Of a stretch of DNA of 64,000 nt, positions 1 to 64,000 are shown piece by piece. Under the pieces are notes generated by a model. The model searched no databases, had not been told where the DNA came from, and saw nothing but the letters and a program-made list of their open reading frames with translations. A program made the translations under genes and the position numbers. The stretch lies in the IMG/VR virus record IMGVR_UViG_3300027659_000011, positions 1 through 64,000 of that record; one strand, given 5' to 3'. Position 1 is the first letter of the stretch. Every line of letters starts with the position of its first letter. Source of the DNA: a virus.

Positions 1-296
1 GCGCAGGTATTTGCGGCGTGGTTAATGAAAAAAGCGTTGTATTTAATAAAGTGCTTTGTCAATTTTCTTGGTTATGTGACGGAAGCGAATCAAGACGCCC
101 AGTAAATAAAGAAACTTGGAAAGAGTCAGAAATAGCTGCTAAAAAAGTTTTGTTAGAGAACTTTACTTTACCTAGTTTAGAGTCAGCTTTATATTTTCAT
201 GCAGACTATGTAAATCCTCAATGGAAAAACATGGAAAAAGTTGCAAAAATAGGTCGTCATATATTTTATAAACCCAAAACAGAGAGTAATAAATGA
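1..296 (+). CDS. SleB-like cell wall hydrolase, 5'-truncated by the window edge
   Basis: This is the C-terminal part of a Hydrolase_2 (SleB/CwlJ type) peptidoglycan hydrolase. The frame is open to the left edge, so the N-terminus and catalytic glutamate lie outside the window; a GTG at 18 is only an internal codon. Family hallmarks visible are QFSW followed by CDG near the start, then ALYFHADYVNPQW and IGRHIFY near the end. In phages this family serves as endolysin or virion-associated lysin. Its stop overlaps the start of a small membrane protein, which fits a lysis cassette. Assignment to the family is firm; a role as the lysis enzyme is inference. Confidence 0.85.
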   Translation, partial: AGICGVVNEKSVVFNKVLCQFSWLCDGSESRRPVNKETWKESEIAAKKVLLENFTLPSLESALYFHADYVNPQWKNMEKVAKIGRHIFYKPKTESNK

Positions 297-655
297 GTTT
301 ACTAGAAAAAGAATCTGTAAGTAAAATCCCAGTTTCAGAGCCTTGGATTAACAATATAGTAAATAAACTTAATCCAATTGATTGGATAAAAGAACATGTA
401 GCTAATTTAAGTGCTACGAGTCTTCACATTATTTCAGTAATTTTATTACATTCATCAACAATTCCTACACTTCTTAGCTTAATGTTTGGAATTAGTGATA
501 AAACCCCTATTTTAGATATGGTATTGTTATTGTGGGCAGCTTTATTAGCTATGTTTGCACAGGCAATAATTCAGAAAAATTATATTATTGTTACAGTTAT
601 TACTGTTGGATTTATGGTTCAATCAGTAATTATGGCACTTATTTTCTTTAGGTAA
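293..655 (+). CDS. Small membrane protein, possible holin
   Basis: A 120-residue protein with a polar N-terminal 40 residues and three hydrophobic stretches, roughly 44-64, 72-93 and 97-118, ending in a short charged tail. Its ATG overlaps the stop codon of the upstream lysin, so the two are probably translationally coupled. Size, topology and position fit a class I holin, but no diagnostic holin sequence is recognised. It could equally be an unrelated membrane protein of the early region. Confidence 0.6.
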   Translation: MSLLEKESVSKIPVSEPWINNIVNKLNPIDWIKEHVANLSATSLHIISVILLHSSTIPTLLSLMFGISDKTPILDMVLLLWAALLAMFAQAIIQKNYIIVTVITVGFMVQSVIMALIFFR

Positions 656-659
656 TACT

Positions 660-932
660 ATGAGCAATGAGCAGGATAAATTCAAACATAGCCGTCGCTT
701 ACAAAAAGATAAAAATGCAGTTGCTAAACAATTAAAAATGGCTATAAGTTCTGGTATTACTAAATATGTAGAGCAGCCTCACCGCCTAGAAAAACATCAT
801 GCAATGGATTGTGGAAATCCCAATTGTTATATGTGTGGAAATCCTAGATATACTATGAATGAAAAAACAATACAAGAACAAAGGTTTGAACAGCCTGAAA
901 AACTCACAGTTGACCCTGACAGCCATAACTGA
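660..932 (+). CDS. Conserved small phage protein with CxxC-type zinc motif
   Basis: A 90-residue soluble protein of a family common in phage genomes, recognised by the central block HRLEKHHAMDCG followed by NPNCYMCGNPR. Three cysteines and nearby histidines could bind one zinc ion. The N-terminus is lysine- and arginine-rich. The function of the family is unknown to me. It sits four bases after the membrane protein gene in the same tightly packed operon. Confidence 0.7.
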   Translation: MSNEQDKFKHSRRLQKDKNAVAKQLKMAISSGITKYVEQPHRLEKHHAMDCGNPNCYMCGNPRYTMNEKTIQEQRFEQPEKLTVDPDSHN

Positions 933-961
933 TATAATATAAGATTAGAAAGAAAAATACT

Positions 962-1162
962 ATGTACTATTGCGTAATTTGTAGCGAGGATGTTTCCAAA
1001 GGTCGTGCACTTTTAGGTTATAAAACCTGTATGTGTTGCGGAGAGCGCAAAGCTAAAGAGTACAAACATTGTATTGTTCCACTTCATAAATCTAATTATA
1101 TTCCAGTCTTTAGTTTAAAAGATTTGGTTGGTGTTAACTCAAAAGGTGGGCAGGTTAAATGA
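962..1162 (+). CDS. Small zinc-ribbon phage protein of unknown function
   Basis: A 66-residue protein with two cysteine pairs (CVIC near residue 4 and CMCC near residue 23) that could form a zinc ribbon. This is followed by the block HCIVPLHKSNYIPV, which recurs in small proteins of many phages. Its stop codon overlaps the start of the next small gene (ATGA). No enzymatic role can be assigned; a nucleic-acid or protein-binding adaptor is plausible. Confidence 0.65.
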   Translation: MYYCVICSEDVSKGRALLGYKTCMCCGERKAKEYKHCIVPLHKSNYIPVFSLKDLVGVNSKGGQVK

Positions 1163-1287
1163 AAGAACTAATACAAAATGTTCTTGATATGCATAGAGCA
1201 GGATTTTCTATAGAGGCTATCTCTAAAATTCTTGATTGCTCTATTGAAATTGTTGAACAAACCCTAGAATTTATAAATGATAAGTAA
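1159..1287 (+). CDS. Very small helix-turn-helix-like protein (42 aa)
   Basis: Starts at an ATG overlapping the previous stop codon and runs 42 codons. Residues 14-40 (AGFSIEAISKILDCSIEIVE and what follows) have the alternating pattern of a resolvase/sigma-region-4 type helix-turn-helix. A similar mini-protein lies at 14800-14952 on the other strand. It may be a tiny DNA-binding regulator. The overlap, the length without a stop and the spacing to the next gene support it being real. Confidence 0.5.
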   Translation: MKELIQNVLDMHRAGFSIEAISKILDCSIEIVEQTLEFINDK

Positions 1288-1295
1288 ATAATATT

Positions 1296-1946
1296 ATGAA
1301 TTCTATACCAATTGTTAATAGACAACTAGTACAAATTCTTAATAACTTTAAAGATGAAATATTAAGCAATGATTTATCTAAATTAAATTTTAGACAACGT
1401 AATGCTACTAAAGATAATCATTATTTTTGTAGTATTGATCTTTTAAATGATCTTAAAAATCAAGAAACGATAGATCGTACTAAAAATGCAAAACTTGTTA
1501 ATATAGATAGCACTTTCTTAAAAGAAATAAATTCAAAACTTGACGCTGATTTAGACGAGTGGGATGAACAAAAAGGTTATGCTGTCCCAAAATCTTCTGT
1601 AAGAAAAAAAATGTTTGATCAAAAAGTATTAGGAGTAATATATCCCGCTAGTGGTTATATGTCTTGGCATACTAATTCAGATGATTTTGGACATAACGTG
1701 TTATTAACATGGAGTGAAAATGGAAACGGCTTTTTTAGATACCAAGATCCTATAACTAAAGAAATTGTAACAATGCAAGACAAACCTGGCTGGAATTGTA
1801 AAGTGGGATATTTTGGAAAACACACAGAACCAGATAAATTGTTTTGGCATTGTTGCAGTACTGATGAATTAAGAATTTCACTGGCTTGGATATTTCCAAC
1901 GGCAGAAGTAGCATCAAGTTTTGAAAATAAAATCCAGCAATCTTAA
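1296..1946 (+). CDS. 2OG-Fe(II)-oxygenase-like phage protein
   Basis: A 216-residue protein. Its second half matches a phage family with a double-stranded beta-helix pattern: YPASGYMSWHTNSDD (residues about 117-131), then LTWSENGNGFFRYQDP, then LFWHCCSTDELRISLAWIF near the C-terminus. This arrangement of H, a distal H and an R is typical of the Fe(II)/2-oxoglutarate fold. The usual HxD is HxN followed by DD here, so whether it binds metal is uncertain. The substrate is unknown. The N-terminal 100 residues are lysine- and asparagine-rich without a recognised domain. Confidence 0.55.
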   Translation: MNSIPIVNRQLVQILNNFKDEILSNDLSKLNFRQRNATKDNHYFCSIDLLNDLKNQETIDRTKNAKLVNIDSTFLKEINSKLDADLDEWDEQKGYAVPKSSVRKKMFDQKVLGVIYPASGYMSWHTNSDDFGHNVLLTWSENGNGFFRYQDPITKEIVTMQDKPGWNCKVGYFGKHTEPDKLFWHCCSTDELRISLAWIFPTAEVASSFENKIQQS

Positions 1947-1980
1947 ACCTACTAAATAATACTATGAAAGTAAAAAGATC

Positions 1981-2346
1981 ATGAAAGTTGCAATTAATCG
2001 TTGTTTTGGTGGCTTTGGTTTAAGTGAAAAAGCTTTTGAGCTATTACTTGCTAAAAAAGGTGTGCCTTTTGAAAAGCGTGATTCAGGTTATAGTACAGGT
2101 AGTGCCTACTATGTGGCAGGACACCTTGGACACGTAGACCATGAATTATCAGAATATCAATATATTCAAAATCGCTCAGATTCAGACCTAATTGCAGTAA
2201 TTGAACAATTAGGAGAAGAAGCCAATGGCTGGGCTGCTGATCTTGCAGTAGTAGATATACCAGAAGACGTTAAGTGGTATATTGATGAATATGATGGCAT
2301 TGAACACGTTGCTGAGATTCATAGGACTTGGTATGGTAACGATTGA
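1981..2346 (+). CDS. Conserved hypothetical phage protein
   Basis: A 121-residue acidic protein beginning MKVAINRCFGGFGLSEKAFE, an N-terminal signature that recurs in small proteins of many tailed phages. The middle is polar (HLGHVDHELSEYQY). The C-terminal part (VVDIPEDVKWYIDEYDGIEH) carries a conserved tryptophan-tyrosine block. No catalytic motif or domain of known function is visible. The next gene starts 14 bases before its stop, so the two are probably coupled. Confidence 0.7.
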   Translation: MKVAINRCFGGFGLSEKAFELLLAKKGVPFEKRDSGYSTGSAYYVAGHLGHVDHELSEYQYIQNRSDSDLIAVIEQLGEEANGWAADLAVVDIPEDVKWYIDEYDGIEHVAEIHRTWYGND

Positions 2347-2554
2347 TAATAGATCTGATACACGAGGTTATAAACCTGACTGGCAGCCTGGTGAAAAAGT
2401 ATGGATTAATAATATAAGACAAGAAGCTACTGTAGTTGAGCAAGTACTTGTTTATGACTATGCTGATAGTTATTGGGGCGATGTTATATTAGAATATGCT
2501 AATAGTACACTAGGTGCTGCTAATTCATGGCAACTTTCAAGGATAGTTAAATGA
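2333..2554 (+). CDS. Small hypothetical protein (73 aa)
   Basis: I place the start at the ATG giving MVTIDNRSDTRGYKPDWQ, because an upstream in-frame ATG would overlap the preceding gene by over 60 bases and encode an unlikely leader. The product looks like a small beta-barrel (KVWINNIRQEATVVEQVLVY, then WGDVILEYANSTLGAANSWQ), possibly SH3-like. It overlaps the next gene by an ATGA. Function unknown. Confidence 0.55.
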   Translation: MVTIDNRSDTRGYKPDWQPGEKVWINNIRQEATVVEQVLVYDYADSYWGDVILEYANSTLGAANSWQLSRIVK

Positions 2555-2952
2555 TAGAATGTTTAATACTCGGAGACAGCATCGGAGTCGGTGTAGCTAA
2601 TGTCCGTAAAGAGTGCGTTGCTTACGTACAAGGCGGTATTAACTCCCATCAATGGTTGAATAAGAATATTCAAAATACTCCTTTAATAGCTAACCATGTA
2701 ATTATATCTCTTGGATCAAATGATCACAAGCATATTAAAACAGAGAGTGAATTACGTACTATTAGACAACTTACTAATGCAAATAGAGTATACTGGGTGC
2801 TACCATCAACAAAGTTTCCAACACAGCGAAATGCTATTTGGAAGATTGCTAATGAGTACCGAGATACTGTACTTAAAACGGAACGTATGCAAGAAGATAA
2901 TATACACCCTAGTTGGGCAGGATATAAAGAAATTGCAAAGGCATCAGAATGA
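2551..2952 (+). CDS. SGNH/GDSL-type hydrolase
   Basis: A compact 133-residue esterase or lipase of the SGNH fold. All four blocks are visible: GDSIGVG with the nucleophile Ser10, Gly28-Gly29 for block II, GSND with Asn57 for block III, and DNIHPSWAGY carrying Asp116 and His119 for block V. At this length it is a minimal domain with no signal peptide, so it acts in the cytoplasm or on the virion. Phage SGNH proteins often deacetylate sugars on surface glycans; that substrate is inference. The catalytic residues are intact. Confidence 0.8.
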   Translation: MIECLILGDSIGVGVANVRKECVAYVQGGINSHQWLNKNIQNTPLIANHVIISLGSNDHKHIKTESELRTIRQLTNANRVYWVLPSTKFPTQRNAIWKIANEYRDTVLKTERMQEDNIHPSWAGYKEIAKASE

Positions 2953-3374
2953 AATTAGAGTTAGACAACATACTTTGTGAACGTTACCCATATATTATGG
3001 TTAATCGTTATCAAACTATGAATGTTACCTGTATGTGTTGGGGATTTGAGTGTGGTGATGGTTGGTTTACTATATTAGACCAACTTATGAGTAAAATTCA
3101 ACACCACATTGACTGGAAGAATAAAAAAGACATTGAAGTACCTCAAGTAACTTTTGATCAGGTTAAAGAAAAGTTTGGTTCTTTAAGAATCTATTATTCA
3201 GGCGGAGACGATGTTATTGATGGTATGATACAGATGGCTCAATCAATGTCTTCTGTGACCTGCGAACAATGTGGTAATCCTGGCAGTATGCGTGGTCGTG
3301 GTTGGTTATATACTAGCTGCAACACTCATGCTAAACCTCTTGACCAAGAAAGTGAAGTCAAGGAAACAAAATGA
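2949..3374 (+). CDS. Conserved phage protein with C-terminal zinc ribbon
   Basis: A 141-residue protein of a common phage family. Recognisable blocks are ECGDGWFTILDQL, QVKEKFGSLRIYYSGGDD, and a cysteine-rich tail (CEQCGNPGSMRGRGWLYTSC then H) that probably binds zinc. The family has no established function. Its start overlaps the stop of the SGNH hydrolase gene. Confidence 0.7.
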   Translation: MKLELDNILCERYPYIMVNRYQTMNVTCMCWGFECGDGWFTILDQLMSKIQHHIDWKNKKDIEVPQVTFDQVKEKFGSLRIYYSGGDDVIDGMIQMAQSMSSVTCEQCGNPGSMRGRGWLYTSCNTHAKPLDQESEVKETK

Positions 3375-3436
3375 ATAGCAGATATCAAGATTTTGCGGAG
3401 AGAAATTATGAGAGTAACCAGACAAGAAGTATATAA
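3371..3436 (+). CDS. Possible 21-aa leader or coupling peptide
   Basis: An ATG overlapping the preceding stop codon opens a 21-codon frame (MNSRYQDFAERNYESNQTRS plus one residue) that ends inside the next gene. The only support is the ATGA overlap that characterises this operon. It may couple translation into the following gene or be spurious. Confidence 0.25.
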   Translation: MNSRYQDFAERNYESNQTRSI

Positions 3437-3602
3437 TACAAAATTGTATTTGGAAAGACTAGAAAAAGAAGAGCACATCAAAGAAGAAGTGCATCGCAAG
3501 CAACTAGAAAAGCGTAAGTTTGACGAAATTATAGCGGAACGAGTGTCCCGAAATATTCGTTTAGATTTAACTAAAGGCACCAACATTGATATTGAGTGCT
3601 AA
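3408..3602 (+). CDS. Small charged alpha-helical protein (64 aa)
   Basis: The start is the ATG preceded by GGAG eight bases upstream, rather than a TTG 15 bases earlier. The product is almost entirely charged helix (RLEKEEHIKEEVHRKQLEKR in the middle) with coiled-coil character and a short C-terminal extension. No family recognised. It lies in a run of small co-directional genes. Confidence 0.5.
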   Translation: MRVTRQEVYNTKLYLERLEKEEHIKEEVHRKQLEKRKFDEIIAERVSRNIRLDLTKGTNIDIEC

Positions 3603-3603
3603 T

Positions 3604-3789
3604 ATGAGCTCCGCAGACCAACGATTGCGAGAGATTATGATTCTCATAGACAGTACTATTAGTTTAACTGATGATCCCCGTGAACTAATATTAATGTCTT
3701 ATGCTATGGCACATAGATCAAAAGAATTACTAGATAGGGCTATAGGCCCTGAACAAAGAAGACTATTAATGAGAGAATTAGCAAAATGA
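3604..3789 (+). CDS. Small hypothetical protein related to the product of 6934-7113
   Basis: A 61-residue helical protein starting MSSADQRLREIMILIDSTIS. Its pattern, D(D/S)xxELxLMxxxMxHRSKExLDRxIGxEQRRLLMREL, closely parallels the 59-residue product encoded at 6934-7113, so the two look like diverged paralogues. Both sit just before another gene with an ATGA overlap. The function is unknown; such short helical proteins are common in phage early regions. Confidence 0.55.
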   Translation: MSSADQRLREIMILIDSTISLTDDPRELILMSYAMAHRSKELLDRAIGPEQRRLLMRELAK

Positions 3790-4046
3790 ATTTGCAATTA
3801 AAAAAACTTGCTGAACAAGCAGGTTTTCAATATATCACTGAAGAAGGTATTGGTTGGGCAGGTAACTACAATGCTAGTTTGCCAAAGTTTGCAGAACTTA
3901 TACTATCAAAAGTTTTAGATGCTGTTGTTAATACAGATGTTACAAGTGTAGTATATACTAGTCATGACAAAGATAGAGCTGCAGCAGTTCTAACATTAGT
4001 TGAACGTGGATTACTAAAAGAATTTAACATAACAGAAAAAGTATGA
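3786..4046 (+). CDS. Conserved hypothetical phage protein
   Basis: An 86-residue protein (MNLQLKKLAEQAGFQYITEE, then PKFAELILSKVLDAV) of a type widespread in phage early regions. The recognisable core is LAEQAGF followed by KFAELI. Its start and stop both overlap neighbours by four bases, so it is embedded in the operon. No function is known to me. Confidence 0.6.
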   Translation: MNLQLKKLAEQAGFQYITEEGIGWAGNYNASLPKFAELILSKVLDAVVNTDVTSVVYTSHDKDRAAAVLTLVERGLLKEFNITEKV

Positions 4047-4177
4047 GTGGATTTAAATCAAAACGCCGAATGGCTAGAGATCGTTTTAGTACCGAGGTAA
4101 ATGAAGATTATAGAATTATTACTAGGTCAATAACGGGTATACTACTAATTATATTTATAGTGGCATTACTTGTATGA
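4043..4177 (+). CDS. Small single-span membrane protein (44 aa)
   Basis: Opens at an ATG overlapping the previous stop and closes in an ATGA overlap with the glycosyltransferase gene. The N-terminal half is basic and polar (MSGFKSKRRMARDRFSTEVN). The C-terminal 17 residues (SITGILLIIFIVALLV) form one membrane span. Both junctions favour a real gene. Function unknown. Confidence 0.5.
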   Translation: MSGFKSKRRMARDRFSTEVNEDYRIITRSITGILLIIFIVALLV

Positions 4178-5067
4178 AACGTATAGTATTTTTTGTTGAA
4201 CCAGAATGGGCATATGGAGTTATTCATTATGACTTAATTAAGTGGTTACAACCCTATAACATAAGAGCCTCTGTTATGCCATGGACTCGTCAGTATACAG
4301 TTGACGAGGTCCAAGAATTATCACAACATATAGATTATTTCGTCTCCACTCCGTCAGGGCTGGAGGCTTTGTGCATTTATCACTACCATATTCACCCTGA
4401 ACAAATCATTGTAGTATGTCACAGTAGAGAAGATATTGAGTACCTTTTAAAACTACCAGAAACTGTTTCAAATCGTATTGCAAAACTTGGTGCTGTTTCT
4501 AATTGGGTTCGTGATGAAATGATTAGAATGGGTATTCAAAAACCTATTCAAGTATGTACTCTAGGGGTTGACTATGAACAGTTTTACTCTCCTATAGCCA
4601 AAGAATTAGAAATTGTTGGATATGCTGGTGCTTATAAGGTACTACATAATGATCATATCAAAAGAGCACATTTAGTTGACAAAGCCGTAGGGCGCAGTGG
4701 TCTAGGCTTAAAGATCGCTATTCAATATCACAACTCTTTTATGACTATGCCAGGTTTCTATCCTCAGGTAGGAGCTATTGTTGTATCATCAACTCACGAA
4801 GGAGCAGGATTACCTGCTTTAGAAGCCGCTGCTGCTGGAAGATTGGTTATATCAACTGCAGTAGGACATTGGGATAGAATAGGACTTCGAGGGGCAGTTG
4901 AAATGCCTATTGAAGAAGAAGCTTTTGTAGACAGTTGTGCTGAAACTTTAACTTACTACAAAAATAATCCCAAAGAATATCAGGCAAGATGTTTAACTAT
5001 ACAAGAACATGCCAGAGAATATGATTGGTCTAATCATATTGAATCGTGGGTAGAATTAATCAAATGA
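4174..5067 (+). CDS. GT-B fold glycosyltransferase (GT4-like)
   Basis: A 297-residue glycosyltransferase with two Rossmann-like halves. The C-terminal half carries the donor-site block STHEGAGLPALEAAAAGRLV, whose two glutamates spaced by seven residues are the EX7E motif of GT4 enzymes. A preceding stretch (LGAVSNWVRDEM, then CTLGVDYEQF) is the usual linker. The N-terminal acceptor domain is short. The sugar and acceptor cannot be read from sequence. Phage enzymes like this modify DNA bases, host surface glycans or virion proteins. Its location among early genes, far from the second glycan module at 24-27 kb, suggests a separate job. Confidence 0.75.
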   Translation: MKRIVFFVEPEWAYGVIHYDLIKWLQPYNIRASVMPWTRQYTVDEVQELSQHIDYFVSTPSGLEALCIYHYHIHPEQIIVVCHSREDIEYLLKLPETVSNRIAKLGAVSNWVRDEMIRMGIQKPIQVCTLGVDYEQFYSPIAKELEIVGYAGAYKVLHNDHIKRAHLVDKAVGRSGLGLKIAIQYHNSFMTMPGFYPQVGAIVVSSTHEGAGLPALEAAAAGRLVISTAVGHWDRIGLRGAVEMPIEEEAFVDSCAETLTYYKNNPKEYQARCLTIQEHAREYDWSNHIESWVELIK

Positions 5068-5252
5068 AACGCTGGAAATACGTAGTAGATGATAGTAGTG
5101 ACTTTGATTACCAAACTATATCCGAGCAAGATATTATCAAAGAATTTTTTCCAGACTGGGAAAAGGATATGATATCTGTAGGCAGAGAAGACGAAATTTC
5201 TCATGAAAATTGTATACAAGACTGGGTGTTATACTATCAGGCTTGGCAATAA
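5064..5252 (+). CDS. Small acidic hypothetical protein (62 aa)
   Basis: The start is the ATG overlapping the glycosyltransferase stop. The product is acidic (SSDFDYQTISEQDIIKEFFP, then EDEISHENC) and ends in an aromatic tail, DWVLYYQAWQ. No domain recognised. It is the last gene before a short gap that holds a promoter-like sequence. Confidence 0.5.
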   Translation: MKRWKYVVDDSSDFDYQTISEQDIIKEFFPDWEKDMISVGREDEISHENCIQDWVLYYQAWQ

Positions 5253-5262
5253 AAATATTTAT

Positions 5263-5291
5263 TTGATATTTTAGTCAAATTACTTTATAAT
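5263..5291 (+). promoter_or_regulatory. Promoter-like sequence before the 50-aa membrane protein
   Basis: TTGATA and TATAAT are separated by 17 bases. The predicted start of transcription falls just downstream of the ATG at 5294. The promoter may therefore serve the phosphoesterase gene further on rather than the membrane protein, or it may be fortuitous. Confidence 0.4.
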
Positions 5292-5293
5292 AT

Positions 5294-5446
5294 ATGAAAT
5301 ACTTAATAAACTTCTTAGCCGTTCTATACTGGATAGCAGGCGTAGTAATTGCAAAAGGCTTTTGGAGCACTTTCTTTGCTATTTTAGTGCCTTTTTGGGC
5401 ATACTATCTCATACTTGAACGACTAATCACACAATACTTATCATGA
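5294..5446 (+). CDS. Small membrane protein (50 aa)
   Basis: Fifty codons from ATG, encoding two hydrophobic segments (NFLAVLYWIAGVVIA, then FFAILVPFWAYYLIL) separated by a short loop, with a basic start. Its stop overlaps the start of the phosphoesterase gene by four bases, as is usual in this operon. Function unknown; too short for a confident family call. Confidence 0.5.
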   Translation: MKYLINFLAVLYWIAGVVIAKGFWSTFFAILVPFWAYYLILERLITQYLS

Positions 5447-6309
5447 AAATCTCAGTTTGCAGCGATCTCCACCTTGAATTTGGAGAATTAGAAATCCATA
5501 ATACAGACAATACAGACGTACTTGTGTTAGCTGGAGATATCTGCGTGATTTATGATCTATTTGAATATACAACTGAAGAAGACGCTATTGGTTATGTAAA
5601 ATATCGTAGTCAACGCTTCCATGAGTTCTTTCAACAAGCCTGTAAAGAGTGGAAACAGGTTATCTATATTATGGGTAATCATGAGCACTATAATGGTGAT
5701 ATTGATAATACTTTAGTTACAGCTAGAGAGCGCCTTGGTTACTTAAATAACCTACATATCCTAGAACGTTCATCTATACTTATTGAAGATGTCAGATTTA
5801 TCTGTGGTACTCTTTGGACAGATATGAATCAAGGAGATGTAGAAACCCTTGATAGAGTTCGTGGATTCATGAACGACTTTAGTTCAATCAAAGATAGCAG
5901 AGCTCTTGTACACTTTCGGGATGAGTCTGGAACTTTTAGAACTCGTGCGGGTAAGTTTACTCCTGAGCAAAGTGTCGTAGAACACAAAGCTATGTTAGAC
6001 TTAATCAAAGAACAAGCCGCGCATAGTTATCAAAATATTGTTGTTGTGGGTCACCATGCTCCTACAAAGCAGAGTACACATCCTCGTTTTAAAAAACAAA
6101 CAGTTATTAACGGAGCTTATAGTTCTGATTTAGAAAGCGTAATCTTAGCTAATCCTAAAATTAAGTTGTGGATACACGGACATACCCATGATGACTTTGA
6201 TTACATGATTGGTTCATGTCGTGTAGTATGTAATCCCAGAGGTTATATAGGACACGAAAGAAGGGCTGAAGGGTATCAACCACGGACCATTGAAGTTTCA
6301 AATCTTTAA
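5443..6309 (+). CDS. Calcineurin-like metallophosphoesterase
   Basis: A 288-residue enzyme with the complete dinuclear metal signature: D8-x-H10 (SDLHLEF), GD32 (LAGDIC), GNHE at 78-81, GHH at 203-205 (VVGHHAP) and GHTH at 246-249. This fold hydrolyses phosphomonoesters or diesters. The phage substrate is unknown; nucleotide or 2',3'-cyclic phosphate clearance and NAD metabolism are among the roles known for the superfamily. No signal peptide, so it is cytoplasmic. A terminator follows directly, making this the last gene of the first operon. Confidence 0.85.
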   Translation: MKISVCSDLHLEFGELEIHNTDNTDVLVLAGDICVIYDLFEYTTEEDAIGYVKYRSQRFHEFFQQACKEWKQVIYIMGNHEHYNGDIDNTLVTARERLGYLNNLHILERSSILIEDVRFICGTLWTDMNQGDVETLDRVRGFMNDFSSIKDSRALVHFRDESGTFRTRAGKFTPEQSVVEHKAMLDLIKEQAAHSYQNIVVVGHHAPTKQSTHPRFKKQTVINGAYSSDLESVILANPKIKLWIHGHTHDDFDYMIGSCRVVCNPRGYIGHERRAEGYQPRTIEVSNL

Positions 6310-6322
6310 GGTTAGGGTCAGA

Positions 6323-6369
6323 GGGGGCAGTACGGGTCAAAATTATTGACTTGTATTGCCCCTTTTTTT
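6323..6369 (+). terminator. Rho-independent terminator after the phosphoesterase gene
   Basis: GGGGGCAGTAC pairs with GTATTGCCCC across a 19-base loop, followed by seven T. The descending arm overlaps the -35 region of the next promoter, so termination and re-initiation share sequence. Confidence 0.75.
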
Positions 6370-6379
6370 GTGTTATAAT
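6351..6379 (+). promoter_or_regulatory. Promoter with extended -10
   Basis: TTGTAT, a 17-base spacer and TATAAT preceded by TGt. A better -35 (TTGACT at 6346) is 22 bases away and too far. It would drive the operon that starts with the membrane protein gene at 6408. Confidence 0.6.
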
Positions 6380-6407
6380 TATATTATCAAATCAATAGGC
6401 AACCTCT

Positions 6408-6605
6408 ATGTCAACTAAACAAAAAGCTGTACTCTATACACTTGCTATCGTTATTTTATCTCTAATAATTATTTTAACTATTAGCGTTTTAGTTCACCTT
6501 ATTGGTTCTAGTGTATCGGCGACTGTGTTATCTATATTGGTATGGACTTATATTGTTTATAAGATTACATCAGGTTATTTGGGTTTTCTAAAGGAAGTAG
6601 AATGA
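6408..6605 (+). CDS. Small two-span membrane protein (65 aa)
   Basis: Begins MSTKQKAVLY and has two long hydrophobic stretches, residues about 8-32 and 36-57, ending in a short charged tail. First gene of the operon that leads to ThyX. No family recognised. Confidence 0.6.
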   Translation: MSTKQKAVLYTLAIVILSLIIILTISVLVHLIGSSVSATVLSILVWTYIVYKITSGYLGFLKEVE

Positions 6606-6673
6606 TTATTTGGTTTAACGAAGCTGCTAAAGGTAGCCAGTCTGCTAAAGAGTTCTTACAAGTTAAGACGTAA
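6602..6673 (+). CDS. Possible 23-aa peptide
   Basis: An ATG overlapping the previous stop opens 23 codons (MIIWFNEAAKGSQSAKEFLQ plus three). It is supported only by the overlap and by filling the gap to the next gene. May be a coupling peptide or spurious. Confidence 0.3.
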   Translation: MIIWFNEAAKGSQSAKEFLQVKT

Positions 6674-6685
6674 CATTGGATAATT

Positions 6686-6937
6686 ATGAACGATGACTGG
6701 GCAGAAGAAGCTAGACTAAAAGTATTAGCGGCAGCTTTTAAAGATATTAAAGCTGGCAAGGATATAAACCTTGTTTTAGAAGCCATGTCAAAGTCTTTGA
6801 CTGCAAAACTAATGCACCCACTTATTATAAAGTTAAAGGGTGCTAAGCCAGAATTTGATGTAGAAACACATAGAACAGAATACAATAAAGCACTTGATAA
6901 GTGCGCATTAAAGAAACGTTTTGGAGTTGAGCTATGA
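6686..6937 (+). CDS. Small protein resembling the glutamyl-tRNA reductase dimerisation helix
   Basis: An 83-residue protein whose middle, AAFKDIKAGKDINLVLEAMS followed by KSLTAKLMHP, resembles the C-terminal dimerisation domain of glutamyl-tRNA reductase, where a LSxxLTxKLLHxP helix is conserved. No catalytic domain is present. Short phage proteins of this type are sometimes annotated as HemA-like; whether they interact with the host enzyme is unknown. The similarity is by eye and limited to about 35 residues. Confidence 0.5.
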   Translation: MNDDWAEEARLKVLAAAFKDIKAGKDINLVLEAMSKSLTAKLMHPLIIKLKGAKPEFDVETHRTEYNKALDKCALKKRFGVEL

Positions 6938-7113
6938 GTGTATCAGAAAGAATGTCAGAATTGGTAGAACCAATTGAACAACAAATTATGATGTGTGATT
7001 CCCGAGAAGATCTGTTGATGATAGCCTGTGTTATGCTTCAGCGCACACGAGAGATATTTGATTTGGAAATTGGTGTTGATGGACGTAAAAAAATGTTCAA
7101 GGAACTAGAATGA
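6934..7113 (+). CDS. Small helical hypothetical protein (59 aa)
   Basis: Starts at an ATG overlapping the previous stop and ends in an ATGA overlap with the next gene. The sequence (MSVSERMSELVEPIEQQIMM, then CDSREDLLMIACVMLQRTRE, then IGVDGRKKMFKELE) follows the same layout as the product of 3604-3789, suggesting paralogy. Function unknown. Confidence 0.55.
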   Translation: MSVSERMSELVEPIEQQIMMCDSREDLLMIACVMLQRTREIFDLEIGVDGRKKMFKELE

Positions 7114-7799
7114 AAGTTAAAATTGGTAAGTATACAAATTGGGTAGGTCCTTACCAGATTGCTGATGCTCTCTGCTTTTGGGCTACCAAAGTCAAAGACG
7201 AAACAGATATTGTACCTCGTAAGCCTGACTGGGTTCACGAGTTTGGTCGTTGGCTGAGTGAAGATAAACATGGTAATGATAGCTTACTCACTAAGGCTTG
7301 CCAGTGGGTTGAGTCTAAGAAAAAGCGTACTATCAAAGTACACATTGATCGTTGGGATACTTGGGGCATGGATCATACTCTTGCCCACATTATCTTGCCT
7401 ATGCTTAAGCAGCTTAAAGCCAGCAAGCATGGTGCTCCTAATGTAGATGACGAAGATGTACCTGAGCATCTTCGTAGTACTGCAGCAGAAGCTAAAGTAA
7501 ATGATTGGGACACTGATAGCAACCATTTCCTACGTTGGGATTGGGTTATGGATGAGATGATCCAAGCTTTTGAGTGCAAAATCTCAGACAACTGGGATGC
7601 CAAATACAGCTCAGGCGAACACGACTTTAAAAGCGTGCCCTGCAAATGGGATGAAAATGGAAAGCCTGTGCTTTTCACTATGGAACGTGGTCCAAAAGAC
7701 ACTTACAAGTGCGATTACGAAGCCTTACAAAAACACGAGGCAAGAAATCAAAATGGTTTCCGACTTTTCGGCAAATATTATCAAGGACTCTGGGATTAA
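7110..7799 (+). CDS. Widespread conserved phage protein of unknown function
   Basis: A 229-residue protein of a family found in very many tailed phages, recognised by HIDRWDTWGMDHTLAHIILP, KASKHGAPNVDDEDVPEHLR, NHFLRWDWVMDEMIQAF and the C-terminal NGFRLFGKYYQGLWD. It is rich in conserved Trp, His and Asp but has no known catalytic motif. The family usually lies near nucleotide metabolism genes, as here beside thyX. The product is probably cytoplasmic and full length. Confidence 0.8.
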   Translation: MKVKIGKYTNWVGPYQIADALCFWATKVKDETDIVPRKPDWVHEFGRWLSEDKHGNDSLLTKACQWVESKKKRTIKVHIDRWDTWGMDHTLAHIILPMLKQLKASKHGAPNVDDEDVPEHLRSTAAEAKVNDWDTDSNHFLRWDWVMDEMIQAFECKISDNWDAKYSSGEHDFKSVPCKWDENGKPVLFTMERGPKDTYKCDYEALQKHEARNQNGFRLFGKYYQGLWD

Positions 7800-7802
7800 A
7801 CC

Positions 7803-8669
7803 ATGACTGCTAAAATTATTCAAGACAGTACAAGCAATGGCAAGCGTATTACTACACTTGAGTTGGAGTACCCACGCTTTATTCATGCTGAACTGCTTAC
7901 TCACCGACAGTTCTCCCGTAACTCAGCGTCATCAAGAGCTATTCCTGTTGAGCGCATGATGGACTTATTAGACACTCAACTTGCAGTTCCTTGCTACTGG
8001 GGCAAAAATCAACCAGGAATGGCTGCTCGTGAAGAAATCACAGAGATTGCCAGAGCAGAGACTACTTGGAAGTTTGCAGCTCAAACAGCCAAAGAGTTCA
8101 GCAAAGCTCTGTTAGACTTAGGTCTGCACAAGCAGATCGCTAATCGTGTAACTGAACCTTTTCAGACTATTAAAGTAGTACTCACAGCAACTGAGTTCGA
8201 TAACTGGTTTGAGCTACGTGCTCACCCAGATGCTCAGCCTGAGATAAACAAACTAGCACAAGAGATGCAAACAGCTTTAGCTGAGAGCACTCCCCTAGAA
8301 ATCCTACCTCACGACTGGCACGTGCCTTATGTTGACCGAGTGTGGCAAAATGGACAAATCTACTATCAAGTAGGTGGTGAACACTGCCAAATTACCCAAG
8401 CCAGAATGGTTTCAGCAAGCTGTTGCGCTCAGGTTTCATACCGCAGGCTAGACCACTCTTTAAACAAAGCCTTATCAATAGCTCAAAAGTTAGTAGCAGG
8501 CAGACCTTGGCACGCTAGTCCATTTGAACACCAAGCAAAGCCTATGCTGAGTACGCTGCAACCACACATCTGGGAAGCAGGCATGACTCACCAAGACCAT
8601 CATGGCAACTTTTGGAGTGGCAATTTCAAGGGATGGATTCAGCATCGTCAACTTTTAGAACAAGCCTGA
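7803..8669 (+). CDS. thyX: Flavin-dependent thymidylate synthase
   Basis: ThyX converts dUMP to dTMP using methylene-tetrahydrofolate and reduced FAD, as a homotetramer. The signature region THRQFSRNSASSRA (residues 33-46) is a variant of the RHRxxSxNxxSxR motif, with Thr replacing the first Arg. Downstream, ARMVSASCCAQVSYR and RPWHASPFEHQA match conserved blocks of the family. Length, 288 residues, is near the upper end for ThyX. As in other phages it supplies dTMP for replication of an AT-rich genome. It ends the operon that begins at 6408; 313 bases without a gene follow. Confidence 0.93.
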   Translation: MTAKIIQDSTSNGKRITTLELEYPRFIHAELLTHRQFSRNSASSRAIPVERMMDLLDTQLAVPCYWGKNQPGMAAREEITEIARAETTWKFAAQTAKEFSKALLDLGLHKQIANRVTEPFQTIKVVLTATEFDNWFELRAHPDAQPEINKLAQEMQTALAESTPLEILPHDWHVPYVDRVWQNGQIYYQVGGEHCQITQARMVSASCCAQVSYRRLDHSLNKALSIAQKLVAGRPWHASPFEHQAKPMLSTLQPHIWEAGMTHQDHHGNFWSGNFKGWIQHRQLLEQA

Positions 8670-8794
8670 CCCTAAACCGTTATGATCAAAGCATATTTTG
8701 AGAATGTGTCCGTATTTTACCTTATCGAGAACACGAGAATTTCAATTCGACACCTGATAAAGTTGTGTATTTTTAGCTCTGCACTGAAAAACAG

Positions 8795-8823
8795 TTGACT
8801 TTTTACAAAAAATGTGATACAAT
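8795..8823 (+). promoter_or_regulatory. Extended -10 promoter for the structured leader
   Basis: TTGACT, a 17-base spacer, then TACAAT preceded by TGa. Transcription would begin near 8830, giving an untranslated leader of about 150 bases before the gene at 8983. Confidence 0.75.
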
Positions 8824-8851
8824 CAGTGTATATTAAAACAAGATGATACAC

Positions 8852-8948
8852 AGGGGACTCAACCAAGATGAGAAAACCACTGCGTAACGGGGTCAGAGGA
8901 GGCACAAGCAGTGTGAGTTTTCTCTGATCTTGCAGTTGAGGGTCCCCT
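8852..8948 (+). ncRNA. Long imperfect hairpin leader RNA
   Basis: Successive segments pair over nearly 100 bases: AGGGGA with TCCCCT, CTCAAC with GTTGAG, CAAGAT with ATCTTG, AGAAAAC with GTTTTCT and CACTGC with GCAGTG, separated by bulges of 0-4 bases mostly on the 3' side. The 24-base apical loop (8884-8907) contains GGGTCAGAGGAGGCAC, which includes a Shine-Dalgarno-like AGGAGG. It lies between a clear promoter and the gene at 8983, whose ATG has no obvious ribosome binding site. It could be a regulatory 5' leader or a processed small RNA. The rest of 8670-8982 holds nothing I recognise. Confidence 0.6.
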
Positions 8949-8982
8949 GAGCTAAATAGGGTAAATCCCATTATAAAAGCAA

Positions 8983-9789
8983 ATGAAAACATTTAAACCT
9001 GAATTTTATCAAACCGAATCCCTAAAAAGAATCTTTAAACCCATGACCATCCCTGTAATCCCCCGCAACCGAAAAAAGGAGTTGCGATCTTGGCCCATTG
9101 AACAGTTTGCCACAGGCACTGAGCCTGAACTTGCTCGCCTTGCCGAGCATCTTGCCCTACACAAAGAATCCGAGTGGTTCTTAGATCAGCTGCTACACCA
9201 GTTTGGTGGTTGGAAGCTGATCTGGAACGGAGACTTAATTGACTGTTTAGCCACAGTAAAACACAATGTGGTCAGTGACTTTGATCGTGGTTGTTGGCAG
9301 CTGGCTTGTAGAACTACTAGATCAAAGTTGGTTGCTAGACAAATAGACCAACCTAACTTCAGCTCTCTGGTACCACTTATCTTAGCTGGTGTTAAGCGTT
9401 ATCAGGAAGTTGCCTATAGTTCATGGGACGCAGCTACCGCAGAGTGTGTAATGCCCAGAGACTTATGGGAAGCTACTCGTGTTAGCTGTGATCTTGATAG
9501 CGAGGAACTGTTGCAGCTGAGGGTCAAGGGTTTGCAAGTTCAAACAGGAGCTCGTGCAGGTACTAGTCGTGACCCTAAATCGAGCTGGCAGTTGTATGGT
9601 ATAGCAGACTCAGAGCTTGGCAGGTTACCTAAACTGGCTCAAGTAATGTATGCACAGATCTGGGTAGCTCATCCAGACTTAAGACATAGGGACATGATCC
9701 TAGACCCCGAAAACTGGGATACAATGCCCGAACCTTTAATTAAAACCGATGTAGTAACTAAGTGGACAGCAATGCCTTGGGAACAGTAA
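8983..9789 (+). CDS. Conserved hypothetical phage protein (268 aa)
   Basis: A cytoplasmic-looking protein without recognised domain. Its C-terminus, LAQVMYAQIWVAHPDLRHRD followed by MILDPENWDTMPEPLI, is a block that recurs in uncharacterised phage proteins. The N-terminal half is rich in Trp, Arg and Leu (helical). No Shine-Dalgarno is visible immediately upstream; the leader instead folds into a long hairpin. It shares a transcript with the HTH gene that begins two bases after its stop. Confidence 0.6.
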   Translation: MKTFKPEFYQTESLKRIFKPMTIPVIPRNRKKELRSWPIEQFATGTEPELARLAEHLALHKESEWFLDQLLHQFGGWKLIWNGDLIDCLATVKHNVVSDFDRGCWQLACRTTRSKLVARQIDQPNFSSLVPLILAGVKRYQEVAYSSWDAATAECVMPRDLWEATRVSCDLDSEELLQLRVKGLQVQTGARAGTSRDPKSSWQLYGIADSELGRLPKLAQVMYAQIWVAHPDLRHRDMILDPENWDTMPEPLIKTDVVTKWTAMPWEQ

Positions 9790-9790
9790 A

Positions 9791-10093
9791 ATGAAATACG
9801 ATCAGGAAATAACAGAAAAATTAAAAAGAGAATATCTAGCAGGAGTACCTGTGAGTACCTTAGCTGAGGGTCTGGGCGTACCCGACAGGTCGGTCATCGC
9901 TAAGCTATCGAGTCTGGGCGTGTACAAAAAGAAGGAGTACCTCACAAAAAGAGGTGAACTACCAGTCAAGAAGGAAGAGTATATTGAGCGTATTGCCAAG
10001 CTCCTGGACGTAAATTCAGACATGCTGGAGTCGCTGGAGAAGGTAAACAAGAGCGTTCTTGCCCTAATTGAAAAGAAACTGACCCCAAATTGA
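9791..10093 (+). CDS. Small helix-turn-helix protein, family member 1 of 4
   Basis: A 100-residue two-part protein. Residues 16-46 (PVSTLAEGLGVPDRSVIAKL, then SSLGVYKKKEY) form a resolvase/sigma-region-4-like HTH. The C-terminal 40 residues (IERIAKLLDVNSDMLESLEK, then VNKSVLALIEKKL) form a small SAP- or HeH-like helical element. Three closer relatives lie on the minus strand at 10879, 12794 and 16049; this one is the most diverged. Such proteins are common in phages without known function. DNA binding is inferred. The operon ends in a strong terminator. Confidence 0.75.
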   Translation: MKYDQEITEKLKREYLAGVPVSTLAEGLGVPDRSVIAKLSSLGVYKKKEYLTKRGELPVKKEEYIERIAKLLDVNSDMLESLEKVNKSVLALIEKKLTPN

Positions 10094-10297
10094 CCCTAAA
10101 CTGCGCCAGACTACGCTGTCAGGGCACTTAAAATCAGACTATGTCCCCATAGCCACTTATTTCTCGGAATAAGTGGCTTTTTTTCGTCTGATTGCAGCAA
10201 ACGCCGAAATTTCTTGCTATAAGTGCAATTAAGTGAATTTGGCCCTGTTTGGCGTGGGTTCGGCTCAGTTGAGGGTCAGAGTGCTTAAAATTCCCAC
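10094..10297. other. Gene-free stretch between HTH gene and ncRNA promoter
   Basis: Begins with the 15-base word TTGACCCTAAACTGC (10090-10104), which recurs exactly at 10861-10875. It then holds the operon terminator, whose hairpin is enclosed by an outer 8-bp arm, AATCAGAC with GTCTGATT. It also contains CAGTTGAGGGTC, shared with the 8.9-kb hairpin leader. No coding frame looks real. Confidence 0.5.
10151..10185 (+). terminator. Strong rho-independent terminator
   Basis: GCCACTTATT and AATAAGTGGC pair perfectly around a six-base loop and are followed by seven T. It closes the 8983-10093 operon. Confidence 0.9.
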
Positions 10298-10327
10298 TTG
10301 ACAATGCTTTCAGCACTATGGTATAAT
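10298..10327 (+). promoter_or_regulatory. Strong consensus promoter (GGCGC class, copy 1)
   Basis: TTGACA, an 18-base spacer ending TGg, and TATAAT followed by TGGCGCC. This is the best promoter in the window and the prototype of a class repeated at 11364, 13245, 14498 and 15490. No open reading frame follows for over 500 bases. Confidence 0.88.
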
Positions 10328-10333
10328 TGGCGC

Positions 10334-10816
10334 CAGCACTATGGTGGCAGGCGCAGAATTAAGAGGTGAATCGCACAGACAAACAAAAGCCCCATGAGGG
10401 CATGACTCCTCTGGGGCGTTTTGAATAAGACTAGTGGTGAACGCTACTAGATGACGAGTACTCACGATTTTTCACTATTACCGTAGTTCTGGTCTTGTTC
10501 AAGGACAACTGTCTAGGGTCGGAGGAAATACTGGTCTCTTATTTTTAACCTGCTCAAAACAGGAATTTCATCGTACCGGTCTAGGACCGCAGTAGCTTGA
10601 GATGGCGAAGTTTTTAGGATACTACAATCCATCCTTTTAGGCTGGACTAGCCGCTTCCGTATCGAGGTTGCATCTCGGAACCAAATTTAAGCCTCTGGCA
10701 CAGGGCTCCCAGATTGTGATCGCCATGCCTTAAAATAGTTGGGGGCTACGTAAAAGGTGGGTGGGAGATCACAAACAAAATAAACTCTACTCGGGGTCAA
10801 ATCCTTTTGAGTTTAT
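10334..10816 (+). ncRNA. Candidate large structured non-coding RNA (~480 nt)
   Basis: About half a kilobase without a plausible reading frame, richer in G+C than its surroundings and preceded by a consensus promoter. Many helices can be drawn: a 15-bp hairpin with two small bulges (10384-10423), CTAGTGG/CTACTAG (10431-10450), CGGTC/GACCG near 10575, TTCC+CGAG/CTCG+GGAA near 10650-10680, TTTAAG (10686) with CTTAAA (10729), TCCC+TTGTGATC (10707-10721) with GGGA+GATCACAA (10763-10774), and ATGGCGA (10602) with TCGCCAT (10720). A closing hairpin pairs ATAAACTC (10780) with GAGTTTAT (10809). Some are mutually exclusive or pseudoknotted. It does not match the conserved cores I know for tmRNA, RNase P, 6S or group I introns. 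The 3' end is uncertain. Confidence 0.55.
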
Positions 10817-10878
10817 AAGTAATTATATCAGATTTTGATATAAGAGTCAAGTCCGTAAACTTGACCCTAAACTGCCGA

Positions 10879-11190
10879 TCAGCGGACAGCTTCCAAAATC
10901 TTCGCCAAGGCGGTCTTGTTGGCTTTGGTCAAGCTCTCGGTCTCTGCTTCAGTCAAGAGCAAGATAGCAGCAATTTCGTCAGCCACAAAATCTTTCTTAA
11001 CAGGCTTCTCGCCAGTCTTAGAGACATAGCTCTTAGCCTTGTAGACACCTTCACGGCTCAACTTAGCTACCACTGAGCGCACTGACTTACCCACAGTTTC
11101 TGCAATTGCCTCAACTGCAACGCCTGCTTGGTAATCAGCAACCATAGCAGCAGTTTGCTCTGGTGTGTAATTCACAGTTTTCTTTTCCAT
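10879..11190 (-). CDS. Small helix-turn-helix protein, family member 2 of 4
   Basis: A 103-residue member of the same two-part family: VEAIAETVGKSVRSVVAKLS (HTH), then REGVYKAKSYVSKTGEKPVK (conserved linker), then a C-terminal helical element, LLTEAETESLTKANKTALAK. I chose the ATG giving MEKKTVNY because AGGAAA lies eight bases upstream; a longer form would start 36 bases earlier. It is the leftmost gene of the minus-strand block. Its 3' end is convergent with the structured RNA, and it has its own promoter at 11234-11262. Probable DNA-binding regulator, by inference. Confidence 0.75.
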   Translation of the reverse strand: MEKKTVNYTPEQTAAMVADYQAGVAVEAIAETVGKSVRSVVAKLSREGVYKAKSYVSKTGEKPVKKDFVADEIAAILLLTEAETESLTKANKTALAKILEAVR

Positions 11191-11233
11191 TTTGGTTTCC
11201 TTTGGGTGGTGTGTTGTTTGTTTCAATAAAGTA

Positions 11234-11262
11234 ATTATACAGAATTAGGCAGGGAGAGTCAA
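11234..11262 (-). promoter_or_regulatory. Leftward promoter of HTH gene 2
   Basis: On the minus strand, TTGACT, a 17-base spacer and TATAAT. The predicted start lies about 35 bases before the ATG at 11190. Confidence 0.8.
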
Positions 11263-11363
11263 ATTAATAATTTTGATTGTCTTGATGAGATTGTGTCCCT
11301 CTCTGTGTCTAAGCCTATATTATACTGGAAAAGCTTGCGGCAATCAACAGCAGGTTTTTGCAC

Positions 11364-11393
11364 TTGACAAACGCTTGTGTGTCGTGGTATAAT
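11364..11393 (+). promoter_or_regulatory. Rightward promoter, GGCGC class copy 2
   Basis: TTGACA, an 18-base spacer ending TGg, then TATAATTGGCGC. It diverges from the HTH gene promoter and faces only a short non-coding segment and the 3' end of the next minus-strand operon. Confidence 0.82.
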
Positions 11394-11399
11394 TGGCGC

Positions 11400-11600
11400 A
11401 GACACTACCTCAATAAAAATACATTTGACACTACCTTTTCCACTATGGCGCAAATTTCACAATGTCTTTTCCACTATGGCGCCCTATCGGGCGTAAGTAA
11501 GTGCTCACTTCGCCAAAAGTTAGTGAGTGCTCACTTCGCACCAAGTTAGTGAGCGCCTACTTCAATTTATCTGGTCGCTTAAAGCAACCGTTGTTTTTTT
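11400..11600 (+). ncRNA. Predicted short hairpin-rich RNA
   Basis: Inferred only from its ends: the promoter at 11364-11393 and a hairpin (GTCGCTT with AAGCAAC, mismatched) followed by seven T near 11600. The body carries two CACTATGGCGC elements and three tandem AGTGAGTGCTCACT-type inverted repeats. It has no ribosome binding site or long frame. Confidence 0.45.
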
Positions 11601-11643
11601 GCAACAAAATTTTGGCGCCCGAAGTGAGTACTCACTTCGGTAA
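11574..11643. repeat. 70-bp direct repeat, copy 1 (bidirectional terminator module)
   Basis: Identical over 70 bases to 13371-13440. It contains a rightward hairpin plus T7 run, then GCAACAAAATTTTGGCGC, then the perfect palindrome CGAAGTGAGTACTCACTTCG with flanking C and G. It lies just past the stop codon of the minus-strand gene at 11654, so it can end transcripts from both sides. Confidence 0.85.
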
Positions 11644-11653
11644 TTTATTATAA

Positions 11654-11866
11654 TTAATTAATCAAGGCATTATGTGGAATATATACGCTTTGAGTAACAT
11701 AATTTATTTGCCAATTATAATGAGTAAATATTTCATAATCATAATCGCCCTCAAAAGATAATATATAATCAGCGCACCGATTAACTACAAATGGGTGAAT
11801 TTCTTGAATAGTTAATCCCTGATAATCTCTGAGATTAAGTTTCATTTCTTTGAATGTTACTATCAT
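11654..11866 (-). CDS. Small hypothetical protein (70 aa)
   Basis: Last gene of a four-gene leftward operon (12597 to 11654). The product starts MIVTFKEMKLNLRDYQGLTI and ends in an aromatic-rich beta-like segment (YEIFTHYNWQINYVTQSVYI). A GGAGGG ribosome binding site lies inside the end of the upstream gene. No domain recognised. Confidence 0.5.
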   Translation of the reverse strand: MIVTFKEMKLNLRDYQGLTIQEIHPFVVNRCADYILSFEGDYDYEIFTHYNWQINYVTQSVYIPHNALIN

Positions 11867-12000
11867 TATTTACCCTCCATAAAATCTTTGTATTCTTTTC
11901 TATTAACTTCCCAAAATTGAGATAATGGGTAGTTAGAGAATGTCCAATCCAATAAAGCAATAATCGGAAAGAAAATAGTTACTAATATTTTACCAAGCAT
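11866..12000 (-). CDS. Small membrane-anchored protein (44 aa)
   Basis: Forty-four codons from ATG, overlapping the preceding membrane protein gene by 11 bases and the following gene by one. Residues 4-18 (KILVTIFFPIIALLD) form a membrane anchor, followed by a polar, charged tail. The tight overlaps on both sides support it. Function unknown. Confidence 0.5.
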   Translation of the reverse strand: MLGKILVTIFFPIIALLDWTFSNYPLSQFWEVNRKEYKDFMEGK

Positions 12001-12223
12001 TATATATCCCCAATATGTTAGCCAAAAAGAATGTGCCATTTAAAACAGTTAATGATTTGTCTTTACGAATAAATCCAACTATTAACCAAGATAATGAGCC
12101 AATAATAAATGCCAGATAACCGACAAATATAATCTGTGATGCAACTAAAAATGCACCGATAATGCTTGATATAGTCCCAACCCATGAAACTGTATTTATT
12201 AAATTAATAAGTTTAAAAATCAT
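11990..12223 (-). CDS. Small three-span membrane protein (77 aa)
   Basis: Three hydrophobic segments, about residues 12-30, 32-52 and 58-75, with a central IGSLSWLIVGFIRKDKSL and the ending NGTFFLANILGIYNAW. This layout resembles half-transporter-size phage membrane proteins related to PnuC/SemiSWEET-type triple-helix units, but there is no PQ motif. It is co-transcribed with the SprT-like gene, whose stop codon it overlaps. Confidence 0.55.
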   Translation of the reverse strand: MIFKLINLINTVSWVGTISSIIGAFLVASQIIFVGYLAFIIGSLSWLIVGFIRKDKSLTVLNGTFFLANILGIYNAW

Positions 12224-12597
12224 CTTTTTATTTCCATTGTGTGATAAACATCAGGAGATAATCCATATTGTAACATTAACATTTTCCAGTTATTACCATG
12301 ACCACATTTTGCTTCTGATAATCCAAACAAATTATAATCTGCTTGGTGGATTATCTCATGTGGCAATATAACCTTAGTCATATTATGTGCATAATCAGGA
12401 GAATGAATAAAGAATTTATAACCTAATTCAACTGTATTATTTTCTTGATGGCACATCCCAGCATTACGCCATAATCTACCATTAATTTCTATATTAGGTG
12501 GATTATAGCGAGTTAATCGGGGATATAATTCGCAAAGATTATCCCAGATAATCAGAGTCTGATTATTTAATAAATTTGAGAGCTTTTTTCTATCCAT
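12220..12597 (-). CDS. SprT-like zinc metalloprotease
   Basis: A 125-residue SprT/Spartan-type domain: catalytic HEIIH at residues 80-84, followed after 14 residues by CGHGNNWKMLM, whose histidine supplies the third zinc ligand. Upstream, EINGRLWRNAGMCH is typical of the family's beta strands. The family in eukaryotes cleaves DNA-protein crosslinks; the bacterial and phage role is unknown. I chose the ATG at residue 6 of the longest frame because a promoter predicts transcription starting exactly at that A, giving a leaderless mRNA. First gene of its operon. Confidence 0.8.
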   Translation of the reverse strand: MDRKKLSNLLNNQTLIIWDNLCELYPRLTRYNPPNIEINGRLWRNAGMCHQENNTVELGYKFFIHSPDYAHNMTKVILPHEIIHQADYNLFGLSEAKCGHGNNWKMLMLQYGLSPDVYHTMEIKR

Positions 12598-12603
12598 ACC
12601 GAG

Positions 12604-12631
12604 ATTATACACAATTCACCCTTGCTTGCAA
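12604..12631 (-). promoter_or_regulatory. Promoter giving a leaderless SprT-like mRNA
   Basis: Minus-strand TTGCAA, a 16-base spacer and TATAAT. Seven bases beyond the -10 is the A of the ATG, so no 5' leader is expected. Confidence 0.65.
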
Positions 12632-12663
12632 CTATTTTTTGAAAACCAAAGTATACATTCGCC

Positions 12664-12689
12664 AAAATACAACATAGGTGTTTACCCTT
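12664..12689 (+). repeat. 26-bp repeat AAAATACAACATAGGTGTTT..., copy 1
   Basis: The same 26 bases occur at 17860-17885, and the first 21 at 16792-16812. All three are in gene-free gaps of the minus-strand block. This copy is followed within 20 bases by a terminator. Role unknown. Confidence 0.75.
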
Positions 12690-12701
12690 GTGGTATTTAT
12701 G

Positions 12702-12733
12702 CAACGGTCGCTTGAAGCGACCGTTGTTTTTTT
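12702..12733 (+). terminator. Rightward terminator (GGTCGCTTGAAGCGACC hairpin)
   Basis: A perfect inverted repeat, CAACGGTCGCTT with AAGCGACCGTTG, is followed by seven T. Variants of the same stem occur near 11580, 13375, 14555, 15555 and 16865. It faces against the minus-strand genes, so it must end a rightward transcript. Confidence 0.8.
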
Positions 12734-12743
12734 GCAACAAAAA

Positions 12744-12769
12744 AAAAGCCCTGATTAATCAGGGCTTTT
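12744..12769 (-). terminator. Bidirectional terminator of HTH gene 3
   Basis: A perfect 26-base palindrome (AAAAGCCCTGAT and its complement), with nine consecutive A on its left, which become a T run on the minus strand. Immediately beside it, AATAGGGGT/ACCCCTATT forms a second hairpin at the stop codon of the HTH gene. Confidence 0.85.
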
Positions 12770-12793
12770 CAATAGGGGTAAACCCCTATTTAC

Positions 12794-13120
12794 TCAAATT
12801 GGTTTTGAGTTAGCCAAAGCATCAAAAATTGCTTTTAGAGCATTTTTGTTTGCTTTTGTCAGAGAATCAACGTCATTTTCTGACAATCGGAGAATTGCAC
12901 CGATTGCGTCTGCGTGAACGTCTTTTTTAACTGGCTTTTCACCAGTTTTGGAAACGTAAGTTTTAGCTTTATAAACGCCCTCTCGGGAGAGTTTAGCCAC
13001 AACTGACCGAACAGACTTGCCCAAATTTTCGGCAATAGAATCCACAGACACGCCCGATGTATAATCGGACACCATAGCAGAGGTTTGCTCTGCTGTATAA
13101 TTTACAGTTTTCGCTGTCAT
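12794..13120 (-). CDS. Small helix-turn-helix protein, family member 3 of 4
   Basis: A 108-residue protein almost collinear with the products at 10879 and 16049: MTAKTVNYTAEQTSAMVSDY, then the HTH SVDSIAENLGKSVRSVVAKL, the linker SREGVYKAKTYVSKTGEKPV and a C-terminal helical element, LSENDVDSLTKANKNALKAI. A monocistronic unit with its own promoter and bidirectional terminator. The start has an AAGG site at good spacing. Confidence 0.78.
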   Translation of the reverse strand: MTAKTVNYTAEQTSAMVSDYTSGVSVDSIAENLGKSVRSVVAKLSREGVYKAKTYVSKTGEKPVKKDVHADAIGAILRLSENDVDSLTKANKNALKAIFDALANSKPI

Positions 13121-13159
13121 TTTAAAACCCTTTCAAGGTTAGTGAGTGAAGAAGTCTCT

Positions 13160-13187
13160 ATTATAGCGGAAAATCAAGAATTGTCAA
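13160..13187 (-). promoter_or_regulatory. Leftward promoter of HTH gene 3
   Basis: Minus-strand TTGACA, a 16-base spacer and TATAAT, about 33 bases before the ATG. Confidence 0.8.
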
Positions 13188-13244
13188 AAACATATTTTTT
13201 GTGGGGTTATTTGTTGTATTTGCGTCAAATAGGGAAAACCCCTA

Positions 13245-13274
13245 TTGACGGGGTGCAAAATTATGTGGTATAAT
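13245..13274 (+). promoter_or_regulatory. Rightward promoter, GGCGC class copy 3
   Basis: TTGACG, an 18-base spacer ending TGg, then TATAATTTTGGCGC. It diverges from the HTH gene 3 promoter. Confidence 0.8.
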
Positions 13275-13280
13275 TTTGGC

Positions 13281-13397
13281 GCAAAATTGAATACCTGAGT
13301 ATTCAAAAAATCTATATGCACAAAAACCCTATTTTTGTATATATCTATATTATGTGGTAAAAAAGCAACAGTCGCTTAAAGCAACCGTTGTTTTTTT
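13281..13397 (+). ncRNA. Predicted ~115-nt RNA
   Basis: Bounded by the promoter at 13245-13274 and the hairpin plus T7 of the 70-base repeat. It carries the 16-base inverted repeat GAATACctgaGTATTC right after the start and no ribosome binding site or frame. Convergent with the PQ-loop operon. Confidence 0.45.
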
Positions 13398-13440
13398 GCA
13401 ACAAAATTTTGGCGCCCGAAGTGAGTACTCACTTCGGTAA
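13371..13440. repeat. 70-bp direct repeat, copy 2 (bidirectional terminator module)
   Basis: Exact copy of 11574-11643. It ends ten bases before the stop codon of the PQ-loop gene, the same position relative to the gene end as copy 1. Confidence 0.85.
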
Positions 13441-13450
13441 GCCGATTATA

Positions 13451-13699
13451 TTATAATCGGGGTTTTATTTTATAATATAACATTACTAATAAGAAAACCA
13501 TATTAAGGGTATAATTAAATAATAATGGCATATCCATTTTAGGGAGAATATAAATTATTGTAAATATCTCTCCGAAAAACCAACATAATAGAAAACCCCA
13601 AGATAATCCCCGAGAATGTCCTGCTTTATGACATTCTATTGCTTGTGGTAATCCGCATATTGCGAATAATATTGAACCAATCCAACCTATTATTTCCAT
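13451..13699 (-). CDS. PQ-loop / SemiSWEET-like membrane protein
   Basis: An 82-residue protein with three predicted helices (about 3-20, 32-54, 60-79). The signature GLPQAIECHKAGHSRGLSWG places Pro18-Gln19 at the end of helix 1, as in PQ-loop and SemiSWEET half-transporters, which dimerise to move sugars or other small solutes across the inner membrane. Length is right for a single triple-helix unit. It lies downstream of the exonuclease gene with a four-base gap, so the two share a transcript. The transported solute cannot be predicted. Confidence 0.7.
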   Translation of the reverse strand: MEIIGWIGSILFAICGLPQAIECHKAGHSRGLSWGFLLCWFFGEIFTIIYILPKMDMPLLFNYTLNMVFLLVMLYYKIKPRL

Positions 13700-13703
13700 G
13701 ATA

Positions 13704-14399
13704 TTAAGCCTTAAAATTATCTCTTACTTGAAACTTATTCCAGTCATAAGGAATAATATTATCTTGCCAATTACGTTTCTTGATTATATGAGTGAGAATA
13801 GGTAATTCAAAATCTCTAGCATCTTCTAATGCAGTATGTGGCTCAATAATAAAATTATTATTAATATAACCGCAAACCATTTCCGCATTAGTTTTAAATG
13901 TCATATTGCCATGTTTAGTAACATTATTAAAACCATGATTATCTAAACAAAATTGTTTATATTTTTTAGTTTTGCAGATATTACCAACCGAGGCTTGCCA
14001 TAAGCAAAATTTATTATTAAATCCTGACAAATCAATACCAGTATTAGCGCATTTATTAATATCAAAAGCGAGATTATATGCAGTAAGTGAGGGATTATAT
14101 TTGCCGATTGCCTGATTAATCCATTTATTAATTGCATTAACTGATGCAATCATTCTAATGCCATTTTCTAACATGGCAATATAACCCATTTTGCGTTTAA
14201 TTAATCCCTCATAACCCCAAATATCGTTGGCGTTTTTGTCGTGGAATAATTCCATTGTGTTATAATGCCCATTAACTAAAACAGCGCATTGATTATAAAT
14301 TTGACCTTCACGATCACAAATAATCATGGCAAAATCTGCCACAGTATCGCCCATAGTAGTTTCTGTGTCCAGAATACAAAAGTATTGCTTTTTAGCCAT
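13704..14399 (-). CDS. DnaQ-like DEDDh 3'-5' exonuclease
   Basis: A 231-residue exonuclease with the three Exo motifs: DTETT (Asp11, Glu13), YNLAFDI (Asp113), and HTALEDARD (His188, Asp193, five-residue spacing of the DEDDh type). It removes nucleotides from 3' ends of DNA or RNA; a proofreading, recombination or RNA-trimming role is open. No polymerase domain. It heads a two-gene operon with the PQ-loop protein; an extended -10 (TGcTATAAT) lies about 26 bases upstream of the ATG on the minus strand. Confidence 0.85.
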   Translation of the reverse strand: MAKKQYFCILDTETTMGDTVADFAMIICDREGQIYNQCAVLVNGHYNTMELFHDKNANDIWGYEGLIKRKMGYIAMLENGIRMIASVNAINKWINQAIGKYNPSLTAYNLAFDINKCANTGIDLSGFNNKFCLWQASVGNICKTKKYKQFCLDNHGFNNVTKHGNMTFKTNAEMVCGYINNNFIIEPHTALEDARDFELPILTHIIKKRNWQDNIIPYDWNKFQVRDNFKA

Positions 14400-14424
14400 G
14401 ATTGCTTTCAGTTAATAAGTCCTG

Positions 14425-14433
14425 ATTATAGCA
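14425..14433 (-). promoter_or_regulatory. Extended -10 promoter of the exonuclease operon
   Basis: TGcTATAAT on the minus strand, with only a weak -35. Predicted start about 19 bases before the ATG at 14399. Confidence 0.55.
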
Positions 14434-14497
14434 TGAAAAAGCAAAAATTGTGCGTTGTATTTTAATCACACACGAAAAATAAGTTATTAAAAAAAGC

Positions 14498-14527
14498 TTG
14501 ACGGGGGGCAATTTTATGTGATAAAAT
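14498..14527 (+). promoter_or_regulatory. Rightward promoter, GGCGC class copy 4
   Basis: TTGACG, an 18-base spacer ending TGa, then TAAAATTGGCGCC. Weaker -10 than the other copies but the same architecture and the same divergent position. Confidence 0.7.
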
Positions 14528-14532
14528 TGGCG

Positions 14533-14635
14533 CCTGTGGTATAAAAACAACAGTCGCTTGAAGCGACCAGTTAAAATTGAAAACCTGAGTATTCAATTTT
14601 AACAGCAGTTGCAAACCTAGGTATTCAAAAATATG
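14533..14635 (+). ncRNA. Predicted short hairpin-rich RNA
   Basis: Downstream of the class 4 promoter. Contains GTCGCTT/AAGCGAC, then GTTAAAATTGAA pairing with TTCAATTTTAAC around a ten-base loop, then GCAAACCTAGGTATTCAAAA, a 20-base word that recurs at 15637. There is no T-rich terminator, so the end is a guess. Confidence 0.35.
14611..14630. repeat. GCAAACCTAGGTATTCAAAA repeat containing a stop codon
   Basis: A 20-base word repeated exactly at 15637-15656. In both places its TCA is the TGA stop codon of the minus-strand gene that ends there. Confidence 0.8.
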
Positions 14636-14798
14636 GTTGTGCCGATTCGCTTTTGTCCATGATATCCGCCCAACCATGCCAGCCCATTTGCCATGCTTCC
14701 GATTGCGCCTTGTCTAGTGGCTCACCTAGTGAGCGAGCATCAAAACCTATTTGATAATCTCGATTATTAAAATAATATAAAGCCTGAATATCAATCAT
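14625..14798 (-). CDS. Small hypothetical protein (57 aa)
   Basis: Fifty-seven codons from an ATG one base beyond the stop of the upstream small HTH gene. The product (MIDIQALYYFNNRDYQIGFD, then a Trp-rich AWQMGWHGWADIMD) resembles the ribosome modulation factor-like or Trp-rich helical proteins seen in phages (A-x-x-x-G-W-x-x-G-W/A pattern). Its stop codon sits inside a repeated palindrome. Last gene of the HAD operon. Confidence 0.5.
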   Translation of the reverse strand: MIDIQALYYFNNRDYQIGFDARSLGEPLDKAQSEAWQMGWHGWADIMDKSESAQPYF

Positions 14799-14799
14799 T

Positions 14800-14952
14800 T
14801 TAATGTATTCTCTTAGTTAATATATCTAAAATCTGTGATAATGGTATTTGCATTATTTCCGATATATCATAAAGATTTAAGCCTTCGGCTAAAAAATCTT
14901 TAATTAATGTCTCGGCATATTCAACATTAATGCCCTTGTTTACTTGGTACAT
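14800..14952 (-). CDS. Very small HTH-like protein (50 aa)
   Basis: Opens at an ATG 26 bases inside the end of the HAD gene and runs 50 codons. Residues 17-46 (IKDFLAEGLNLYDISEIMQI, then PLSQILDILTK) have HTH character and resemble the 42-residue product at 1159-1287. The overlap is longer than usual, so the exact start is uncertain. Confidence 0.45.
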   Translation of the reverse strand: MYQVNKGINVEYAETLIKDFLAEGLNLYDISEIMQIPLSQILDILTKRIH

Positions 14953-15403
14953 ATACACCCTTTATATTAAAACGATCACAAACTGCTTTTAAATATTCTA
15001 TATTATCTTCGTAAAATGTAAACTCTGCATTTTTAAAGTTAATCAAATTAAAGAATTTTGCTAAACCATTAATTTTAAGAGTTTTTCCAGATTGTGAATC
15101 ATTTTCACCTCGGCTAATTAGATAATCGGGCATACCTAATTCATTTTCTATAAAATACATATCGGGGTCATTAATAACCCTAGCGGTAGCAATAATAACA
15201 TAGCAATTTGGATTTTCTAAATCTTTTTGATATTGCTCGGCTAATGGCAAAAGAGAATCAAATAATGCTAAATCCTGATTTTCTCTCCAATAATCTAGGT
15301 CGATTCTCTCGCCTAAATCGTCTATAATAGTGCGGTAGCGGTGAGTCGAATCAACGATTGTGCCATCCATGTCATAAATTGAAACTTTTGTAATCTTAGC
15401 CAT
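14927..15403 (-). CDS. HAD-superfamily phosphatase (Pnkp-phosphatase-like)
   Basis: A 158-residue HAD fold: motif I DMDGT (nucleophile Asp11, Asp13), motif II IATAR with Thr73, motif III Lys107 or Lys110, motif IV FYEDN with Glu132-Asp133. The small size and ATARV block resemble the phosphatase half of phage polynucleotide kinases and phage 5'-nucleotidases. No kinase domain is attached. Likely a nucleotide or polynucleotide 3'-phosphatase, by inference. First gene of a three-gene leftward operon with an AAAAAGGAT ribosome binding site. Confidence 0.75.
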   Translation of the reverse strand: MAKITKVSIYDMDGTIVDSTHRYRTIIDDLGERIDLDYWRENQDLALFDSLLPLAEQYQKDLENPNCYVIIATARVINDPDMYFIENELGMPDYLISRGENDSQSGKTLKINGLAKFFNLINFKNAEFTFYEDNIEYLKAVCDRFNIKGVYVPSKQGH

Positions 15404-15489
15404 TTAAATCCTTTTTCTGTATGTGCTAATTATACATCAGAAAAGCTAAAAAAGCCAATGCCCTGCAAAAAATATGTTATAAATAATGC

Positions 15490-15519
15490 TTGACACGGAT
15501 CAAAATTATATGCTATAAT
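15490..15519 (+). promoter_or_regulatory. Rightward promoter, GGCGC class copy 5
   Basis: TTGACA, an 18-base spacer ending TGc, then TATAATTTTGGCGC. Diverges from the HAD operon and points at the 3' end of the metalloprotease gene. Confidence 0.82.
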
Positions 15520-15525
15520 TTTGGC

Positions 15526-15645
15526 GCAAAGTGTAGCTAAAAAACAACAGTTGCTTCAAGCGACCAGTTAAAAGCGAAGTGAGTGCTTACTTCGCTGCGG
15601 CGCAGACTTGAATACCTAGGTATTCAAATCTTATTGCAAACCTAG
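15526..15645 (+). ncRNA. Predicted short hairpin-rich RNA
   Basis: Follows promoter copy 5 and shares GCGACCAGTTAAAA with the RNA predicted at 14533. Contains an inverted repeat of the CGAAGTGAGT family and the palindrome TTGAATACCTAGGTATTCAA, either of which could end it. No T run, so the 3' end is uncertain. Confidence 0.4.
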
Positions 15646-15656
15646 GTATTCAAAAT
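15609..15656. repeat. TTGAATACCTAGGTATTCAA palindrome plus partial second copy
   Basis: A perfect 20-base palindrome at 15609-15628, followed eight bases later by GCAAACCTAGGTATTCAAAA (15637-15656), which also occurs at 14611-14630. Related inverted repeats lie at 13289 and 14582. Confidence 0.8.
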
Positions 15657-16000
15657 GAAACAATATCTAAATCATAGTAACATTTAAAGTATTCTCGCCA
15701 TTCTGTAAAACGTGATTCCGCATTGTGGGCAATATCTAGGTCATTCTCCATTTGCCAAGCATGAACATATTCATGCGCTAATGTAGTAAATAAATCAATA
15801 TCTGATTTTACTTCAGTAGTGGCAATGCGGATTTTATGAAGAATTTTCTTTTCTGAGAATTTTTCACCGATATACATTCCCATGCAGGAAGCACCATCAT
15901 AAAGCAAAACTTTATTTTTTGCAAAATGAATCCTATGCTTCAATTTGAATTCGTCTTGAAGCATAAGCTGGAATAGTTTAAAAGTATCTGATCTAATCAT
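15650..16000 (-). CDS. Zincin-type metalloprotease (HEYVH)
   Basis: A 116-residue protein with the zinc motif HEYVH at residues 76-80 in the context LFTTLAHEYVHAWQMEN, and a possible third ligand in IAHNAESRF (His92). This resembles short SprT-like or peptidase-like phage proteins, but it is distinct from the product at 12220, which uses HEIIH and GHG. The N-terminal half looks like a beta sheet. An extended -10 (TGtTACAAT, minus strand) six bases upstream of the ATG predicts a leaderless or nearly leaderless transcript. Substrate unknown. Confidence 0.65.
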   Translation of the reverse strand: MIRSDTFKLFQLMLQDEFKLKHRIHFAKNKVLLYDGASCMGMYIGEKFSEKKILHKIRIATTEVKSDIDLFTTLAHEYVHAWQMENDLDIAHNAESRFTEWREYFKCYYDLDIVSF

Positions 16001-16005
16001 AAGCT

Positions 16006-16014
16006 ATTGTAACA
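16006..16014 (-). promoter_or_regulatory. Extended -10 adjacent to the metalloprotease ATG
   Basis: Minus-strand TGtTACAAT with its last T six bases before the start codon. The -35 region overlaps the terminator hairpin and is poor. Suggests leaderless initiation. Confidence 0.45.
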
Positions 16015-16017
16015 CAT

Positions 16018-16047
16018 AAATAGCAGGGGATTTGCCCCCTGCTATTT
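16018..16047 (-). terminator. Terminator of HTH gene 4
   Basis: AAATAGCAGGGG pairs with CCCCTGCTATTT around a short loop. It lies just past the HTH stop codon and ends in A/T-rich arms on both sides, so it may act in both directions. Confidence 0.75.
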
Positions 16048-16048
16048 A

Positions 16049-16369
16049 TTAACCCTTGTCTTTAATAAATTCCACAATCTTAGCGAGTGCAGTTTTATTA
16101 GCCTTAGTCAACGAATCCGCATCCGCTTCAGATAAGCCCAATTCTTGAGCAATAAAATCAGCGTGTGCGTCTTTACGCACAACAGCCTCACCAGTTTTTG
16201 TTACATAGTTTTTAGCAATGTAAACTTTCTCTCGTGAGAGTTTAGCAACAACAGAACGAACAGATTTCCCGAGAGAATCTGCAATGGCTTCAACAGTCAT
16301 TCCGTCTTGATATTGCACGATCATTTTTTCTGTTTGATCAGCAGTGTAGTTCACAGTTTTTGCAGTCAT
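16049..16369 (-). CDS. Small helix-turn-helix protein, family member 4 of 4
   Basis: A 106-residue relative of the products at 10879 and 12794: MTAKTVNYTADQTEKMIVQY, the HTH TVEAIADSLGKSVRSVVAKL, then SREKVYIAKNYVTKTGEAVV and a C-terminal ELGLSEADADSLTKANKTAL element. I start at MTAK, preceded by GAAAGGG, rather than at a longer frame overlapping the upstream gene. Third gene of a leftward operon with two small proteins. Confidence 0.78.
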   Translation of the reverse strand: MTAKTVNYTADQTEKMIVQYQDGMTVEAIADSLGKSVRSVVAKLSREKVYIAKNYVTKTGEAVVRKDAHADFIAQELGLSEADADSLTKANKTALAKIVEFIKDKG

Positions 16370-16388
16370 TTTATACCCTTTCAAAGTA

Positions 16389-16613
16389 TTATTTAAGTAA
16401 CCAACCATCTTCACGCAATGCCTTGCGCCCTTGCTCTGATTGTAGCATACAATCAAATGAATCGTCAATAGCTTTTATAGCATTGATTAGATTTTCTTTT
16501 GTATCCAAACCTTCCCAATCCCTTGGTCGCCAACCATGAAAATCTTTATGGTAATCTGAATAATGGCTTGCTAGGTCATTTAGTGACCATGTGCTATAAT
16601 CTGTAGTGGTCAT
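16389..16613 (-). CDS. Small conserved phage protein (74 aa)
   Basis: A 74-residue protein with SLNDLASHYSDYHKDFHGWR followed by PRDWEGLDTKENLINAIKAI, a pattern seen in small phage proteins of unknown function. Helical and acidic. Its ATG overlaps the stop of the upstream membrane peptide by one base. Confidence 0.6.
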   Translation of the reverse strand: MTTTDYSTWSLNDLASHYSDYHKDFHGWRPRDWEGLDTKENLINAIKAIDDSFDCMLQSEQGRKALREDGWLLK

Positions 16614-16717
16614 TAGAACCAGTCCCCATTGTGATCACGTGATAAATACATTGCAATAAAGCAAGGCAATAAAGCAATAGCTAATACAAGTATCATCTGA
16701 AAAATAAATTGCATCAT
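16613..16717 (-). CDS. Small membrane peptide (34 aa)
   Basis: Thirty-four codons giving one membrane span (FIFQMILVLAIALLPCFIAM) and a short polar tail. Preceded by AGAAAGAAAC at ribosome-binding distance and by a good promoter; its stop overlaps the next ATG. First gene of the HTH-4 operon. Confidence 0.5.
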   Translation of the reverse strand: MMQFIFQMILVLAIALLPCFIAMYLSRDHNGDWF

Positions 16718-16742
16718 AATGTTTCTTTCTGTCTATGTATTT

Positions 16743-16771
16743 ATTATAAATCAGTTAAGCTAGAAGGTCAA
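16743..16771 (-). promoter_or_regulatory. Leftward promoter of the HTH-4 operon
   Basis: Minus-strand TTGACC, a 17-base spacer and TATAAT, about 25 bases before the ATG at 16717. Confidence 0.8.
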
Positions 16772-16791
16772 GATAATTTTTTAGTTTCACC

Positions 16792-16812
16792 AAAATACAA
16801 CATAGGTGTTTA
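16792..16812 (+). repeat. AAAATACAACATAGGTGTTTA repeat, copy 2
   Basis: Shares 21 bases with the copies at 12664 and 17860. Followed by TTGACA without a matching -10. Confidence 0.7.
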
Positions 16813-16882
16813 TACCTATTGACAAATACAAATGAATACTTTTGTTTGCAAAAGTAAGTGGTCGCTTAAAGCGACCAGTACA

Positions 16883-17010
16883 TGCGAAGTAAGTGCTCAC
16901 TTCGCAGTGGCGCCTACACTGGCGCACACACTTTGGCGCACGCACTAAGGCGCCACTTCGGGGCGAAGTGAGTGCTCACTTCGGAAAGTGTAAGTGAGTA
17001 CTCACTTCGC
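16883..17010. repeat. Palindrome cluster flanking a GGCGC array
   Basis: Three inverted repeats related to CGAAGTGAGTGCTCACTTCG surround an array in which CACT, CACTTT or CACTAA precedes GGCGC. The same CACT(AT)GGCGC word occurs twice near 11440-11480 and, split by the -10, in promoter copy 1. Confidence 0.7.
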
Positions 17011-17042
17011 TGAGTAACCCTACTGGCATCAGGGTCTTTATT

Positions 17043-17071
17043 GATTATAAGGGTAAACCCTTAATCAATAT
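17043..17071 (-). terminator. Terminator of the 17.7-kb leftward operon
   Basis: TTGATTATAAGGGT pairs with ACCCTTAATCAA with one unpaired base, and the arm overlaps the last codons of the gene ending at 17061. AT-rich flanks follow. Confidence 0.6.
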
Positions 17072-17219
17072 CTATTCTGATTATCTTATTATCTTTTACA
17101 GTAAAATACATATTAAGGTTATTCATTATAACCCATATACAGTTATTACCCTGTTTCAAAACCCAAGTATAGGCAGAGTATTTTCTAGCCATATATTCAT
17201 TTACAATTTGATAATCCAT
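17061..17219 (-). CDS. Small hypothetical protein (52 aa)
   Basis: Fifty-two codons preceded by GGGAG at good spacing. The product (MDYQIVNEYMARKYSAYTWV, then an N- and I-rich beta-like C-terminus) has no recognised family. Starts two bases after the stop of the upstream mini-gene, so it is probably co-translated. Confidence 0.5.
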   Translation of the reverse strand: MDYQIVNEYMARKYSAYTWVLKQGNNCIWVIMNNLNMYFTVKDNKIIRIDID

Positions 17220-17220
17220 T

Positions 17221-17340
17221 TTATTCTCCCGAAAAGTATTGTGATAATGCCGAACGATATTCTGTCATATTATTAAAACGAATATCATGCTTAATGCAAA
17301 ATGATTTGAATTGTATTATTTGTTTTTCAGTATATTTCAT
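17221..17340 (-). CDS. Small hypothetical protein (39 aa)
   Basis: Thirty-nine codons (MKYTEKQIIQFKSFCIKHDI, then RFNNMTEYRSALSQYF), predicted helical. It contains the ribosome binding site of the next gene at its end. Separated from the HNH gene by a strong hairpin, so it may depend on read-through. Confidence 0.45.
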   Translation of the reverse strand: MKYTEKQIIQFKSFCIKHDIRFNNMTEYRSALSQYFSGE

Positions 17341-17344
17341 TATA

Positions 17345-17384
17345 TATAATCCTATTATATAATAAGGGTTTCCCCTTATTATAT
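17345..17384 (-). terminator. Hairpin after the HNH gene
   Basis: ATATAATAAGGG and CCCTTATTATAT form a long AT-rich stem around a small loop, directly after the HNH stop codon. It may terminate or attenuate. Confidence 0.6.
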
Positions 17385-17746
17385 TATCCATTCATTCCGA
17401 TTTTGTTGCATAATGCCCGAAACTGAGATAATGGCATATCTGAACGCATCCGATTAATACCATCACAGGCTAAGATAATATTGCCGACATTATAACCTTG
17501 AGCATTATCTATTCTATCCATTGTGCATAATGTAAATATAACAGCACCTTCAATTAATCCACGTTCAATGGTCATTATCTCACCAGTATGAAAACATTTT
17601 CCATCTTGACCATAATATAATCCGCAAAGATAATCGATTGTGACATTATCGTCAGAAACCCGATTATTCATTTTATCCCTTGAACGTGCCATTTTAAGGG
17701 ATTTTGCAAAAAAGTGTTGTAAGGGTGAACGTGTGCTTTTAGCCAT
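17384..17746 (-). CDS. HNH-type nuclease-like protein
   Basis: A 120-residue protein with the treble-clef pattern of small phage HNH proteins: GKCFHTGE at 49-56, then CTMDRIDNAQGYNVGNIILA (DRIDN at 77-81) and INRMRSDMPLSQF. The usual paired cysteines are reduced and the His of the first strand is replaced, so activity is uncertain. The start is the ATG preceded by GAGGT at good spacing. It may be a homing-type or structure-specific nuclease. First gene of its leftward operon. Confidence 0.7.
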   Translation of the reverse strand: MAKSTRSPLQHFFAKSLKMARSRDKMNNRVSDDNVTIDYLCGLYYGQDGKCFHTGEIMTIERGLIEGAVIFTLCTMDRIDNAQGYNVGNIILACDGINRMRSDMPLSQFRALCNKIGMNG

Positions 17747-17778
17747 TTTGAGAACCTCTGTTTTGTTGAACATGAGTT

Positions 17779-17805
17779 ATTATAGCGTGTTTTTAGCATG
17801 GTCAA
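17779..17805 (-). promoter_or_regulatory. Leftward promoter of the HNH operon
   Basis: Minus-strand TTGACC, a short 15-base spacer and TATAAT, about 32 bases before the chosen ATG. Confidence 0.65.
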
Positions 17806-17859
17806 ACCCCTAATTTTAAACCTTGAAAACAAAGGTATTCAATTTGAAATATTTGTGCT

Positions 17860-17885
17860 AAAATACAACATAGGTGTTTACCCTT
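17860..17885 (+). repeat. 26-bp AAAATACAACATAGG repeat, copy 3
   Basis: Identical over 26 bases to 12664-12689. Confidence 0.75.
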
Positions 17886-18039
17886 AGTACGTTAAAAGTG
17901 AGTACTTTGGTTCACAAACATACTATACCCCTAGGGGTAGGGCGGTTAGTAGACTTTCGTTTTCACATTGTATGCTGGGCCCACCGTCATGCGGTATTTT
18001 TAAGAATATTCTACAAAACTTTGGGTGCCAAATCTAGGC

Positions 18040-18068
18040 TTGACAATAACGGTGTGTTATGCTATAAT
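18040..18068 (+). promoter_or_regulatory. Promoter 1 of the terminase operon
   Basis: TTGACA, a 17-base spacer ending TGc, then TATAAT. It lacks the GGCGC of the block's other rightward promoters. Confidence 0.8.
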
Positions 18069-18093
18069 CTACTATCGCCAAAAAATTTTCAAC

Positions 18094-18123
18094 TTGCTCC
18101 TAAACTGCCCTTGGTGTTATAAT
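18094..18123 (+). promoter_or_regulatory. Promoter 2 of the terminase operon
   Basis: TTGCTC, an 18-base spacer ending TGt, then TATAAT, about 13 bases before the likely ribosome binding site AGAGG of terS. Confidence 0.6.
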
Positions 18124-18142
18124 GTGAGCAAAGAGGCCTTAA

Positions 18143-18643
18143 ATGTCAAAAAATCTACCTACTCATACTCCTGCTGAAGTCTTGGAAATCTCACCGGAAA
18201 GTTTAGAAATTGCTAATAGTTATCTGCAACTTCAAGACGCTCACCAAGTTGCTGACAACTTGGATATTCCTGTACATCTTGTAACCACAACCTTAAATCG
18301 CAGAGATGTAAAAGCCTATATCGATCAAGTGTTTTTTGACGTAGGTTTTAACAACCGATTTAAAATGCGCTCAGCGATGGATGCCATCATCAAGAAAAAG
18401 TTCCAAGAGTTGGAAGAAGCCGAGATTGGGTCGAATAAAGACATTTCAGAACTGCTTGCACTTTCGCATAAGATGACCATGGAACAACTAGATCGTCAGA
18501 TTGAGTTGGAAAAAGTCCGATCACAGCAAATCAAGTCGCAGGTAAATGTGCAGATCAATGATGGTGGCGGTCAAGCTGGTGACGGTACCAGATATGGCCG
18601 TTTAATACAACAACTAGTAAATCTAGACGGAGACGAAAAATAA
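18143..18643 (+). CDS. Terminase small subunit
   Basis: A 166-residue protein with an N-terminal HTH (SYLQLQDAHQVADNLDIPVH, followed by LVTTTLNRRDVKAYI) and a long charged helix (residues about 75-130) that would form the oligomerisation region. An acidic C-terminal tail follows. Size, domain order and location at the head of the packaging genes fit the small terminase that recognises the packaging site. It is separated from the large subunit by about 4 kb of metabolic genes, which is unusual. Called from architecture and context; sequence identity of small terminases is always low. Confidence 0.7.
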   Translation: MSKNLPTHTPAEVLEISPESLEIANSYLQLQDAHQVADNLDIPVHLVTTTLNRRDVKAYIDQVFFDVGFNNRFKMRSAMDAIIKKKFQELEEAEIGSNKDISELLALSHKMTMEQLDRQIELEKVRSQQIKSQVNVQINDGGGQAGDGTRYGRLIQQLVNLDGDEK

Positions 18644-19338
18644 TGTTCGGTGCAAATTATACAGCTAACGGAGTCATCAACTATCGTTCAGCCTCAGAAA
18701 TTAACTCAGCTATGGGTCGTGTGTACGCACACATGAGCATAGCCGTGATGGTATCAATGTTTGTTAGCTACTGGGTTGGCACTACTCCAGAATTACTACA
18801 ATTCTTTTTTACGGGCTGGTTAAAGTGGGCAGTAATCTTCGCACCTTTAGCAGCAGTATTTGGGGTCACCTATGTATTAGGCACTAATCCTAGTAAGAGT
18901 ACTGCACAACTTTGTTTACATGGCTTTGCAGCCTTGATGGGACTAAGTCTTTCTACCATATTTGCCGTATTTGCTATGGGATCAATTGTTTCAGCATTTA
19001 TGGGAGCCAGCATCTTATTCGCTGTGCTAAGTGCTTATGGTTACTTTACTAAGCAAAACCTAGATAGCCTAGGTAAGTTCTTGTTTGTAGGATTGATTGC
19101 CATCATTTTAGCTAGCATTGTCAACATTTTTATTGGCTCAACTGTTATGGCTACAGTAATATCAGCGGTAGCTATTGTTATATTTTTAGGCTTAACTGCT
19201 TATGACACGCAAAAGATTCGTGAAGCATTAAGTATCAACATAAGTGATAGTGCTGAAGTATCTGGAGCACTAACTCTATACATGGACTTCATTAACTTAT
19301 TCATAAGCTTATTACAGCTATTCGGCGATAGAAAATGA
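18643..19338 (+). CDS. Bax inhibitor-1 family membrane protein
   Basis: A 231-residue protein with about seven membrane spans and BI-1/YccA features: an N-terminal YRSASEINSAMGRVYAHMSI, and a C-terminal FLGLTAYDTQKIREALSINI carrying the conserved Asp of the family's di-aspartyl pH sensor. Bacterial members are inner membrane proteins, some acting with FtsH or as calcium leak channels. In a phage it could protect the infected membrane or time lysis; that is inference. The start overlaps the terS stop by one base. Confidence 0.82.
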   Translation: MFGANYTANGVINYRSASEINSAMGRVYAHMSIAVMVSMFVSYWVGTTPELLQFFFTGWLKWAVIFAPLAAVFGVTYVLGTNPSKSTAQLCLHGFAALMGLSLSTIFAVFAMGSIVSAFMGASILFAVLSAYGYFTKQNLDSLGKFLFVGLIAIILASIVNIFIGSTVMATVISAVAIVIFLGLTAYDTQKIREALSINISDSAEVSGALTLYMDFINLFISLLQLFGDRK

Positions 19339-19637
19339 AATATTTGCTAGCATTAACACTTCTAGTATCAAGCGTTGTGACGGCACAGTCCATAGTTATA
19401 CAAAAGCCCGTAACTTGTACAGAAACTAAAATGTTATTGCAAGGATTAACAAGTAGTGATTACAAAGAAACTCCTTTATGGTTAGGCATAGAGCCTGGTG
19501 CTGAAGTATCAAAGTACAGCGTGTTTGTTAACCCGCAAACCAAAACCTGGACAATAATCCAGTTTAATGATAAAATAGCTTGCGTACTAGGTACAGGTAC
19601 AGAAAGCACCCAAGTATTTAACGGACCTAAGGTATAA
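19335..19637 (+). CDS. Secreted hypothetical protein
   Basis: A 100-residue protein with a clear signal peptide (MKYLLALTLLVSSVVTAQS, cleavage likely after TAQ). The mature part is about 80 residues with two cysteines that could form a disulfide in the periplasm. No domain recognised. Co-transcribed with the Bax inhibitor-like gene (ATGA overlap). Periplasmic location is inferred from the signal. Confidence 0.6.
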   Translation: MKYLLALTLLVSSVVTAQSIVIQKPVTCTETKMLLQGLTSSDYKETPLWLGIEPGAEVSKYSVFVNPQTKTWTIIQFNDKIACVLGTGTESTQVFNGPKV

Positions 19638-19639
19638 TA

Positions 19640-20263
19640 ATGCTAGAAACAATTTGTGAAGTAATGACAGATGCTTATAAACGTAATTGGATTACCTCCA
19701 GAGATGGTAATGCCTCAATACGTCATCAAGATCGAGATCACTTCTATGTTACTCCTACAGGTGTTCGTAAGCAAACCTTGCAACCAGACCAATTTAAAAA
19801 GATGGGTATTAGATCCACTGGTTATGGTTTGTACGCAACCCCCTTAATGTACACAGATATTAGTCATAACTTAAAGCCTAGTGGTGAATTGCCCATGCAT
19901 TTTGGACTTCAGCAAAAGATCAACACTGAAGTTAGAGTAATTTTACACTTTCATCCAACATATACCATAGCTGCAATGTATGCAGGTATTCAGCTACCTG
20001 AGTTGCTAAAAGAGTTTCCAGAACTCAGTAGATATACTAGCGTAGCTCCTAATGTACCCATGCTGCCTCCGATATCACAAGAACTAGCAGACGCCTGCAT
20101 TGACGCCTTAGGATACAATAAGGATTCAGGTGATGTTGAATATAACATAGTAGGTATGGACCGACACGGAGTAATTGCTGTTGATACTAGTCCCTGGCGT
20201 GCCTATGAGCACATTGAACGCCTAGAACACATCTGCAAGATTGTACTTGCGTCAGGAAAGTAA
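19640..20263 (+). CDS. Class II aldolase/adducin family protein
   Basis: A 207-residue zinc aldolase-like enzyme of the FucA/AraD type. Visible are the phosphate-loop-like SRDGNAS (20-26), TPTGVRK (38-44), the catalytic Glu83 in KPSGELPMHFGL, zinc ligands His103 and His105 in LHFHPTYTIA, and His176 in MDRHGVIAVD. It would cleave or epimerise a sugar phosphate such as fuculose- or ribulose-phosphate. Together with the adjacent phosphoesterase and GT2 it suggests sugar-precursor work, but the substrate is unknown. Confidence 0.82.
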   Translation: MLETICEVMTDAYKRNWITSRDGNASIRHQDRDHFYVTPTGVRKQTLQPDQFKKMGIRSTGYGLYATPLMYTDISHNLKPSGELPMHFGLQQKINTEVRVILHFHPTYTIAAMYAGIQLPELLKEFPELSRYTSVAPNVPMLPPISQELADACIDALGYNKDSGDVEYNIVGMDRHGVIAVDTSPWRAYEHIERLEHICKIVLASGK

Positions 20264-20264
20264 A

Positions 20265-21059
20265 ATGGCTAATACTTATAGGTCAATTTTCATATCGGAC
20301 GTACATTTAGGTACTCGTGATTGTCAGGCCGATAAGTTAAATAACTTCTTAAAGAACAATTCGTGCGATACTCTCTACTTAGTAGGCGATATTATAGACG
20401 CATGGAGAATACAGCAGAATAAGTGGCGTTGGAAGCAGTCGCACACTAATGTAGTGCGTAGAGTTCTAGGCCATGCTAAACGCGGTACCCGAGTAGTATA
20501 CGTAGCAGGTAATCATGACGAATTCCTAAGACCAATGATTCCTTATGGATTTAGTTTTGGGTTAGTGGAAATACACAATCAAATAGAGCATATAGGTGCT
20601 GATGGAAAACACTACCTAGTAGTACACGGTGATCTATTTGATGGTATTACCAGATTAGCACCTTGGATAGCTTTTCTAGGAGATCGTGCATATGATTTCA
20701 TCCTTAGTATCAATAGTAAGTACAATTGGATACGTCATCGTATGGGTTTTGGTTACTTTAGCCTTAGCCAGTTCCTTAAGCATAGAGTTAAAAAAGCTGT
20801 AGACTTTATGTTTAAGTTTGAACATAACTTAGCAGGTTATTGTAAAAAACGTGGCTTTGATGGAGTAATATGTGGACATATACATCATGCTGAGATAAAA
20901 GATATTGATGGTGTTAGGTACATGAATGATGGTGACTGGGTTGAGTCGTGCACTGCCTTAGTAGAGCATCATTCAGGTCACTGGGAAATAGTTACATGGA
21001 CAAGGAGCAGCGATGAACCTAAGAGAGAAGATAACGATTGTAATACCCTCGAAGAATGA
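20265..21059 (+). CDS. LpxH-like metallophosphoesterase (UDP-diacylglucosamine pyrophosphatase family)
   Basis: A 264-residue calcineurin-fold enzyme: D12-x-H14 (ISDVHLGT), GD42 (LVGDIIDAW), GNHDE at 82-86, VHGDLFD with His121, and GHIHHAE at 204-210. This combination and the lengthy helical insert (residues 130-190) are typical of UDP-2,3-diacylglucosamine hydrolases (LpxH/LpxG-like), which release lipid X in lipid A synthesis. A phage copy could alter or divert host lipopolysaccharide; this is inference. I start at MANTYRSIF, since the upstream in-frame codons overlap the aldolase gene. Confidence 0.78.
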   Translation: MANTYRSIFISDVHLGTRDCQADKLNNFLKNNSCDTLYLVGDIIDAWRIQQNKWRWKQSHTNVVRRVLGHAKRGTRVVYVAGNHDEFLRPMIPYGFSFGLVEIHNQIEHIGADGKHYLVVHGDLFDGITRLAPWIAFLGDRAYDFILSINSKYNWIRHRMGFGYFSLSQFLKHRVKKAVDFMFKFEHNLAGYCKKRGFDGVICGHIHHAEIKDIDGVRYMNDGDWVESCTALVEHHSGHWEIVTWTRSSDEPKREDNDCNTLEE

Positions 21060-21723
21060 GGAAAAGTATATAGCCCACTTATTAGATGATCTAATAATTC
21101 AAGGAGTAGGCTTTACCAAGATCATCGTTGCTGATTGCTCAACTGACCGGACTCGTGAAGTAGTAGACCGCTATCGACCACAGCTTGATATTCAAGTAAT
21201 AGATGGTGGACCCGTTAGTTATGCTAAAAATAAAGCTGCTAAACTGGTTACTACCCCTTATATTTTATTTATAGATGCTGATGTTAGATTCTTTAAAACA
21301 ACAGTTATCCAAGATGCAGTATCAGCTGCTGAGTCAGATAATTTAGATCTTGTTGGATTAAATGCTCGTTGTTATGATGAGGATATACGAGCTAAAATTG
21401 GTTTTGCCATCTTTAACGTTATAAATAATATTTTAAAGCATACTTCACCTTTTGCAGTTGGTGCGTTTATGCTGACACGCAGAGATCGTTTTGAACAGCT
21501 AGGTGGTTTCCCTGAACAGTTTACTACATCAGAAGACTACTTCTTATCTCGAATGTACAGCCCTAAAAAGTTTAAACTACTAAACCACTATTTTGGACAA
21601 GATTCACGTAGGTTTAAAAAGATGGGATATCTTGGTATGGCAACTTATTTAATTAAAAATTTCTGGAATAGAAATAATCGTGCATATTGGGATCGACTAG
21701 ATAGCAGTAAGTACTGGAGTTAA
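21013..21723 (+). CDS. GT2 family glycosyltransferase
   Basis: A 236-residue GT-A fold enzyme: TIVIPSKNEEKYIAHLL at the start, IIVADCSTDRT, then the DxD metal site YILFIDADVRF near residue 90, and a later EDYFLSRM block near 175 that carries the catalytic acid. A hydrophobic segment (IGFAIFNVINNIL) may touch the membrane. It overlaps the LpxH-like gene by 47 bases. Likely transfers a sugar to a lipid or surface glycan. Donor and acceptor unknown. Confidence 0.8.
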   Translation: MNLREKITIVIPSKNEEKYIAHLLDDLIIQGVGFTKIIVADCSTDRTREVVDRYRPQLDIQVIDGGPVSYAKNKAAKLVTTPYILFIDADVRFFKTTVIQDAVSAAESDNLDLVGLNARCYDEDIRAKIGFAIFNVINNILKHTSPFAVGAFMLTRRDRFEQLGGFPEQFTTSEDYFLSRMYSPKKFKLLNHYFGQDSRRFKKMGYLGMATYLIKNFWNRNNRAYWDRLDSSKYWS

Positions 21724-21724
21724 A

Positions 21725-22111
21725 ATGAGCTACTCAGACAAAGTCATAGATCACTATGAAAATCCTAGGAATGTTGGTAAGTTTGATAAGTCAGACCCCA
21801 GCATAGGTACTGGAATGGTAGGTGCACCTGCTTGCGGCGACGTAATGAAACTACAAATAAAGGTTGACCATGATACAGGTATTATTACAGATGCGCGCTT
21901 TAAAACGTATGGCTGCGGATCGGCTATTGCGAGTTCGAGCCTTGTTACAGAATGGGTCAAAGGAAAAACTCTTGACGAAGCTGCTTCAATCAAAAACTCC
22001 CAAATCGCAGAAGAACTAGCCCTGCCTCCAGTTAAGATACATTGTTCAATTCTAGCAGAAGATGCTATCAAGGCAGCCGTAAATGATTACCGTAACCGAC
22101 ACAGCAAGTAA
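21725..22111 (+). CDS. iscU: IscU-type Fe-S cluster scaffold protein
   Basis: A full-length 128-residue scaffold with every signature: HYENPRNVG near residue 10, the three cluster cysteines Cys37 (PACGD, with Asp39), Cys64 (YGCGSA) and Cys107, and the HscA-binding LPPVK at 100-104. It starts the only recognisable Fe-S assembly operon in the window, directly followed by two A-type carrier genes. No cysteine desulfurase (IscS) is nearby, so sulfur would have to come from the host. The complete motif set argues for a functional protein. Confidence 0.93.
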   Translation: MSYSDKVIDHYENPRNVGKFDKSDPSIGTGMVGAPACGDVMKLQIKVDHDTGIITDARFKTYGCGSAIASSSLVTEWVKGKTLDEAASIKNSQIAEELALPPVKIHCSILAEDAIKAAVNDYRNRHSK

Positions 22112-22409
22112 GCGAATCAAACAAAATTTATCTAAACGTGGTAAGGGTGTAGGAATACGCATAGGTGTTAGAACTACAGGTTGTAGTGGCTTAGCGTACG
22201 TATTAGAATATGTAGACACTTTTGAATATGAAGTAGGTGTTATAAATTATGCCCAACCTACTTTTGCAATATTAGTAAGCGCTAAGGATGAGCCTTACTT
22301 AAAAGGTTTGACAATGGACTGGGTTCGTAACGGACTAAATGAAGGATTTGAATTTAAAAATCCAAATGAACGTGATCGCTGTGGTTGCGGAGAAAGTTTC
22401 AGAGTATGA
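22083..22409 (+). CDS. iscA: A-type Fe-S carrier (IscA-like)
   Basis: A 108-residue HesB-fold protein with the three ligand cysteines Cys34 (TTGCSGLAY), Cys100 and Cys102 (CGCGESF at the C-terminus). It matches IscA more than ErpA by its TTGCSGLAY block. A-type carriers receive clusters from IscU and hand them to target proteins. The gene overlaps the 3' end of iscU by 29 bases, implying tight coupling. Confidence 0.9.
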
Positions 22410-22729
22410 TAACGATAACAGAATCAGCAAAAATAAAGATATTAGACCTTCTAGCTGAAGAAGGTAACCCCAACTTAAATCTAAGAACATTTGTTCAAGG
22501 TGGTGGATGCTCTGGAATGAGCTATGGATTTACATTTGACGAAATAATGAATGAAGATGATTTTGAATTACCTTTAGATAACTATAAATTACTAGTAGAT
22601 GCTATTAGTATGCAGTACTTAGAAGGTGCAAGTATAGATTATAAAGAGGATTTACAAGGTTCAGAATTTAAAATAACTAATCCAAACGCACAGTCAACTT
22701 GTGGATGTGGAAGTAGTTTCGCAGTATAA
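22406..22729 (+). CDS. erpA: A-type Fe-S carrier (ErpA-like)
   Basis: A 107-residue second carrier with Cys35 in [11 protein letters not shown] and Cys99/Cys101 in CGCGSSFAV. These are ErpA-like features, as is the acidic loop [12 protein letters not shown] start at the ATG overlapping the iscA stop ([10 protein letters not shown]), not at a frame seven codons earlier. Carriers of this type are the Fe-S genes most often reported in environmental phages; a scaffold plus two carriers together is less usual. Confidence 0.88.
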
Positions 22730-22736
22730 GGTAACA

Positions 22737-24062
22737 ATGCTTAAAATTTCTAGATCTGATATTGACTCAGAATCAATAACAGAATTCCCAGCTGATCGTA
22801 GGTTTATCAAGTTACCTATTATCAACTATCTTAAACTGCTTCCAGCTTATGATCCAGAAACAGGCGTGACTACTACAGCCTGGGATCAAGTGAATAGAGC
22901 GCAAATAGCTCTTATAAATGCAGTTAACAATCCTAAATATCGCTTTGTGTGTGCAGCTCTTGCTCGCAGACTAGGCAAAACTTATATCGCTAATGTTATC
23001 GGACAACTGGTAATGTTGGTTCCTGGTTGTAATATATTAATTATATCGCCAAACTATACCCTATCGTCAATTTCATTTGAACTACAGCGCAGATTGATTC
23101 GTAGCTTCGACCTAGAAGTTGAACGAGACAACGTAAAAGACAAAATCTTAGAGTTAACTAACGGATCAACTATTCGTTTAGGTAGTTTAAGTACTGTAGA
23201 CTCTTGCGTAGGTCGCAGCTACGATCTTATCATATTTGATGAAGCCGCACTAGGAGATGGTGAAGCAGCATTTAATGTAGCCCTTCGACCTACCTTAGAC
23301 CGCCCAGGATCAAAAGCAATCTTTATTTCAACACCTCGTGGTAAGAACAACTGGTTCTCAAGATTCTTTGACCGCGGGTTTCAGGACAAGTATCCTGAAT
23401 GGGCCTCAATTACAGCAGACTACACTGAAAATCAGCGTATGAGTGAGTCAGACGTTCAAGAAGCTCGTACAGTTATGTCAAAAGCTGAATTTGAACAAGA
23501 ATACATGGCTTCCTTTTCAACTTACGAAGGTCAGATATTTAAGTTTGATGAAGATCGATTTATTGAAGAGTATGAAGCAGATGACGGTGATGAAATCATT
23601 GCAGGACTTGACCCAGGTTACAAAGATCCCACTGCGTTTGTAGTAATAGTGTACAAAGCCAAAACAGACAGTTACCACATAGTAGATGAATACCAAGAAG
23701 CACAAGCTACCACTGAAGGCCATGTGGAGAAGATGCAAGAGTTAATAGATAAGTGGAATATAGAAACTATCTTTATTGACTCAGCTGCTGCTCAATTTGC
23801 TGCTGATCTTGCTTACACTTACGACATTGCTACTATTAAAGCTAAAAAGTCAGTTCTTGATGGATTAGCAATGGTTGCCTCACTTGTAGAGCAAGGCAGA
23901 GTAAAAGTATCTCCTCAGTGTGAAAATGTTCGTATAATGTTTAATGAATATCGCTGGGATCATAAAACTAATCTGCTTAAAGAGCGACCAGAACATGGTA
24001 TGGCTTCTCACTGTGCTGACGCTACACGTTATGCAATTTATACTTTCACCACTGGCGGCTGA
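22737..24062 (+). CDS. terL: Terminase large subunit
   Basis: A 441-residue packaging motor. The ATPase half has the Walker A-like ARRLGKT (76-82), Walker B LIIFDEA (164-170) and coupling motif FISTPRG (196-202). The RNase H-like nuclease half has acidic residues at GLDPG (Asp292) and FIDSA (Asp348), and a late HCADATRYAIY. I start at MLKISRSD, seven bases after the previous stop and preceded by AAGG. It translocates DNA into the prohead and cuts concatemers with the small subunit. Confidence 0.95.
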   Translation: MLKISRSDIDSESITEFPADRRFIKLPIINYLKLLPAYDPETGVTTTAWDQVNRAQIALINAVNNPKYRFVCAALARRLGKTYIANVIGQLVMLVPGCNILIISPNYTLSSISFELQRRLIRSFDLEVERDNVKDKILELTNGSTIRLGSLSTVDSCVGRSYDLIIFDEAALGDGEAAFNVALRPTLDRPGSKAIFISTPRGKNNWFSRFFDRGFQDKYPEWASITADYTENQRMSESDVQEARTVMSKAEFEQEYMASFSTYEGQIFKFDEDRFIEEYEADDGDEIIAGLDPGYKDPTAFVVIVYKAKTDSYHIVDEYQEAQATTEGHVEKMQELIDKWNIETIFIDSAAAQFAADLAYTYDIATIKAKKSVLDGLAMVASLVEQGRVKVSPQCENVRIMFNEYRWDHKTNLLKERPEHGMASHCADATRYAIYTFTTGG

Positions 24063-24097
24063 TCACCGCTAGTTTTTAAACCTAACCAACTATAAAA

Positions 24098-25774
24098 ATG
24101 AAATTTCGTTTCCATATTCTAGGACTTCCACACACAGTTACAAATAAAGACTATGTGGCCTGTGCCTATACACAAAAGGTTTTAAAGTTTGCAAAAATGA
24201 TGCGTGCTCGCGGGCATCACATCACCCATTACGGACACGAAGATTCGCAGTTAGACTGTGACGAGCACGTAACTGTAATCACTAACGAAGACTTAGATAA
24301 ATCGTATGGTACTCATGACTGGCGTAAAAACTTCTTTAAGTTTGACATGAATGATCATGCTTATCAGACGTTTTTTAAAAATGCCATTCAAGAAATTGCC
24401 GTGCGTAAAAAACCATTAGATTTCTTACTGCCTTTCTGGGGATCAGGAGTTCGCCCTATATGTGACGCACACTCAGACATGATTGTAGTAGAGCCAGGAA
24501 TTGGCTATGCTAGTGGACATTGGGCACGTTGGAAGATTTTTGAATCTTATGCTATCTATCACGCATACTATGGACTTAATTCAGTAGCAACTTGTAAACA
24601 AGACTGGTATGATTGTGTAATTCCAAACTACTTTGATCCTGATGACTTTGAGTTCAGAGAAAAGAAGTCAGACTACTTCCTATTCTTAGGTCGTGTATAC
24701 GAGGGTAAAGGTGTTCATATTGCTGTACAAGCCACACAAGCAATCGGAGCTAAATTAATTATAGCTGGACAAAATCCAGAAAACCTAACCTTTCCAGAAC
24801 ACGTAGAATTTGTTGGGTATGCTGATCAAGCTAAACGTCGTGAATTGATGGCAGGTGCAAAAGGTGCTTTTGTTCCTTCAATGTATATTGAGCCTTTTGG
24901 TGGTGTACAGATGGAGCTGTTATTTTCAGGTACTCCTACAATTACAACTGACTGGGGTTCGTTTGCTGAGAATAATCTTCACGGTAAAACAGGCTATCGC
25001 TGCCGTACCTTTGATCACTTTGTGTGGGCTGCTCAAAATATTGATCGTATTGATCCTAAAGCCTGTAGACAATGGGCTGAAAACTTCTCGCTGGAAAAGG
25101 TAGCTCCTATGTATGAGGAGTTTTTTGAAGAGATCATGAACGTTTACACTAACAAAGGTTGGTATGAGCGTAAATATGATCGTCAAGATTTAGCTTGGTT
25201 AAAGCGTGACGTTCCACAATATCCCGAGCGTTTAAACTTTAATCATATGCACGCAGAAGAAAAGCCTTTTGCAGATCGTTTAGCTACTTGGATTAAAAAA
25301 GAGTTAAACCCTGCAACACTACTTGATATTGGTTGTGGGCCAGGACATTTTGTTAACTCATTTCGTTCAGAAGGCATAGATGCACGCGGATTAGATATTG
25401 ATGATCGTGTACATGGTAAACCTTATCTTGAGTATAAGAGTTTATTTGATATTGAAGAAGAGTCAGCAAATGTAGTAGTATGTATGGAAGTAGCTGAACA
25501 TATTGAACAAGAACGTGAAGAAGAAGTAGTAGCTAAAGTAGTGCAAACAGTTAAAGATACTTTAATCTGGACTGCAGCAGCCGTTGGTCAAGGTGGTATA
25601 GGTCATATAAATTGTAAAGATAAACAAGACTGGGCGGACCTACTGACTGCAGCAGGTTTACGTCGTAATCAAGAGCGTGAAGGTCAATTAATATTAGATA
25701 TGCGTAACGGTTATCATATGGGATGGTTTACTCAGAATCTATTATACTTTGAAAGAGTCAAAGATGAGGTATGA
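24098..25774 (+). CDS. Fused GT4 glycosyltransferase and SAM-dependent methyltransferase
   Basis: A 558-residue two-domain protein. Residues about 1-350 are a GT-B enzyme: FLFLGRVYEGKGVHIAVQAT, then MYIEPFGGVQMELLFSGTPT with the EX7E-like pair. Residues about 375-555 are a class I methyltransferase with the SAM-binding LLDIGCGPGHF near 408 and VVCMEVAEHIEQ near 465. One polypeptide could thus add a sugar and methylate it. It opens a three-gene module inserted between terL and the head genes. Target (virion protein, DNA or host glycan) unknown. Confidence 0.85.
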   Translation: MKFRFHILGLPHTVTNKDYVACAYTQKVLKFAKMMRARGHHITHYGHEDSQLDCDEHVTVITNEDLDKSYGTHDWRKNFFKFDMNDHAYQTFFKNAIQEIAVRKKPLDFLLPFWGSGVRPICDAHSDMIVVEPGIGYASGHWARWKIFESYAIYHAYYGLNSVATCKQDWYDCVIPNYFDPDDFEFREKKSDYFLFLGRVYEGKGVHIAVQATQAIGAKLIIAGQNPENLTFPEHVEFVGYADQAKRRELMAGAKGAFVPSMYIEPFGGVQMELLFSGTPTITTDWGSFAENNLHGKTGYRCRTFDHFVWAAQNIDRIDPKACRQWAENFSLEKVAPMYEEFFEEIMNVYTNKGWYERKYDRQDLAWLKRDVPQYPERLNFNHMHAEEKPFADRLATWIKKELNPATLLDIGCGPGHFVNSFRSEGIDARGLDIDDRVHGKPYLEYKSLFDIEEESANVVVCMEVAEHIEQEREEEVVAKVVQTVKDTLIWTAAAVGQGGIGHINCKDKQDWADLLTAAGLRRNQEREGQLILDMRNGYHMGWFTQNLLYFERVKDEV

Positions 25775-26369
25775 TTACGTTGACATAGGAACCTGTGACT
25801 TTGATACAGCACACGATATTGCCCAGCCTGGGGAAAGAGTGTTGTTAGTAGAGCCAGTTCAATACTACCTAGATAGAATTTCAAATCGTGAACTTCAAAC
25901 TAAGGCCAATGTAGCTATTTCAGCTGCATCAGGCCGTGTGCCTATATACTACTTACCTGACGTTAGTATACACTTATTTGATTTACCTAGCTGGACTCGT
26001 GGATGTAACTCTATAGGTAATAGGCATCCTACTGTGGATCATTTATTACAGCAAAGAAACTTACCTCTTAATTTAGTTAATAAAGCTGAAGTTGAAGTAA
26101 TAACTTTCAGAGAGTTATGTACTCGATATCAAATAACTGAAATCAATAAACTTAAAATTGATACTGAAGGTCACGAAACTTTCATACTACCCACTGTACT
26201 AGAAATGGTCAAGGAGGGTATGTACATTGAAGAAATTAAATTTGAAAATCAAGAAGTTTTGGGAAATAAACCGTTTCTAGATATCCTTGCACAAGAGTTT
26301 GTAAAGCTAGGTTTTTATGAAATTACCGAAGTCACAGACATGGATACAACTTTACGAATAACTAGATGA
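25764..26369 (+). CDS. FkbM-family methyltransferase
   Basis: A 201-residue SAM-dependent methyltransferase of the FkbM type: a short N-terminal DIGTCDFDTAHDIAQ in place of the usual glycine-rich loop, VEPVQYYLDRI (motif II acidic end), and the family signature LKIDTEGHE near residue 135. FkbM enzymes O-methylate sugars in glycans and antibiotics. The start is an ATG within the preceding gene's end, giving an 11-base overlap. Works presumably with the fused transferase upstream. Confidence 0.75.
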   Translation: MRYDYVDIGTCDFDTAHDIAQPGERVLLVEPVQYYLDRISNRELQTKANVAISAASGRVPIYYLPDVSIHLFDLPSWTRGCNSIGNRHPTVDHLLQQRNLPLNLVNKAEVEVITFRELCTRYQITEINKLKIDTEGHETFILPTVLEMVKEGMYIEEIKFENQEVLGNKPFLDILAQEFVKLGFYEITEVTDMDTTLRITR

Positions 26370-27178
26370 AAAAAATATTAGTAACAGGAAACTCAGGATA
26401 TATAGGTTCCCACTTATCTAGGATGTTAAATGAATCTGGATATGAAGTTTATGGCTTAGATCTTAACTTACCTGAATATAGTTTATATAATCATTATCAA
26501 CTAGACATTGATCTTAGACTAACTGGGTATTTTACTAAGTTTGACTGTATAGTACATTTAGCAGCACTAGTACAAGTAGGTGAGTCTAAACGCTCTCCTT
26601 ATGAATACTACACTACTAATACTATGGGTACAGTTAGAGTATTAGGTATACCTCACGATAATTTTATATTTGCTAGTACTGGTTGTGCTCCTGCTTGTGA
26701 GAGCCCTTATGCAATTAGTAAATTAGCAGCCGAACAGTGCATAGAGCAATTAGCCCCTAAAGATTACACTATATTTAGATTCTATAATGTTATAGGCACT
26801 TCTGGTTTTGCATCTACAAACCCAGACGGATTAATGTCACAATTAGTTAAAGCTAAACAGACTGGTAAATTTACTATTTATGGCACTGATTACAATACTA
26901 AAGACGGTACCGCTGTACGTGACTATGTACATGTCGACGAGATATGCAAGGCAATAGCACTAGCCATTGAGACACCGGCTAATGCCATAGAGAATTTAGG
27001 GCACGGACATGGATATACAGTTAAGGAAATAGTTGATCAATTTCAATTTACTAATAGCTGTAATTTTGAAGTACTATCAGGTCCACGTAGACAAGGTGAT
27101 TTAGAGAGCTCAGTATTAGATAAGCCTTCACAATACATGAAGAAACTCTACGATATAAATGAACTTTTAGCTATCTAG
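26366..27178 (+). CDS. NAD-dependent sugar epimerase/dehydratase (extended SDR)
   Basis: A 270-residue GalE-like enzyme: Rossmann loop VTGNSGYIGSH (residues 6-16), LAALVQVGESKRSP, the catalytic YAISK and the following FRFYNVIG and DYVHVDEI blocks. The Ser-Thr of the active site is in FASTGCAP. It is shorter than cellular GalE (about 330) because its C-terminal substrate domain is reduced. It would produce an activated sugar for the neighbouring glycosyltransferase. Confidence 0.85.
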   Translation: MKKILVTGNSGYIGSHLSRMLNESGYEVYGLDLNLPEYSLYNHYQLDIDLRLTGYFTKFDCIVHLAALVQVGESKRSPYEYYTTNTMGTVRVLGIPHDNFIFASTGCAPACESPYAISKLAAEQCIEQLAPKDYTIFRFYNVIGTSGFASTNPDGLMSQLVKAKQTGKFTIYGTDYNTKDGTAVRDYVHVDEICKAIALAIETPANAIENLGHGHGYTVKEIVDQFQFTNSCNFEVLSGPRRQGDLESSVLDKPSQYMKKLYDINELLAI

Positions 27179-27195
27179 GAATAAAAATTTATATA

Positions 27196-27224
27196 TTGAC
27201 TTATACTTCCTATCATGCTATAAT
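27196..27224 (+). promoter_or_regulatory. Promoter of the head operon
   Basis: TTGACT, a 17-base spacer ending TGc, then TATAAT. Starts transcription before the HNH and portal genes. Confidence 0.82.
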
Positions 27225-27254
27225 AGGAGCAATTAAAAGGTACATAATAAATTT

Positions 27255-27686
27255 ATGGCAAAAAATACTGGTAACAAACGTATCCCGGTTAAACACGTTA
27301 GAGATAAAGCTAAAGCAGCTTATCAAAAGCAGGACCACTGCTATGTGTGTGGTACTGATCAAGATTTAGAACTGCATCACTTTCACTCTATTACAATCTT
27401 GCTCGAAAATTGGGCTAGAGTAAAGCAGTATGATATTTCTACTGACGATGGAATATTGGCAGTAAGAGACGAGTTTATAGCAGAGCATCGAATTGAGCTT
27501 TATGAGCTAGTAAGAACTTTGTGTAATAGGCATCATGTTAACTTACATAAGATATTTGGTAAAGCCCCCCTACCTAACTCTGTTGAACGTCAAGTTCGAT
27601 GGGTTGATATACAAAGGGATAAACATCAAGGTAAAGAAGTCACTACTAAAATTACTACAGGTTCGTTTTTTGGCGCCTTTACATAA
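27255..27686 (+). CDS. HNH endonuclease of the packaging cluster
   Basis: A 143-residue HNH protein: zinc cysteines in CYVCG (29-33), the HNH core LELHHFHSI (39-46), and a second metal half LCNRHHVNLHKIF (89-101). HNH proteins encoded next to terminase and portal are required for specific cleavage in several HK97-like phages, which fits this position. N-terminus is strongly basic. Confidence 0.78.
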   Translation: MAKNTGNKRIPVKHVRDKAKAAYQKQDHCYVCGTDQDLELHHFHSITILLENWARVKQYDISTDDGILAVRDEFIAEHRIELYELVRTLCNRHHVNLHKIFGKAPLPNSVERQVRWVDIQRDKHQGKEVTTKITTGSFFGAFT

Positions 27687-27697
27687 GGTAACAAAAT

Positions 27698-28888
27698 ATG
27701 GCATGGTATAATAATCTAGGTAGCTGGGTTAGAGAAAAGCTAAACCCCGCACAAGAAATTATTCGAAGAGAACAAGGCGTAAACATTGGCTCAGCAGCTG
27801 CTTTCAGCTACAGAGTTGCCTTTCAAAAACTAGAAGCAGTTAATAGAGGTACTAGCATGTTAGTTAGTGCTTGCGCTAGTTTAGATTATGATGTTAAGAA
27901 CAAACTAAGCACTGATGTAGTATCAGGAATTAGACAAAAGACACTATTAAATTTATTAAATTACAACCCTAACCCATTTCAGTCAGCTCAAGAATTTAGA
28001 ACAGCTATATTTTCAGATTTAGTTCTTGATGGTAATATATTTATGTATTATGATGGAGCACACCTCTATCACTTACCAGCTACTAATGTACAGATACAAC
28101 CAGACGAAAAAACCTTTATAAAAAGTTATACTTATAATAATTCTATAACTTTTAAACCAACAGAAATTATACATATTAAAGACTTAAATAGTGAGTCCAT
28201 ATATCGTGGATCTAGTAGATTAGAGTCTTGCTCTAGATCTATGCAGATTATGTATAAAATGCAAAATTTCCAAGACTCCTTTTTTGAAAATGGAGCAATA
28301 CCAGGAATAGTGCTAACAAGTGAAAATACACTTAGTGCACAAGCAAAAGAGAAAACTATACAAAACTGGACTGCAAAATATAATCCAAAAAATGGGGCCA
28401 AGCGTCCTATGATTCTGGATAGTGGACTAAAACCTTCTAATCTATTAAACACTAGTTTCCAAGAAATGGATTTTGATACTTCTATTAAGTCTCATGATTC
28501 AAAAATCTTAAAAGCAATCGGAGTCCCTCCTATTCTTTTAGACGGTGGAAATAACGCAAATATATCGCCCAATTTAAGATTATTTTACTTAGAAACAGTT
28601 ATGCCTGCAATACGTAGGTACACTTCTGCCCTAGAAAGATACTTCGGCTACGATATAGATGCAATAACGTCTAATGTTAGCAGTTTACAGCCAGAATTAA
28701 AAGACATAGCAACCTACCACTCCACATTAGTTAATGCAGGAATACTGACACCTAATGAGGCTCGTGTAGAATTACGCTACGATAAGATTGCAGGTATGGA
28801 CGAGATTAGAATCCCAGCTAATATAGCAGGTTCTGCGGTCGATCCTTCGCAAGGTGGGGCCCCTACTAAAGACAGTATGGGCAATTAA
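27698..28888 (+). CDS. HK97-type portal protein
   Basis: A 396-residue portal that forms the dodecameric DNA gate at one capsid vertex. Recognisable blocks are LLNYNPNPFQSAQEFRTAIF, LVLDGNIFMYYDG, IIHIKDLNSESIYRGSSRLE and LKAIGVPPILLDGGNN, all typical of the HK97/phi-like portal family. The C-terminal 40 residues are low-complexity. Followed at 11 bases by the protease-capsid fusion. Confidence 0.9.
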   Translation: MAWYNNLGSWVREKLNPAQEIIRREQGVNIGSAAAFSYRVAFQKLEAVNRGTSMLVSACASLDYDVKNKLSTDVVSGIRQKTLLNLLNYNPNPFQSAQEFRTAIFSDLVLDGNIFMYYDGAHLYHLPATNVQIQPDEKTFIKSYTYNNSITFKPTEIIHIKDLNSESIYRGSSRLESCSRSMQIMYKMQNFQDSFFENGAIPGIVLTSENTLSAQAKEKTIQNWTAKYNPKNGAKRPMILDSGLKPSNLLNTSFQEMDFDTSIKSHDSKILKAIGVPPILLDGGNNANISPNLRLFYLETVMPAIRRYTSALERYFGYDIDAITSNVSSLQPELKDIATYHSTLVNAGILTPNEARVELRYDKIAGMDEIRIPANIAGSAVDPSQGGAPTKDSMGN

Positions 28889-28899
28889 TAAGGAGTCAT

Positions 28900-30879
28900 A
28901 TGGATAAAAATAAAGTATTATATGTAAATAGTACTTTTACTAAAGCTGCTCCTGCAAACAATGAACCAGCGGATTCTATTTATATTGAAGGGTATGCAAG
29001 TACCACAGATGTAGATAGGCAAGGGGATATAGTTCCTGCCAGCGTTTGGGAAGCAGGACTTAAAAATTACCTCAGAAATCCTATCATATTAGCACAGCAT
29101 GATCATGACGATCCTGTTGGACGTATGGTACAACATAGGATTGATGGCAGTGGTTTATGGATTAAAGCTAGAATTTCAGCGGCAGCTGAAATTTATAATT
29201 TAGTAAAAGATGGGGTTTTAACCGCATTTAGCGTTGGATTCAGAGTACTCGATGCTGAATATAATGCTGCAACCGAGTTATTTGTTATCAAGAAACTAGA
29301 ACTAGTGGAAATTTCCGTAGTTTCAGTACCTGCTAATCAAAATACTCTATTTAGTTTGTCTAAGGCATTTAACGATGCTGATGAGTATAATCAATTTAAA
29401 TCGCAGTTTGCACCCAAAAGCGAATCAGCTAAAGGGCTAGAATCCTCAACGGAAGCAAACGGCATATCACAAAAGGAATGGAAAATGAATCCAGAAGAAA
29501 TCAAACAAATGGTTGCAGACGCAGCTAGAGCCGCAGTTGAACAAACAACTAAAGCAATGCAAGATGCAGCATCAGCTCAAGCCGAAACTGAGCGCTCAAA
29601 AGCAGCTGAAGAAGCCTCCCTAGAAGCACGTATTAACGCCCGCGTTAAGTCAGCCCTAGAAGCCGCTACTCCAGCAGTAGTTCAATCCGGCGAGTCAGGT
29701 GCAGAGCGCCTATTAGCTGAAGTTGAAAAACGTTTCGAAGAGCAGTCACAAACAACAAAGCAAGTATTAGACAGCCTACAATCAGCTCTAGCTGAAAAGT
29801 CTGCCGAAATCGCAGCTATCCAAAAGTCAAAAATGGCTTTCTCAGATAAGTCTGGTGCTGACGGTGTTACTTACCAAGAAAAAGAGCAAGCAGTTATGCT
29901 TTCTACTATTATGGGTAAGTCACTGGACCAAACTAAGTATGGACGCGCACTACTAGAGAAGTCTAGTGTAGCTCACGTTCCAGGTGCTACACCATGGGAA
30001 AATGAAGTACAATTAACAATGGAAGATGCACTACGTCGTAGACTAGTTATCGCTCCTATGTTCCGTCAAATCCCAATGAAAACCAATGTATTAAGTATCC
30101 CTGTAAATCCTGAAGTTGGATCTGCAAGCTGGGTTACAACATTCAGTGGTGGAACTGCCCTAGAATCAGGTTCTGGCGGATCAGCGGTTGCTCACAAGCT
30201 AGCTGAAGTTACTCTAAATGCCTACAAAGTAGCGACAAAAGAGTATGTTGGATACGAAGAAGAAGAAGATTCTTTATTAATTCTTCTACCTATGATTCGT
30301 GATGCTATGGTTCGTCGTTGCGCTAAAGCAATCGATGGTGCCCTACTAACAGGTGACGGATCTACAGTACCTATCAGTGGCTTATCAAACCGTGCAGGTA
30401 CTTCAGGTACTAATGCAGCCCTACTACAAACAGCTGCCAATGGTGCTGTAAGTATTGCTAAACTACGTGGACTACGTGCTCAATTAGGCAACTATGGTAT
30501 CGATCCAGCTGACGTAGCATACATCGTTAATAACGATACATACTACGATCTATTAGAAGATACAACATTCATGACAATGGAAAAAGTTGGTCCTTTAGCT
30601 ACTGTTATCACTGGTCAAGTTGGTATGATTGCTGGTTCCCCAGTTATCGCCACAGGAGAACTAGCTGCCAAAGCTACTGGTGCTGTCACTGCATTGACTA
30701 ACATTGCTGCTCTTGCAGTTTATGTTCCTAACTTCTTAGTCGGTGCTCAACGCGGTCTACGCATTGACACACAAGAGTTAGCAGCTGAACAAGCCCGTGT
30801 AATGGTTGCTTCTATGCGCGTTGGAATGGCTCAAATTACAGCCAGCCAAGGTGTTAAAGCCCTTCGTTGGACAGCTTAA
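28900..30879 (+). CDS. Prohead protease fused to HK97-fold major capsid protein
   Basis: A 659-residue fusion. Residues about 25-155 are an S78/U35 prohead protease: GYASTTDVDRQGDIV, catalytic His67 in AQHDHDDPVG, Ser111 in TAFSVGF, Glu137 in KLELVEISVVSVP. Residues about 196-330 are an Ala/Glu-rich coiled coil like the HK97 delta (scaffold) domain. Residues about 335-659 are the capsid fold (WENEVQLTMEDALRRRLVIA, SWVTTFSGGTALESG, AEQARVMVASMRVG). An AAGGAG site precedes the first ATG. An internal ATG with its own good site occurs at 29485. Confidence 0.9.
   Translation: MDKNKVLYVNSTFTKAAPANNEPADSIYIEGYASTTDVDRQGDIVPASVWEAGLKNYLRNPIILAQHDHDDPVGRMVQHRIDGSGLWIKARISAAAEIYNLVKDGVLTAFSVGFRVLDAEYNAATELFVIKKLELVEISVVSVPANQNTLFSLSKAFNDADEYNQFKSQFAPKSESAKGLESSTEANGISQKEWKMNPEEIKQMVADAARAAVEQTTKAMQDAASAQAETERSKAAEEASLEARINARVKSALEAATPAVVQSGESGAERLLAEVEKRFEEQSQTTKQVLDSLQSALAEKSAEIAAIQKSKMAFSDKSGADGVTYQEKEQAVMLSTIMGKSLDQTKYGRALLEKSSVAHVPGATPWENEVQLTMEDALRRRLVIAPMFRQIPMKTNVLSIPVNPEVGSASWVTTFSGGTALESGSGGSAVAHKLAEVTLNAYKVATKEYVGYEEEEDSLLILLPMIRDAMVRRCAKAIDGALLTGDGSTVPISGLSNRAGTSGTNAALLQTAANGAVSIAKLRGLRAQLGNYGIDPADVAYIVNNDTYYDLLEDTTFMTMEKVGPLATVITGQVGMIAGSPVIATGELAAKATGAVTALTNIAALAVYVPNFLVGAQRGLRIDTQELAAEQARVMVASMRVGMAQITASQGVKALRWTA
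29472..29487 (+). promoter_or_regulatory. Internal ribosome binding site and start codon in the capsid fusion
   Basis: AAAAGGA, seven bases, then ATG in frame at residue 196. Initiation here would give a 464-residue protein beginning MNPEEIKQMVADAARAAVEQ, which is how free HK97-like capsid proteins normally begin. Confidence 0.6.
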
Positions 30880-30889
30880 TTTATTAAGC

Positions 30890-30915
30890 AAGACAGGACT
30901 CAGGTCCTGTCTTTT
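30890..30915 (+). terminator. Terminator after the capsid gene
   Basis: AAGACAGGAC pairs with GTCCTGTCTT around a four-base loop, followed by TT. A second inverted repeat (ACATAT and ATATGT) lies just downstream. Probably partial, since the neck genes follow without a clear promoter. Confidence 0.7.
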
Positions 30916-30960
30916 ACATATCTTGCTAGTCAGGATATGTAAAAGACAAAAGGAAATATT

Positions 30961-31527
30961 ATGGCCAATCTAGTAACCAAAGCAGAATATAAAGCTTATG
31001 CTGGTATATCTAGTACTACGCAAGATAATTTAATTGACTTCTTAATTCCAAAAATATCTGATGCTGTAAGAGGCTTCTGCAGAAATCCACTAATAGATAC
31101 CCAAGAGAGTGTCATAGAAATATTTGATGGAGGTAATCCAGTATTAGTACCCTCTAGCGGACCAGTAGGAGCAATTGCTTCTGTACAGTACTCCACTGAC
31201 TACGGCAAAATATATACAGACATGGTTCAATATATAGACTGGATCTATGTACAAAAAGAACAAGTAATAAAATGTGTATATAGCGACGTATTTCAGCTTA
31301 GACCAGCAGGTTATAGAGTAACTTATACAGCCGGATATGATGGATGCCCTGAAGGATTAAAGCTAGGAGTACTAGAGTTTATTAACTACTATATGCGACA
31401 TGAAAGTACAGTTCACTCAAATTCAGCCCCTGGCGGTAGTGGTGGACAAATAGAATATATAATGCACAGTAAACTACCAGCAGCAATACAGCGTATCTTT
31501 GACCAGTATGCGTTAACGGTAAATTAA
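30961..31527 (+). CDS. Head-tail connector (adaptor) protein
   Basis: A 188-residue protein of the gp6/Ad1 type that forms a ring below the portal: helical N-terminus (TKAEYKAYAGISSTTQDNLI, then DFLIPKISDAVRGFC), a beta-rich core and a VTYTAGYDGCPEGLKLGVLE block typical of the family. A glycine-serine-rich loop (SAPGGSGGQ) precedes a C-terminal helix. Starts 12 bases after AAGGAA. Confidence 0.8.
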   Translation: MANLVTKAEYKAYAGISSTTQDNLIDFLIPKISDAVRGFCRNPLIDTQESVIEIFDGGNPVLVPSSGPVGAIASVQYSTDYGKIYTDMVQYIDWIYVQKEQVIKCVYSDVFQLRPAGYRVTYTAGYDGCPEGLKLGVLEFINYYMRHESTVHSNSAPGGSGGQIEYIMHSKLPAAIQRIFDQYALTVN

Positions 31528-31528
31528 T

Positions 31529-33133
31529 ATGTCAATAGCGGAATTTAGTCAAACTCTAAGAGATAGAATTTTTAGTAAGTTTAATCAGATTAAAACAAGA
31601 AATTTAAGAGACGACTATTCTAAATTAGTAGAATCTGAAAAATTTCGTAAAAAGTATGAAGCCGCTAAATTAGGTGCCTCTTCAGTAATTACTGAAGGCT
31701 CTTTAAATAAGTTAATAAGTGATTTAAATAAAGATATAGAAAACGATACTTTAAGATCAGCTACACAAAAATTCTTAAAAAGCATATCTTTACCAAGATT
31801 TATAAACTATATACAAAGCACTACTTATTATGATAAACTAGTGACAAGAATTCCAGGAGAATTTAGGCTAGAAGCAGTACCGCAAGATACCTTACGCAAA
31901 TTATTTATAGAGTATATAGAAATAGAGTTAAGCACTTTTGGATTACCTCATGCAACTGAGGTAGCAGTATATGAACATATTAATCATCATATACAGTCAG
32001 GACATTTAGCAGGAGTTTTCTCCCTACGTCTTAAAGAAGCACTATTTTTAAATGTAACAGATACAGGCACAGGATATAGAGATTTTAAGCTAGATCTAGG
32101 CGAGGGAGTCGATAAAACCTCTATAGATACCTTAGAAAGAATAATGAAAGTAGTACTAGATGCAGACTACTTAACCAGTAATATTGTAGACAGAGAGAGT
32201 ATATTTGCAAGGGCAACTAAAACTGTCTTAGGTAATAGACCTCACTTAGAAGTAGAACTACAGTATAAAAGAGATAATGAAGAAGCCGGTAAATTACTGG
32301 CAACTACTGGTAAATATTTAAATGATTTAATTAAAACTATATCTTCAAAAACTGGAAGATCAGATAAAGATGCTACTGATAGTTTTAAAAAACTAATAAT
32401 TAGCTTAAAACCTTTAACTGAAGTAGTTATAGCTAAAGCAGCAGAACTACAAAGTACACCTTCTAGCAGAGATTTAGCTAATTTAATAGCTGGAGACGCA
32501 AGAGCCTTAAATCAGTTAGCAAGCTCTTTAGTAAATACTAAAGGATCGCCTTCTTTAAAAGAATCAATTAGTAAAAATATAGCAAGTATAATAAAAACTG
32601 GAAAAACTTTAGAAGCAGTTACTACAAAAGTAACTGAAAAAGTATCAAAGACCAGTAAAGATAAAGACGTTGAAGCTTTAAATAAAACTTTTAAACAAGT
32701 AGGTAAAGCACTTAAGCAAGTACATGCTCAAATAAGTAAGCATAATAAAATATCTGGAACTAAAGCAGTATCAGCTACACAGCCATCTGCTGCACTACAG
32801 CGTATGCCTTCTATGACCTCTTTGCAGGCATATATTAACGAGAATTTACAAAGTGTAATTTCAGCTAATATGGGTGGAGGCACAGAGCATAGTATTTTAA
32901 ATTATCGTACAGGAAGATTTGCTGAATCTGCTAAAGTAACAGCAGTTTCACAAAGTAGACAAGGTTTAATAACTGCTTTTTACACTTATATGAAAAATCC
33001 ATATCAGACTTTTGAACCTGGATTTAAACAAGGTAGCCCTGCATCAAGAAATCCAAAATTGCTTATTTCTAAGTCAATTAGAGAAATTGTAGCAAATAAG
33101 GTAAGTAATAACTTTAGGGCACAAGCACTATGA
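31529..33133 (+). CDS. Probable neck protein with long N-terminal extension
   Basis: A 534-residue protein between adaptor and tail terminator, where the HK97 gp10-like neck protein (Ne1) is expected. The last 110 residues (SILNYRTGRFAESAKVTAVS, then FYTYMKNPYQTFEPGFKQ) look like that domain. The first 400 residues are mostly charged alpha-helix without recognised family, making the protein much longer than usual neck proteins (about 130-200). The extension may be an additional structural element. Function from position. Confidence 0.6.
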   Translation: MSIAEFSQTLRDRIFSKFNQIKTRNLRDDYSKLVESEKFRKKYEAAKLGASSVITEGSLNKLISDLNKDIENDTLRSATQKFLKSISLPRFINYIQSTTYYDKLVTRIPGEFRLEAVPQDTLRKLFIEYIEIELSTFGLPHATEVAVYEHINHHIQSGHLAGVFSLRLKEALFLNVTDTGTGYRDFKLDLGEGVDKTSIDTLERIMKVVLDADYLTSNIVDRESIFARATKTVLGNRPHLEVELQYKRDNEEAGKLLATTGKYLNDLIKTISSKTGRSDKDATDSFKKLIISLKPLTEVVIAKAAELQSTPSSRDLANLIAGDARALNQLASSLVNTKGSPSLKESISKNIASIIKTGKTLEAVTTKVTEKVSKTSKDKDVEALNKTFKQVGKALKQVHAQISKHNKISGTKAVSATQPSAALQRMPSMTSLQAYINENLQSVISANMGGGTEHSILNYRTGRFAESAKVTAVSQSRQGLITAFYTYMKNPYQTFEPGFKQGSPASRNPKLLISKSIREIVANKVSNNFRAQAL

Positions 33134-33573
33134 CTCGTAGAACATCTATTGTAAAAGCAATTGCTGAAAAAATGCAAGTGCAATTAAACGGGATTACCTA
33201 TCCATCAAATGTATATGGTAATGCCTATCCCTCACTAAAATTTTGGGATGAAGTAAATGATTTTCCTTGTGTATATATGAGTCCTGGCACTGAAATTCGT
33301 CAATACGAACTTTCAGCATTTGCTTGGGGCTTAATGAATGTAAGCATAAAGGTTTATGCCCGTGGAGAAGATGCTCAGCTACAACTCGAGCAGTTGTTAG
33401 AAGATATTGAGAAACTACTAGAAAATAACAAAAATCTAGTATACGACGCCACAAAAAATCTGATAACTACTGAATTCTTAGTAGTATCTATAACAACAGA
33501 TGAGGGACTTCTAAAACCTTATGCTGTCGGAGAAATTAACATACAAGTACGTTATCAAGTTATGTATGTATAA
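33130..33573 (+). CDS. Tail terminator protein
   Basis: A 147-residue protein of gpU/Tc1 type. The fold pattern is visible: N-terminal helix, DFPCVYMSPGTEIRQYELSA, KVYARGEDAQLQLEQLLEDI and a final beta strand GEINIQVRYQVMYV. These proteins cap the tail tube and join it to the head. Its position directly before the tube gene supports the call. Start overlaps the previous stop. Confidence 0.75.
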   Translation: MTRRTSIVKAIAEKMQVQLNGITYPSNVYGNAYPSLKFWDEVNDFPCVYMSPGTEIRQYELSAFAWGLMNVSIKVYARGEDAQLQLEQLLEDIEKLLENNKNLVYDATKNLITTEFLVVSITTDEGLLKPYAVGEINIQVRYQVMYV

Positions 33574-33674
33574 GTAGCCATAAGGCTATTAACAAATCGT
33601 ATCCTAACGCACCAATCACAGATAAATATCTAGTAATGTGTCCGCAGGATGCACAAAATTAAAGGAATTAGATA

Positions 33675-35099
33675 ATGGCAGCAACATTTAATCTAGTAAG
33701 AAATAGTAGAGTATTCTACACTACTAATGTAAACGCAAATACCGGCGTAGTAGCCGCTAGCGGTTTTACTACTGGAAATACACTAGAACTTCAAGTTTTA
33801 GATGGATTTACTTTTGGTCAAACTTCAAACGCAGACACAATCACAATTTCTGAAGCAGGTGCTACACCTACTCGAGGTCAGCGATCTTTCAACACAAGTT
33901 TAGGTCAAGCGGACTTCTCGTTCTCCACCTATATTAGACCTTCTAAGGCCGGTACTGTAGGCTCCGTTGTAAAATGCGAAGAGTCAGTACTATGGAATTC
34001 CTTACTTGGTTCTGTAGCTATCGGTGCATCAAATGCTATTGGAGTTGATTATACAGCTGCTTTAACAACACCTACTGCTGTTGGTTATACGGGCGGTACT
34101 CTAACAGTTACTGGCGCCACTGGCGACTTAGTAGTTGGTGAAACAGTTATGATGACTGGTCACGCAACAGCAGACCATAATACTGCTATTCGGATTACTG
34201 CAGTTACTGCAGGTACTAGCTGGGAAGGTCAGTGGTTATCAAACCCTGCTACACCAAGCACAACAGCTGCAGACTATGACAATGTAATCTTACGCAGAAC
34301 AGCTTGGAATGAACAAGGTACTGCTTACGCAGAAGTTACAACCTCTTTAAGTAACAAAAATCAACTAGTTAAGTTTGGTATGATTATGGTAGTTGATTCA
34401 ATTACTTATGTAATTGATAACTGCTGTTTAAATCAAGCCGACATTCAATTTGGTTTAGATGGTATTGCAATGGTAGCTTGGACAGGTATGGGAACAGCCC
34501 TACGTCAAGTTGCAACAACAGCTGCATTTGCCACTACTACACCATTTGCAATTACTGGTGGACTAACTGGTAACTACACATACAAAAATACTACTGCTGA
34601 TTTTATTACTAATAAGCTAAGTACTGTTACCCTAAAAACAGGTATCAAAGGTTCTGGAACCGCATACAATCTAGCCTTAACAGGTGGACAAGTAACAATT
34701 AACAATAATGTTACATATGTAACACCTGCTAACCTTGGCGTTGTTAATCAACCAGTAGGATACTACACAGGTACTCGTGCTATTTCAGGTAATGTAACAG
34801 CCTACTTACGTACAGGTACTACTAATACTGCAGGATTACTTAATACGTTACTAGCAGCATCTTCTACATCTGCTGGAATTGAGCCACAGTATCAACTTAT
34901 TGTATATGTAGGCGGAGCTTCTGCTACTACACGTGTTGAACTTGAAATGCCAATGGCGTTTGTACAGATTCCAACAATTGATGCTCAAGCAGTTCTATCA
35001 ACCACAATTAACTTTACTGCTGAAGGTCATATCAATGACGCAAGCGGTATTGATATCGAAAATACTAATGAACTAGAAGTTCGTTATTTCCGCGCTTAA
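33675..35099 (+). CDS. Major tail tube protein
   Basis: A 474-residue beta-rich protein located between tail terminator and chaperone genes, where the tube protein lies in siphophages. N-terminal MAATFNLVRNSRVFYTTNVN and LEMPMAFVQIPTIDAQAVLS near the C-terminus match tube-like features. About residues 130-205 (GGTLTVTGATGDLVVGETVM and on) look like an inserted surface domain, making it longer than typical tubes (200-250). A strong terminator follows, consistent with high expression. Confidence 0.75.
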   Translation: MAATFNLVRNSRVFYTTNVNANTGVVAASGFTTGNTLELQVLDGFTFGQTSNADTITISEAGATPTRGQRSFNTSLGQADFSFSTYIRPSKAGTVGSVVKCEESVLWNSLLGSVAIGASNAIGVDYTAALTTPTAVGYTGGTLTVTGATGDLVVGETVMMTGHATADHNTAIRITAVTAGTSWEGQWLSNPATPSTTAADYDNVILRRTAWNEQGTAYAEVTTSLSNKNQLVKFGMIMVVDSITYVIDNCCLNQADIQFGLDGIAMVAWTGMGTALRQVATTAAFATTTPFAITGGLTGNYTYKNTTADFITNKLSTVTLKTGIKGSGTAYNLALTGGQVTINNNVTYVTPANLGVVNQPVGYYTGTRAISGNVTAYLRTGTTNTAGLLNTLLAASSTSAGIEPQYQLIVYVGGASATTRVELEMPMAFVQIPTIDAQAVLSTTINFTAEGHINDASGIDIENTNELEVRYFRA

Positions 35100-35110
35100 G
35101 CGGTTTTTAC

Positions 35111-35142
35111 AGGTGCCGGCTTGATCATCGGCACCTCTTTTT
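35111..35142 (+). terminator. Terminator after the tail tube gene
   Basis: AGGTGCCG pairs with CGGCACCT, followed by five T. Confidence 0.85.
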
Positions 35143-35169
35143 AGTGTTATTATAATAGGAAAAAAATCA

Positions 35170-35601
35170 ATGTCAACAGCAGCACCTGCTCTATCATTAA
35201 AATCATTACTAGTACCCAGTAAAACAGTCGAAGTAGACTATCCTGGACTTAATGGATTCAAAGTCAATGTAGTATTTTTATCAAGAGAAAAACTTGTTGA
35301 AATTCGAAAGAAAGCAACAAAGACAGCTTGGAAAAATCGTCAAGCGACTGATGAACTAGACGATAAGTTGTTTCTACAACTTTACGTAAATGCTTGTATC
35401 AAAGGCTGGAAAGGCCTAAAACTAAGTTATCTTGAGCAACTAGCTCCAGTAGACTTAGCAGGACAAGATCTAGAAAGCGAACTGCCCTACGATCAAGATA
35501 ATGCCCTATTCTTAATGCAGAGTTCTGCAAATTTTGACGCCTTTATTTCGGAAACTGTTAGCGAGCTAGCAAATTTCACGAAGACCAGTACATCGAGTTA
35601 A
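35170..35601 (+). CDS. Tail assembly chaperone, upstream frame (gpG-like)
   Basis: A 143-residue protein equivalent to lambda gpG, which coats the tape measure before tube polymerisation. It is beta-rich at the start (TVEVDYPGLNGFKVNVVFLS) and helical later (ATDELDDKLFLQLYVNACIK). Near its end, A AAT TTC (35571-35577) is a canonical -1 slippery heptamer in the correct register. From there the -1 frame stays open into the next gene. So two products are expected: this 143-residue one and a 265-residue fusion. Confidence 0.8.
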   Translation: MSTAAPALSLKSLLVPSKTVEVDYPGLNGFKVNVVFLSREKLVEIRKKATKTAWKNRQATDELDDKLFLQLYVNACIKGWKGLKLSYLEQLAPVDLAGQDLESELPYDQDNALFLMQSSANFDAFISETVSELANFTKTSTSS

Positions 35602-35966
35602 ATAAGTTACTAAAATCTTACTTTGATAATAGCAGTCTTAAAATGACAAAAGAAGCATATTTTGAAATGTGCGAGGCACTTGGTAGTGAGCCTGAAGAGT
35701 CTGAGATCCCAGTGGATTTTGCAGATTTACCAGACGAAGTACAATATGCATTTGGAGTTTACGGTAAGTTACGAGATGAGTGGGATGGGTTCAATGGAGT
35801 GTATCTTGGAAAAAATTTCACAGGTATACTTGATATATTTAATATATTAGATGTGCCGGTCGAAAATAAACGCGGATTATTTGAGTTAATATCAATTATT
35901 GATATTCATAGGTCTAATGCAATAGCACAGAACAAAGAAGCTAAAAAGTCAGAGCAATCAAAATGA
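35562..35966 (+). CDS. Tail assembly chaperone, frameshifted part (gpT-like)
   Basis: Open in the -1 frame from 35562; an ATG occurs only at 35643. The residues read before that ATG (HEDQYIELNKLLKSYFDNSS) join smoothly to MTKEAYFEMCEALGSEPEES, the recognisable start of the conserved part in related phages. This shows that translation enters by frameshifting rather than at the ATG. After slippage at AAATTTC the fusion has 136 + 129 residues. The tape measure gene follows after a terminator and promoter. Confidence 0.75.
   Translation, partial: RASKFHEDQYIELNKLLKSYFDNSSLKMTKEAYFEMCEALGSEPEESEIPVDFADLPDEVQYAFGVYGKLRDEWDGFNGVYLGKNFTGILDIFNILDVPVENKRGLFELISIIDIHRSNAIAQNKEAKKSEQSK
35571..35577 (+). 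promoter_or_regulatory. Programmed -1 frameshift site
   Basis: A AAT TTC: the zero-frame codons AAT and TTC re-pair as AAA and TTT after slipping. It fits X XXY YYZ exactly and lies inside the only window where both frames are open (35562-35598). Confidence 0.75.
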
Positions 35967-35967
35967 G

Positions 35968-36001
35968 AAACCCCTATACTGAAAGGTATAGGGGTTTTTT
36001 T
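35968..36001 (+). terminator. Terminator before the tape measure gene
   Basis: AAACCCCTATAC pairs with GTATAGGGGTTT around a six-base loop, followed by a run of T. Confidence 0.9.
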
Positions 36002-36023
36002 ATGAGTTAAAAAAATTTGCTTA

Positions 36024-36052
36024 TTGACTTCTGCGTGCTCGCGTGCTATAAT
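36024..36052 (+). promoter_or_regulatory. Promoter of the tape measure gene
   Basis: TTGACT, a 17-base spacer ending TGc, then TATAAT, about 50 bases before the start codon. Confidence 0.85.
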
Positions 36053-36105
36053 GTGGAGGATGAAATAATATTACATTGTTTTAAAAGATGTTTATTGGAG
36101 GCCGC

Positions 36106-39100
36106 ATGGCAACAGAACAATCAACGATTGAAGTAAACGTACTCACCAAGGGCTTAACTGAAGCCACGGCGAGTGCGCAGAAATTACATGATATAATGAA
36201 GGCAACTTCGAACATAGCCGCGAATATTCGTATTCCTACGGCTGTTCAGGCTGCCCAAGAACAAGTAGCTGCTACAAATAATAGAAGATCTTCACCAGTT
36301 ATGGCTGGTTCGACTCCTAAAGGTGGAGGCAAGGGCAATGAGTATGGTACTGCAAGAGGTACTCTAGGCACAGGCGCTGAAGGCCGAGACTTCGCTAAAC
36401 AAGCTCAAGGTCTTGGTGGACTAGTACACGTTTATGCTACATTTGCAGCTAACTTATTTGCTGTTTCCGCAGCATTTTCTGCACTTTCAAAAGCAGCAGA
36501 TACTACTAACATTATCAAAGGTTTAGATCAACTAGGTGCCCAAAGTGGTAGATCTCTTGGCGGAGTTGCCAAGGCTATGGTTGAAGTTACTGGTGGTGCT
36601 TTAAGTTTAAGAGAAGCAATGACTTCTACAGCGCTTGCAAGTTCTGCAGGCATGACTAATGCTGCCATGATAAGAATGACTGAAGTAGCTAAAAAGGCTA
36701 GTTTGGCTCTTGGTAGAGATATGGGCGATTCTATGGATCGTCTTACAAAAGGTATTGCTAAAGTTCAGCCCGAACTATTAGACGAACTTGGTATTATGGC
36801 TAGGGTTATTCCTTCTCAAGAAAAATATGCTAGAGAATTAGGTAAATCCGTAAGTGCTTTAACTGACTTTGAAAAGAAGCAAGCGTTTGCTAATGCTGTA
36901 TTAGAAGAAGGTGAAAGAAAATTTAGTTCAATTAATATTGATACTAATCCCTATACACAACTGTCAGCAAGTTTAGCTAACGTAGCGCAGACTGGCCTAG
37001 AGTTAGTAAATACCGTACTTGGACCATTAGCCTCAAGCTTAGCAAAAAGTCCAACAGCATTAGGACTAGCACTTACAGGTATTGCCGGTATATTATTAAA
37101 ACAAGCCATTCCAGCACTAGGACAATACAGAAAAGGGCTTGAAGCAGTAAATGCAGAAAACTTGAAAAAAGTTTCTGAAATGCAGAAGATTCAAGGTGAA
37201 GCAGGTTATGATTACGATACTAAAATCGTAGGCGAACGAGCACGTAAAAAATATTTAGTAGAAAAAGACTTTGCTACAAAGTCTCTAGATGAGCAAAAAA
37301 AGATAACGGCCCAAGCAAATAAAATTGCAGATGCAGCAGCAGAAGCCTCAGCAGCTAGAGCAACTAGTTTACTAGGTCACGAAACGACAACTAATAAAAT
37401 TCGTGACAGAATGTATCAAACCACTGCTATAAGTGGTGCAAAATATAATGTAAGCCAAATTCAAGGCGCATATGGTATGACTGCAGCATTTTCACAACTA
37501 AGTGAAGAGATGACAAAACTTCAATCTAAAACTAATACTATTGATGTTGGTGGTGGATTGATGCGCCAAGTCCCTGCAATTAATAAATTTAGCGCAGCAC
37601 TAGTAGGTATATCTGGAGCCATAGCTATTATAGGAACTACAATAGGTACTTTAATAAATCGTTTCGCACCATGGATTATAGCAATTACAGCTTTTGCATC
37701 TGCTGTATCGTTTTTAATAGATTACTTTAAAACAGCTACTACAGCAGTAAATGCTTCAGCAAAAGCCCTTGAAGGAATAACCACAGCAGCTAAAACCATA
37801 GGCGATACTCTTGATGCTATAGAGAAAAAACCATTTTTAGAGCAAATTAGTAATGCATCTGTACAAGCTAAAGCTGCGGCCATAAATGAACTTAGTTCAA
37901 GCTTAGGGCTACTAGTAAAACGCAATAAAGAAGCCAGTGAAAAAGTAGCAAAAGGTAGTTATGCGGATTCAATTGGAGATCAACGCTTGACTTACCGTTT
38001 AGATAGAGCCTATAAGGTAGGAGACGCCTATACAAGTAATTTAGGTAGAGAACTAGCAGATGGAACACAACAAGCATTAGTTGCAGCTTCTAAGTTAATA
38101 GTAGGTAGCACAGAAGAAGCAACCTACAGAGCCAGTATTAAGAATATATTAGGTATATCATATAGCGACTCAGATAATTTAGAAAAACAACTGAAAAATA
38201 TACCAGACGAATTAATTAAGAAATTACCTAAATTACAAAAATCTTTAGAGGATACCAATAAAGCTATAAATAATGCAGCGTCCGCAGGTAAAGAGCTTGA
38301 TGACGCTTGGACTGCAGCTACAAAAACTTTTGATAATTTAATGACTAGTTTAGCTATAACAGATCCACTTGGCAAACTAGGTGATGAAACTATTAAAGTT
38401 GGTATAGCCATGACTAAGGCTTTTGAAGATCCTGCAAATAAATTAGCAGAATTAAGTAAAACTTCTAAGGATATGTCTAGACTAAGATTTATGTCCCCTG
38501 AAACTGCAAAAGACATGATGTTATTTGCAGGACAATTAGATCAATCCGCTAAAAAAGTAGACAAGCTAAAAGAAAAATTAAAAACTTCTAGAGAAAATGA
38601 AAATAAATCTTCTAAAGAAGTCGGAATGTTTGGAAAATTCACAGACTTTTTAGGAATTACAGATAATCCTGGTGATTTAAAGAAAGCACAACAAGAGTCT
38701 AAAAATATTAACAAACAGATTGCTGCTGAAGCTAATAATGTAGAATACCAAAAATTATACTTAAAATCTCAAGATGAAGTATTTGCTAAAGGTGCAAAAC
38801 TTGTAAACGATTCTATAAGTCAATCATTTGCTAAAGCAAATATTGCCTTAAGCCAAACCGTTTTAGCTAATGCAGGAAATACTAAAGAAGGTATAAGAGC
38901 ATTAGCAGATTTAGCAAAACAACAAATAGATGTTGAATCTGGCAATCTTAATGCAATGCTTCAATTAGCAATAGTTACCAGTGAACTAGCTAAAATTCAA
39001 GAAGAAATATTAATTGCAGAAAAACGCAAAGAATTAAAAAGAGATAATAAAGACGGTAATATTAGCAATGAGGATTTTAAACGTCAATCAAGCGAGCTTA

Positions 39101-42100
39101 CTAAAAGAGCAATTATACTAGAAACATCTAGAGAAAAGCAAAATGCTTCATTTAAAAATAATGCTGCAGACTTAAATGCCACAGGTCCAGGCTCAGACAT
39201 TACAAGACGAGCTGCTCAAATGAATTACCCTTTAGTGTCTATGACAGAATCAGTAAGAGCACAATTAGCTTTAAATACAGCTAAAAAAATGGGTATAGAC
39301 ATTGATGCAAAAGGTAAAGAAATACTACTTGATATTGATGGAATTATCCGTCGTAATGATTTGACATCTAAAGGTTTAAGTCTAAAAGCTGCAGAATTAG
39401 GTCTTCTTGCTCAAAGTTCTCAGTATGAAAGTGAAGCTGCAGTATTGCAAAAACAAAGTATTGATCGCAGTATTACAGATCTTGCACAAGAAAAAGAGAG
39501 ACTAAACATAGTTGGTCAAATAAAAGACGCAGAAATGCGTGCTAGTCAGGCAACAGATCCAAAAACTAAAGCCACAGCTAATGCCAGTGCACTGAAGTTT
39601 AGAAATGATCTAGCTGATAAAGAAAAACAGATTGCAATGGATGTTCAAATACTGGATCTTAAAAATATCCAAGAACTAAAAAATGCAAAAATTGCAGAAT
39701 TTAACTACTTAAAGGATTTCCAGTTATTAAATAATACAATTAATACTGAGAGTTTGTCAGCAATTCAATCTACTACTAGTTTATATTTAGACTTTGTACA
39801 ACAGCAAAAGGCCGGTATAGAACTAAGTAACTTAAAACTTAATTTTGATAAGCAGTCTAACGCAGAGTTACAAAATCAAATTATATTACAAGATCGACTA
39901 AATAAACTCAGAAGAGATTCTAGCTCAGATCCTAAAACAGTATTAATAGCACAAGAGGCACTATCACAGTCTACAGCAAAAATAGCTCAAACTCAAATGA
40001 AGTACGAAGCTGATGTTGCCAACGTCAACATTAAAAATCAAAAGCTAAGATTAGACGGATTGGAATCAATACGTAAAAGACAAGCAGATTTAGCTTTTTC
40101 AGAAATAGAAAGCGCTAATAAAATAGCTCTTATTAAACTAGATGCAGAAGATAAGTTAATTCAGGCAAAACTAAGTTTAGGTAGAATTTCTGAAACTACA
40201 GCTGCCAGAATGACAGCAAAACTTGCTCAAGATAGATTTGAGAAAGAACTAGATACTCAAAGTAAGGCAGAGAAAAAACTTCAAGAAGAAGAATTTAATG
40301 CTAAACTGGCTAGAGCAGATCAGCTAAATAGTGCTTTAACCGAGCTAAATAGAGAGCAAGAAACTGAACGTGTAGAAGCAGCACGTAAAGCCCAAGAAGA
40401 GATTGACAAACTTAGAAAAACACCAGTTTCTATACCTGGACAAGATATACCAGGATCTAAGTCTCAAGATGTCATTGACACTGGTATAGCTCAACAAGTA
40501 GAAAAGCTTAATAATCTTCAAGAAGTTCAAAACAAGCAAGCTCAAGAAACAAGAAACAATTTTGCACTACAAGATAGTGAAGCTACTAGTGCTGCAAATA
40601 GACGCGTAGCTGAACAAGGTGCTTTAAATACGCTTAAAAAACAAGAGCTACAGTACGCATTTCAGATTGGTGAACAACAAGCTAAACTTAACCAATTATC
40701 TAAAGACCAAGCTTTCTACACAGAAATGGCAGAATCAGCTGCAAAAAGTTTTGCAGCAGGATTAACAGATGCTGGTAAAGCTATGGGTGATGTAATTAAG
40801 TTATTTGCACAAACTGCAACAATAACAGAAAAATATAACATCGAAAGACTTAATGCTGAAAAAGCCATAGCCGATAAAGCAGGAAAAACAGCAGAAGATC
40901 AGAAAAGAGATGTAACAAATCTTAATCAATTAGATGCAAAATATTATGCAAGTAAGCTTGATGGGGCCGCTAGTATAGCTAGTGCTTCTGCAGGTTTATT
41001 TGATAAAGATAGTAAAACTTATAAACAGTTGATGAGTTTAGAAAAAGCGTTTCACTTAATGAAAATTGCTGGTATGGTATTTCAACAAGCTATGTTCCTA
41101 AAAGACTGGGTTGTTAGAATGACTAGTACTAAAGCAGAGATGGCTTTAACTGGTACTAAAAATGCCACTGATACTGGAAGCTCAATGTTTGGTAGCTTGG
41201 GTAAAATGTTTGGTTTTGGTGGTCCTAGTACTGCTGCTGCCGGCACTGCTAGTCAGACTGCACTAGTTACAACAGATCTAGCTATGGGCGGAGGTGCAAT
41301 GGCTGGAAACGCAGCAACAACTGCAGCAACCGCAACTGGTGGAGCCACAGCAGGAGCAGCAGGAGCAGGTGGCATGGGTGCAAGTCTAATGGCCGCAGGC
41401 CCTTATGTATTAGCAGCAGTTGCTGTATACAAGCTACTTGGGCTTGGTGATAAAAAACCACCAGGACCAACTCCTGAAGAACTAGCCTCAGTTAGTGGTA
41501 CGGGTATGCGTTATAATGCTGCAGGCAAACTAGAAGCAACAGGTACAGGTGCTTTAGGAGATGCTAAAGCAGCTAATGAAAGCATAGCAAAAAGTATTGA
41601 CTATTTAGGTAAAATTAACTACGAAAACTTACAGTTTGATAAAAATAAAGCCCTAGTAGCATTAGAAGCTATTAGAGATAATACTGAAAACTTTGTAAAT
41701 TCAATTGGAGCAACTGGTAAAATAGGAGATATGACCGCAGGTGGAGTAGAGTTAAACAAGAAAAGCGGATTCTTAGGATTTAGTTCCAGCGCTACTAGTT
41801 TAGCAGCTAGTGGTGTAATTATATCTGGTACTATCGGTCAAATTGCTGATGGGCTGGGAGGATCTGTTAAAAAGTTTGAAGATATTAGAACACAGACTAG
41901 TAAGTGGTGGGGTTTAAAAACCCGCACCACTATAGACCGTTCATATCAAGAAGTAAACCAGGATGCAAAAGATTTTCTACAAGCTACAGTAGGTAGTTTT
42001 AGAGCAGGAATTCAGGCGTCAGCAGCTGCATTTGGTCAAGACGGTGGAATATTAAAACCAATTATTGATCAAATGGATATCAGCTTTACTGCATATCAAA

Positions 42101-43761
42101 CGGGTGAAACCAGTGCTGATTTTGCTAAAAGAGTTGAACAAGAACTTGGAAATAAACTAGACCTAGCATTCAAAACCGTATTCCCAGGAATAGAAAATTT
42201 AGCAAATAGATTTCAAAACTTTGGTGAAACCCTATCTGAATTTGCATTTAGAGTTCAAGGGGACTCAGAGCAGATCAAATTTGCATTTCAATCAATTGGT
42301 CAAGCTTATATTACTAAGCCAGGCACTGACGCAATGATTCAAAGAGAATACGAACAAAGCTTAATTAAAGCATTTGGTGGATCTCAAGAACTGTTTTCAG
42401 CTATTGATAAATATGGAAATAGTATGCTTACTGAAGCCGAAAGACTTGCTCCAGTACGTGATAACGTCAATAAGAAATTATTAGAGCTATTTCCTGCATT
42501 GCAATCAGGTGGTAAATCCTTAATTACTACCAGAGAAGAATTTAATAATCTCAGAAAAACTCTTGATCCTCTTAGTCCTGCTACTGCAGATTTATGGGCA
42601 CAAATGACTAGACTTGGTCCAGCATTTGCTTCAGTTACTGAAGAAGCTAATAATTTAGCAGAAACGGAACTTAAGAAAGCTAAACAAGATCAGTTATTAA
42701 CTATATTAGCTCTTAAAAATGACGATATAAGCAAATTAAAAGCTTTAACACTTACTAGACAGCGTGAATTAGATGCTATGGATGATTTACTAAAACCAAA
42801 TCAACTATATATCTATGCCCTACAAGATGAAGCAGCTGCAAAAGATAAGCTACAGACTTCTTATGACAAAGTTAAAACAGCAATTAATAGTACTATTGAT
42901 AGTTTAAAATCTCAGGTTACTGTGTTACAGGATTATAAGAAAAATCTACAGATGAGTGACAAAGGTAATCTAACACCACAAGAAGCTTATGCAGCTTCTA
43001 AAGGACAGTTAGATTCAGCTGCTGCTTTAGCACAGCAAACACTTGGAGCAGGAGCTTCTAAAGCAGAAATTGCTGCAAGAGATAAAGCTGTTTCAAGTTT
43101 ACCCAATTTAATAGATCAATTCTTAAATCAATCTAGAACTTCTTTTGCTAGTGGTGATCAATATCAAGCTGATTACTCTTGGGTAAATGGTTTGCTTGAT
43201 ACTACTACTGCACAATTAACAGCTCAAGAAACTGACGCAGAAAGACAGTTAAGTGTTTTAAATAATAGTGTTAGTTATTTAACTACAATTGATGAAAATA
43301 CTAAAACAACAGCAAGCCTAATGGGAGAATTCATAGCTAATCAAGTTAGTTATGAAACTGCAGCACTAAGTGCTACAAAGCTTCTAACAGAAGAGTTAAA
43401 AGGTATATTATCAAGTTTACCTACAAAAGTAAAAGGATATGCTTCTGGCGGCTTAGCTGGTAGAGGTATAAACATGGTTGGAGAACAAGGACCAGAGTTA
43501 GTAGATTTCGCCTCACCAGGTAGAGTCTATACAGCTGGACAGACCGCTGCTTTTGGAGATAATACTGCACTAGTTGCTGAGTTAAAAGCTTTAAGAGATG
43601 AAATGTCTCAGTTACGTTCGGAACAAAAAGAACAAACTGGACATATTATTCAAAGCAATTATGATGCTAACCAGAAAAATGCGCAAGCAGTTTCTAATGT
43701 TACAGAAAATGCTATTAAGCAACAGACGTGGAAAGAACGTTCTCAAGTTGTAATAGCTTAA
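36106..43761 (+). CDS. Tape measure protein
   Basis: A 2551-residue protein whose length sets tail length; at about 0.15 nm per residue this predicts a tail near 380 nm, very long for a siphovirus. The start is the ATG preceded by GGAGG, not the one 18 bases earlier. Hydrophobic stretches occur near residues 105-130 and 500-545 and around 1735-1770. Long charged helical and coiled-coil regions fill the middle. The C-terminus contains GYASGGLAGRGINMVGEQGP followed by ELVDFASPGRV, a hallmark of tape measure C-termini. No lytic transglycosylase or peptidase domain is evident. Confidence 0.93.
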   Translation: MATEQSTIEVNVLTKGLTEATASAQKLHDIMKATSNIAANIRIPTAVQAAQEQVAATNNRRSSPVMAGSTPKGGGKGNEYGTARGTLGTGAEGRDFAKQAQGLGGLVHVYATFAANLFAVSAAFSALSKAADTTNIIKGLDQLGAQSGRSLGGVAKAMVEVTGGALSLREAMTSTALASSAGMTNAAMIRMTEVAKKASLALGRDMGDSMDRLTKGIAKVQPELLDELGIMARVIPSQEKYARELGKSVSALTDFEKKQAFANAVLEEGERKFSSINIDTNPYTQLSASLANVAQTGLELVNTVLGPLASSLAKSPTALGLALTGIAGILLKQAIPALGQYRKGLEAVNAENLKKVSEMQKIQGEAGYDYDTKIVGERARKKYLVEKDFATKSLDEQKKITAQANKIADAAAEASAARATSLLGHETTTNKIRDRMYQTTAISGAKYNVSQIQGAYGMTAAFSQLSEEMTKLQSKTNTIDVGGGLMRQVPAINKFSAALVGISGAIAIIGTTIGTLINRFAPWIIAITAFASAVSFLIDYFKTATTAVNASAKALEGITTAAKTIGDTLDAIEKKPFLEQISNASVQAKAAAINELSSSLGLLVKRNKEASEKVAKGSYADSIGDQRLTYRLDRAYKVGDAYTSNLGRELADGTQQALVAASKLIVGSTEEATYRASIKNILGISYSDSDNLEKQLKNIPDELIKKLPKLQKSLEDTNKAINNAASAGKELDDAWTAATKTFDNLMTSLAITDPLGKLGDETIKVGIAMTKAFEDPANKLAELSKTSKDMSRLRFMSPETAKDMMLFAGQLDQSAKKVDKLKEKLKTSRENENKSSKEVGMFGKFTDFLGITDNPGDLKKAQQESKNINKQIAAEANNVEYQKLYLKSQDEVFAKGAKLVNDSISQSFAKANIALSQTVLANAGNTKEGIRALADLAKQQIDVESGNLNAMLQLAIVTSELAKIQEEILIAEKRKELKRDNKDGNISNEDFKRQSSELTKRAIILETSREKQNASFKNNAADLNATGPGSDITRRAAQMNYPLVSMTESVRAQLALNTAKKMGIDIDAKGKEILLDIDGIIRRNDLTSKGLSLKAAELGLLAQSSQYESEAAVLQKQSIDRSITDLAQEKERLNIVGQIKDAEMRASQATDPKTKATANASALKFRNDLADKEKQIAMDVQILDLKNIQELKNAKIAEFNYLKDFQLLNNTINTESLSAIQSTTSLYLDFVQQQKAGIELSNLKLNFDKQSNAELQNQIILQDRLNKLRRDSSSDPKTVLIAQEALSQSTAKIAQTQMKYEADVANVNIKNQKLRLDGLESIRKRQADLAFSEIESANKIALIKLDAEDKLIQAKLSLGRISETTAARMTAKLAQDRFEKELDTQSKAEKKLQEEEFNAKLARADQLNSALTELNREQETERVEAARKAQEEIDKLRKTPVSIPGQDIPGSKSQDVIDTGIAQQVEKLNNLQEVQNKQAQETRNNFALQDSEATSAANRRVAEQGALNTLKKQELQYAFQIGEQQAKLNQLSKDQAFYTEMAESAAKSFAAGLTDAGKAMGDVIKLFAQTATITEKYNIERLNAEKAIADKAGKTAEDQKRDVTNLNQLDAKYYASKLDGAASIASASAGLFDKDSKTYKQLMSLEKAFHLMKIAGMVFQQAMFLKDWVVRMTSTKAEMALTGTKNATDTGSSMFGSLGKMFGFGGPSTAAAGTASQTALVTTDLAMGGGAMAGNAATTAATATGGATAGAAGAGGMGASLMAAGPYVLAAVAVYKLLGLGDKKPPGPTPEELASVSGTGMRYNAAGKLEATGTGALGDAKAANESIAKSIDYLGKINYENLQFDKNKALVALEAIRDNTENFVNSIGATGKIGDMTAGGVELNKKSGFLGFSSSATSLAASGVIISGTIGQIADGLGGSVKKFEDIRTQTSKWWGLKTRTTIDRSYQEVNQDAKDFLQATVGSFRAGIQASAAAFGQDGGILKPIIDQMDISFTAYQTGETSADFAKRVEQELGNKLDLAFKTVFPGIENLANRFQNFGETLSEFAFRVQGDSEQIKFAFQSIGQAYITKPGTDAMIQREYEQSLIKAFGGSQELFSAIDKYGNSMLTEAERLAPVRDNVNKKLLELFPALQSGGKSLITTREEFNNLRKTLDPLSPATADLWAQMTRLGPAFASVTEEANNLAETELKKAKQDQLLTILALKNDDISKLKALTLTRQRELDAMDDLLKPNQLYIYALQDEAAAKDKLQTSYDKVKTAINSTIDSLKSQVTVLQDYKKNLQMSDKGNLTPQEAYAASKGQLDSAAALAQQTLGAGASKAEIAARDKAVSSLPNLIDQFLNQSRTSFASGDQYQADYSWVNGLLDTTTAQLTAQETDAERQLSVLNNSVSYLTTIDENTKTTASLMGEFIANQVSYETAALSATKLLTEELKGILSSLPTKVKGYASGGLAGRGINMVGEQGPELVDFASPGRVYTAGQTAAFGDNTALVAELKALRDEMSQLRSEQKEQTGHIIQSNYDANQKNAQAVSNVTENAIKQQTWKERSQVVIA

Positions 43762-43765
43762 AATC

Positions 43766-43793
43766 AGCCCCAGCTTTGCCTGGGGCTTTTTTT
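43766..43793 (+). terminator. Terminator after the tape measure gene
   Basis: AGCCCCAG pairs with CTGGGGCT and is followed by seven T. Confidence 0.9.
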
Positions 43794-43813
43794 GTGCCAA
43801 ACAAAAATTATGC

Positions 43814-43842
43814 TTGACTAAATATGCTTAAACGAGTATAAT
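43814..43842 (+). promoter_or_regulatory. Promoter of the tail tip operon
   Basis: TTGACT, a 17-base spacer and TATAAT, without the extended -10 TG. The AGGAG ribosome binding site follows before the gene at 43868. Confidence 0.75.
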
Positions 43843-43867
43843 ATAGTAGATTGATATAGGAGCGCTT

Positions 43868-45790
43868 ATGGCAATAAATTATACCCAAGCATGGCTTGAA
43901 GATCCTACAAGCATACGTGGAATATTAGTAGAAGTAACAGTTAAAGACTTGCAAGGTATATACGGTACTGCTGGTAGCGAAAACATTATATACTTATCTA
44001 ATATTGGCTATGTTTCAGGAGACTCTCAAACTAGCTATCTGCCATTTTTAACAGGCAGTTTACAAACAACAGAATCAATATCTATTGACGGTTCACTAAC
44101 AATGTCTTTTGGTGATATAGCAGTAGTAAATACAAGTGGTGAAAGAGATGACTGGTTAGATAGTACTAAGTTTATTTGGACAAATAGACCTATTAAAGTA
44201 TATCTTGGCGATCCAAGATGGCAGTTAGAAACACTTACCGATATTCACGATACAACCACCGGCGGCTTCCAAAAAATATTTGACGGCATTGTATCTGATA
44301 TAGATTCTAGTGGCAGAGACGTACTTAATATTAAAGTACGTGATAAATTACAAAGATTAAATGAGCCTTTAACAGATAATAAACTAGGTACTAACGGTAC
44401 TTGGGGCCAAGGGCAAAGTAATCAAGACTCTATACGCCCACTAGTTTTTGGTGAAGTTTTTAATATCAGCCCTATATTAGTAGATCCAAGTCAGTTAGAG
44501 TACATGTTTCATGATGTTAATGTTGGAACAAATATTAAAGCCACAACAGCGGGTACAAATTTAATAACTTGCACAAGTACTAAAGGTTTTGTACTTAATG
44601 CAACCGTAGTATTCACAGCTACTGTAGTAGTATCTGGAACAGGACTAACACCTGCTACTGCGGTATTTGGTGGACTAGTTGCGGGTACTACTTACTATAT
44701 TAAAACAATTAATAGTGATACCACTTTTACAGTATCTACAACTAGTGGTGGTTCAGTAGTGTCTTTAACTACAGCTGCTGCAGTTACTACTGCAACAGTA
44801 CAAGCAGAAGCCCGAGTATCTAGCGCAGAGTTAGTAATTGAGATAAGAGATAATGGAGTGCCAATATATACAGATCAAAGCGTATATACTCTTACTGGAG
44901 TACCTAGACCTCAAGGTGCTACTATTAATTACACTACAGGTAAATTTAAGTTAACTAAACCACCAAGTGGGACAATAACTGCTAGTATACAAGGTGCTAA
45001 AAGATCAGTTAATATTAGTACTGGTCAACTAGTAGAAGGCACATACGTAAATAATATAGCTAATATAATTGCTCTTATAGTTACTCAATATGGATTAGCT
45101 TCTGTACGTTTATCTCCCTCAGACATTGATTTAGTTAATTTTAGTAGTTTTGCTACTGCTAATACGCAGTCTGTTGGTATTGCTATAACAGATAGAACTA
45201 ATACACTTCAAGCATGTAGATTCATTGCTAATAGTGCTAATGCTAATCTATTTATGAATCGCACAGGATTATTACAGTTATTACAGCTTGGAACACCTAC
45301 TTCAGACGATAAAGTGTATATTACTGATAACGATATATTACATCATTCTTTACAAATATCTAGTAAAACTAATGTTATGGCAGCTACTAAAGTGGCCTAT
45401 TGCAGAAATTATACACCACAAACAACATTAGCATCCACACTTCCAGCTAATCATAATAAAATATTTCAAGAGCCCTGGCTTTCAAATACTGTTGTGGATT
45501 CAACAGTTCAATCTGATTATAAATTAGATTCTACACCAGTTCAACTTGAAACTGCTTTAATTAGAGGAACACACTCTGCAGCATTAGCTCAAAGTCTTAA
45601 CTCGTATTGGAAAGTACCAAGAATTATTTACTCTTTCACAGGTACTAGCAAACTATTATCCCTTAAACTAGGTCAAGCTGTAAATATTATACACAATAGA
45701 TTTGGTTTAACTTCTGGTAAAGATGGTCAAGTTATATCTTTAAGCCCTAATTGGGTATCCGGAACTATATCTGTAGAGGTAATAATTTAA
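43868..45790 (+). CDS. Tail tip (distal tail/hub) protein
   Basis: A 640-residue protein, first gene after the tape measure. The N-terminal 210 residues (SLTMSFGDIAVVNTSGERDD, then FQKIFDGIVSDIDSSGRDVL, then IRPLVFGEVFNISPILVD) resemble hub proteins that start tail tube growth. Residues about 225-320 are an inserted repeat domain with LVAGTTYYIKTINSDTTFTV that recurs in the next protein. The C-terminal half returns to hub-like sequence (ITDNDILHHSLQISSKTNVM). Specific equivalence to Dit or Tal cannot be proved by eye. Confidence 0.65.
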   Translation: MAINYTQAWLEDPTSIRGILVEVTVKDLQGIYGTAGSENIIYLSNIGYVSGDSQTSYLPFLTGSLQTTESISIDGSLTMSFGDIAVVNTSGERDDWLDSTKFIWTNRPIKVYLGDPRWQLETLTDIHDTTTGGFQKIFDGIVSDIDSSGRDVLNIKVRDKLQRLNEPLTDNKLGTNGTWGQGQSNQDSIRPLVFGEVFNISPILVDPSQLEYMFHDVNVGTNIKATTAGTNLITCTSTKGFVLNATVVFTATVVVSGTGLTPATAVFGGLVAGTTYYIKTINSDTTFTVSTTSGGSVVSLTTAAAVTTATVQAEARVSSAELVIEIRDNGVPIYTDQSVYTLTGVPRPQGATINYTTGKFKLTKPPSGTITASIQGAKRSVNISTGQLVEGTYVNNIANIIALIVTQYGLASVRLSPSDIDLVNFSSFATANTQSVGIAITDRTNTLQACRFIANSANANLFMNRTGLLQLLQLGTPTSDDKVYITDNDILHHSLQISSKTNVMAATKVAYCRNYTPQTTLASTLPANHNKIFQEPWLSNTVVDSTVQSDYKLDSTPVQLETALIRGTHSAALAQSLNSYWKVPRIIYSFTGTSKLLSLKLGQAVNIIHNRFGLTSGKDGQVISLSPNWVSGTISVEVII

Positions 45791-48700
45791 TGTCAACTTT
45801 ATTAAATGATAATGACGTAGCCCTTCAATCGGCACCTTATAGGGATAAAACTAGTTTAGTAACTGTAACTGCAAGTGCTACAAACTTTATCACTGTAAAA
45901 AATGGTGGAATAACTACCCCTAGTAGTATAACTCTAACAGCCACACCTAATATTGTATTTAGTGCAGCGGCATCTTTTAGTTGGAGTTTTGCTTTAAATA
46001 CTGCCCCTACTGATTTTAGAGCTTTTGACGGGTCTTTGATACAAGGAACTACAACGTTCGGAGGATCAGGAACAAGCGTTAGCAAAGCTGGAACATATAC
46101 TAATTTAGTGCCTTTAAGTACAAGCGGTACAGGTACTGGAGCAAAATTTGTAATTACAAAAATAAATACAAGTAGCTCTTATTCAGGAAATATTAGTGTA
46201 ACTATTATTAACTCTGGAGTTGGTTATAAAACTGGAGATACAATAACTATCTCTGGGGGTTTTCTTGGTGGAGCACTAGGAACAAATAATTTAGTACTTC
46301 AAGTAGGTGGTTCAGTAACTACAGAAACCGGTACTAATACTAAAGAAATAACTGCACAAACAGTTAATTCTTTAGTAGGTGAAACAAAAGCTACCTCTGT
46401 ACAGTTCAGATGTGCAGTAAGTGAAAATTTTATTGATACCGCATACGGGTACTCCTTAGTAACCTATAGTCTAGAACAAGCTAATGCAGACTCTGTTAAT
46501 ATTGAGCTTACTAGAACTAATGGAATAGTAAACGCTACTACCACTGGCATAATAAATAATTATAATGATAGTGGCACCACAATCACAGTCGTAAGAGCAG
46601 GTACACAATTAGCTTATAGTGCATCAGGCGGCAATTTAGTAGGAATATCTTTACCTAATAGTTTCAGTGTTGAAATTGTTACAGATACTGGTATAGATTC
46701 AACTGTGCCTTATAGAACGGTAGGTCCGACTACTAATACTGCAACTTCTTGGACTCTGAGTGGGATAACCTTACTAACAGCAGATTCAGTAACAGTAACA
46801 TTTTTAGTTACTGTATATGATGCATCAGGAATTAAAACTTTAGGTATCTTTAAAACTTTAACAATAACTAAAGTCTCCAGCGGAGTAGATGGAGACCCTG
46901 CAATAGTTTATTTTATAGATCTAAGTGCTCCAGTAATAACAAAAAGCACATCTAGTAAATTTATAAATGGTGTACATCAACAAATAAAAGTATACGGAAA
47001 AAAGACAGTAGGTACAGGTACTTATAGTATATATGGATTTCTAACAGTAACAGGAGATCTAGAAACAGAATCGGCCACAGCTTTTGCTTCTACTAGTAAT
47101 GGTTATACTACAACTATAACTAATACTTCTGAAAATAGTTTATATACAATCAGATTATATGATAGAGCAGATAGAACTAGTGCATTTGCACAACTGCTAG
47201 ATACTCAAACAGTACCAGTAGTATTTAATGGATCTAATGCACTTACTGCTACAATTAGTAATGACTCGGCCCCAGTTTCTGTAAGCTATACAGGTACAGT
47301 AATATCTGGAGGATATGATGGAACAGGTACATCAATACGAGTTTATGAAGGTGCAGAAGAATTAACTTTTGATACCGTTGGTAGTAGTAGAGGAACTTAC
47401 ACTGTAACAGCCACAGGAACTGGAGTTAATCCTGGTAGTATAAGCAGAGCAGTTAATGCTCTGCATGCTATAACTGGGAATGTTTCTGCTTTAGCAGTAG
47501 ATCAAGCAACAGTTACGTATACTATAACTGGTACAAGTAAAACTGGTACGCCTTTTACACTTTCTAAACTACAAAGTATTAACAAAACTTACCCAGGCGC
47601 AGATGCTTTATTTAATTATTTAGATATATCAGCTAATGTAATAACTAAAAATGCTGATAAGGCCACGACAGATGGTGCCCATAGCGTAGTAATAATTACA
47701 GGTAAGCAGACCATAGGTAATGCAGCGCCTATTATTACAGGATTTGTAACATTTACTGCAAGTTTATTAGTACTTTCTGTAAACTCTAATGCAGTATTTC
47801 TAAGTGGTGTTAGTACTTTAGCAATTAATACTCCTATAATATTTTCTGGTATAGGGATGCCTCCTCAAATAACAGTAGGTACTACATATTATATTAAAAC
47901 AATAGATCTCGTAACTAAGTCAATTACCTTATCTAGTTCACTTGGCGGGGCTGTTCTAAACTTAAGTAATACGGGCAATTTAACAGCTGCGTATGCACAG
48001 TCAGAAGCTACCTCAGCTACTGCTAATAGTATTATAGGTGCAATACCTAATGATGCTGGAGCATATAGTTATATAGCTAGACTATACAATAATGCAACTA
48101 AAACAACATTGTTTGATTTTGAGGAACTACTGGTATTATTTAAAGGATCTAATGCAGTAGTAGCAAACCTTAGTAACGATTCTGCTCACATTTCATGTAA
48201 TGACCTAGGAGTTCCTAATACGGGCGGATTTGGTAATACTAGTACGCTAATACAGGTATTTGATGGTACTAGTGAGCTAGTGTACAACGGAGTAGGTACT
48301 ACAGACGGAACTTACAAGGTTACAGCAGTTGGAACAAGTGTTACACCAGGAGCAATAACAGCTAGCGGTGTCTCAGCAATAACAGCAATAGCTAGTAACA
48401 TAACTAATAATTTAGCTAGTATTGCTTTTACAATTACTGGTAAATCATTAAGTGGCATAAATATAACCTTAACCAAAATTCAAACATTAGTTAAGCAAAT
48501 TAATGGTAAAAATGGTGACAATGGTGTAACATTCAAAACAGCCATAATTACTGCAGCAGGTTGGAGTACTAGTAGTACACCGCCTGCTTTAACAGGAACT
48601 TTTAACTATACCTGGAGTACACAAGTGCTTACAGCAGGCTCTGGAAGTACTACTGTATATCCAGCAGGATATTATACAGATGCTCCTGCAGTTTCAGGCA

Positions 48701-49275
48701 GTGGCTATGTACTACATAGTGTAATGGTAACAATATCTGCCCCTAGTACTGAAGTTACTACATTTAATATTCCTTGGAGCTCAGGAAAAACTAACAGGCT
48801 TGGGTATAAAGAAGACGGCGGAATAGGTCCAGTTGGAGATTCGGCCAGAACAGTTTATGTTGTAAATACAAGCTCAACTCCTCCAGCAATACCTACAGCA
48901 GGTGCAGGAGATGTAGTACCTACATCAAGTGCCGGTACCTGGTCTTTTAACTCTACTAGCGTATTAGCTGCAGGCCAGTTTATGTATCAGTGTGATGGTA
49001 CATATAAGCCGTTACCCAGCCCGGGAGTTACAACTTGGAGAGCACCTTACTTAAGTAATTTAAAAGTTGGCAGCTTATCAGCAATTACTGCAAATCTTGG
49101 TCATATTATTGCTGGTTCAATAAATATTGGACCAGATAAGTTCACAGTAGATACTAGCGGTAATGTAAAAATTAGGGGAACGGGTACAGGTAGGATGGAG
49201 ATTACTAATGAAGCTATAAAAGTTTTTGATAGTACAGGATCTTTAAGGGTTCAATTAGGAAATCTTGACGTGTAA
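45790..49275 (+). CDS. Central tail fibre / receptor-binding protein (gpJ-like C-terminus)
   Basis: A 1161-residue protein built of repeated Ig-like units. Two strongly similar units begin at NGSNALTATISNDSAPVSVS and KGSNAVVANLSNDSAHISCN, with a third degenerate one before. The final 75 residues (LSNLKVGSLSAITANLGHII, then RMEITNEAIKVFDSTGSLRV) are the classic C-terminus of lambda gpJ-like proteins. A GTTYYIKTI domain is inserted near residue 690. The start is the ATG overlapping the stop of the preceding gene. Probably mediates host recognition or holds the side fibres. Confidence 0.75.
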   Translation: MSTLLNDNDVALQSAPYRDKTSLVTVTASATNFITVKNGGITTPSSITLTATPNIVFSAAASFSWSFALNTAPTDFRAFDGSLIQGTTTFGGSGTSVSKAGTYTNLVPLSTSGTGTGAKFVITKINTSSSYSGNISVTIINSGVGYKTGDTITISGGFLGGALGTNNLVLQVGGSVTTETGTNTKEITAQTVNSLVGETKATSVQFRCAVSENFIDTAYGYSLVTYSLEQANADSVNIELTRTNGIVNATTTGIINNYNDSGTTITVVRAGTQLAYSASGGNLVGISLPNSFSVEIVTDTGIDSTVPYRTVGPTTNTATSWTLSGITLLTADSVTVTFLVTVYDASGIKTLGIFKTLTITKVSSGVDGDPAIVYFIDLSAPVITKSTSSKFINGVHQQIKVYGKKTVGTGTYSIYGFLTVTGDLETESATAFASTSNGYTTTITNTSENSLYTIRLYDRADRTSAFAQLLDTQTVPVVFNGSNALTATISNDSAPVSVSYTGTVISGGYDGTGTSIRVYEGAEELTFDTVGSSRGTYTVTATGTGVNPGSISRAVNALHAITGNVSALAVDQATVTYTITGTSKTGTPFTLSKLQSINKTYPGADALFNYLDISANVITKNADKATTDGAHSVVIITGKQTIGNAAPIITGFVTFTASLLVLSVNSNAVFLSGVSTLAINTPIIFSGIGMPPQITVGTTYYIKTIDLVTKSITLSSSLGGAVLNLSNTGNLTAAYAQSEATSATANSIIGAIPNDAGAYSYIARLYNNATKTTLFDFEELLVLFKGSNAVVANLSNDSAHISCNDLGVPNTGGFGNTSTLIQVFDGTSELVYNGVGTTDGTYKVTAVGTSVTPGAITASGVSAITAIASNITNNLASIAFTITGKSLSGINITLTKIQTLVKQINGKNGDNGVTFKTAIITAAGWSTSSTPPALTGTFNYTWSTQVLTAGSGSTTVYPAGYYTDAPAVSGSGYVLHSVMVTISAPSTEVTTFNIPWSSGKTNRLGYKEDGGIGPVGDSARTVYVVNTSSTPPAIPTAGAGDVVPTSSAGTWSFNSTSVLAAGQFMYQCDGTYKPLPSPGVTTWRAPYLSNLKVGSLSAITANLGHIIAGSINIGPDKFTVDTSGNVKIRGTGTGRMEITNEAIKVFDSTGSLRVQLGNLDV

Positions 49276-49288
49276 TTAAAGGAATAGT

Positions 49289-51034
49289 ATGGCGTATGGA
49301 TTATCGTTTTTTAAAGGTTTGACTACTGGGTTTGATGATTGGATAGCAACCAGAAACACAGATAGTCCGGCTTTAAAAGCTCAGTACCTGGCAGAGCAGG
49401 TTGAAGATAACACAGGAATAACTTCAACTAGAGCACAGGTAATAGATGCTTTTTTAGCTAATAATATTAGTCCCATAGTTCCTACTAATGCAGAAATACG
49501 TGGCTGGATGATTAGTGGTTTAAGTACTTTTAATTCGTATTATAATAATCTTTATTATAGCGGTCCAGCTTCCTGGCAAGTACAAATTATTGCAGACAGA
49601 GTGTTTCAAAATAGCATTATATCTCCATTAACTGCAAGACAAGAAGCTAACCAAAATGGGTCGCCATCAGAATCTACACAAAGTACTACGGGATTTAATA
49701 AAACAGCGTTCTTATTAGGAATAGATAATGGTACTATAACTGAAGATGTTACAGGAAATACAGCAGTATTATGTGTAAATCCTTTAGAAAGAACTGAAAC
49801 ATTTTATCAAACTTTTCCTAGACCTAACTATCTAGGTACAGTAGGATACAATGGGGCTAACTCACTTACTCAAGTATGGGGCGGGGACTTTATAATTCCT
49901 CAAAACACCAACTGGTGTGCTGAAGCGTGGATATACCCTACTAGATTCGGTGGGGGTATCCTAGGATCAGGAGACTATGGTCCAGGGTCATGGCAACTAT
50001 TTCATAATCAATCCAATGGAGTTATACAGTTAATTTCAGAAGTTATTGCTCCAGTTAATAGAACATTTACTACTTGGTGGTGGAGTAGTAGTATTCTTTC
50101 AATATATGGAACATTTCCACCTCCAGGACTTGTTGTAGGTACTCAAATTACTCCTCCCGCTGCTTACGGAGCTTTAGTTCCTATGTATGTAACTGGCATA
50201 GATTATGAAAGTAATTATATAACTGTAACCCCAGTATTTATAGGAGGCTCGTTAGATGAAGACGGTAATCCTACTAATTATAAAAGAACATTCATATCAG
50301 AGTTAGATAGTAATGGTGAACCACTGCCTACTGTATTTCCAGATGAATTTAAGTTTACATATGTAACAAATGAGGTTACCACTAGTTATATGGACTCAGG
50401 AGCTAGAACTGCACCTACATATACTTGGACTCATGTTGCAGCTAGTTTAACTGGTACTACACTACGAATATTTGTAAATGGAATAGTATCTGCTACAAAA
50501 ACTATTGCTCCTACTGTATTTAGACCGAATAGAATAGATCAATCTTACTATATAGGAGTTCATGAAAAAAGTTCAGCTTCACCTATATATTTCCAAGGAT
50601 ATATATCTAGTCCTAGATTAGTAAATGGAAAAGCTATTTATACAGGTAATTTCTCACCTAGTAGTAAAGCTCCGGGAACTAGTAGAATAAATGTAATAAA
50701 AGCGTTTGCTAATAATTTAGCTGGGCCAGTAGTTCCCTCAGAACGAGACATACAGTACTGGATGTTTAAAGGTTTTGACTACGGTACCCTACAGTTTAGT
50801 AGTACTGACGTAACTTGGAATCAAGTAGATGCCTTTTACAAATTAGCAAATACTAATGTGTCAAACACTTATGCTTCGTGTGTAGGCAGAGAAATGCTAG
50901 TTACTCAAATATTAGTGGGTACTCCGGATTTCAACAAAGCTTTTTATGCAAACACTATATATACTAATGCCAGTGGTTCTATATATATAACTGGTGCAAA
51001 TGTGGACACCTATATAATGGTGCTGATGCGATGA
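49289..51034 (+). CDS. Tail-associated protein with LamG-like lectin domain
   Basis: A 581-residue protein with a concanavalin-type (LamG/Laminin_G_3) jelly roll in the middle: NTNWCAEAWIYPTRFGGGIL, TWTHVAASLTGTTLRIFVNG and YFQGYISSPRLVNGKAIYTG are signature strands. A short sequence near residues 20-75 (LAEQVEDNTGITSTRAQVID, FLANNISPIVPTNAEIRGWM) recurs near residues 470-500, so the protein has an internal duplication flanking the lectin. Likely binds surface sugars. Confidence 0.7.
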   Translation: MAYGLSFFKGLTTGFDDWIATRNTDSPALKAQYLAEQVEDNTGITSTRAQVIDAFLANNISPIVPTNAEIRGWMISGLSTFNSYYNNLYYSGPASWQVQIIADRVFQNSIISPLTARQEANQNGSPSESTQSTTGFNKTAFLLGIDNGTITEDVTGNTAVLCVNPLERTETFYQTFPRPNYLGTVGYNGANSLTQVWGGDFIIPQNTNWCAEAWIYPTRFGGGILGSGDYGPGSWQLFHNQSNGVIQLISEVIAPVNRTFTTWWWSSSILSIYGTFPPPGLVVGTQITPPAAYGALVPMYVTGIDYESNYITVTPVFIGGSLDEDGNPTNYKRTFISELDSNGEPLPTVFPDEFKFTYVTNEVTTSYMDSGARTAPTYTWTHVAASLTGTTLRIFVNGIVSATKTIAPTVFRPNRIDQSYYIGVHEKSSASPIYFQGYISSPRLVNGKAIYTGNFSPSSKAPGTSRINVIKAFANNLAGPVVPSERDIQYWMFKGFDYGTLQFSSTDVTWNQVDAFYKLANTNVSNTYASCVGREMLVTQILVGTPDFNKAFYANTIYTNASGSIYITGANVDTYIMVLMR

Positions 51035-51948
51035 CAACTTATGGATTTTTAGCTACAAATGGAAATAGTCAAGTACTAATATCAAGTAAGACAAAAAATT
51101 TACACTTTTTAGGTAAGGCAAAGTACGCATATGCTGCACAAGCTACAAATAGTTACGGTGGTATTAGACGTTTTGTTTATAGGATAAATTGTATTACAAC
51201 ACCAGTTCCTTTTTTTACTACACCTACTCCAGAAAGTTACGCAATTTTACGCATGACTTTAGTAGCAGCAGATACTTGGGAAATAGAAATAATTAAATCA
51301 GGTTACAGTGATGTAAAGCCAGAAGTTTATGTGTTTACAGAAGCCAATGGACAAATTACTCCAAATACTTCTTACGGTATGAAAGTATTAAATGAAACAT
51401 CTGGAGTAACTTATGATTCCAGACTTAGGCCTTTAATTGTAAAAGCCGGAGCATCTATATCTCAGCCATATGATCCAATCCCAAACGCACCTCCTCCAGG
51501 AGCATTAGATCCCTCAGAGTGTAGAACTGATGCCGGACCCTATCTTGCACCAACAGCTGCTACTAGCATAGGTATAACCAATGTAGCATCTTTAGTAAAA
51601 CCTATAGTAAATTATCAATCTATATCTCAAGCTCAAAGACAATTCTGGGTAAGTATGGTTTCAAAAACCGGATTCTTTGTTAGACAAACATATGTTCGCA
51701 GGAGCGATTACTGGGTATTTTGCAGAGGGGGAGTATCTATGGCACAAGTAGGATCTACTCTTAATGTAACCAGTGGTTGGGTAGCAGTAGATTACTCTTG
51801 TAATTGGACCTATTCAAAAGAAAGTTCGATTCTAGGTGTAGGTTTTGGTGCAAAAACTAGAACAGGCGGTACATGGCCTTTTGAAAATCAGTCAATAAAT
51901 ATGGATCCAGTAAGTTTTATAGTTTCTGACGGTGCCTTATATGATTAA
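51031..51948 (+). CDS. Tail-associated hypothetical protein (305 aa)
   Basis: Beta-rich protein with no recognised family. Begins MTTYGFLATNGNSQVLISSK; the middle has a proline-rich linker (PYDPIPNAPPPGALDP). Its place among fibre genes and its composition suggest a virion tail decoration or adhesin. ATGA overlap with the preceding gene. Confidence 0.5.
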   Translation: MTTYGFLATNGNSQVLISSKTKNLHFLGKAKYAYAAQATNSYGGIRRFVYRINCITTPVPFFTTPTPESYAILRMTLVAADTWEIEIIKSGYSDVKPEVYVFTEANGQITPNTSYGMKVLNETSGVTYDSRLRPLIVKAGASISQPYDPIPNAPPPGALDPSECRTDAGPYLAPTAATSIGITNVASLVKPIVNYQSISQAQRQFWVSMVSKTGFFVRQTYVRRSDYWVFCRGGVSMAQVGSTLNVTSGWVAVDYSCNWTYSKESSILGVGFGAKTRTGGTWPFENQSINMDPVSFIVSDGALYD

Positions 51949-52156
51949 ACCTTTTACTATTTTAGCAACCAAAGATGAACCGAATTTTGGAACTTTAGTA
52001 AGCTATACTATATCAGATAGAGCTTATGTAGACCAAGAAGATTATAAAGGTATACAAACTTCAGTGTTAACCTCTAGTGTATTAGTTCCGCACGGAGAAG
52101 ACATAGATACATATTTACTTAACTACTTAATACGATGTGAATGGATTAAGTTATGA
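51941..52156 (+). CDS. Small hypothetical tail-region protein (71 aa)
   Basis: The start is an ATG eight bases inside the previous gene; a GTG nine bases earlier is less likely. The product (MIKPFTILATKDEPNFGTLV, ending DTYLLNYLIRCEWIKL) has no recognised domain. It could be a small tail accessory protein. ATGA overlap with the next gene. Confidence 0.5.
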   Translation: MIKPFTILATKDEPNFGTLVSYTISDRAYVDQEDYKGIQTSVLTSSVLVPHGEDIDTYLLNYLIRCEWIKL

Positions 52157-52779
52157 ATTATTTGTCAGTAGAAACTTCAGAAGGCTTAGTAAAATATTAC
52201 TTAGCGGGTACTGAAAAATTCAAAGAAATAACCGCAATCGTAGAATCTAAATATAATAATTTGGGTTCTACTAAGTGGGAATTACTTAGTGAACCTACTT
52301 ATAATAGTATTTTAGAAGATCAAGTAGTAACTGCTATATATAAATCATCTAGCCCCTACTTAGATCATCTAGACCCTATTAAAGTAAGTCGAAAATATTT
52401 ATTAAATAAACAACATATTTATGAAAAAGTATATACACTTTTAACTGATATACCTTCTGAATTTGAACTACCAGAAAATTCTAAAGCATTAGCTAAAGGA
52501 TATTTACTAAATATTTACGGACAGCCTGGTGATGAAGATTATTCTAATTACATAGATATATACTTCTCATGTACGAACCATGCAAACGTAGAAGCTTTTG
52601 CAGAGAAAAAACTTACAGTTGGTAGTTATTCAAATTACTACTGTATAACTTTTAACGGTACTACTAAAGAACGATTAAAAGTAAAAAATTATTGTTTTGA
52701 TACACAAAATAGTTTATCAAACTGGGATGAATATTGGACCGCTGAGTGTGAAGATAGAAATATAGATATTTCTACATAG
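52153..52779 (+). CDS. Hypothetical tail-region protein (208 aa)
   Basis: An acidic alpha/beta protein with no recognised family. Notable are a central charged helix region (YLLNKQHIYEKVYTLLTDIP) and scattered cysteines near the C-terminus (KNYCFDTQNSLSNWDEYW then C). No collagen or repeat features, unlike its neighbours, so it may be an assembly factor rather than a fibre. Confidence 0.5.
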   Translation: MNYLSVETSEGLVKYYLAGTEKFKEITAIVESKYNNLGSTKWELLSEPTYNSILEDQVVTAIYKSSSPYLDHLDPIKVSRKYLLNKQHIYEKVYTLLTDIPSEFELPENSKALAKGYLLNIYGQPGDEDYSNYIDIYFSCTNHANVEAFAEKKLTVGSYSNYYCITFNGTTKERLKVKNYCFDTQNSLSNWDEYWTAECEDRNIDIST

Positions 52780-52806
52780 CTTTCCTAAAATTTATAGAGG
52801 AATAAA

Positions 52807-53733
52807 ATGGCATCGAATAATCTTAGAATAATCTATAATAATATTCTAGATCTACCTACAACCATTATAACGGCATCAAGTAGCGCCACAGGCACTGCCA
52901 CATCCCTTAGTAATTTAAAGTTAGATTCTAAATCTCAAGTATGGAGATCAGCCACTACAGGAGTAGTAAACCCTAGTGGTTTATACACTACAAGAGTTAA
53001 TATAGTAGTGTCTTTTACCCAAGCTATTATAGGTGGCGTAATGTTACCTTTCTGTAACTTATCATCTGCTGCAAAAATCAGAGTTCGTGGGTATACAGGA
53101 ACAGCTCCCACAACTGGTGCAGCCACTAATACTCCTACCTCTGTGGCAGCAGGTACTTTAGTACATGATAGTACTAAAATATTTTCATGCCCTTATCAAA
53201 CTTTTGGCTTATGGAATTGGGGTAGTTTACCACTAGGAGTAAATAGTTATTCCTATGGCGGAGGAACTTATGGTAGAGTTTGGATGCCCACACAATTAGC
53301 TTGTACTAGTTTATTAATTGAGATAGAAGATACTGAGTGCCCTAATCCATACATAGAAATATCAAGGATTATTACTGGATCTTATTGGTCTCCTAAGTAC
53401 AATACTTCTTTCGGACTATCAACAGGTAGCCAAGATTTAAGTAAACATCAGCGTAGTGAGTCTGGTGACTTAATTACAAATAGAGGTATTCGTTATCGTA
53501 ACATGAGATTTGACTTAACATGGTTACCTCCAGAAGATAGACTAGAATTTACAAGAATACTTAGAGGAAATGGATTACCAAGACCTTTATTTATAAGTTT
53601 ATTTCCAAATAACTCAGAAGATTTTGAAAAAGAACAATCACATCAGATTTATGGAAAATTATCACAACTTTCTGATATAACACATCCTATTTTTGAAATC
53701 TACAGTACAAGTATTGACATAGAGGAGATTTAA
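52807..53733 (+). CDS. Tail-region structural protein (308 aa)
   Basis: A beta-rich protein; about residues 40-190 (SFTQAIIGGVMLPFCNLSSA, then LLIEIEDTECPNPYIEISRI) have a discoidin-like jelly-roll pattern, followed by a C-terminal domain RGIRYRNMRFDLTWLPPEDR. It ends right at the start of the giant fibre gene and may be the adaptor that attaches it. Family not identified. Confidence 0.5.
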   Translation: MASNNLRIIYNNILDLPTTIITASSSATGTATSLSNLKLDSKSQVWRSATTGVVNPSGLYTTRVNIVVSFTQAIIGGVMLPFCNLSSAAKIRVRGYTGTAPTTGAATNTPTSVAAGTLVHDSTKIFSCPYQTFGLWNWGSLPLGVNSYSYGGGTYGRVWMPTQLACTSLLIEIEDTECPNPYIEISRIITGSYWSPKYNTSFGLSTGSQDLSKHQRSESGDLITNRGIRYRNMRFDLTWLPPEDRLEFTRILRGNGLPRPLFISLFPNNSEDFEKEQSHQIYGKLSQLSDITHPIFEIYSTSIDIEEI

Positions 53734-56700
53734 ATGGCAACTCAGGCTTTTTATGTTGGCCAAAATGATTATTTAACAGCTCTAAATGTTTTATATGATG
53801 CCACCGTTAGTGGCGGCAAAGCGTTATTTAGTATTGGAGCTAATTCTCCTACTACTTCACCAACTGGTGGTATAAGCTATAATTCGTCTACAGGCGTATT
53901 TACTTTTATACCAAAAACCAATGAAATACCTACAATAGTAGGCCAGACAAATAAATACCTATTCACAAACGGATCCACAGTAAGTTGGGGAACAATTACC
54001 CCAACACCGCAAAGTAACTGGACCGCTATTACAGCTGCAACTGGTGCTATTCTTAATAAACCTAATTTTGCAACTGTAGCCACAACAGGTAATTACGCAG
54101 ATTTACTAAATAAACCCACAATAACTACCCTTACAGCTAGTGGTGGTGGTGCTTTATCTATTTTAGGTAATACATTTCGATTTACTCCTGCAGCAGTACC
54201 TACATATACTATTAACACAGCTACTCCTAATGGAAATGGTAGCTTAACTCTAACAGGTAGTGTTTTTACATTTACTCCTCCAGTTATTCAAAGTTCTTAT
54301 AGTTTACCTACCGCAAACACAGCTTTGTTAGGCGGTGTAAAAATTGATGGTATAAGCATTAAGATTACAGCAACTGGAGTAATTTCTGGATTTTCTGGTA
54401 ACTATGCAGATCTAATAAATAAACCAACAATACCAGCAGCACAAGTTCCCTCAGATTGGAACGCAACTTTTGGTGCTGCGCAAATATTAAATAAACCAGT
54501 AATACCAAGTATTACTGGTTTAGCACCTTTATTAAACCCTACTTTTACAGGTACTCCAACAGCACCTACAGCTAGTTTAGCTACTAATAGCACACAGATT
54601 GCTACAACAGCATATGTGAGAGGTGAAATTAATGCATTAGCAGCTAGTGCCAATTCAGCACTAGACACTTTAAATGAATTAGCTGCTGCATTAGGAAATG
54701 ATGCAAATTTTGCTAATACAGTTACTAATCAGCTAGCTTTAAAAGCACCTCTTGCTTCGCCTAATTTTACTGGTACGGTTGACTTTTCTGGAACATCCGC
54801 AGTAACTGGTTTAACTAAAGCAATGGTTGGGCTAGGTAATGTTACTAATGAGAGCAAAGCTACAATGTTCACAGCCCCTGTATTTACAGGGGCAACAACA
54901 GTAAGTGGACATATAGTACCTAGCACAAATATTGCATATGATCTTGGTTCTGTAACAAATAAATTTAGATCCTTATATTTAAGTAATAATACAATTTACT
55001 TAGATGGTTATTCAATTAGTGTTTCTGCTACAGGATCATTACTTATTACCGATACTGCAACTCCAAATTCTGTTCCAGTAGAAGTAGCAAGTGTTGCAGC
55101 AGTAACAGCAGCAATATCCACTAGCGTTGGTAATGTTACTAACGAGAGTAAAGCAATTATGTTTACTAATCCTACATTTACTGGTACAGTAAGTGGGGTT
55201 ACTGCGGGAATGGTAGGTTTAGGAAATGTTACTAACGAGAGTAAGGCTACTATGTTTAGTAACCCTACTTTTACTGGTACGGTAACTGGTATTACCTCTA
55301 CGATGGTAGGTTTAGGCAATGTTACTAACGAGAGTAAGGCTACTATGTTTAGTAACCCTACTTTTACCGGCACAGTAAGTGGTATTACTCCTGCAATGCT
55401 TGCCTTAGAAAATGTTGATAATACATCAGATTTAAACAAACCTATATCTACAGCAGTACAATCAGCCTTAGATAATATTGCTATTACCATTAATAGTATA
55501 GATATAGTAGGATTATCTAATATAGTATCTACTAAAGCTGCTATAGATAGCCCTACTTTTACTGGTACAGTGGGAGGTATTACTTCCGTAATGGTTGGCT
55601 TAGGTAATGTAGACAATACTTCAGATCTAAATAAACCACTTTCTACAGCAACAATAGCAGCTATAGCCGTAGAAACTGCAAGAGCTCAAGCTGCAGAATC
55701 CGCTTTTGTAACTAGTGATAATCCTACTTTTACCGGCACAATAAATGGCATAACTAAAGCAATGATAGGATTGTCTAATGCAGACAATACATCAGATTTA
55801 AATAAGCCTATATCTACTGCTACTCAATCAGCCATAACTGCAGAAGAACAAAGAGCACTAGCTGCAGAAGCATTATTAGCCCCACTATTAAATCCTACAT
55901 TTACAGGTGTAGTAAGTGGTATAACTAAATTAATGGTAGGTTTAGGCAATGCAGATAATACATCAGATTTAGCTAAACCAGTATCGACAGCGACCCAAAT
56001 AGCAATAACAGTAGAAAGTATAAGAGCACAAGCAGCAGAAGCATTACTAGCACCTTTAGCTAGTCCTACATTTACTGGTACAGTAAGTGGCATTACTTCT
56101 GCAATGGTTGGTTTAGGTAATGTTACTAATGAGAGTAAAGCCACTATGTTTACTAGTCCTGTATTCACAGGCACAGTAAGTGGTGTTACCTCTACAATGG
56201 TAGGATTAGGTAATGTTACTAATCAGAGTAAAGCTACTATGTTTACTAGCCCTGTATTCACAGGCACAGTAAGTGGCATTACTTCCGCAATGGTTGGTTT
56301 AGGCAATGTAGATGATACTTCAGATCTAAACAAGCCAGTATCAGTAGCTACACAAGCCTCCATTATAGCCGAAACAAATAGAGCACTAGCAGCAGAAGCA
56401 TTATTAGCTCCTATATCTACTACCTATACCAAAACTGAAGTAGATTTAATGGTTAGCCAAGTTAGTTTACTAACTCCTGGTTTAATAGCTAATATTACTC
56501 AACTAACAGGATATTTAAACGATAATGCTATATCTATAGGAGATATTGTAACTAGTTTAAATGGTAAAGCTCCAATATACAGCCCTACTTTTACAGGTAC
56601 AGTAGCTGGTATTACTAAAGCGATGGTTGGACTATCAGATGTAGATAATACTTCAGATGCAAATAAACCAATATCCGTAGCTACTCAAGCAGCTATAGAT

Positions 56701-59700
56701 GCAGAAATAAGTAGAGCGCAAACAGTAGAAGCATTATTAGCAACTAAAGCCAACCCTACTTTTACTGGTGTAATAACTGGTATCACTAAAGCTACTGTAG
56801 GATTAGAGAATGTAGATAATACATCTGATTTAGACAAGCCGGTATCTACAGCAACCGCTACAGCTATTGCTGTAGAACGTGATAGAGCTTTGGCAGCAGA
56901 AGCAGGTTTTGTAAGTAAAGATAACCCAGTATTTACTGGAACAGCTTCAGGTCTAAATAAAACTACTATAGGTTTAGGAAATGTAGATAATACATCAGAC
57001 CAAGATAAGCCTGTATCAACAGCAACAGCAACAGCTATAGCCTTTGAAGCTACAAGAGCACAAGCAGCAGAACTTTTATTAGCAGCTAAAGCTACTACAT
57101 ATACTAAATCAGAAGTAGATGCAAAAATTGTAGAAATTGGGGCTATTCCTACAGGATTAGTAGATACACTTGCAGGTCTTGCCCCTAAAATTTCTCCTAT
57201 ATTAACAGGAATACCCTCAGTACCAACAGCAAGTTTAGAAACTCAATTAGATGTACAAAACATTACTGTTACAGCAGGTATAGCTACAGTAAATTTTGCT
57301 AGTTTAATTATACCTCCTTTTACTGTAGGTTCTAGCATAACTCTTGTTGGATTTGTTCCGGCCCAAACAACTAGTCCAGTTAATAATGTAAATTCAACAT
57401 TTACAGTATTAAGTTGCAATGCAACAAATTTAACATTTGCTTTAACAGGCACATACACTAATACAACCTTAGGGGGCATTAGTGGTATTAATCGTTCCAA
57501 TCAGATCGCTAACTTAGCATATGTAAGTGCAAAAATTGATGCTGTACTTAGTTCCGGCCCTGGTGCTTTAGATACACTAAACGAATTAGCTGCAGCTTTA
57601 GGCAACGATGCCAATTTTTCTACTACAGTACTTAATGCATTAGCCCTAAAAGCACCCTTAGCTAATCCTAGTTTTACGGGCACAGTAAGTGGTATTACTA
57701 AATCAATGGTTGGTCTAGGTAATGTTGATAATACCTCAGATGCAAATAAACCAGTATCTGTAGCAACGGCAGCAGCCATAGCCGCTGTAACAAGTTCGGC
57801 TTCCTTAACAGGATCAGTTGATTTTTCAAATGCTACTTCAGTAACTGGATTAACTAAAACTACTGTTGGTTTAGGCAATGTTGATAATACTTCAGATGCA
57901 AATAAACCAGTATCTACAGCACAACAAACAGCCTTAAACTTAAAAGCTAACATAGCGTCTCCAACCTTTACAGGTACCGTAAGTGGAATTACTTCCGCAA
58001 TGGTTGGTTTAGGTAATGTAGAAAATTTAAATAGAGCTTCTTTATTTACAAGCCCTACAATTACTGGAGTTTTATCTGTATCTGGAACAACTTCTGGGTC
58101 TGTTAGAATTCAAGCTCAACCAGACGCTGGTTCAGCAATTTATACGCTACCAGCAACAGCACCATCATCAGATGGTTATGTTTTAAGCAGTAATACTTCA
58201 GGATTACTAAGCTGGGCAGCACCTGGATCAGGTCCATCAGGCGCCTCAGGCGCTCAAGGTGGAGCAGGTTATCAAGGTGCCACAGGACCACAAGGTGCCA
58301 GTGGATATATTGGAAGTGATGGAGCTACAGGTGCCGCAGGTTCAAATGGAGCTACAGGTGCTTCAGGTATTCAAGGTCCACAAGGCCTTCAAGGTGCCAC
58401 AGGTATGGGAGCATCTGGAGGTGCGGGATACAATGGTGCTACAGGTCAGGCCGGGTATCAAGGTGCTACAGGTGTAGGCTTTCAAGGAGAATCAGGTGGA
58501 CCAGGGTATACTGGTGCTACAGGAGCTACTGGATATCAAGGTGCTACAGGTATTCAAGGTGCTACAGGTATTGGATATGCCGGAGCACCAGGATCAACCG
58601 GTCCTAAGCGTGAAACCATAGTTTATGAGTTAACAGGCTTCGAAATGCGAGGAGGTATTGTAACACCAGCAATGTATACTACTCCTGACCCTATATTACG
58701 TATTAGAACATTTAATGATGGTAATTATCTTACTTTCACTGATGGTGTTAATGGCAGTGGTGCTCTGGGCGTAGATCCTTGGAAAGCGCAATTTTATATT
58801 GGTTTAAGTGGTAGTTTAAAATTTAATTTAATATCACTTAACATTAATACAGGCAGTGGTACACACATAGTATACGTTAAACTATATAACTATGTAACAG
58901 CTACTTTTATACCTTTTGGAAGTGTTCAGTCTCCGGGCGGGTTTAACCAGTTTGCAATAGAAGTACTAGACTACAACAGTTATAGAAGTATAGATGGTAC
59001 AATACTAATCGAGCTAAGCCATTCTAGCGAAACTACTGCAAATACTACTCAACTTGAATATCTAACCTTAGCAGATTCAGTTCAAGGCGCACCAGGTAAA
59101 ACAGGTGCTACAGGAGCCTCAGGACTACAAGGTGTATCAGGATATCAAGGCAGTTCAGGTGTTACAGGTTATCAAGGTGCAACAGGTATTGGATACGCTG
59201 GTGAAGCAGGTCCTTCTGGTGGCCAAGGCTATGATGGTGCTACAGGTGCTACAGGATTACCAGGAGCTACCGGTGCAACAGGTACTGCAGGTCCTACAGG
59301 ACTAACTGGTACTACAGGTGCATCAGGTCTACAAGGCTCAACAGGTGTAACTGGATTTACAGGAACTACAGGAGCTTCAGGTGTTCAAGGTTATGTAGGA
59401 GCAACTGGATATGGTTATCAAGGTTCAACTGGTCTTGATGGATTAAATGGAGCCACAGGAGCCAGTGGAGCCACAGGTTATCAAGGAGCAACAGGTGTTG
59501 GTGGTATAGGTGCCACAGGTTATCAAGGTGCTACAGGTATTAAAGGTGATTCAGGATTAGGTTTTGCAATAGCAAAAAGTTACCTATCAGTAGCCGCACT
59601 TAATGCAGATACTAGCCCAACTGGTATTGTAGCAGGACAATTTGCTATAATTGAAACCACTAGTACTGATAATCCTGAAAATTCAAGATTATACTTATGG

Positions 59701-61854
59701 AATGGTACTACATATTCTTATGTATCAGATCTATCAGGTGCACAAGGTATAACAGGACCACAAGGCTATATAGGTGCTACAGGTAGTTCAGGTTTTCAAG
59801 GTGCTACAGGTATGGGAGCATCTGGTGGTGCGGGTTATCAAGGAGCAACAGGTAGTTCTGGTGTTACAGGTTATCAAGGTGCAACAGGTAGTTCAGGTAT
59901 TCAAGGATTACAGGGGGCAACTGGTTTAGGTGCTACAGGTGTAACAGGAGTTCAAGGTGCTACAGGAGTTCAAGGTGCTACTGGTCAAGGTGCAACAGGT
60001 GGTCCAGGATATCAAGGTGCTACTGGTACAATAGGAGCAACTGGTACAATAGGAGCAACTGGTAGTTCAGGTATTCAAGGCTTACAAGGAGCAACTGGTA
60101 TAGGTGCTACAGGTGGTCAAGGATATGATGGAGCTACAGGCTTTCAAGGAGCTACCGGATTAGGTGCTACAGGAGGACTAGGTTATCAGGGTGCTACAGG
60201 ATACGAAGGTGCTACAGGTATTCAAGGTACAATAGGAGCTACAGGAGCCACAGGTTCTGGAGCAACAGGTGCTTCAGGAGCAACAGGATTTACAGGAGCC
60301 ACTGGTGCTTCAGGTGTTACAGGTTATCAAGGTGCTACAGGAGTTCAAGGTGCAACAGGTGCAGGTGCTACAGGTGCTTCAGGTGTAACAGGTTATCAAG
60401 GTGCTACAGGTACTATAGGTGCTACAGGAGCATCAGGATTAAGAGGATCTACAGGTCTAGGAGCAACAGGTACTATAGGTAGTACAGGTGCATCAGGTCT
60501 ACAAGGTGCTACAGGCTATCAAGGTGCTACCGGCTCAGGTGCCACAGGTGCTTCAGGTGCTACTGGATATCAAGGTAGTTCAGGTGCTACAGGTTATCAA
60601 GGCACGACAGGTGTTACAGGGTATACAGGAGCTACTGGTTCAGGTGCTACAGGTGTTACAGGATATCAAGGTGCTACAGGTGCCTCAGGTGTTATAGGTA
60701 CAATAGGAGCAACAGGAGCTACTGGCTCAGGAGCTACAGGTGCTTCAGGCTATCAAGGTGCTTCAGGTGCTACAGGTACAATAGGAGCAACAGGAGCCTC
60801 AGGACTACAAGGTGCTACAGGTGCTGGTGCTACAGGAGCTAGTGGTGCTACAGGATATCAAGGTGCTACAGGTGCTTCAGGTGTTACTGGATATCAAGGT
60901 GCTACTGGCTCAGGAGCTACAGGTGCCTCAGGTTTAGACGGTATTGCTGGTCCTACAGGTGCTACAGGTGCTACAGGTATTGGATATAATCCACTTACTT
61001 CTACAACTACAGTAACTGTATCTACAGGATCTAAAACCTTTATAGTTAATAGAGATACTAGTCAGTCAGCTTTTGCAGTTGGTCAGTATGTAAGAATGAC
61101 TGGAACCGGACAAACTATTAATGGAGTTTATTCTAATGTTTTAGAAGGTGTTATAACCAGTTACTCAGGTATTACTTTAGTAATAAATGCCAGTACAGTA
61201 ATAAGTTCATCAGATGCCTCTGCTACACCTTGGAGTATAACTGCAGCAGCTCCAGCAGGAGCAACAGGTTCTGCTCAATTAATAGAATCAGCCACTGCTC
61301 CAGTTAATCCAACCGATGGATTAATGTGGTTAAGCACTAATACTGGTACTCTTAATATCTATTATGCACCAGAAGAAGTTTGGTTAGCGTATTCAGGAGG
61401 CGTACCTCCTACTCCAGCAACACTTAATAATGTTACTAATGAAAGTAAAGCTACTATGTTTAGTAGTCCTACTTTTACAGGTACTGTTAACTTACAAGCA
61501 ACTTCAGAAAAATATACTCCAGCCACTATAGTTTCACAAGCAGTAACTTTAAACTATAACGCAGGAGCGATTTTCTCCCTAGCTAGTTCAACAACTAACA
61601 TAACACTTAACTTTGTTAATGTTCCAGAAGGTCAGTATATAGCTACTGCAGTTAGTTTGATTATTACACAGGGGTCTATATCCTATATCCCAAATAACAT
61701 AACAATTAATGGTTCATCTCAAACACTGTTATGGCAAAATCAAGTACCTCCAATAGCAACACCATATAAAACAGAATTAGTAACTCTTGTATTTATAGGT
61801 ACTGCAACAAGTAATATTTGGACAGTACTAGGTAACTTAACAACTTATGGATAA
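53734..61854 (+). CDS. Giant tail fibre with coiled repeats and collagen-like segments
   Basis: A 2706-residue protein. Residues about 1-200 attach to the virion. Residues about 270-1490 hold some eighteen copies of a phage fibre repeat whose core is [18 protein letters not shown] or [14 protein letters not shown]. Collagen-like Gly-X-Y triplets rich in GATG and GYQGATG follow in three blocks (about 1500-1625, 1785-1945, 2005-2420), broken by two globular inserts. The C-terminal 270 residues form a tip with another [11 protein letters not shown] copy. Homotrimeric by analogy with other collagen-like phage fibres; the triplets use Thr rather than Pro. Confidence 0.88.
58230..60990 (+). repeat. 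Collagen-like coding repeats
   Basis: The DNA repeats GGTGCTACAGGT-like 9- and 18-base units in three blocks. The frame is maintained and codon variation is synonymous at third positions, so it is a protein repeat, not an array of spacers. Confidence 0.85.
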
Positions 61855-61856
61855 AA

Positions 61857-63017
61857 ATGCCTAGAATATCATCACTAATCACTAAGGGGTTTAATACTCC
61901 TTATGTAGTGCCAGATTACTGGCATATTCCTCAAGGTGCAATTATTATGTATTCTGGAAGCTCAGTACCTAGTCTAACAGGTTGGACTAGGTACTCTGCA
62001 GCAGACGGAAAATTTATAAAAGGCACTGCAACACAGTCTGAAATAGGTACAGTAACACCAAATAATAACGATCAGCTAGGTGCCGGCGGAACAACTACAG
62101 GTAGTGCTGGGTATCACTCAGGCCCTTTAACTATAGTTAAAGAAAACGGCATCGCTAATCCACAAAATTCAACAGTAATGTCATATACTCTAGGTGGGGG
62201 CAGTCACGCACATTCTTTGTTCTATAGCCTAGGTGCCGGAACTGATTTAAATCCTCCAAGTACAGACTATATATTATTAGAAGCTACTCAGGATCAAGAA
62301 TATTTTCCTGCTAATGCAATAATTAGTAAAGCTACTCAAATAACAGGAAGTACAAAAGAGTTATCAATAAATCAAAACAGATATATAAGAGGTGGATCAA
62401 CATATGCTAATAACTATGCTACACAGCGTAGTATATCTGGATTTACTGATCAACAAGGTAGTCACACTCATGGACCAACAAGTTTTCTTGGAAGTACTTT
62501 TGCTAGTGGAACAAATACCTTAGCTTTTAGAGCTGAAAATAGCAGTTCAGGATTATCTCACTCGCACAGCCTTTCCGGAACCATAACGGGTGCTACACTT
62601 CTAGGAACGTTACTAAAACTCTGGAAATTAGGTTCTAAAATGACTGCTGAAGATAACATAATAGTTATGTATACAGGTAATATTGCTAATTTGCCTAGTT
62701 ATTGGAAAGTATGTAATGGTAGTAATGGTACACCAAATATGGTAGACTTTTTTCTTGGATATTCAAGTGATGAGAATACTGCTCATAATACTTATACTCC
62801 TTATAGCGCACCATTTAGTTCAGGAGGTCTAAGTACTGAAGCATGGACTCATTATCATACTAGTGGTCAGGCTTTTAGATTTGGTACTGACACCGCCTAC
62901 TATCACAGTAGTTTTAGTATGTTTCATTCACATACTTTCTCTAATCCTAATGTTGTAATGTTCCAACCCGACGAAATAAAGTTGTGTTTTATTCAACTTA
63001 CTAAAACCTTATATTAA
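61857..63017 (+). CDS. Tail collar-domain fibre protein with HxH metal-binding motifs
   Basis: A 386-residue receptor-type fibre tip. The N-terminal GAIIMYSGSSVPSLTGWTRY is a phage tail collar domain, and a second collar-like copy starts near residue 262 (NIIVMYTGNIANLPSYWKVC). Five HxH-type pairs (GSHAHSL, GSHTHGP, SHSHSLS, HYHTSG, FHSHTF) recall the iron-binding HxH motifs that trimerise the tips of T4-type fibres. Follows the giant fibre by two bases. Likely its distal partner. Confidence 0.75.
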   Translation: MPRISSLITKGFNTPYVVPDYWHIPQGAIIMYSGSSVPSLTGWTRYSAADGKFIKGTATQSEIGTVTPNNNDQLGAGGTTTGSAGYHSGPLTIVKENGIANPQNSTVMSYTLGGGSHAHSLFYSLGAGTDLNPPSTDYILLEATQDQEYFPANAIISKATQITGSTKELSINQNRYIRGGSTYANNYATQRSISGFTDQQGSHTHGPTSFLGSTFASGTNTLAFRAENSSSGLSHSHSLSGTITGATLLGTLLKLWKLGSKMTAEDNIIVMYTGNIANLPSYWKVCNGSNGTPNMVDFFLGYSSDENTAHNTYTPYSAPFSSGGLSTEAWTHYHTSGQAFRFGTDTAYYHSSFSMFHSHTFSNPNVVMFQPDEIKLCFIQLTKTLY

Positions 63018-63018
63018 T

Positions 63019-63528
63019 ATGATACATGAATATATACAAATAGATACCTATAATGACACTGCTAGTTGTAGACTTAATGGCATAACTTGCAGTTTTTCAA
63101 GCGCTACTGAGTTTATTACAGCTATTGGTTTCCCTTTTCAAGTAGGCTTATTAAATTGGGAGCCTACTAGATCCCATTGGATAATAGAAAGATTAGGTAC
63201 TCCACCAACTGTTGTTAGTGGTAGTACTTTAGTAGAGATGATATGGTTAGACGACAATAAATCTGCTATTACAGAATATTGTAGACAATATCACGAAAAA
63301 CTACCAAAACCTTACGAAGTAACTTTAAGGGATGTTAGAGATGGTACTTTATATATGACTGATTGGGTACTACAACGTCGTCAAGAAGAACAACTTTTAA
63401 ACTTACCACTAACTTTAACACAAGAAAAGTTTCAAGAAGTATTAATGTATAGGCAAGCATTAAGAGACATGACAAATACATACACTAGTCTAGATACTGC
63501 TGTGTGGCCTGTTAGCCCATTGGAGTAA
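63019..63528 (+). CDS. Tail fibre assembly chaperone-like protein
   Basis: A 169-residue protein whose C-terminal 45 residues (LTQEKFQEVLMYRQALRDMT, then LDTAVWPVSPLE) match the Phage_tail_APC type: YRQALRD followed by a hydrophobic stretch and a VWP motif. Such proteins are encoded next to fibres and assist their folding or form a fibre part. The N-terminal domain is unrecognised. Confidence 0.65.
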   Translation: MIHEYIQIDTYNDTASCRLNGITCSFSSATEFITAIGFPFQVGLLNWEPTRSHWIIERLGTPPTVVSGSTLVEMIWLDDNKSAITEYCRQYHEKLPKPYEVTLRDVRDGTLYMTDWVLQRRQEEQLLNLPLTLTQEKFQEVLMYRQALRDMTNTYTSLDTAVWPVSPLE

Positions 63529-63531
63529 TAT

Positions 63532-64000
63532 ATGCCAATTTCTTTTCCAGATAATCCCACACTTTACCAAACTACCACAACAGGTGGACAATCCTGGGCT
63601 TGGAATGGAGAAGCGTGGGTAAGTTCCGGTAGTTTAAGTGCTTACTACTATGTTCTACCTGATGCAAGCTCAACAACCCTAGGTGGAGTTAGAGTAGGTT
63701 CAGGACTATCGTATACATATACTAGCCCTTGGACTGCAACAATAACCGGTATAGGCTCTACCACAGGTTTAGCCGTTAACGATGTAATAACAGCAACTAA
63801 TAATGTAGGTAGTTTAGGTACTGGAGGTACTTATACTATATTATCTGTACCTAGCTCTACTAGCATAACTTTTAGAGCGGCAGGTGGTACAACTCCTATA
63901 GCTGGTTTAGTAACTACTATAACTAAAGGTGGTAGTAATTATGCTTCTGGAACAGTAACCGGAATTGTTGGAGCAAACGGTACTCTTAATGTTATAGGTG
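63532..64000 (+). CDS. Tail fibre protein, 3'-truncated by the window edge
   Basis: Opens with MPISFPDNPTLYQTTTTGGQ, a common start of phage fibres that continue with a short WAWNGEAW motif. It then has the SSTTLGGVRVGSGLSY repeat and a TITGIGSTTGLAVNDVITAT domain similar to inserts in the upstream fibres. The frame is open at the end of the window. Confidence 0.7.
   Translation, partial: MPISFPDNPTLYQTTTTGGQSWAWNGEAWVSSGSLSAYYYVLPDASSTTLGGVRVGSGLSYTYTSPWTATITGIGSTTGLAVNDVITATNNVGSLGTGGTYTILSVPSSTSITFRAAGGTTPIAGLVTTITKGGSNYASGTVTGIVGANGTLNVIG

Follow-up and report, generated by a model that had tools for sequence, protein, structure and literature searches.

In the window, the whole stretch of DNA analysed here and the first 64 kb of the 128,412-base virus record G000, two HTH paralogues of opposite orientation flank a region with no open reading frame of 50 or more amino acids between 10317 and 10860 (Table 1). 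A first-pass annotation had described this arrangement, together with a 15-base direct repeat (TTGACCCTAAACTGC) flanking the element and a near-perfect extended promoter on the plus strand. All of these stand: the repeat is present at 10090 and 10861, and the promoter matches at 12 of 12 positions and has the TG extension. Also as proposed there, the region shows no tmRNA, RNase P RNA, 6S RNA or group I intron; Rfam models, the check that it had suggested, gave no match to the element or elsewhere in 10050-11700, and no tmRNA was found in the window. Two further HTH paralogues, at 12797-13120 and 16052-16366 (both minus strand), bring the number within 7 kb of the window to four, and these paralogues have 400 relatives in IMG/VR, several per phage. 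The adjacent 268-aa protein, used as search bait, retrieved no relatives.

The terminase of G000 is nearest to those of Vibrio phages (~50% identity), which GenBank places in the family Demerecviridae, and the record encodes, outside the window, a permuted tmRNA of betaproteobacterial type. We therefore infer that G000 is likely a T5-like phage of a betaproteobacterium. The phage-encoded permuted tmRNA (119,473-119,888, minus strand; L146 7474-7889) scores 112 bits with RF04321 and 108 bits with RF01850, sits within a tRNA array, and has the tag ANDSQFALAA as read by ARAGORN.

Table 1. Features of the RNA locus and of the second RNA region in G000; L002 is the homologous contig described in the text.
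Feature	Position	Strand	Remarks
Left HTH paralogue	9791..10093	+	phrog_1725, DNA-binding protein
Intrinsic terminator 3' of left HTH gene	10151..10178	+	Kept in L002
Plus promoter	10298..10327	+	TTGACA-18-TATAAT; reads antisense to the RNA and reaches the shared hairpin within ~90 nt
Intrinsic terminator of RNA gene	10417..10380	-	GCCCCAGAGGAGTCATGCCCTCATGGGGC + TTTTGTTTG (whole GCCCCAGAGGAGTCATGCCCTCATGGGGCTTTTGTTTG); 98% identical in L002
Predicted noncoding RNA	10380..10816	-	~430 nt, read 10815 to 10383
Conserved core of RNA	10551..10712	-	87% identical to L002
Long-range helix	10767-10774 with 10714-10721	-	UUGUGAUC/GAUCACAA; first spotted in the first-pass annotation
Possible 5' hairpin	10780..10816	-	AUAAACUC...GAGUUUAU; L002 counterpart AUAAACUA...UAGUUUAU
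Predicted promoter of RNA gene	10822..10850	-	TTGACT-17 nt-TATAAT, 11/12, TG before the -10; start ~10815
Right HTH paralogue	10879..11190	-	Directly upstream of the RNA, same strand; same neighbour in relatives
Hammerhead core, G000 island	126,470-126,497	-	CUGAUGAG..CGAAAC
tRNA-Glu, G000 island	126,576-126,651	-	

Searching with the flanking HTH paralogues retrieved L002, which aligns with the window over 10100-10880 at 74% identity. This identity is mosaic: beside the near-invariant terminator hairpin and the conserved core, the remainder of the stretch is near 57% identical, close to plain spacers (56-57%). The two HTH genes reach 84-87%, so that the core is as conserved as the flanking coding genes. 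Over the predicted RNA as a whole, identity is 72%, and no reading frame is common to the two phages. Indels of 1, 1, 1, 2, 1, 6 and 1 bases interrupt the alignment across the RNA, and the core block itself contains a 1-base indel near 10579. These frame-breaking indels, together with the lack of a long common frame, exclude an ordinary protein. A 39-aa minus-strand frame that overlaps the core (MDCSILKTS...) was rejected for the same kind of reason, as its L002 counterpart shifts frame within the conserved block. The element is thus a real conserved noncoding element, and it is most likely a noncoding RNA gene of a freshwater phage.

What the first-pass annotation had missed is that a minus-strand promoter and a minus-strand terminator, both conserved in L002, frame this same stretch. 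Both hexamers of the promoter are identical in L002, while its spacer has diverged. The terminator design recurs with different stems in L007, L015, L039, L053, L062, L072, L087 and other related phage loci. Because the conserved promoter and terminator frame the block, we read it as a minus-strand gene of ~430 nt, and the element is probably a minus-strand RNA gene. In the fuller form of this reading, which we somewhat favour, it is predicted to be an autonomous noncoding RNA gene that runs from its own sigma-70 promoter to an intrinsic terminator in an RNA locus between two HTH genes.

No homologue of the window RNA other than L002 was found in IMG/VR. Exact core patterns matched there only L002's contig and L151, the latter a chance match within a gene, and blastn of the element against cultured phages gave only matches of 37-40 bases. 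The additional matches of the pattern CTCCAGCTAACCACTGG in L094 and L096 were set aside as not homologous to the window RNA; these phages, which are unrelated, have in common a short element, CTCCAGCTAACCACTGGCCCCG...GGGGTTAGGCT, at L094 271-287 and L096 1717-1733.

The folding energy of the window RNA is not remarkable on either strand. Over 10380-10816, the z score against shuffles is -1.6 for plus and -0.9 for minus; plus 10334-10860 is 1.6 standard deviations better than its shuffles, and the minus-equivalent strand of L002 has a z score of -2.1. The complementary segments reported in the first-pass annotation are present (the long-range helix of Table 1, and 10686-10691 with 10729-10734), but folding beyond chance was not found. 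Its proposal of a large structured RNA was not substantiated for the ~430-nt RNA: its suggested search for covarying homologues in viral metagenomes yielded only L002 from IMG/VR, and the window/L002 pair shows no covariation that is significant beyond permutation controls, the observed count of compensated pairs being reached in 18 of 200 and 91 of 200 permutations. The letters of the pseudoknot it had suggested are nearly unchanged in L002 and are uninformative either way. By eye, the 5' hairpin shows one compensatory change in L002, from C-G to A-U.

A few details bear on the strand. The UGAUC/GAUCA part (five pairs) of the long-range helix is fully paired in L002 on the minus strand only, where the counterpart UGGUC/GGCUA forms two G-U pairs that become A-C mismatches on the plus strand (strands compared by hand). 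The consensus fold of the window and L002 reaches -89.4 kcal/mol on the minus strand versus -84.9 on the plus strand, with 20 versus 15 pairs changed but kept. The indication of strand from this helix and the consensus fold is not strong.

The same locus in related phages has a larger content. In at least 20 related phage contigs, the site bounded by these two HTH genes is occupied by an RNA island of 0.7-1.4 kb, with the strand unchanged. The noncoding stretches between the left HTH orthologue and the right HTH paralogue measure ~0.7-0.8 kb in L007 and L015, ~1 kb in L085, 1.08 kb in L087 and 1.3 kb in L086 and L062. All follow one layout, in which the HTH stop is followed by a promoter, the noncoding stretch, a GC-rich hairpin with TTTT, a phage promoter that faces the other way and the opposite HTH gene. 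Wherever the right HTH gene was found beside a hammerhead, which is a strand-specific motif, the island lies on that gene's strand. Most copies carry a type I hammerhead ribozyme, and some carry tRNA-Glu (within L086 and L023) or a tRNA-like module (L015, L007, L087). Ahead of these modules lie a strongly conserved unit, GGGTGACAGCGG...CACAGCCC, found in 17 aligned sequences, and a second unit of ~150 nt that is closed by ACAGTCG/CGACTGT and followed by T runs. A domain with AAATACAGCYRTCWTCTAA is common to L007, L015, L087, L026 and L017 and is absent from the window RNA. Since several promoters lie inside the islands, each of these may give a single long RNA or a series of RNAs. The phages of L007 and L015 also have island sequence at a second place.

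The hammerheads follow the type I order CUGAYGA-stem II-GAAA-stem III-UH-stem I in L050, L053, L059, L062, L072, L085 and L086, and shuffled versions of those loci contained none in 3.8 million strand-bases. A pattern fixing only the core and loop II retrieved 44 stretches from IMG/VR. Full stems, with at least 7 pairs and a closing UH for stem III and at least 3 pairs within 70 nt for stem I, occur in 26 of its 35 distinct matches and in 0.07% of shuffled-flank controls; this count is the unbiased test. In 28 hammerhead sequences, 92% of cells are paired, both sides have changed in 15 of 18 pairs and covariation scores 0.68 versus 0.185 when shuffled, figures in which stems III and I are flattered by picking the downstream partner of each sequence for best pairing; sliding the partners by one column lowers pairing to ~43%. 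In at least 20 contigs, a same-strand HTH gene precedes the hammerhead by 315-997 nt and, where the contig extends far enough, an opposite-strand HTH gene follows it at a distance of 717-1171 nt. Judged by the core nucleotides and three covarying stems, all of which are present in the relatives' islands and in G000's own, these are type I hammerheads (RF00163, clan CL00010). They share with that family all core nucleotides, A15.1-U16.1 and H17, but differ in a long stem III (mostly 50-65 nt), which probably explains why they score below the Rfam cut-off. The window RNA is without a ribozyme: no hammerhead (CUGANGA, GAAA, stems I-III, UH) occurs on either strand of the window.

Beyond these loci, one phage contig (L112) has three hammerheads of the same pattern outside the HTH locus, at 10640, 9287 and 7020 (minus strand), each less than 300 nt from the end of an open reading frame. 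In bacterial genomes, the pattern gave 19 stretches (L152-L170), all in Legionella, and RAGATH-13 lies within ~300 bases in both of the loci tested (L154, L162). The Legionella setting differs from that of the phage islands.

G000 has a giant island of its own outside the window, from ~127,140 down to 125,625 on the minus strand (L145 5625-7140). It comprises a ACAGTCGGG unit, a GGGCGACAGCGG unit, tRNA-Glu, the hammerhead, the shared AAATACAGC domain and a terminator (GCCCC...GGGGCTTTTGTTTTG). The same island occurs in L135, L137 and L142, and over 1.2 kb its sequence matches the islands of L002's contig and two more contigs at 80% identity. A small open reading frame (MRLTFDAWMQQ...) precedes the AAATACAGC domain in L017 (4917-5137), and a similar one lies ahead of the G000 island. 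The window RNA contains none of the internal island domains; its likeness to the islands is limited to the start, the terminator and the location, and with the G000 island it has only the transcript start (TATAATTAYTTATAAAC) and the terminator end (GGGGCTTTTGTTT) in common. Because G000 has its own island and the window RNA occupies the locus at which relatives keep theirs, the description that fits best is a phage with two RNA genes, the giant one and, as the second, the short one in the window.

The first-pass annotation had taken the plus strand and the plus promoter as the source of a structured RNA of ~500 nt starting near 10334. This now appears improbable. The promoter is perfect and extended, and relative to shuffles the folding of the plus strand is slightly better than that of the minus strand, but a hairpin with GTTTTG lies 55 nt into such a transcript, its far end has no plus terminator, the conserved helix is broken on the plus strand in L002, and the relatives' RNAs lie on the opposite strand. 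The promoter itself belongs to a class (TTGAC.-N17/18-TATAAT..GGCGC) with 192 distinct sites in related loci (L002-L081), which mostly faces against the next open reading frame: of 219 placements, 175 have that frame on the opposite strand and 44 have it on the same strand. Other sites of this class in the window are at 11364, 13245 and 15490 on the plus strand, as is the one at 10298, and the -10 region of the class is often palindromic (GCCAAAATTATANNNTATAATTTTGGC). A combined promoter-plus-hairpin element was considered and dropped, as a hairpin follows 171 of the 192 promoters yet also 70% of random positions. A strand error can hide a gene of this kind.

Both promoters might instead fire, giving a sense/antisense pair in which a ~90-nt plus RNA stops at the shared hairpin (10389-10417) and modulates the minus RNA, either by pairing with it as an antisense RNA or through convergent transcription. 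In line with this, L002 retains the plus promoter and 16 of the 18 bases of its spacer, and the promoter stands likewise opposite the RNA terminator in L007, L015, L039, L053 and L072, and TTTTGAA follows the hairpin on the plus side in many relatives. However, the plus-side T run is missing in L007, L015, L039, L062 and L072, and the promoter class is widespread at sites that have no RNA gene, which leaves such a pair unlikely, if with some chance of being right. There is a slight chance that no stable RNA is made and that the stretch is conserved intergenic DNA or a 3' untranslated region with operator sites for HTH proteins, as two DNA-binding paralogues and TGACCCTAAA repeats flank it and the structural signal is weak; a 160-bp core conserved like genes is nevertheless long for an operator, and a private promoter and terminator frame the stretch exactly. 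We consider it very improbable that the element is the decayed remnant of a giant island now found elsewhere in G000. The locus is that of the relatives' islands and an intact island does lie elsewhere in the phage, but the core is 87% conserved between two phages, with no drift, and no island domain is recognisable in it.

Among known systems, the closest in kind are GOLLD, a large phage noncoding RNA found near tRNA arrays, sometimes with a tRNA inside, whose function is unknown, and ROOL, a large RNA of phages and prophages near tRNA islands (PMC12286853). The islands of G000 and its relatives resemble GOLLD (RF02032) in size, tRNA company and embedded tRNA, and ROOL (RF03087) as large RNAs of a phage near tRNAs; they differ from GOLLD in having a hammerhead, and the window RNA is half the size and has no tRNA. 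The GOLLD model, run on 14 records including G000, gave no match with an E value of 1 or better, and the ROOL model gave none; no control genome rang with either, so that these negatives are weak, and Rfam scans of the window and islands agree with them. Across Rfam, the GOLLD and ROOL models and cultured phages, the islands had no match beyond the embedded tRNA, and among the INPHARED matches listed, cultured phages have nothing beyond tRNA-Glu in common with the G000 island. The L015 module resembles the tRNA-like domain of the bacterial Y RNA YrlA (RF02553; 30 bits, E 2.5e-4), but this is far below the gathering score of 69 bits, and nothing of the kind is in the window RNA. RAGATH RNAs are RNAs found near hammerheads and twisters. 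The islands are like them in adjoining a hammerhead, one whose pattern stands beside RAGATH-13 in Legionella, but no RAGATH model matched the window or the islands searched. Hammerheads are known in prophages, often flanking genes (PMC3088659). Guide RNAs of VIPR (vrRNA) are defined by 9-16 tandem YNNGG repeats, and hammerhead-interspersed VIPR arrays are on record (PMC13142463); this identity was rejected, as YNNGG repeats are absent.

We found no description of hammerhead-bearing giant phage RNAs in the open-access literature. We give an even chance to the proposal of a new class of giant, predicted self-cleaving RNA islands in Demerecviridae-like freshwater phages. Such islands, 0.7-1.5 kb long and placed between two HTH genes or beside a tRNA array, would combine unit RNAs with a type I hammerhead, a terminator and an embedded module that is tRNA-Glu or tRNA-like; the window RNA would be G000's second RNA gene, a short one, in this locus dedicated to RNA. 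The first-pass view of a noncoding element of a phage, outside known Rfam classes and in the wider company of large phage RNAs, is supported by these results, which show in addition that the element is conserved. We propose that, in an infected cell, the host RNA polymerase would transcribe the RNA. From the precursor of a large version, the predicted hammerhead would free the embedded tRNA by cleavage, and stable folded pieces would remain. The short window RNA, having neither ribozyme nor tRNA, may be a companion or replacement that acts unprocessed, possibly by folding stably and binding a partner from the phage or the host.

Large phage RNAs such as GOLLD and ROOL are abundant and unexplained. 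The larger discovery here is the company that the window RNA keeps, the islands, rather than the window RNA itself: a large noncoding RNA joined to a hammerhead and a tRNA at a conserved locus would constitute a self-processing system, a prediction that is directly testable in vitro.
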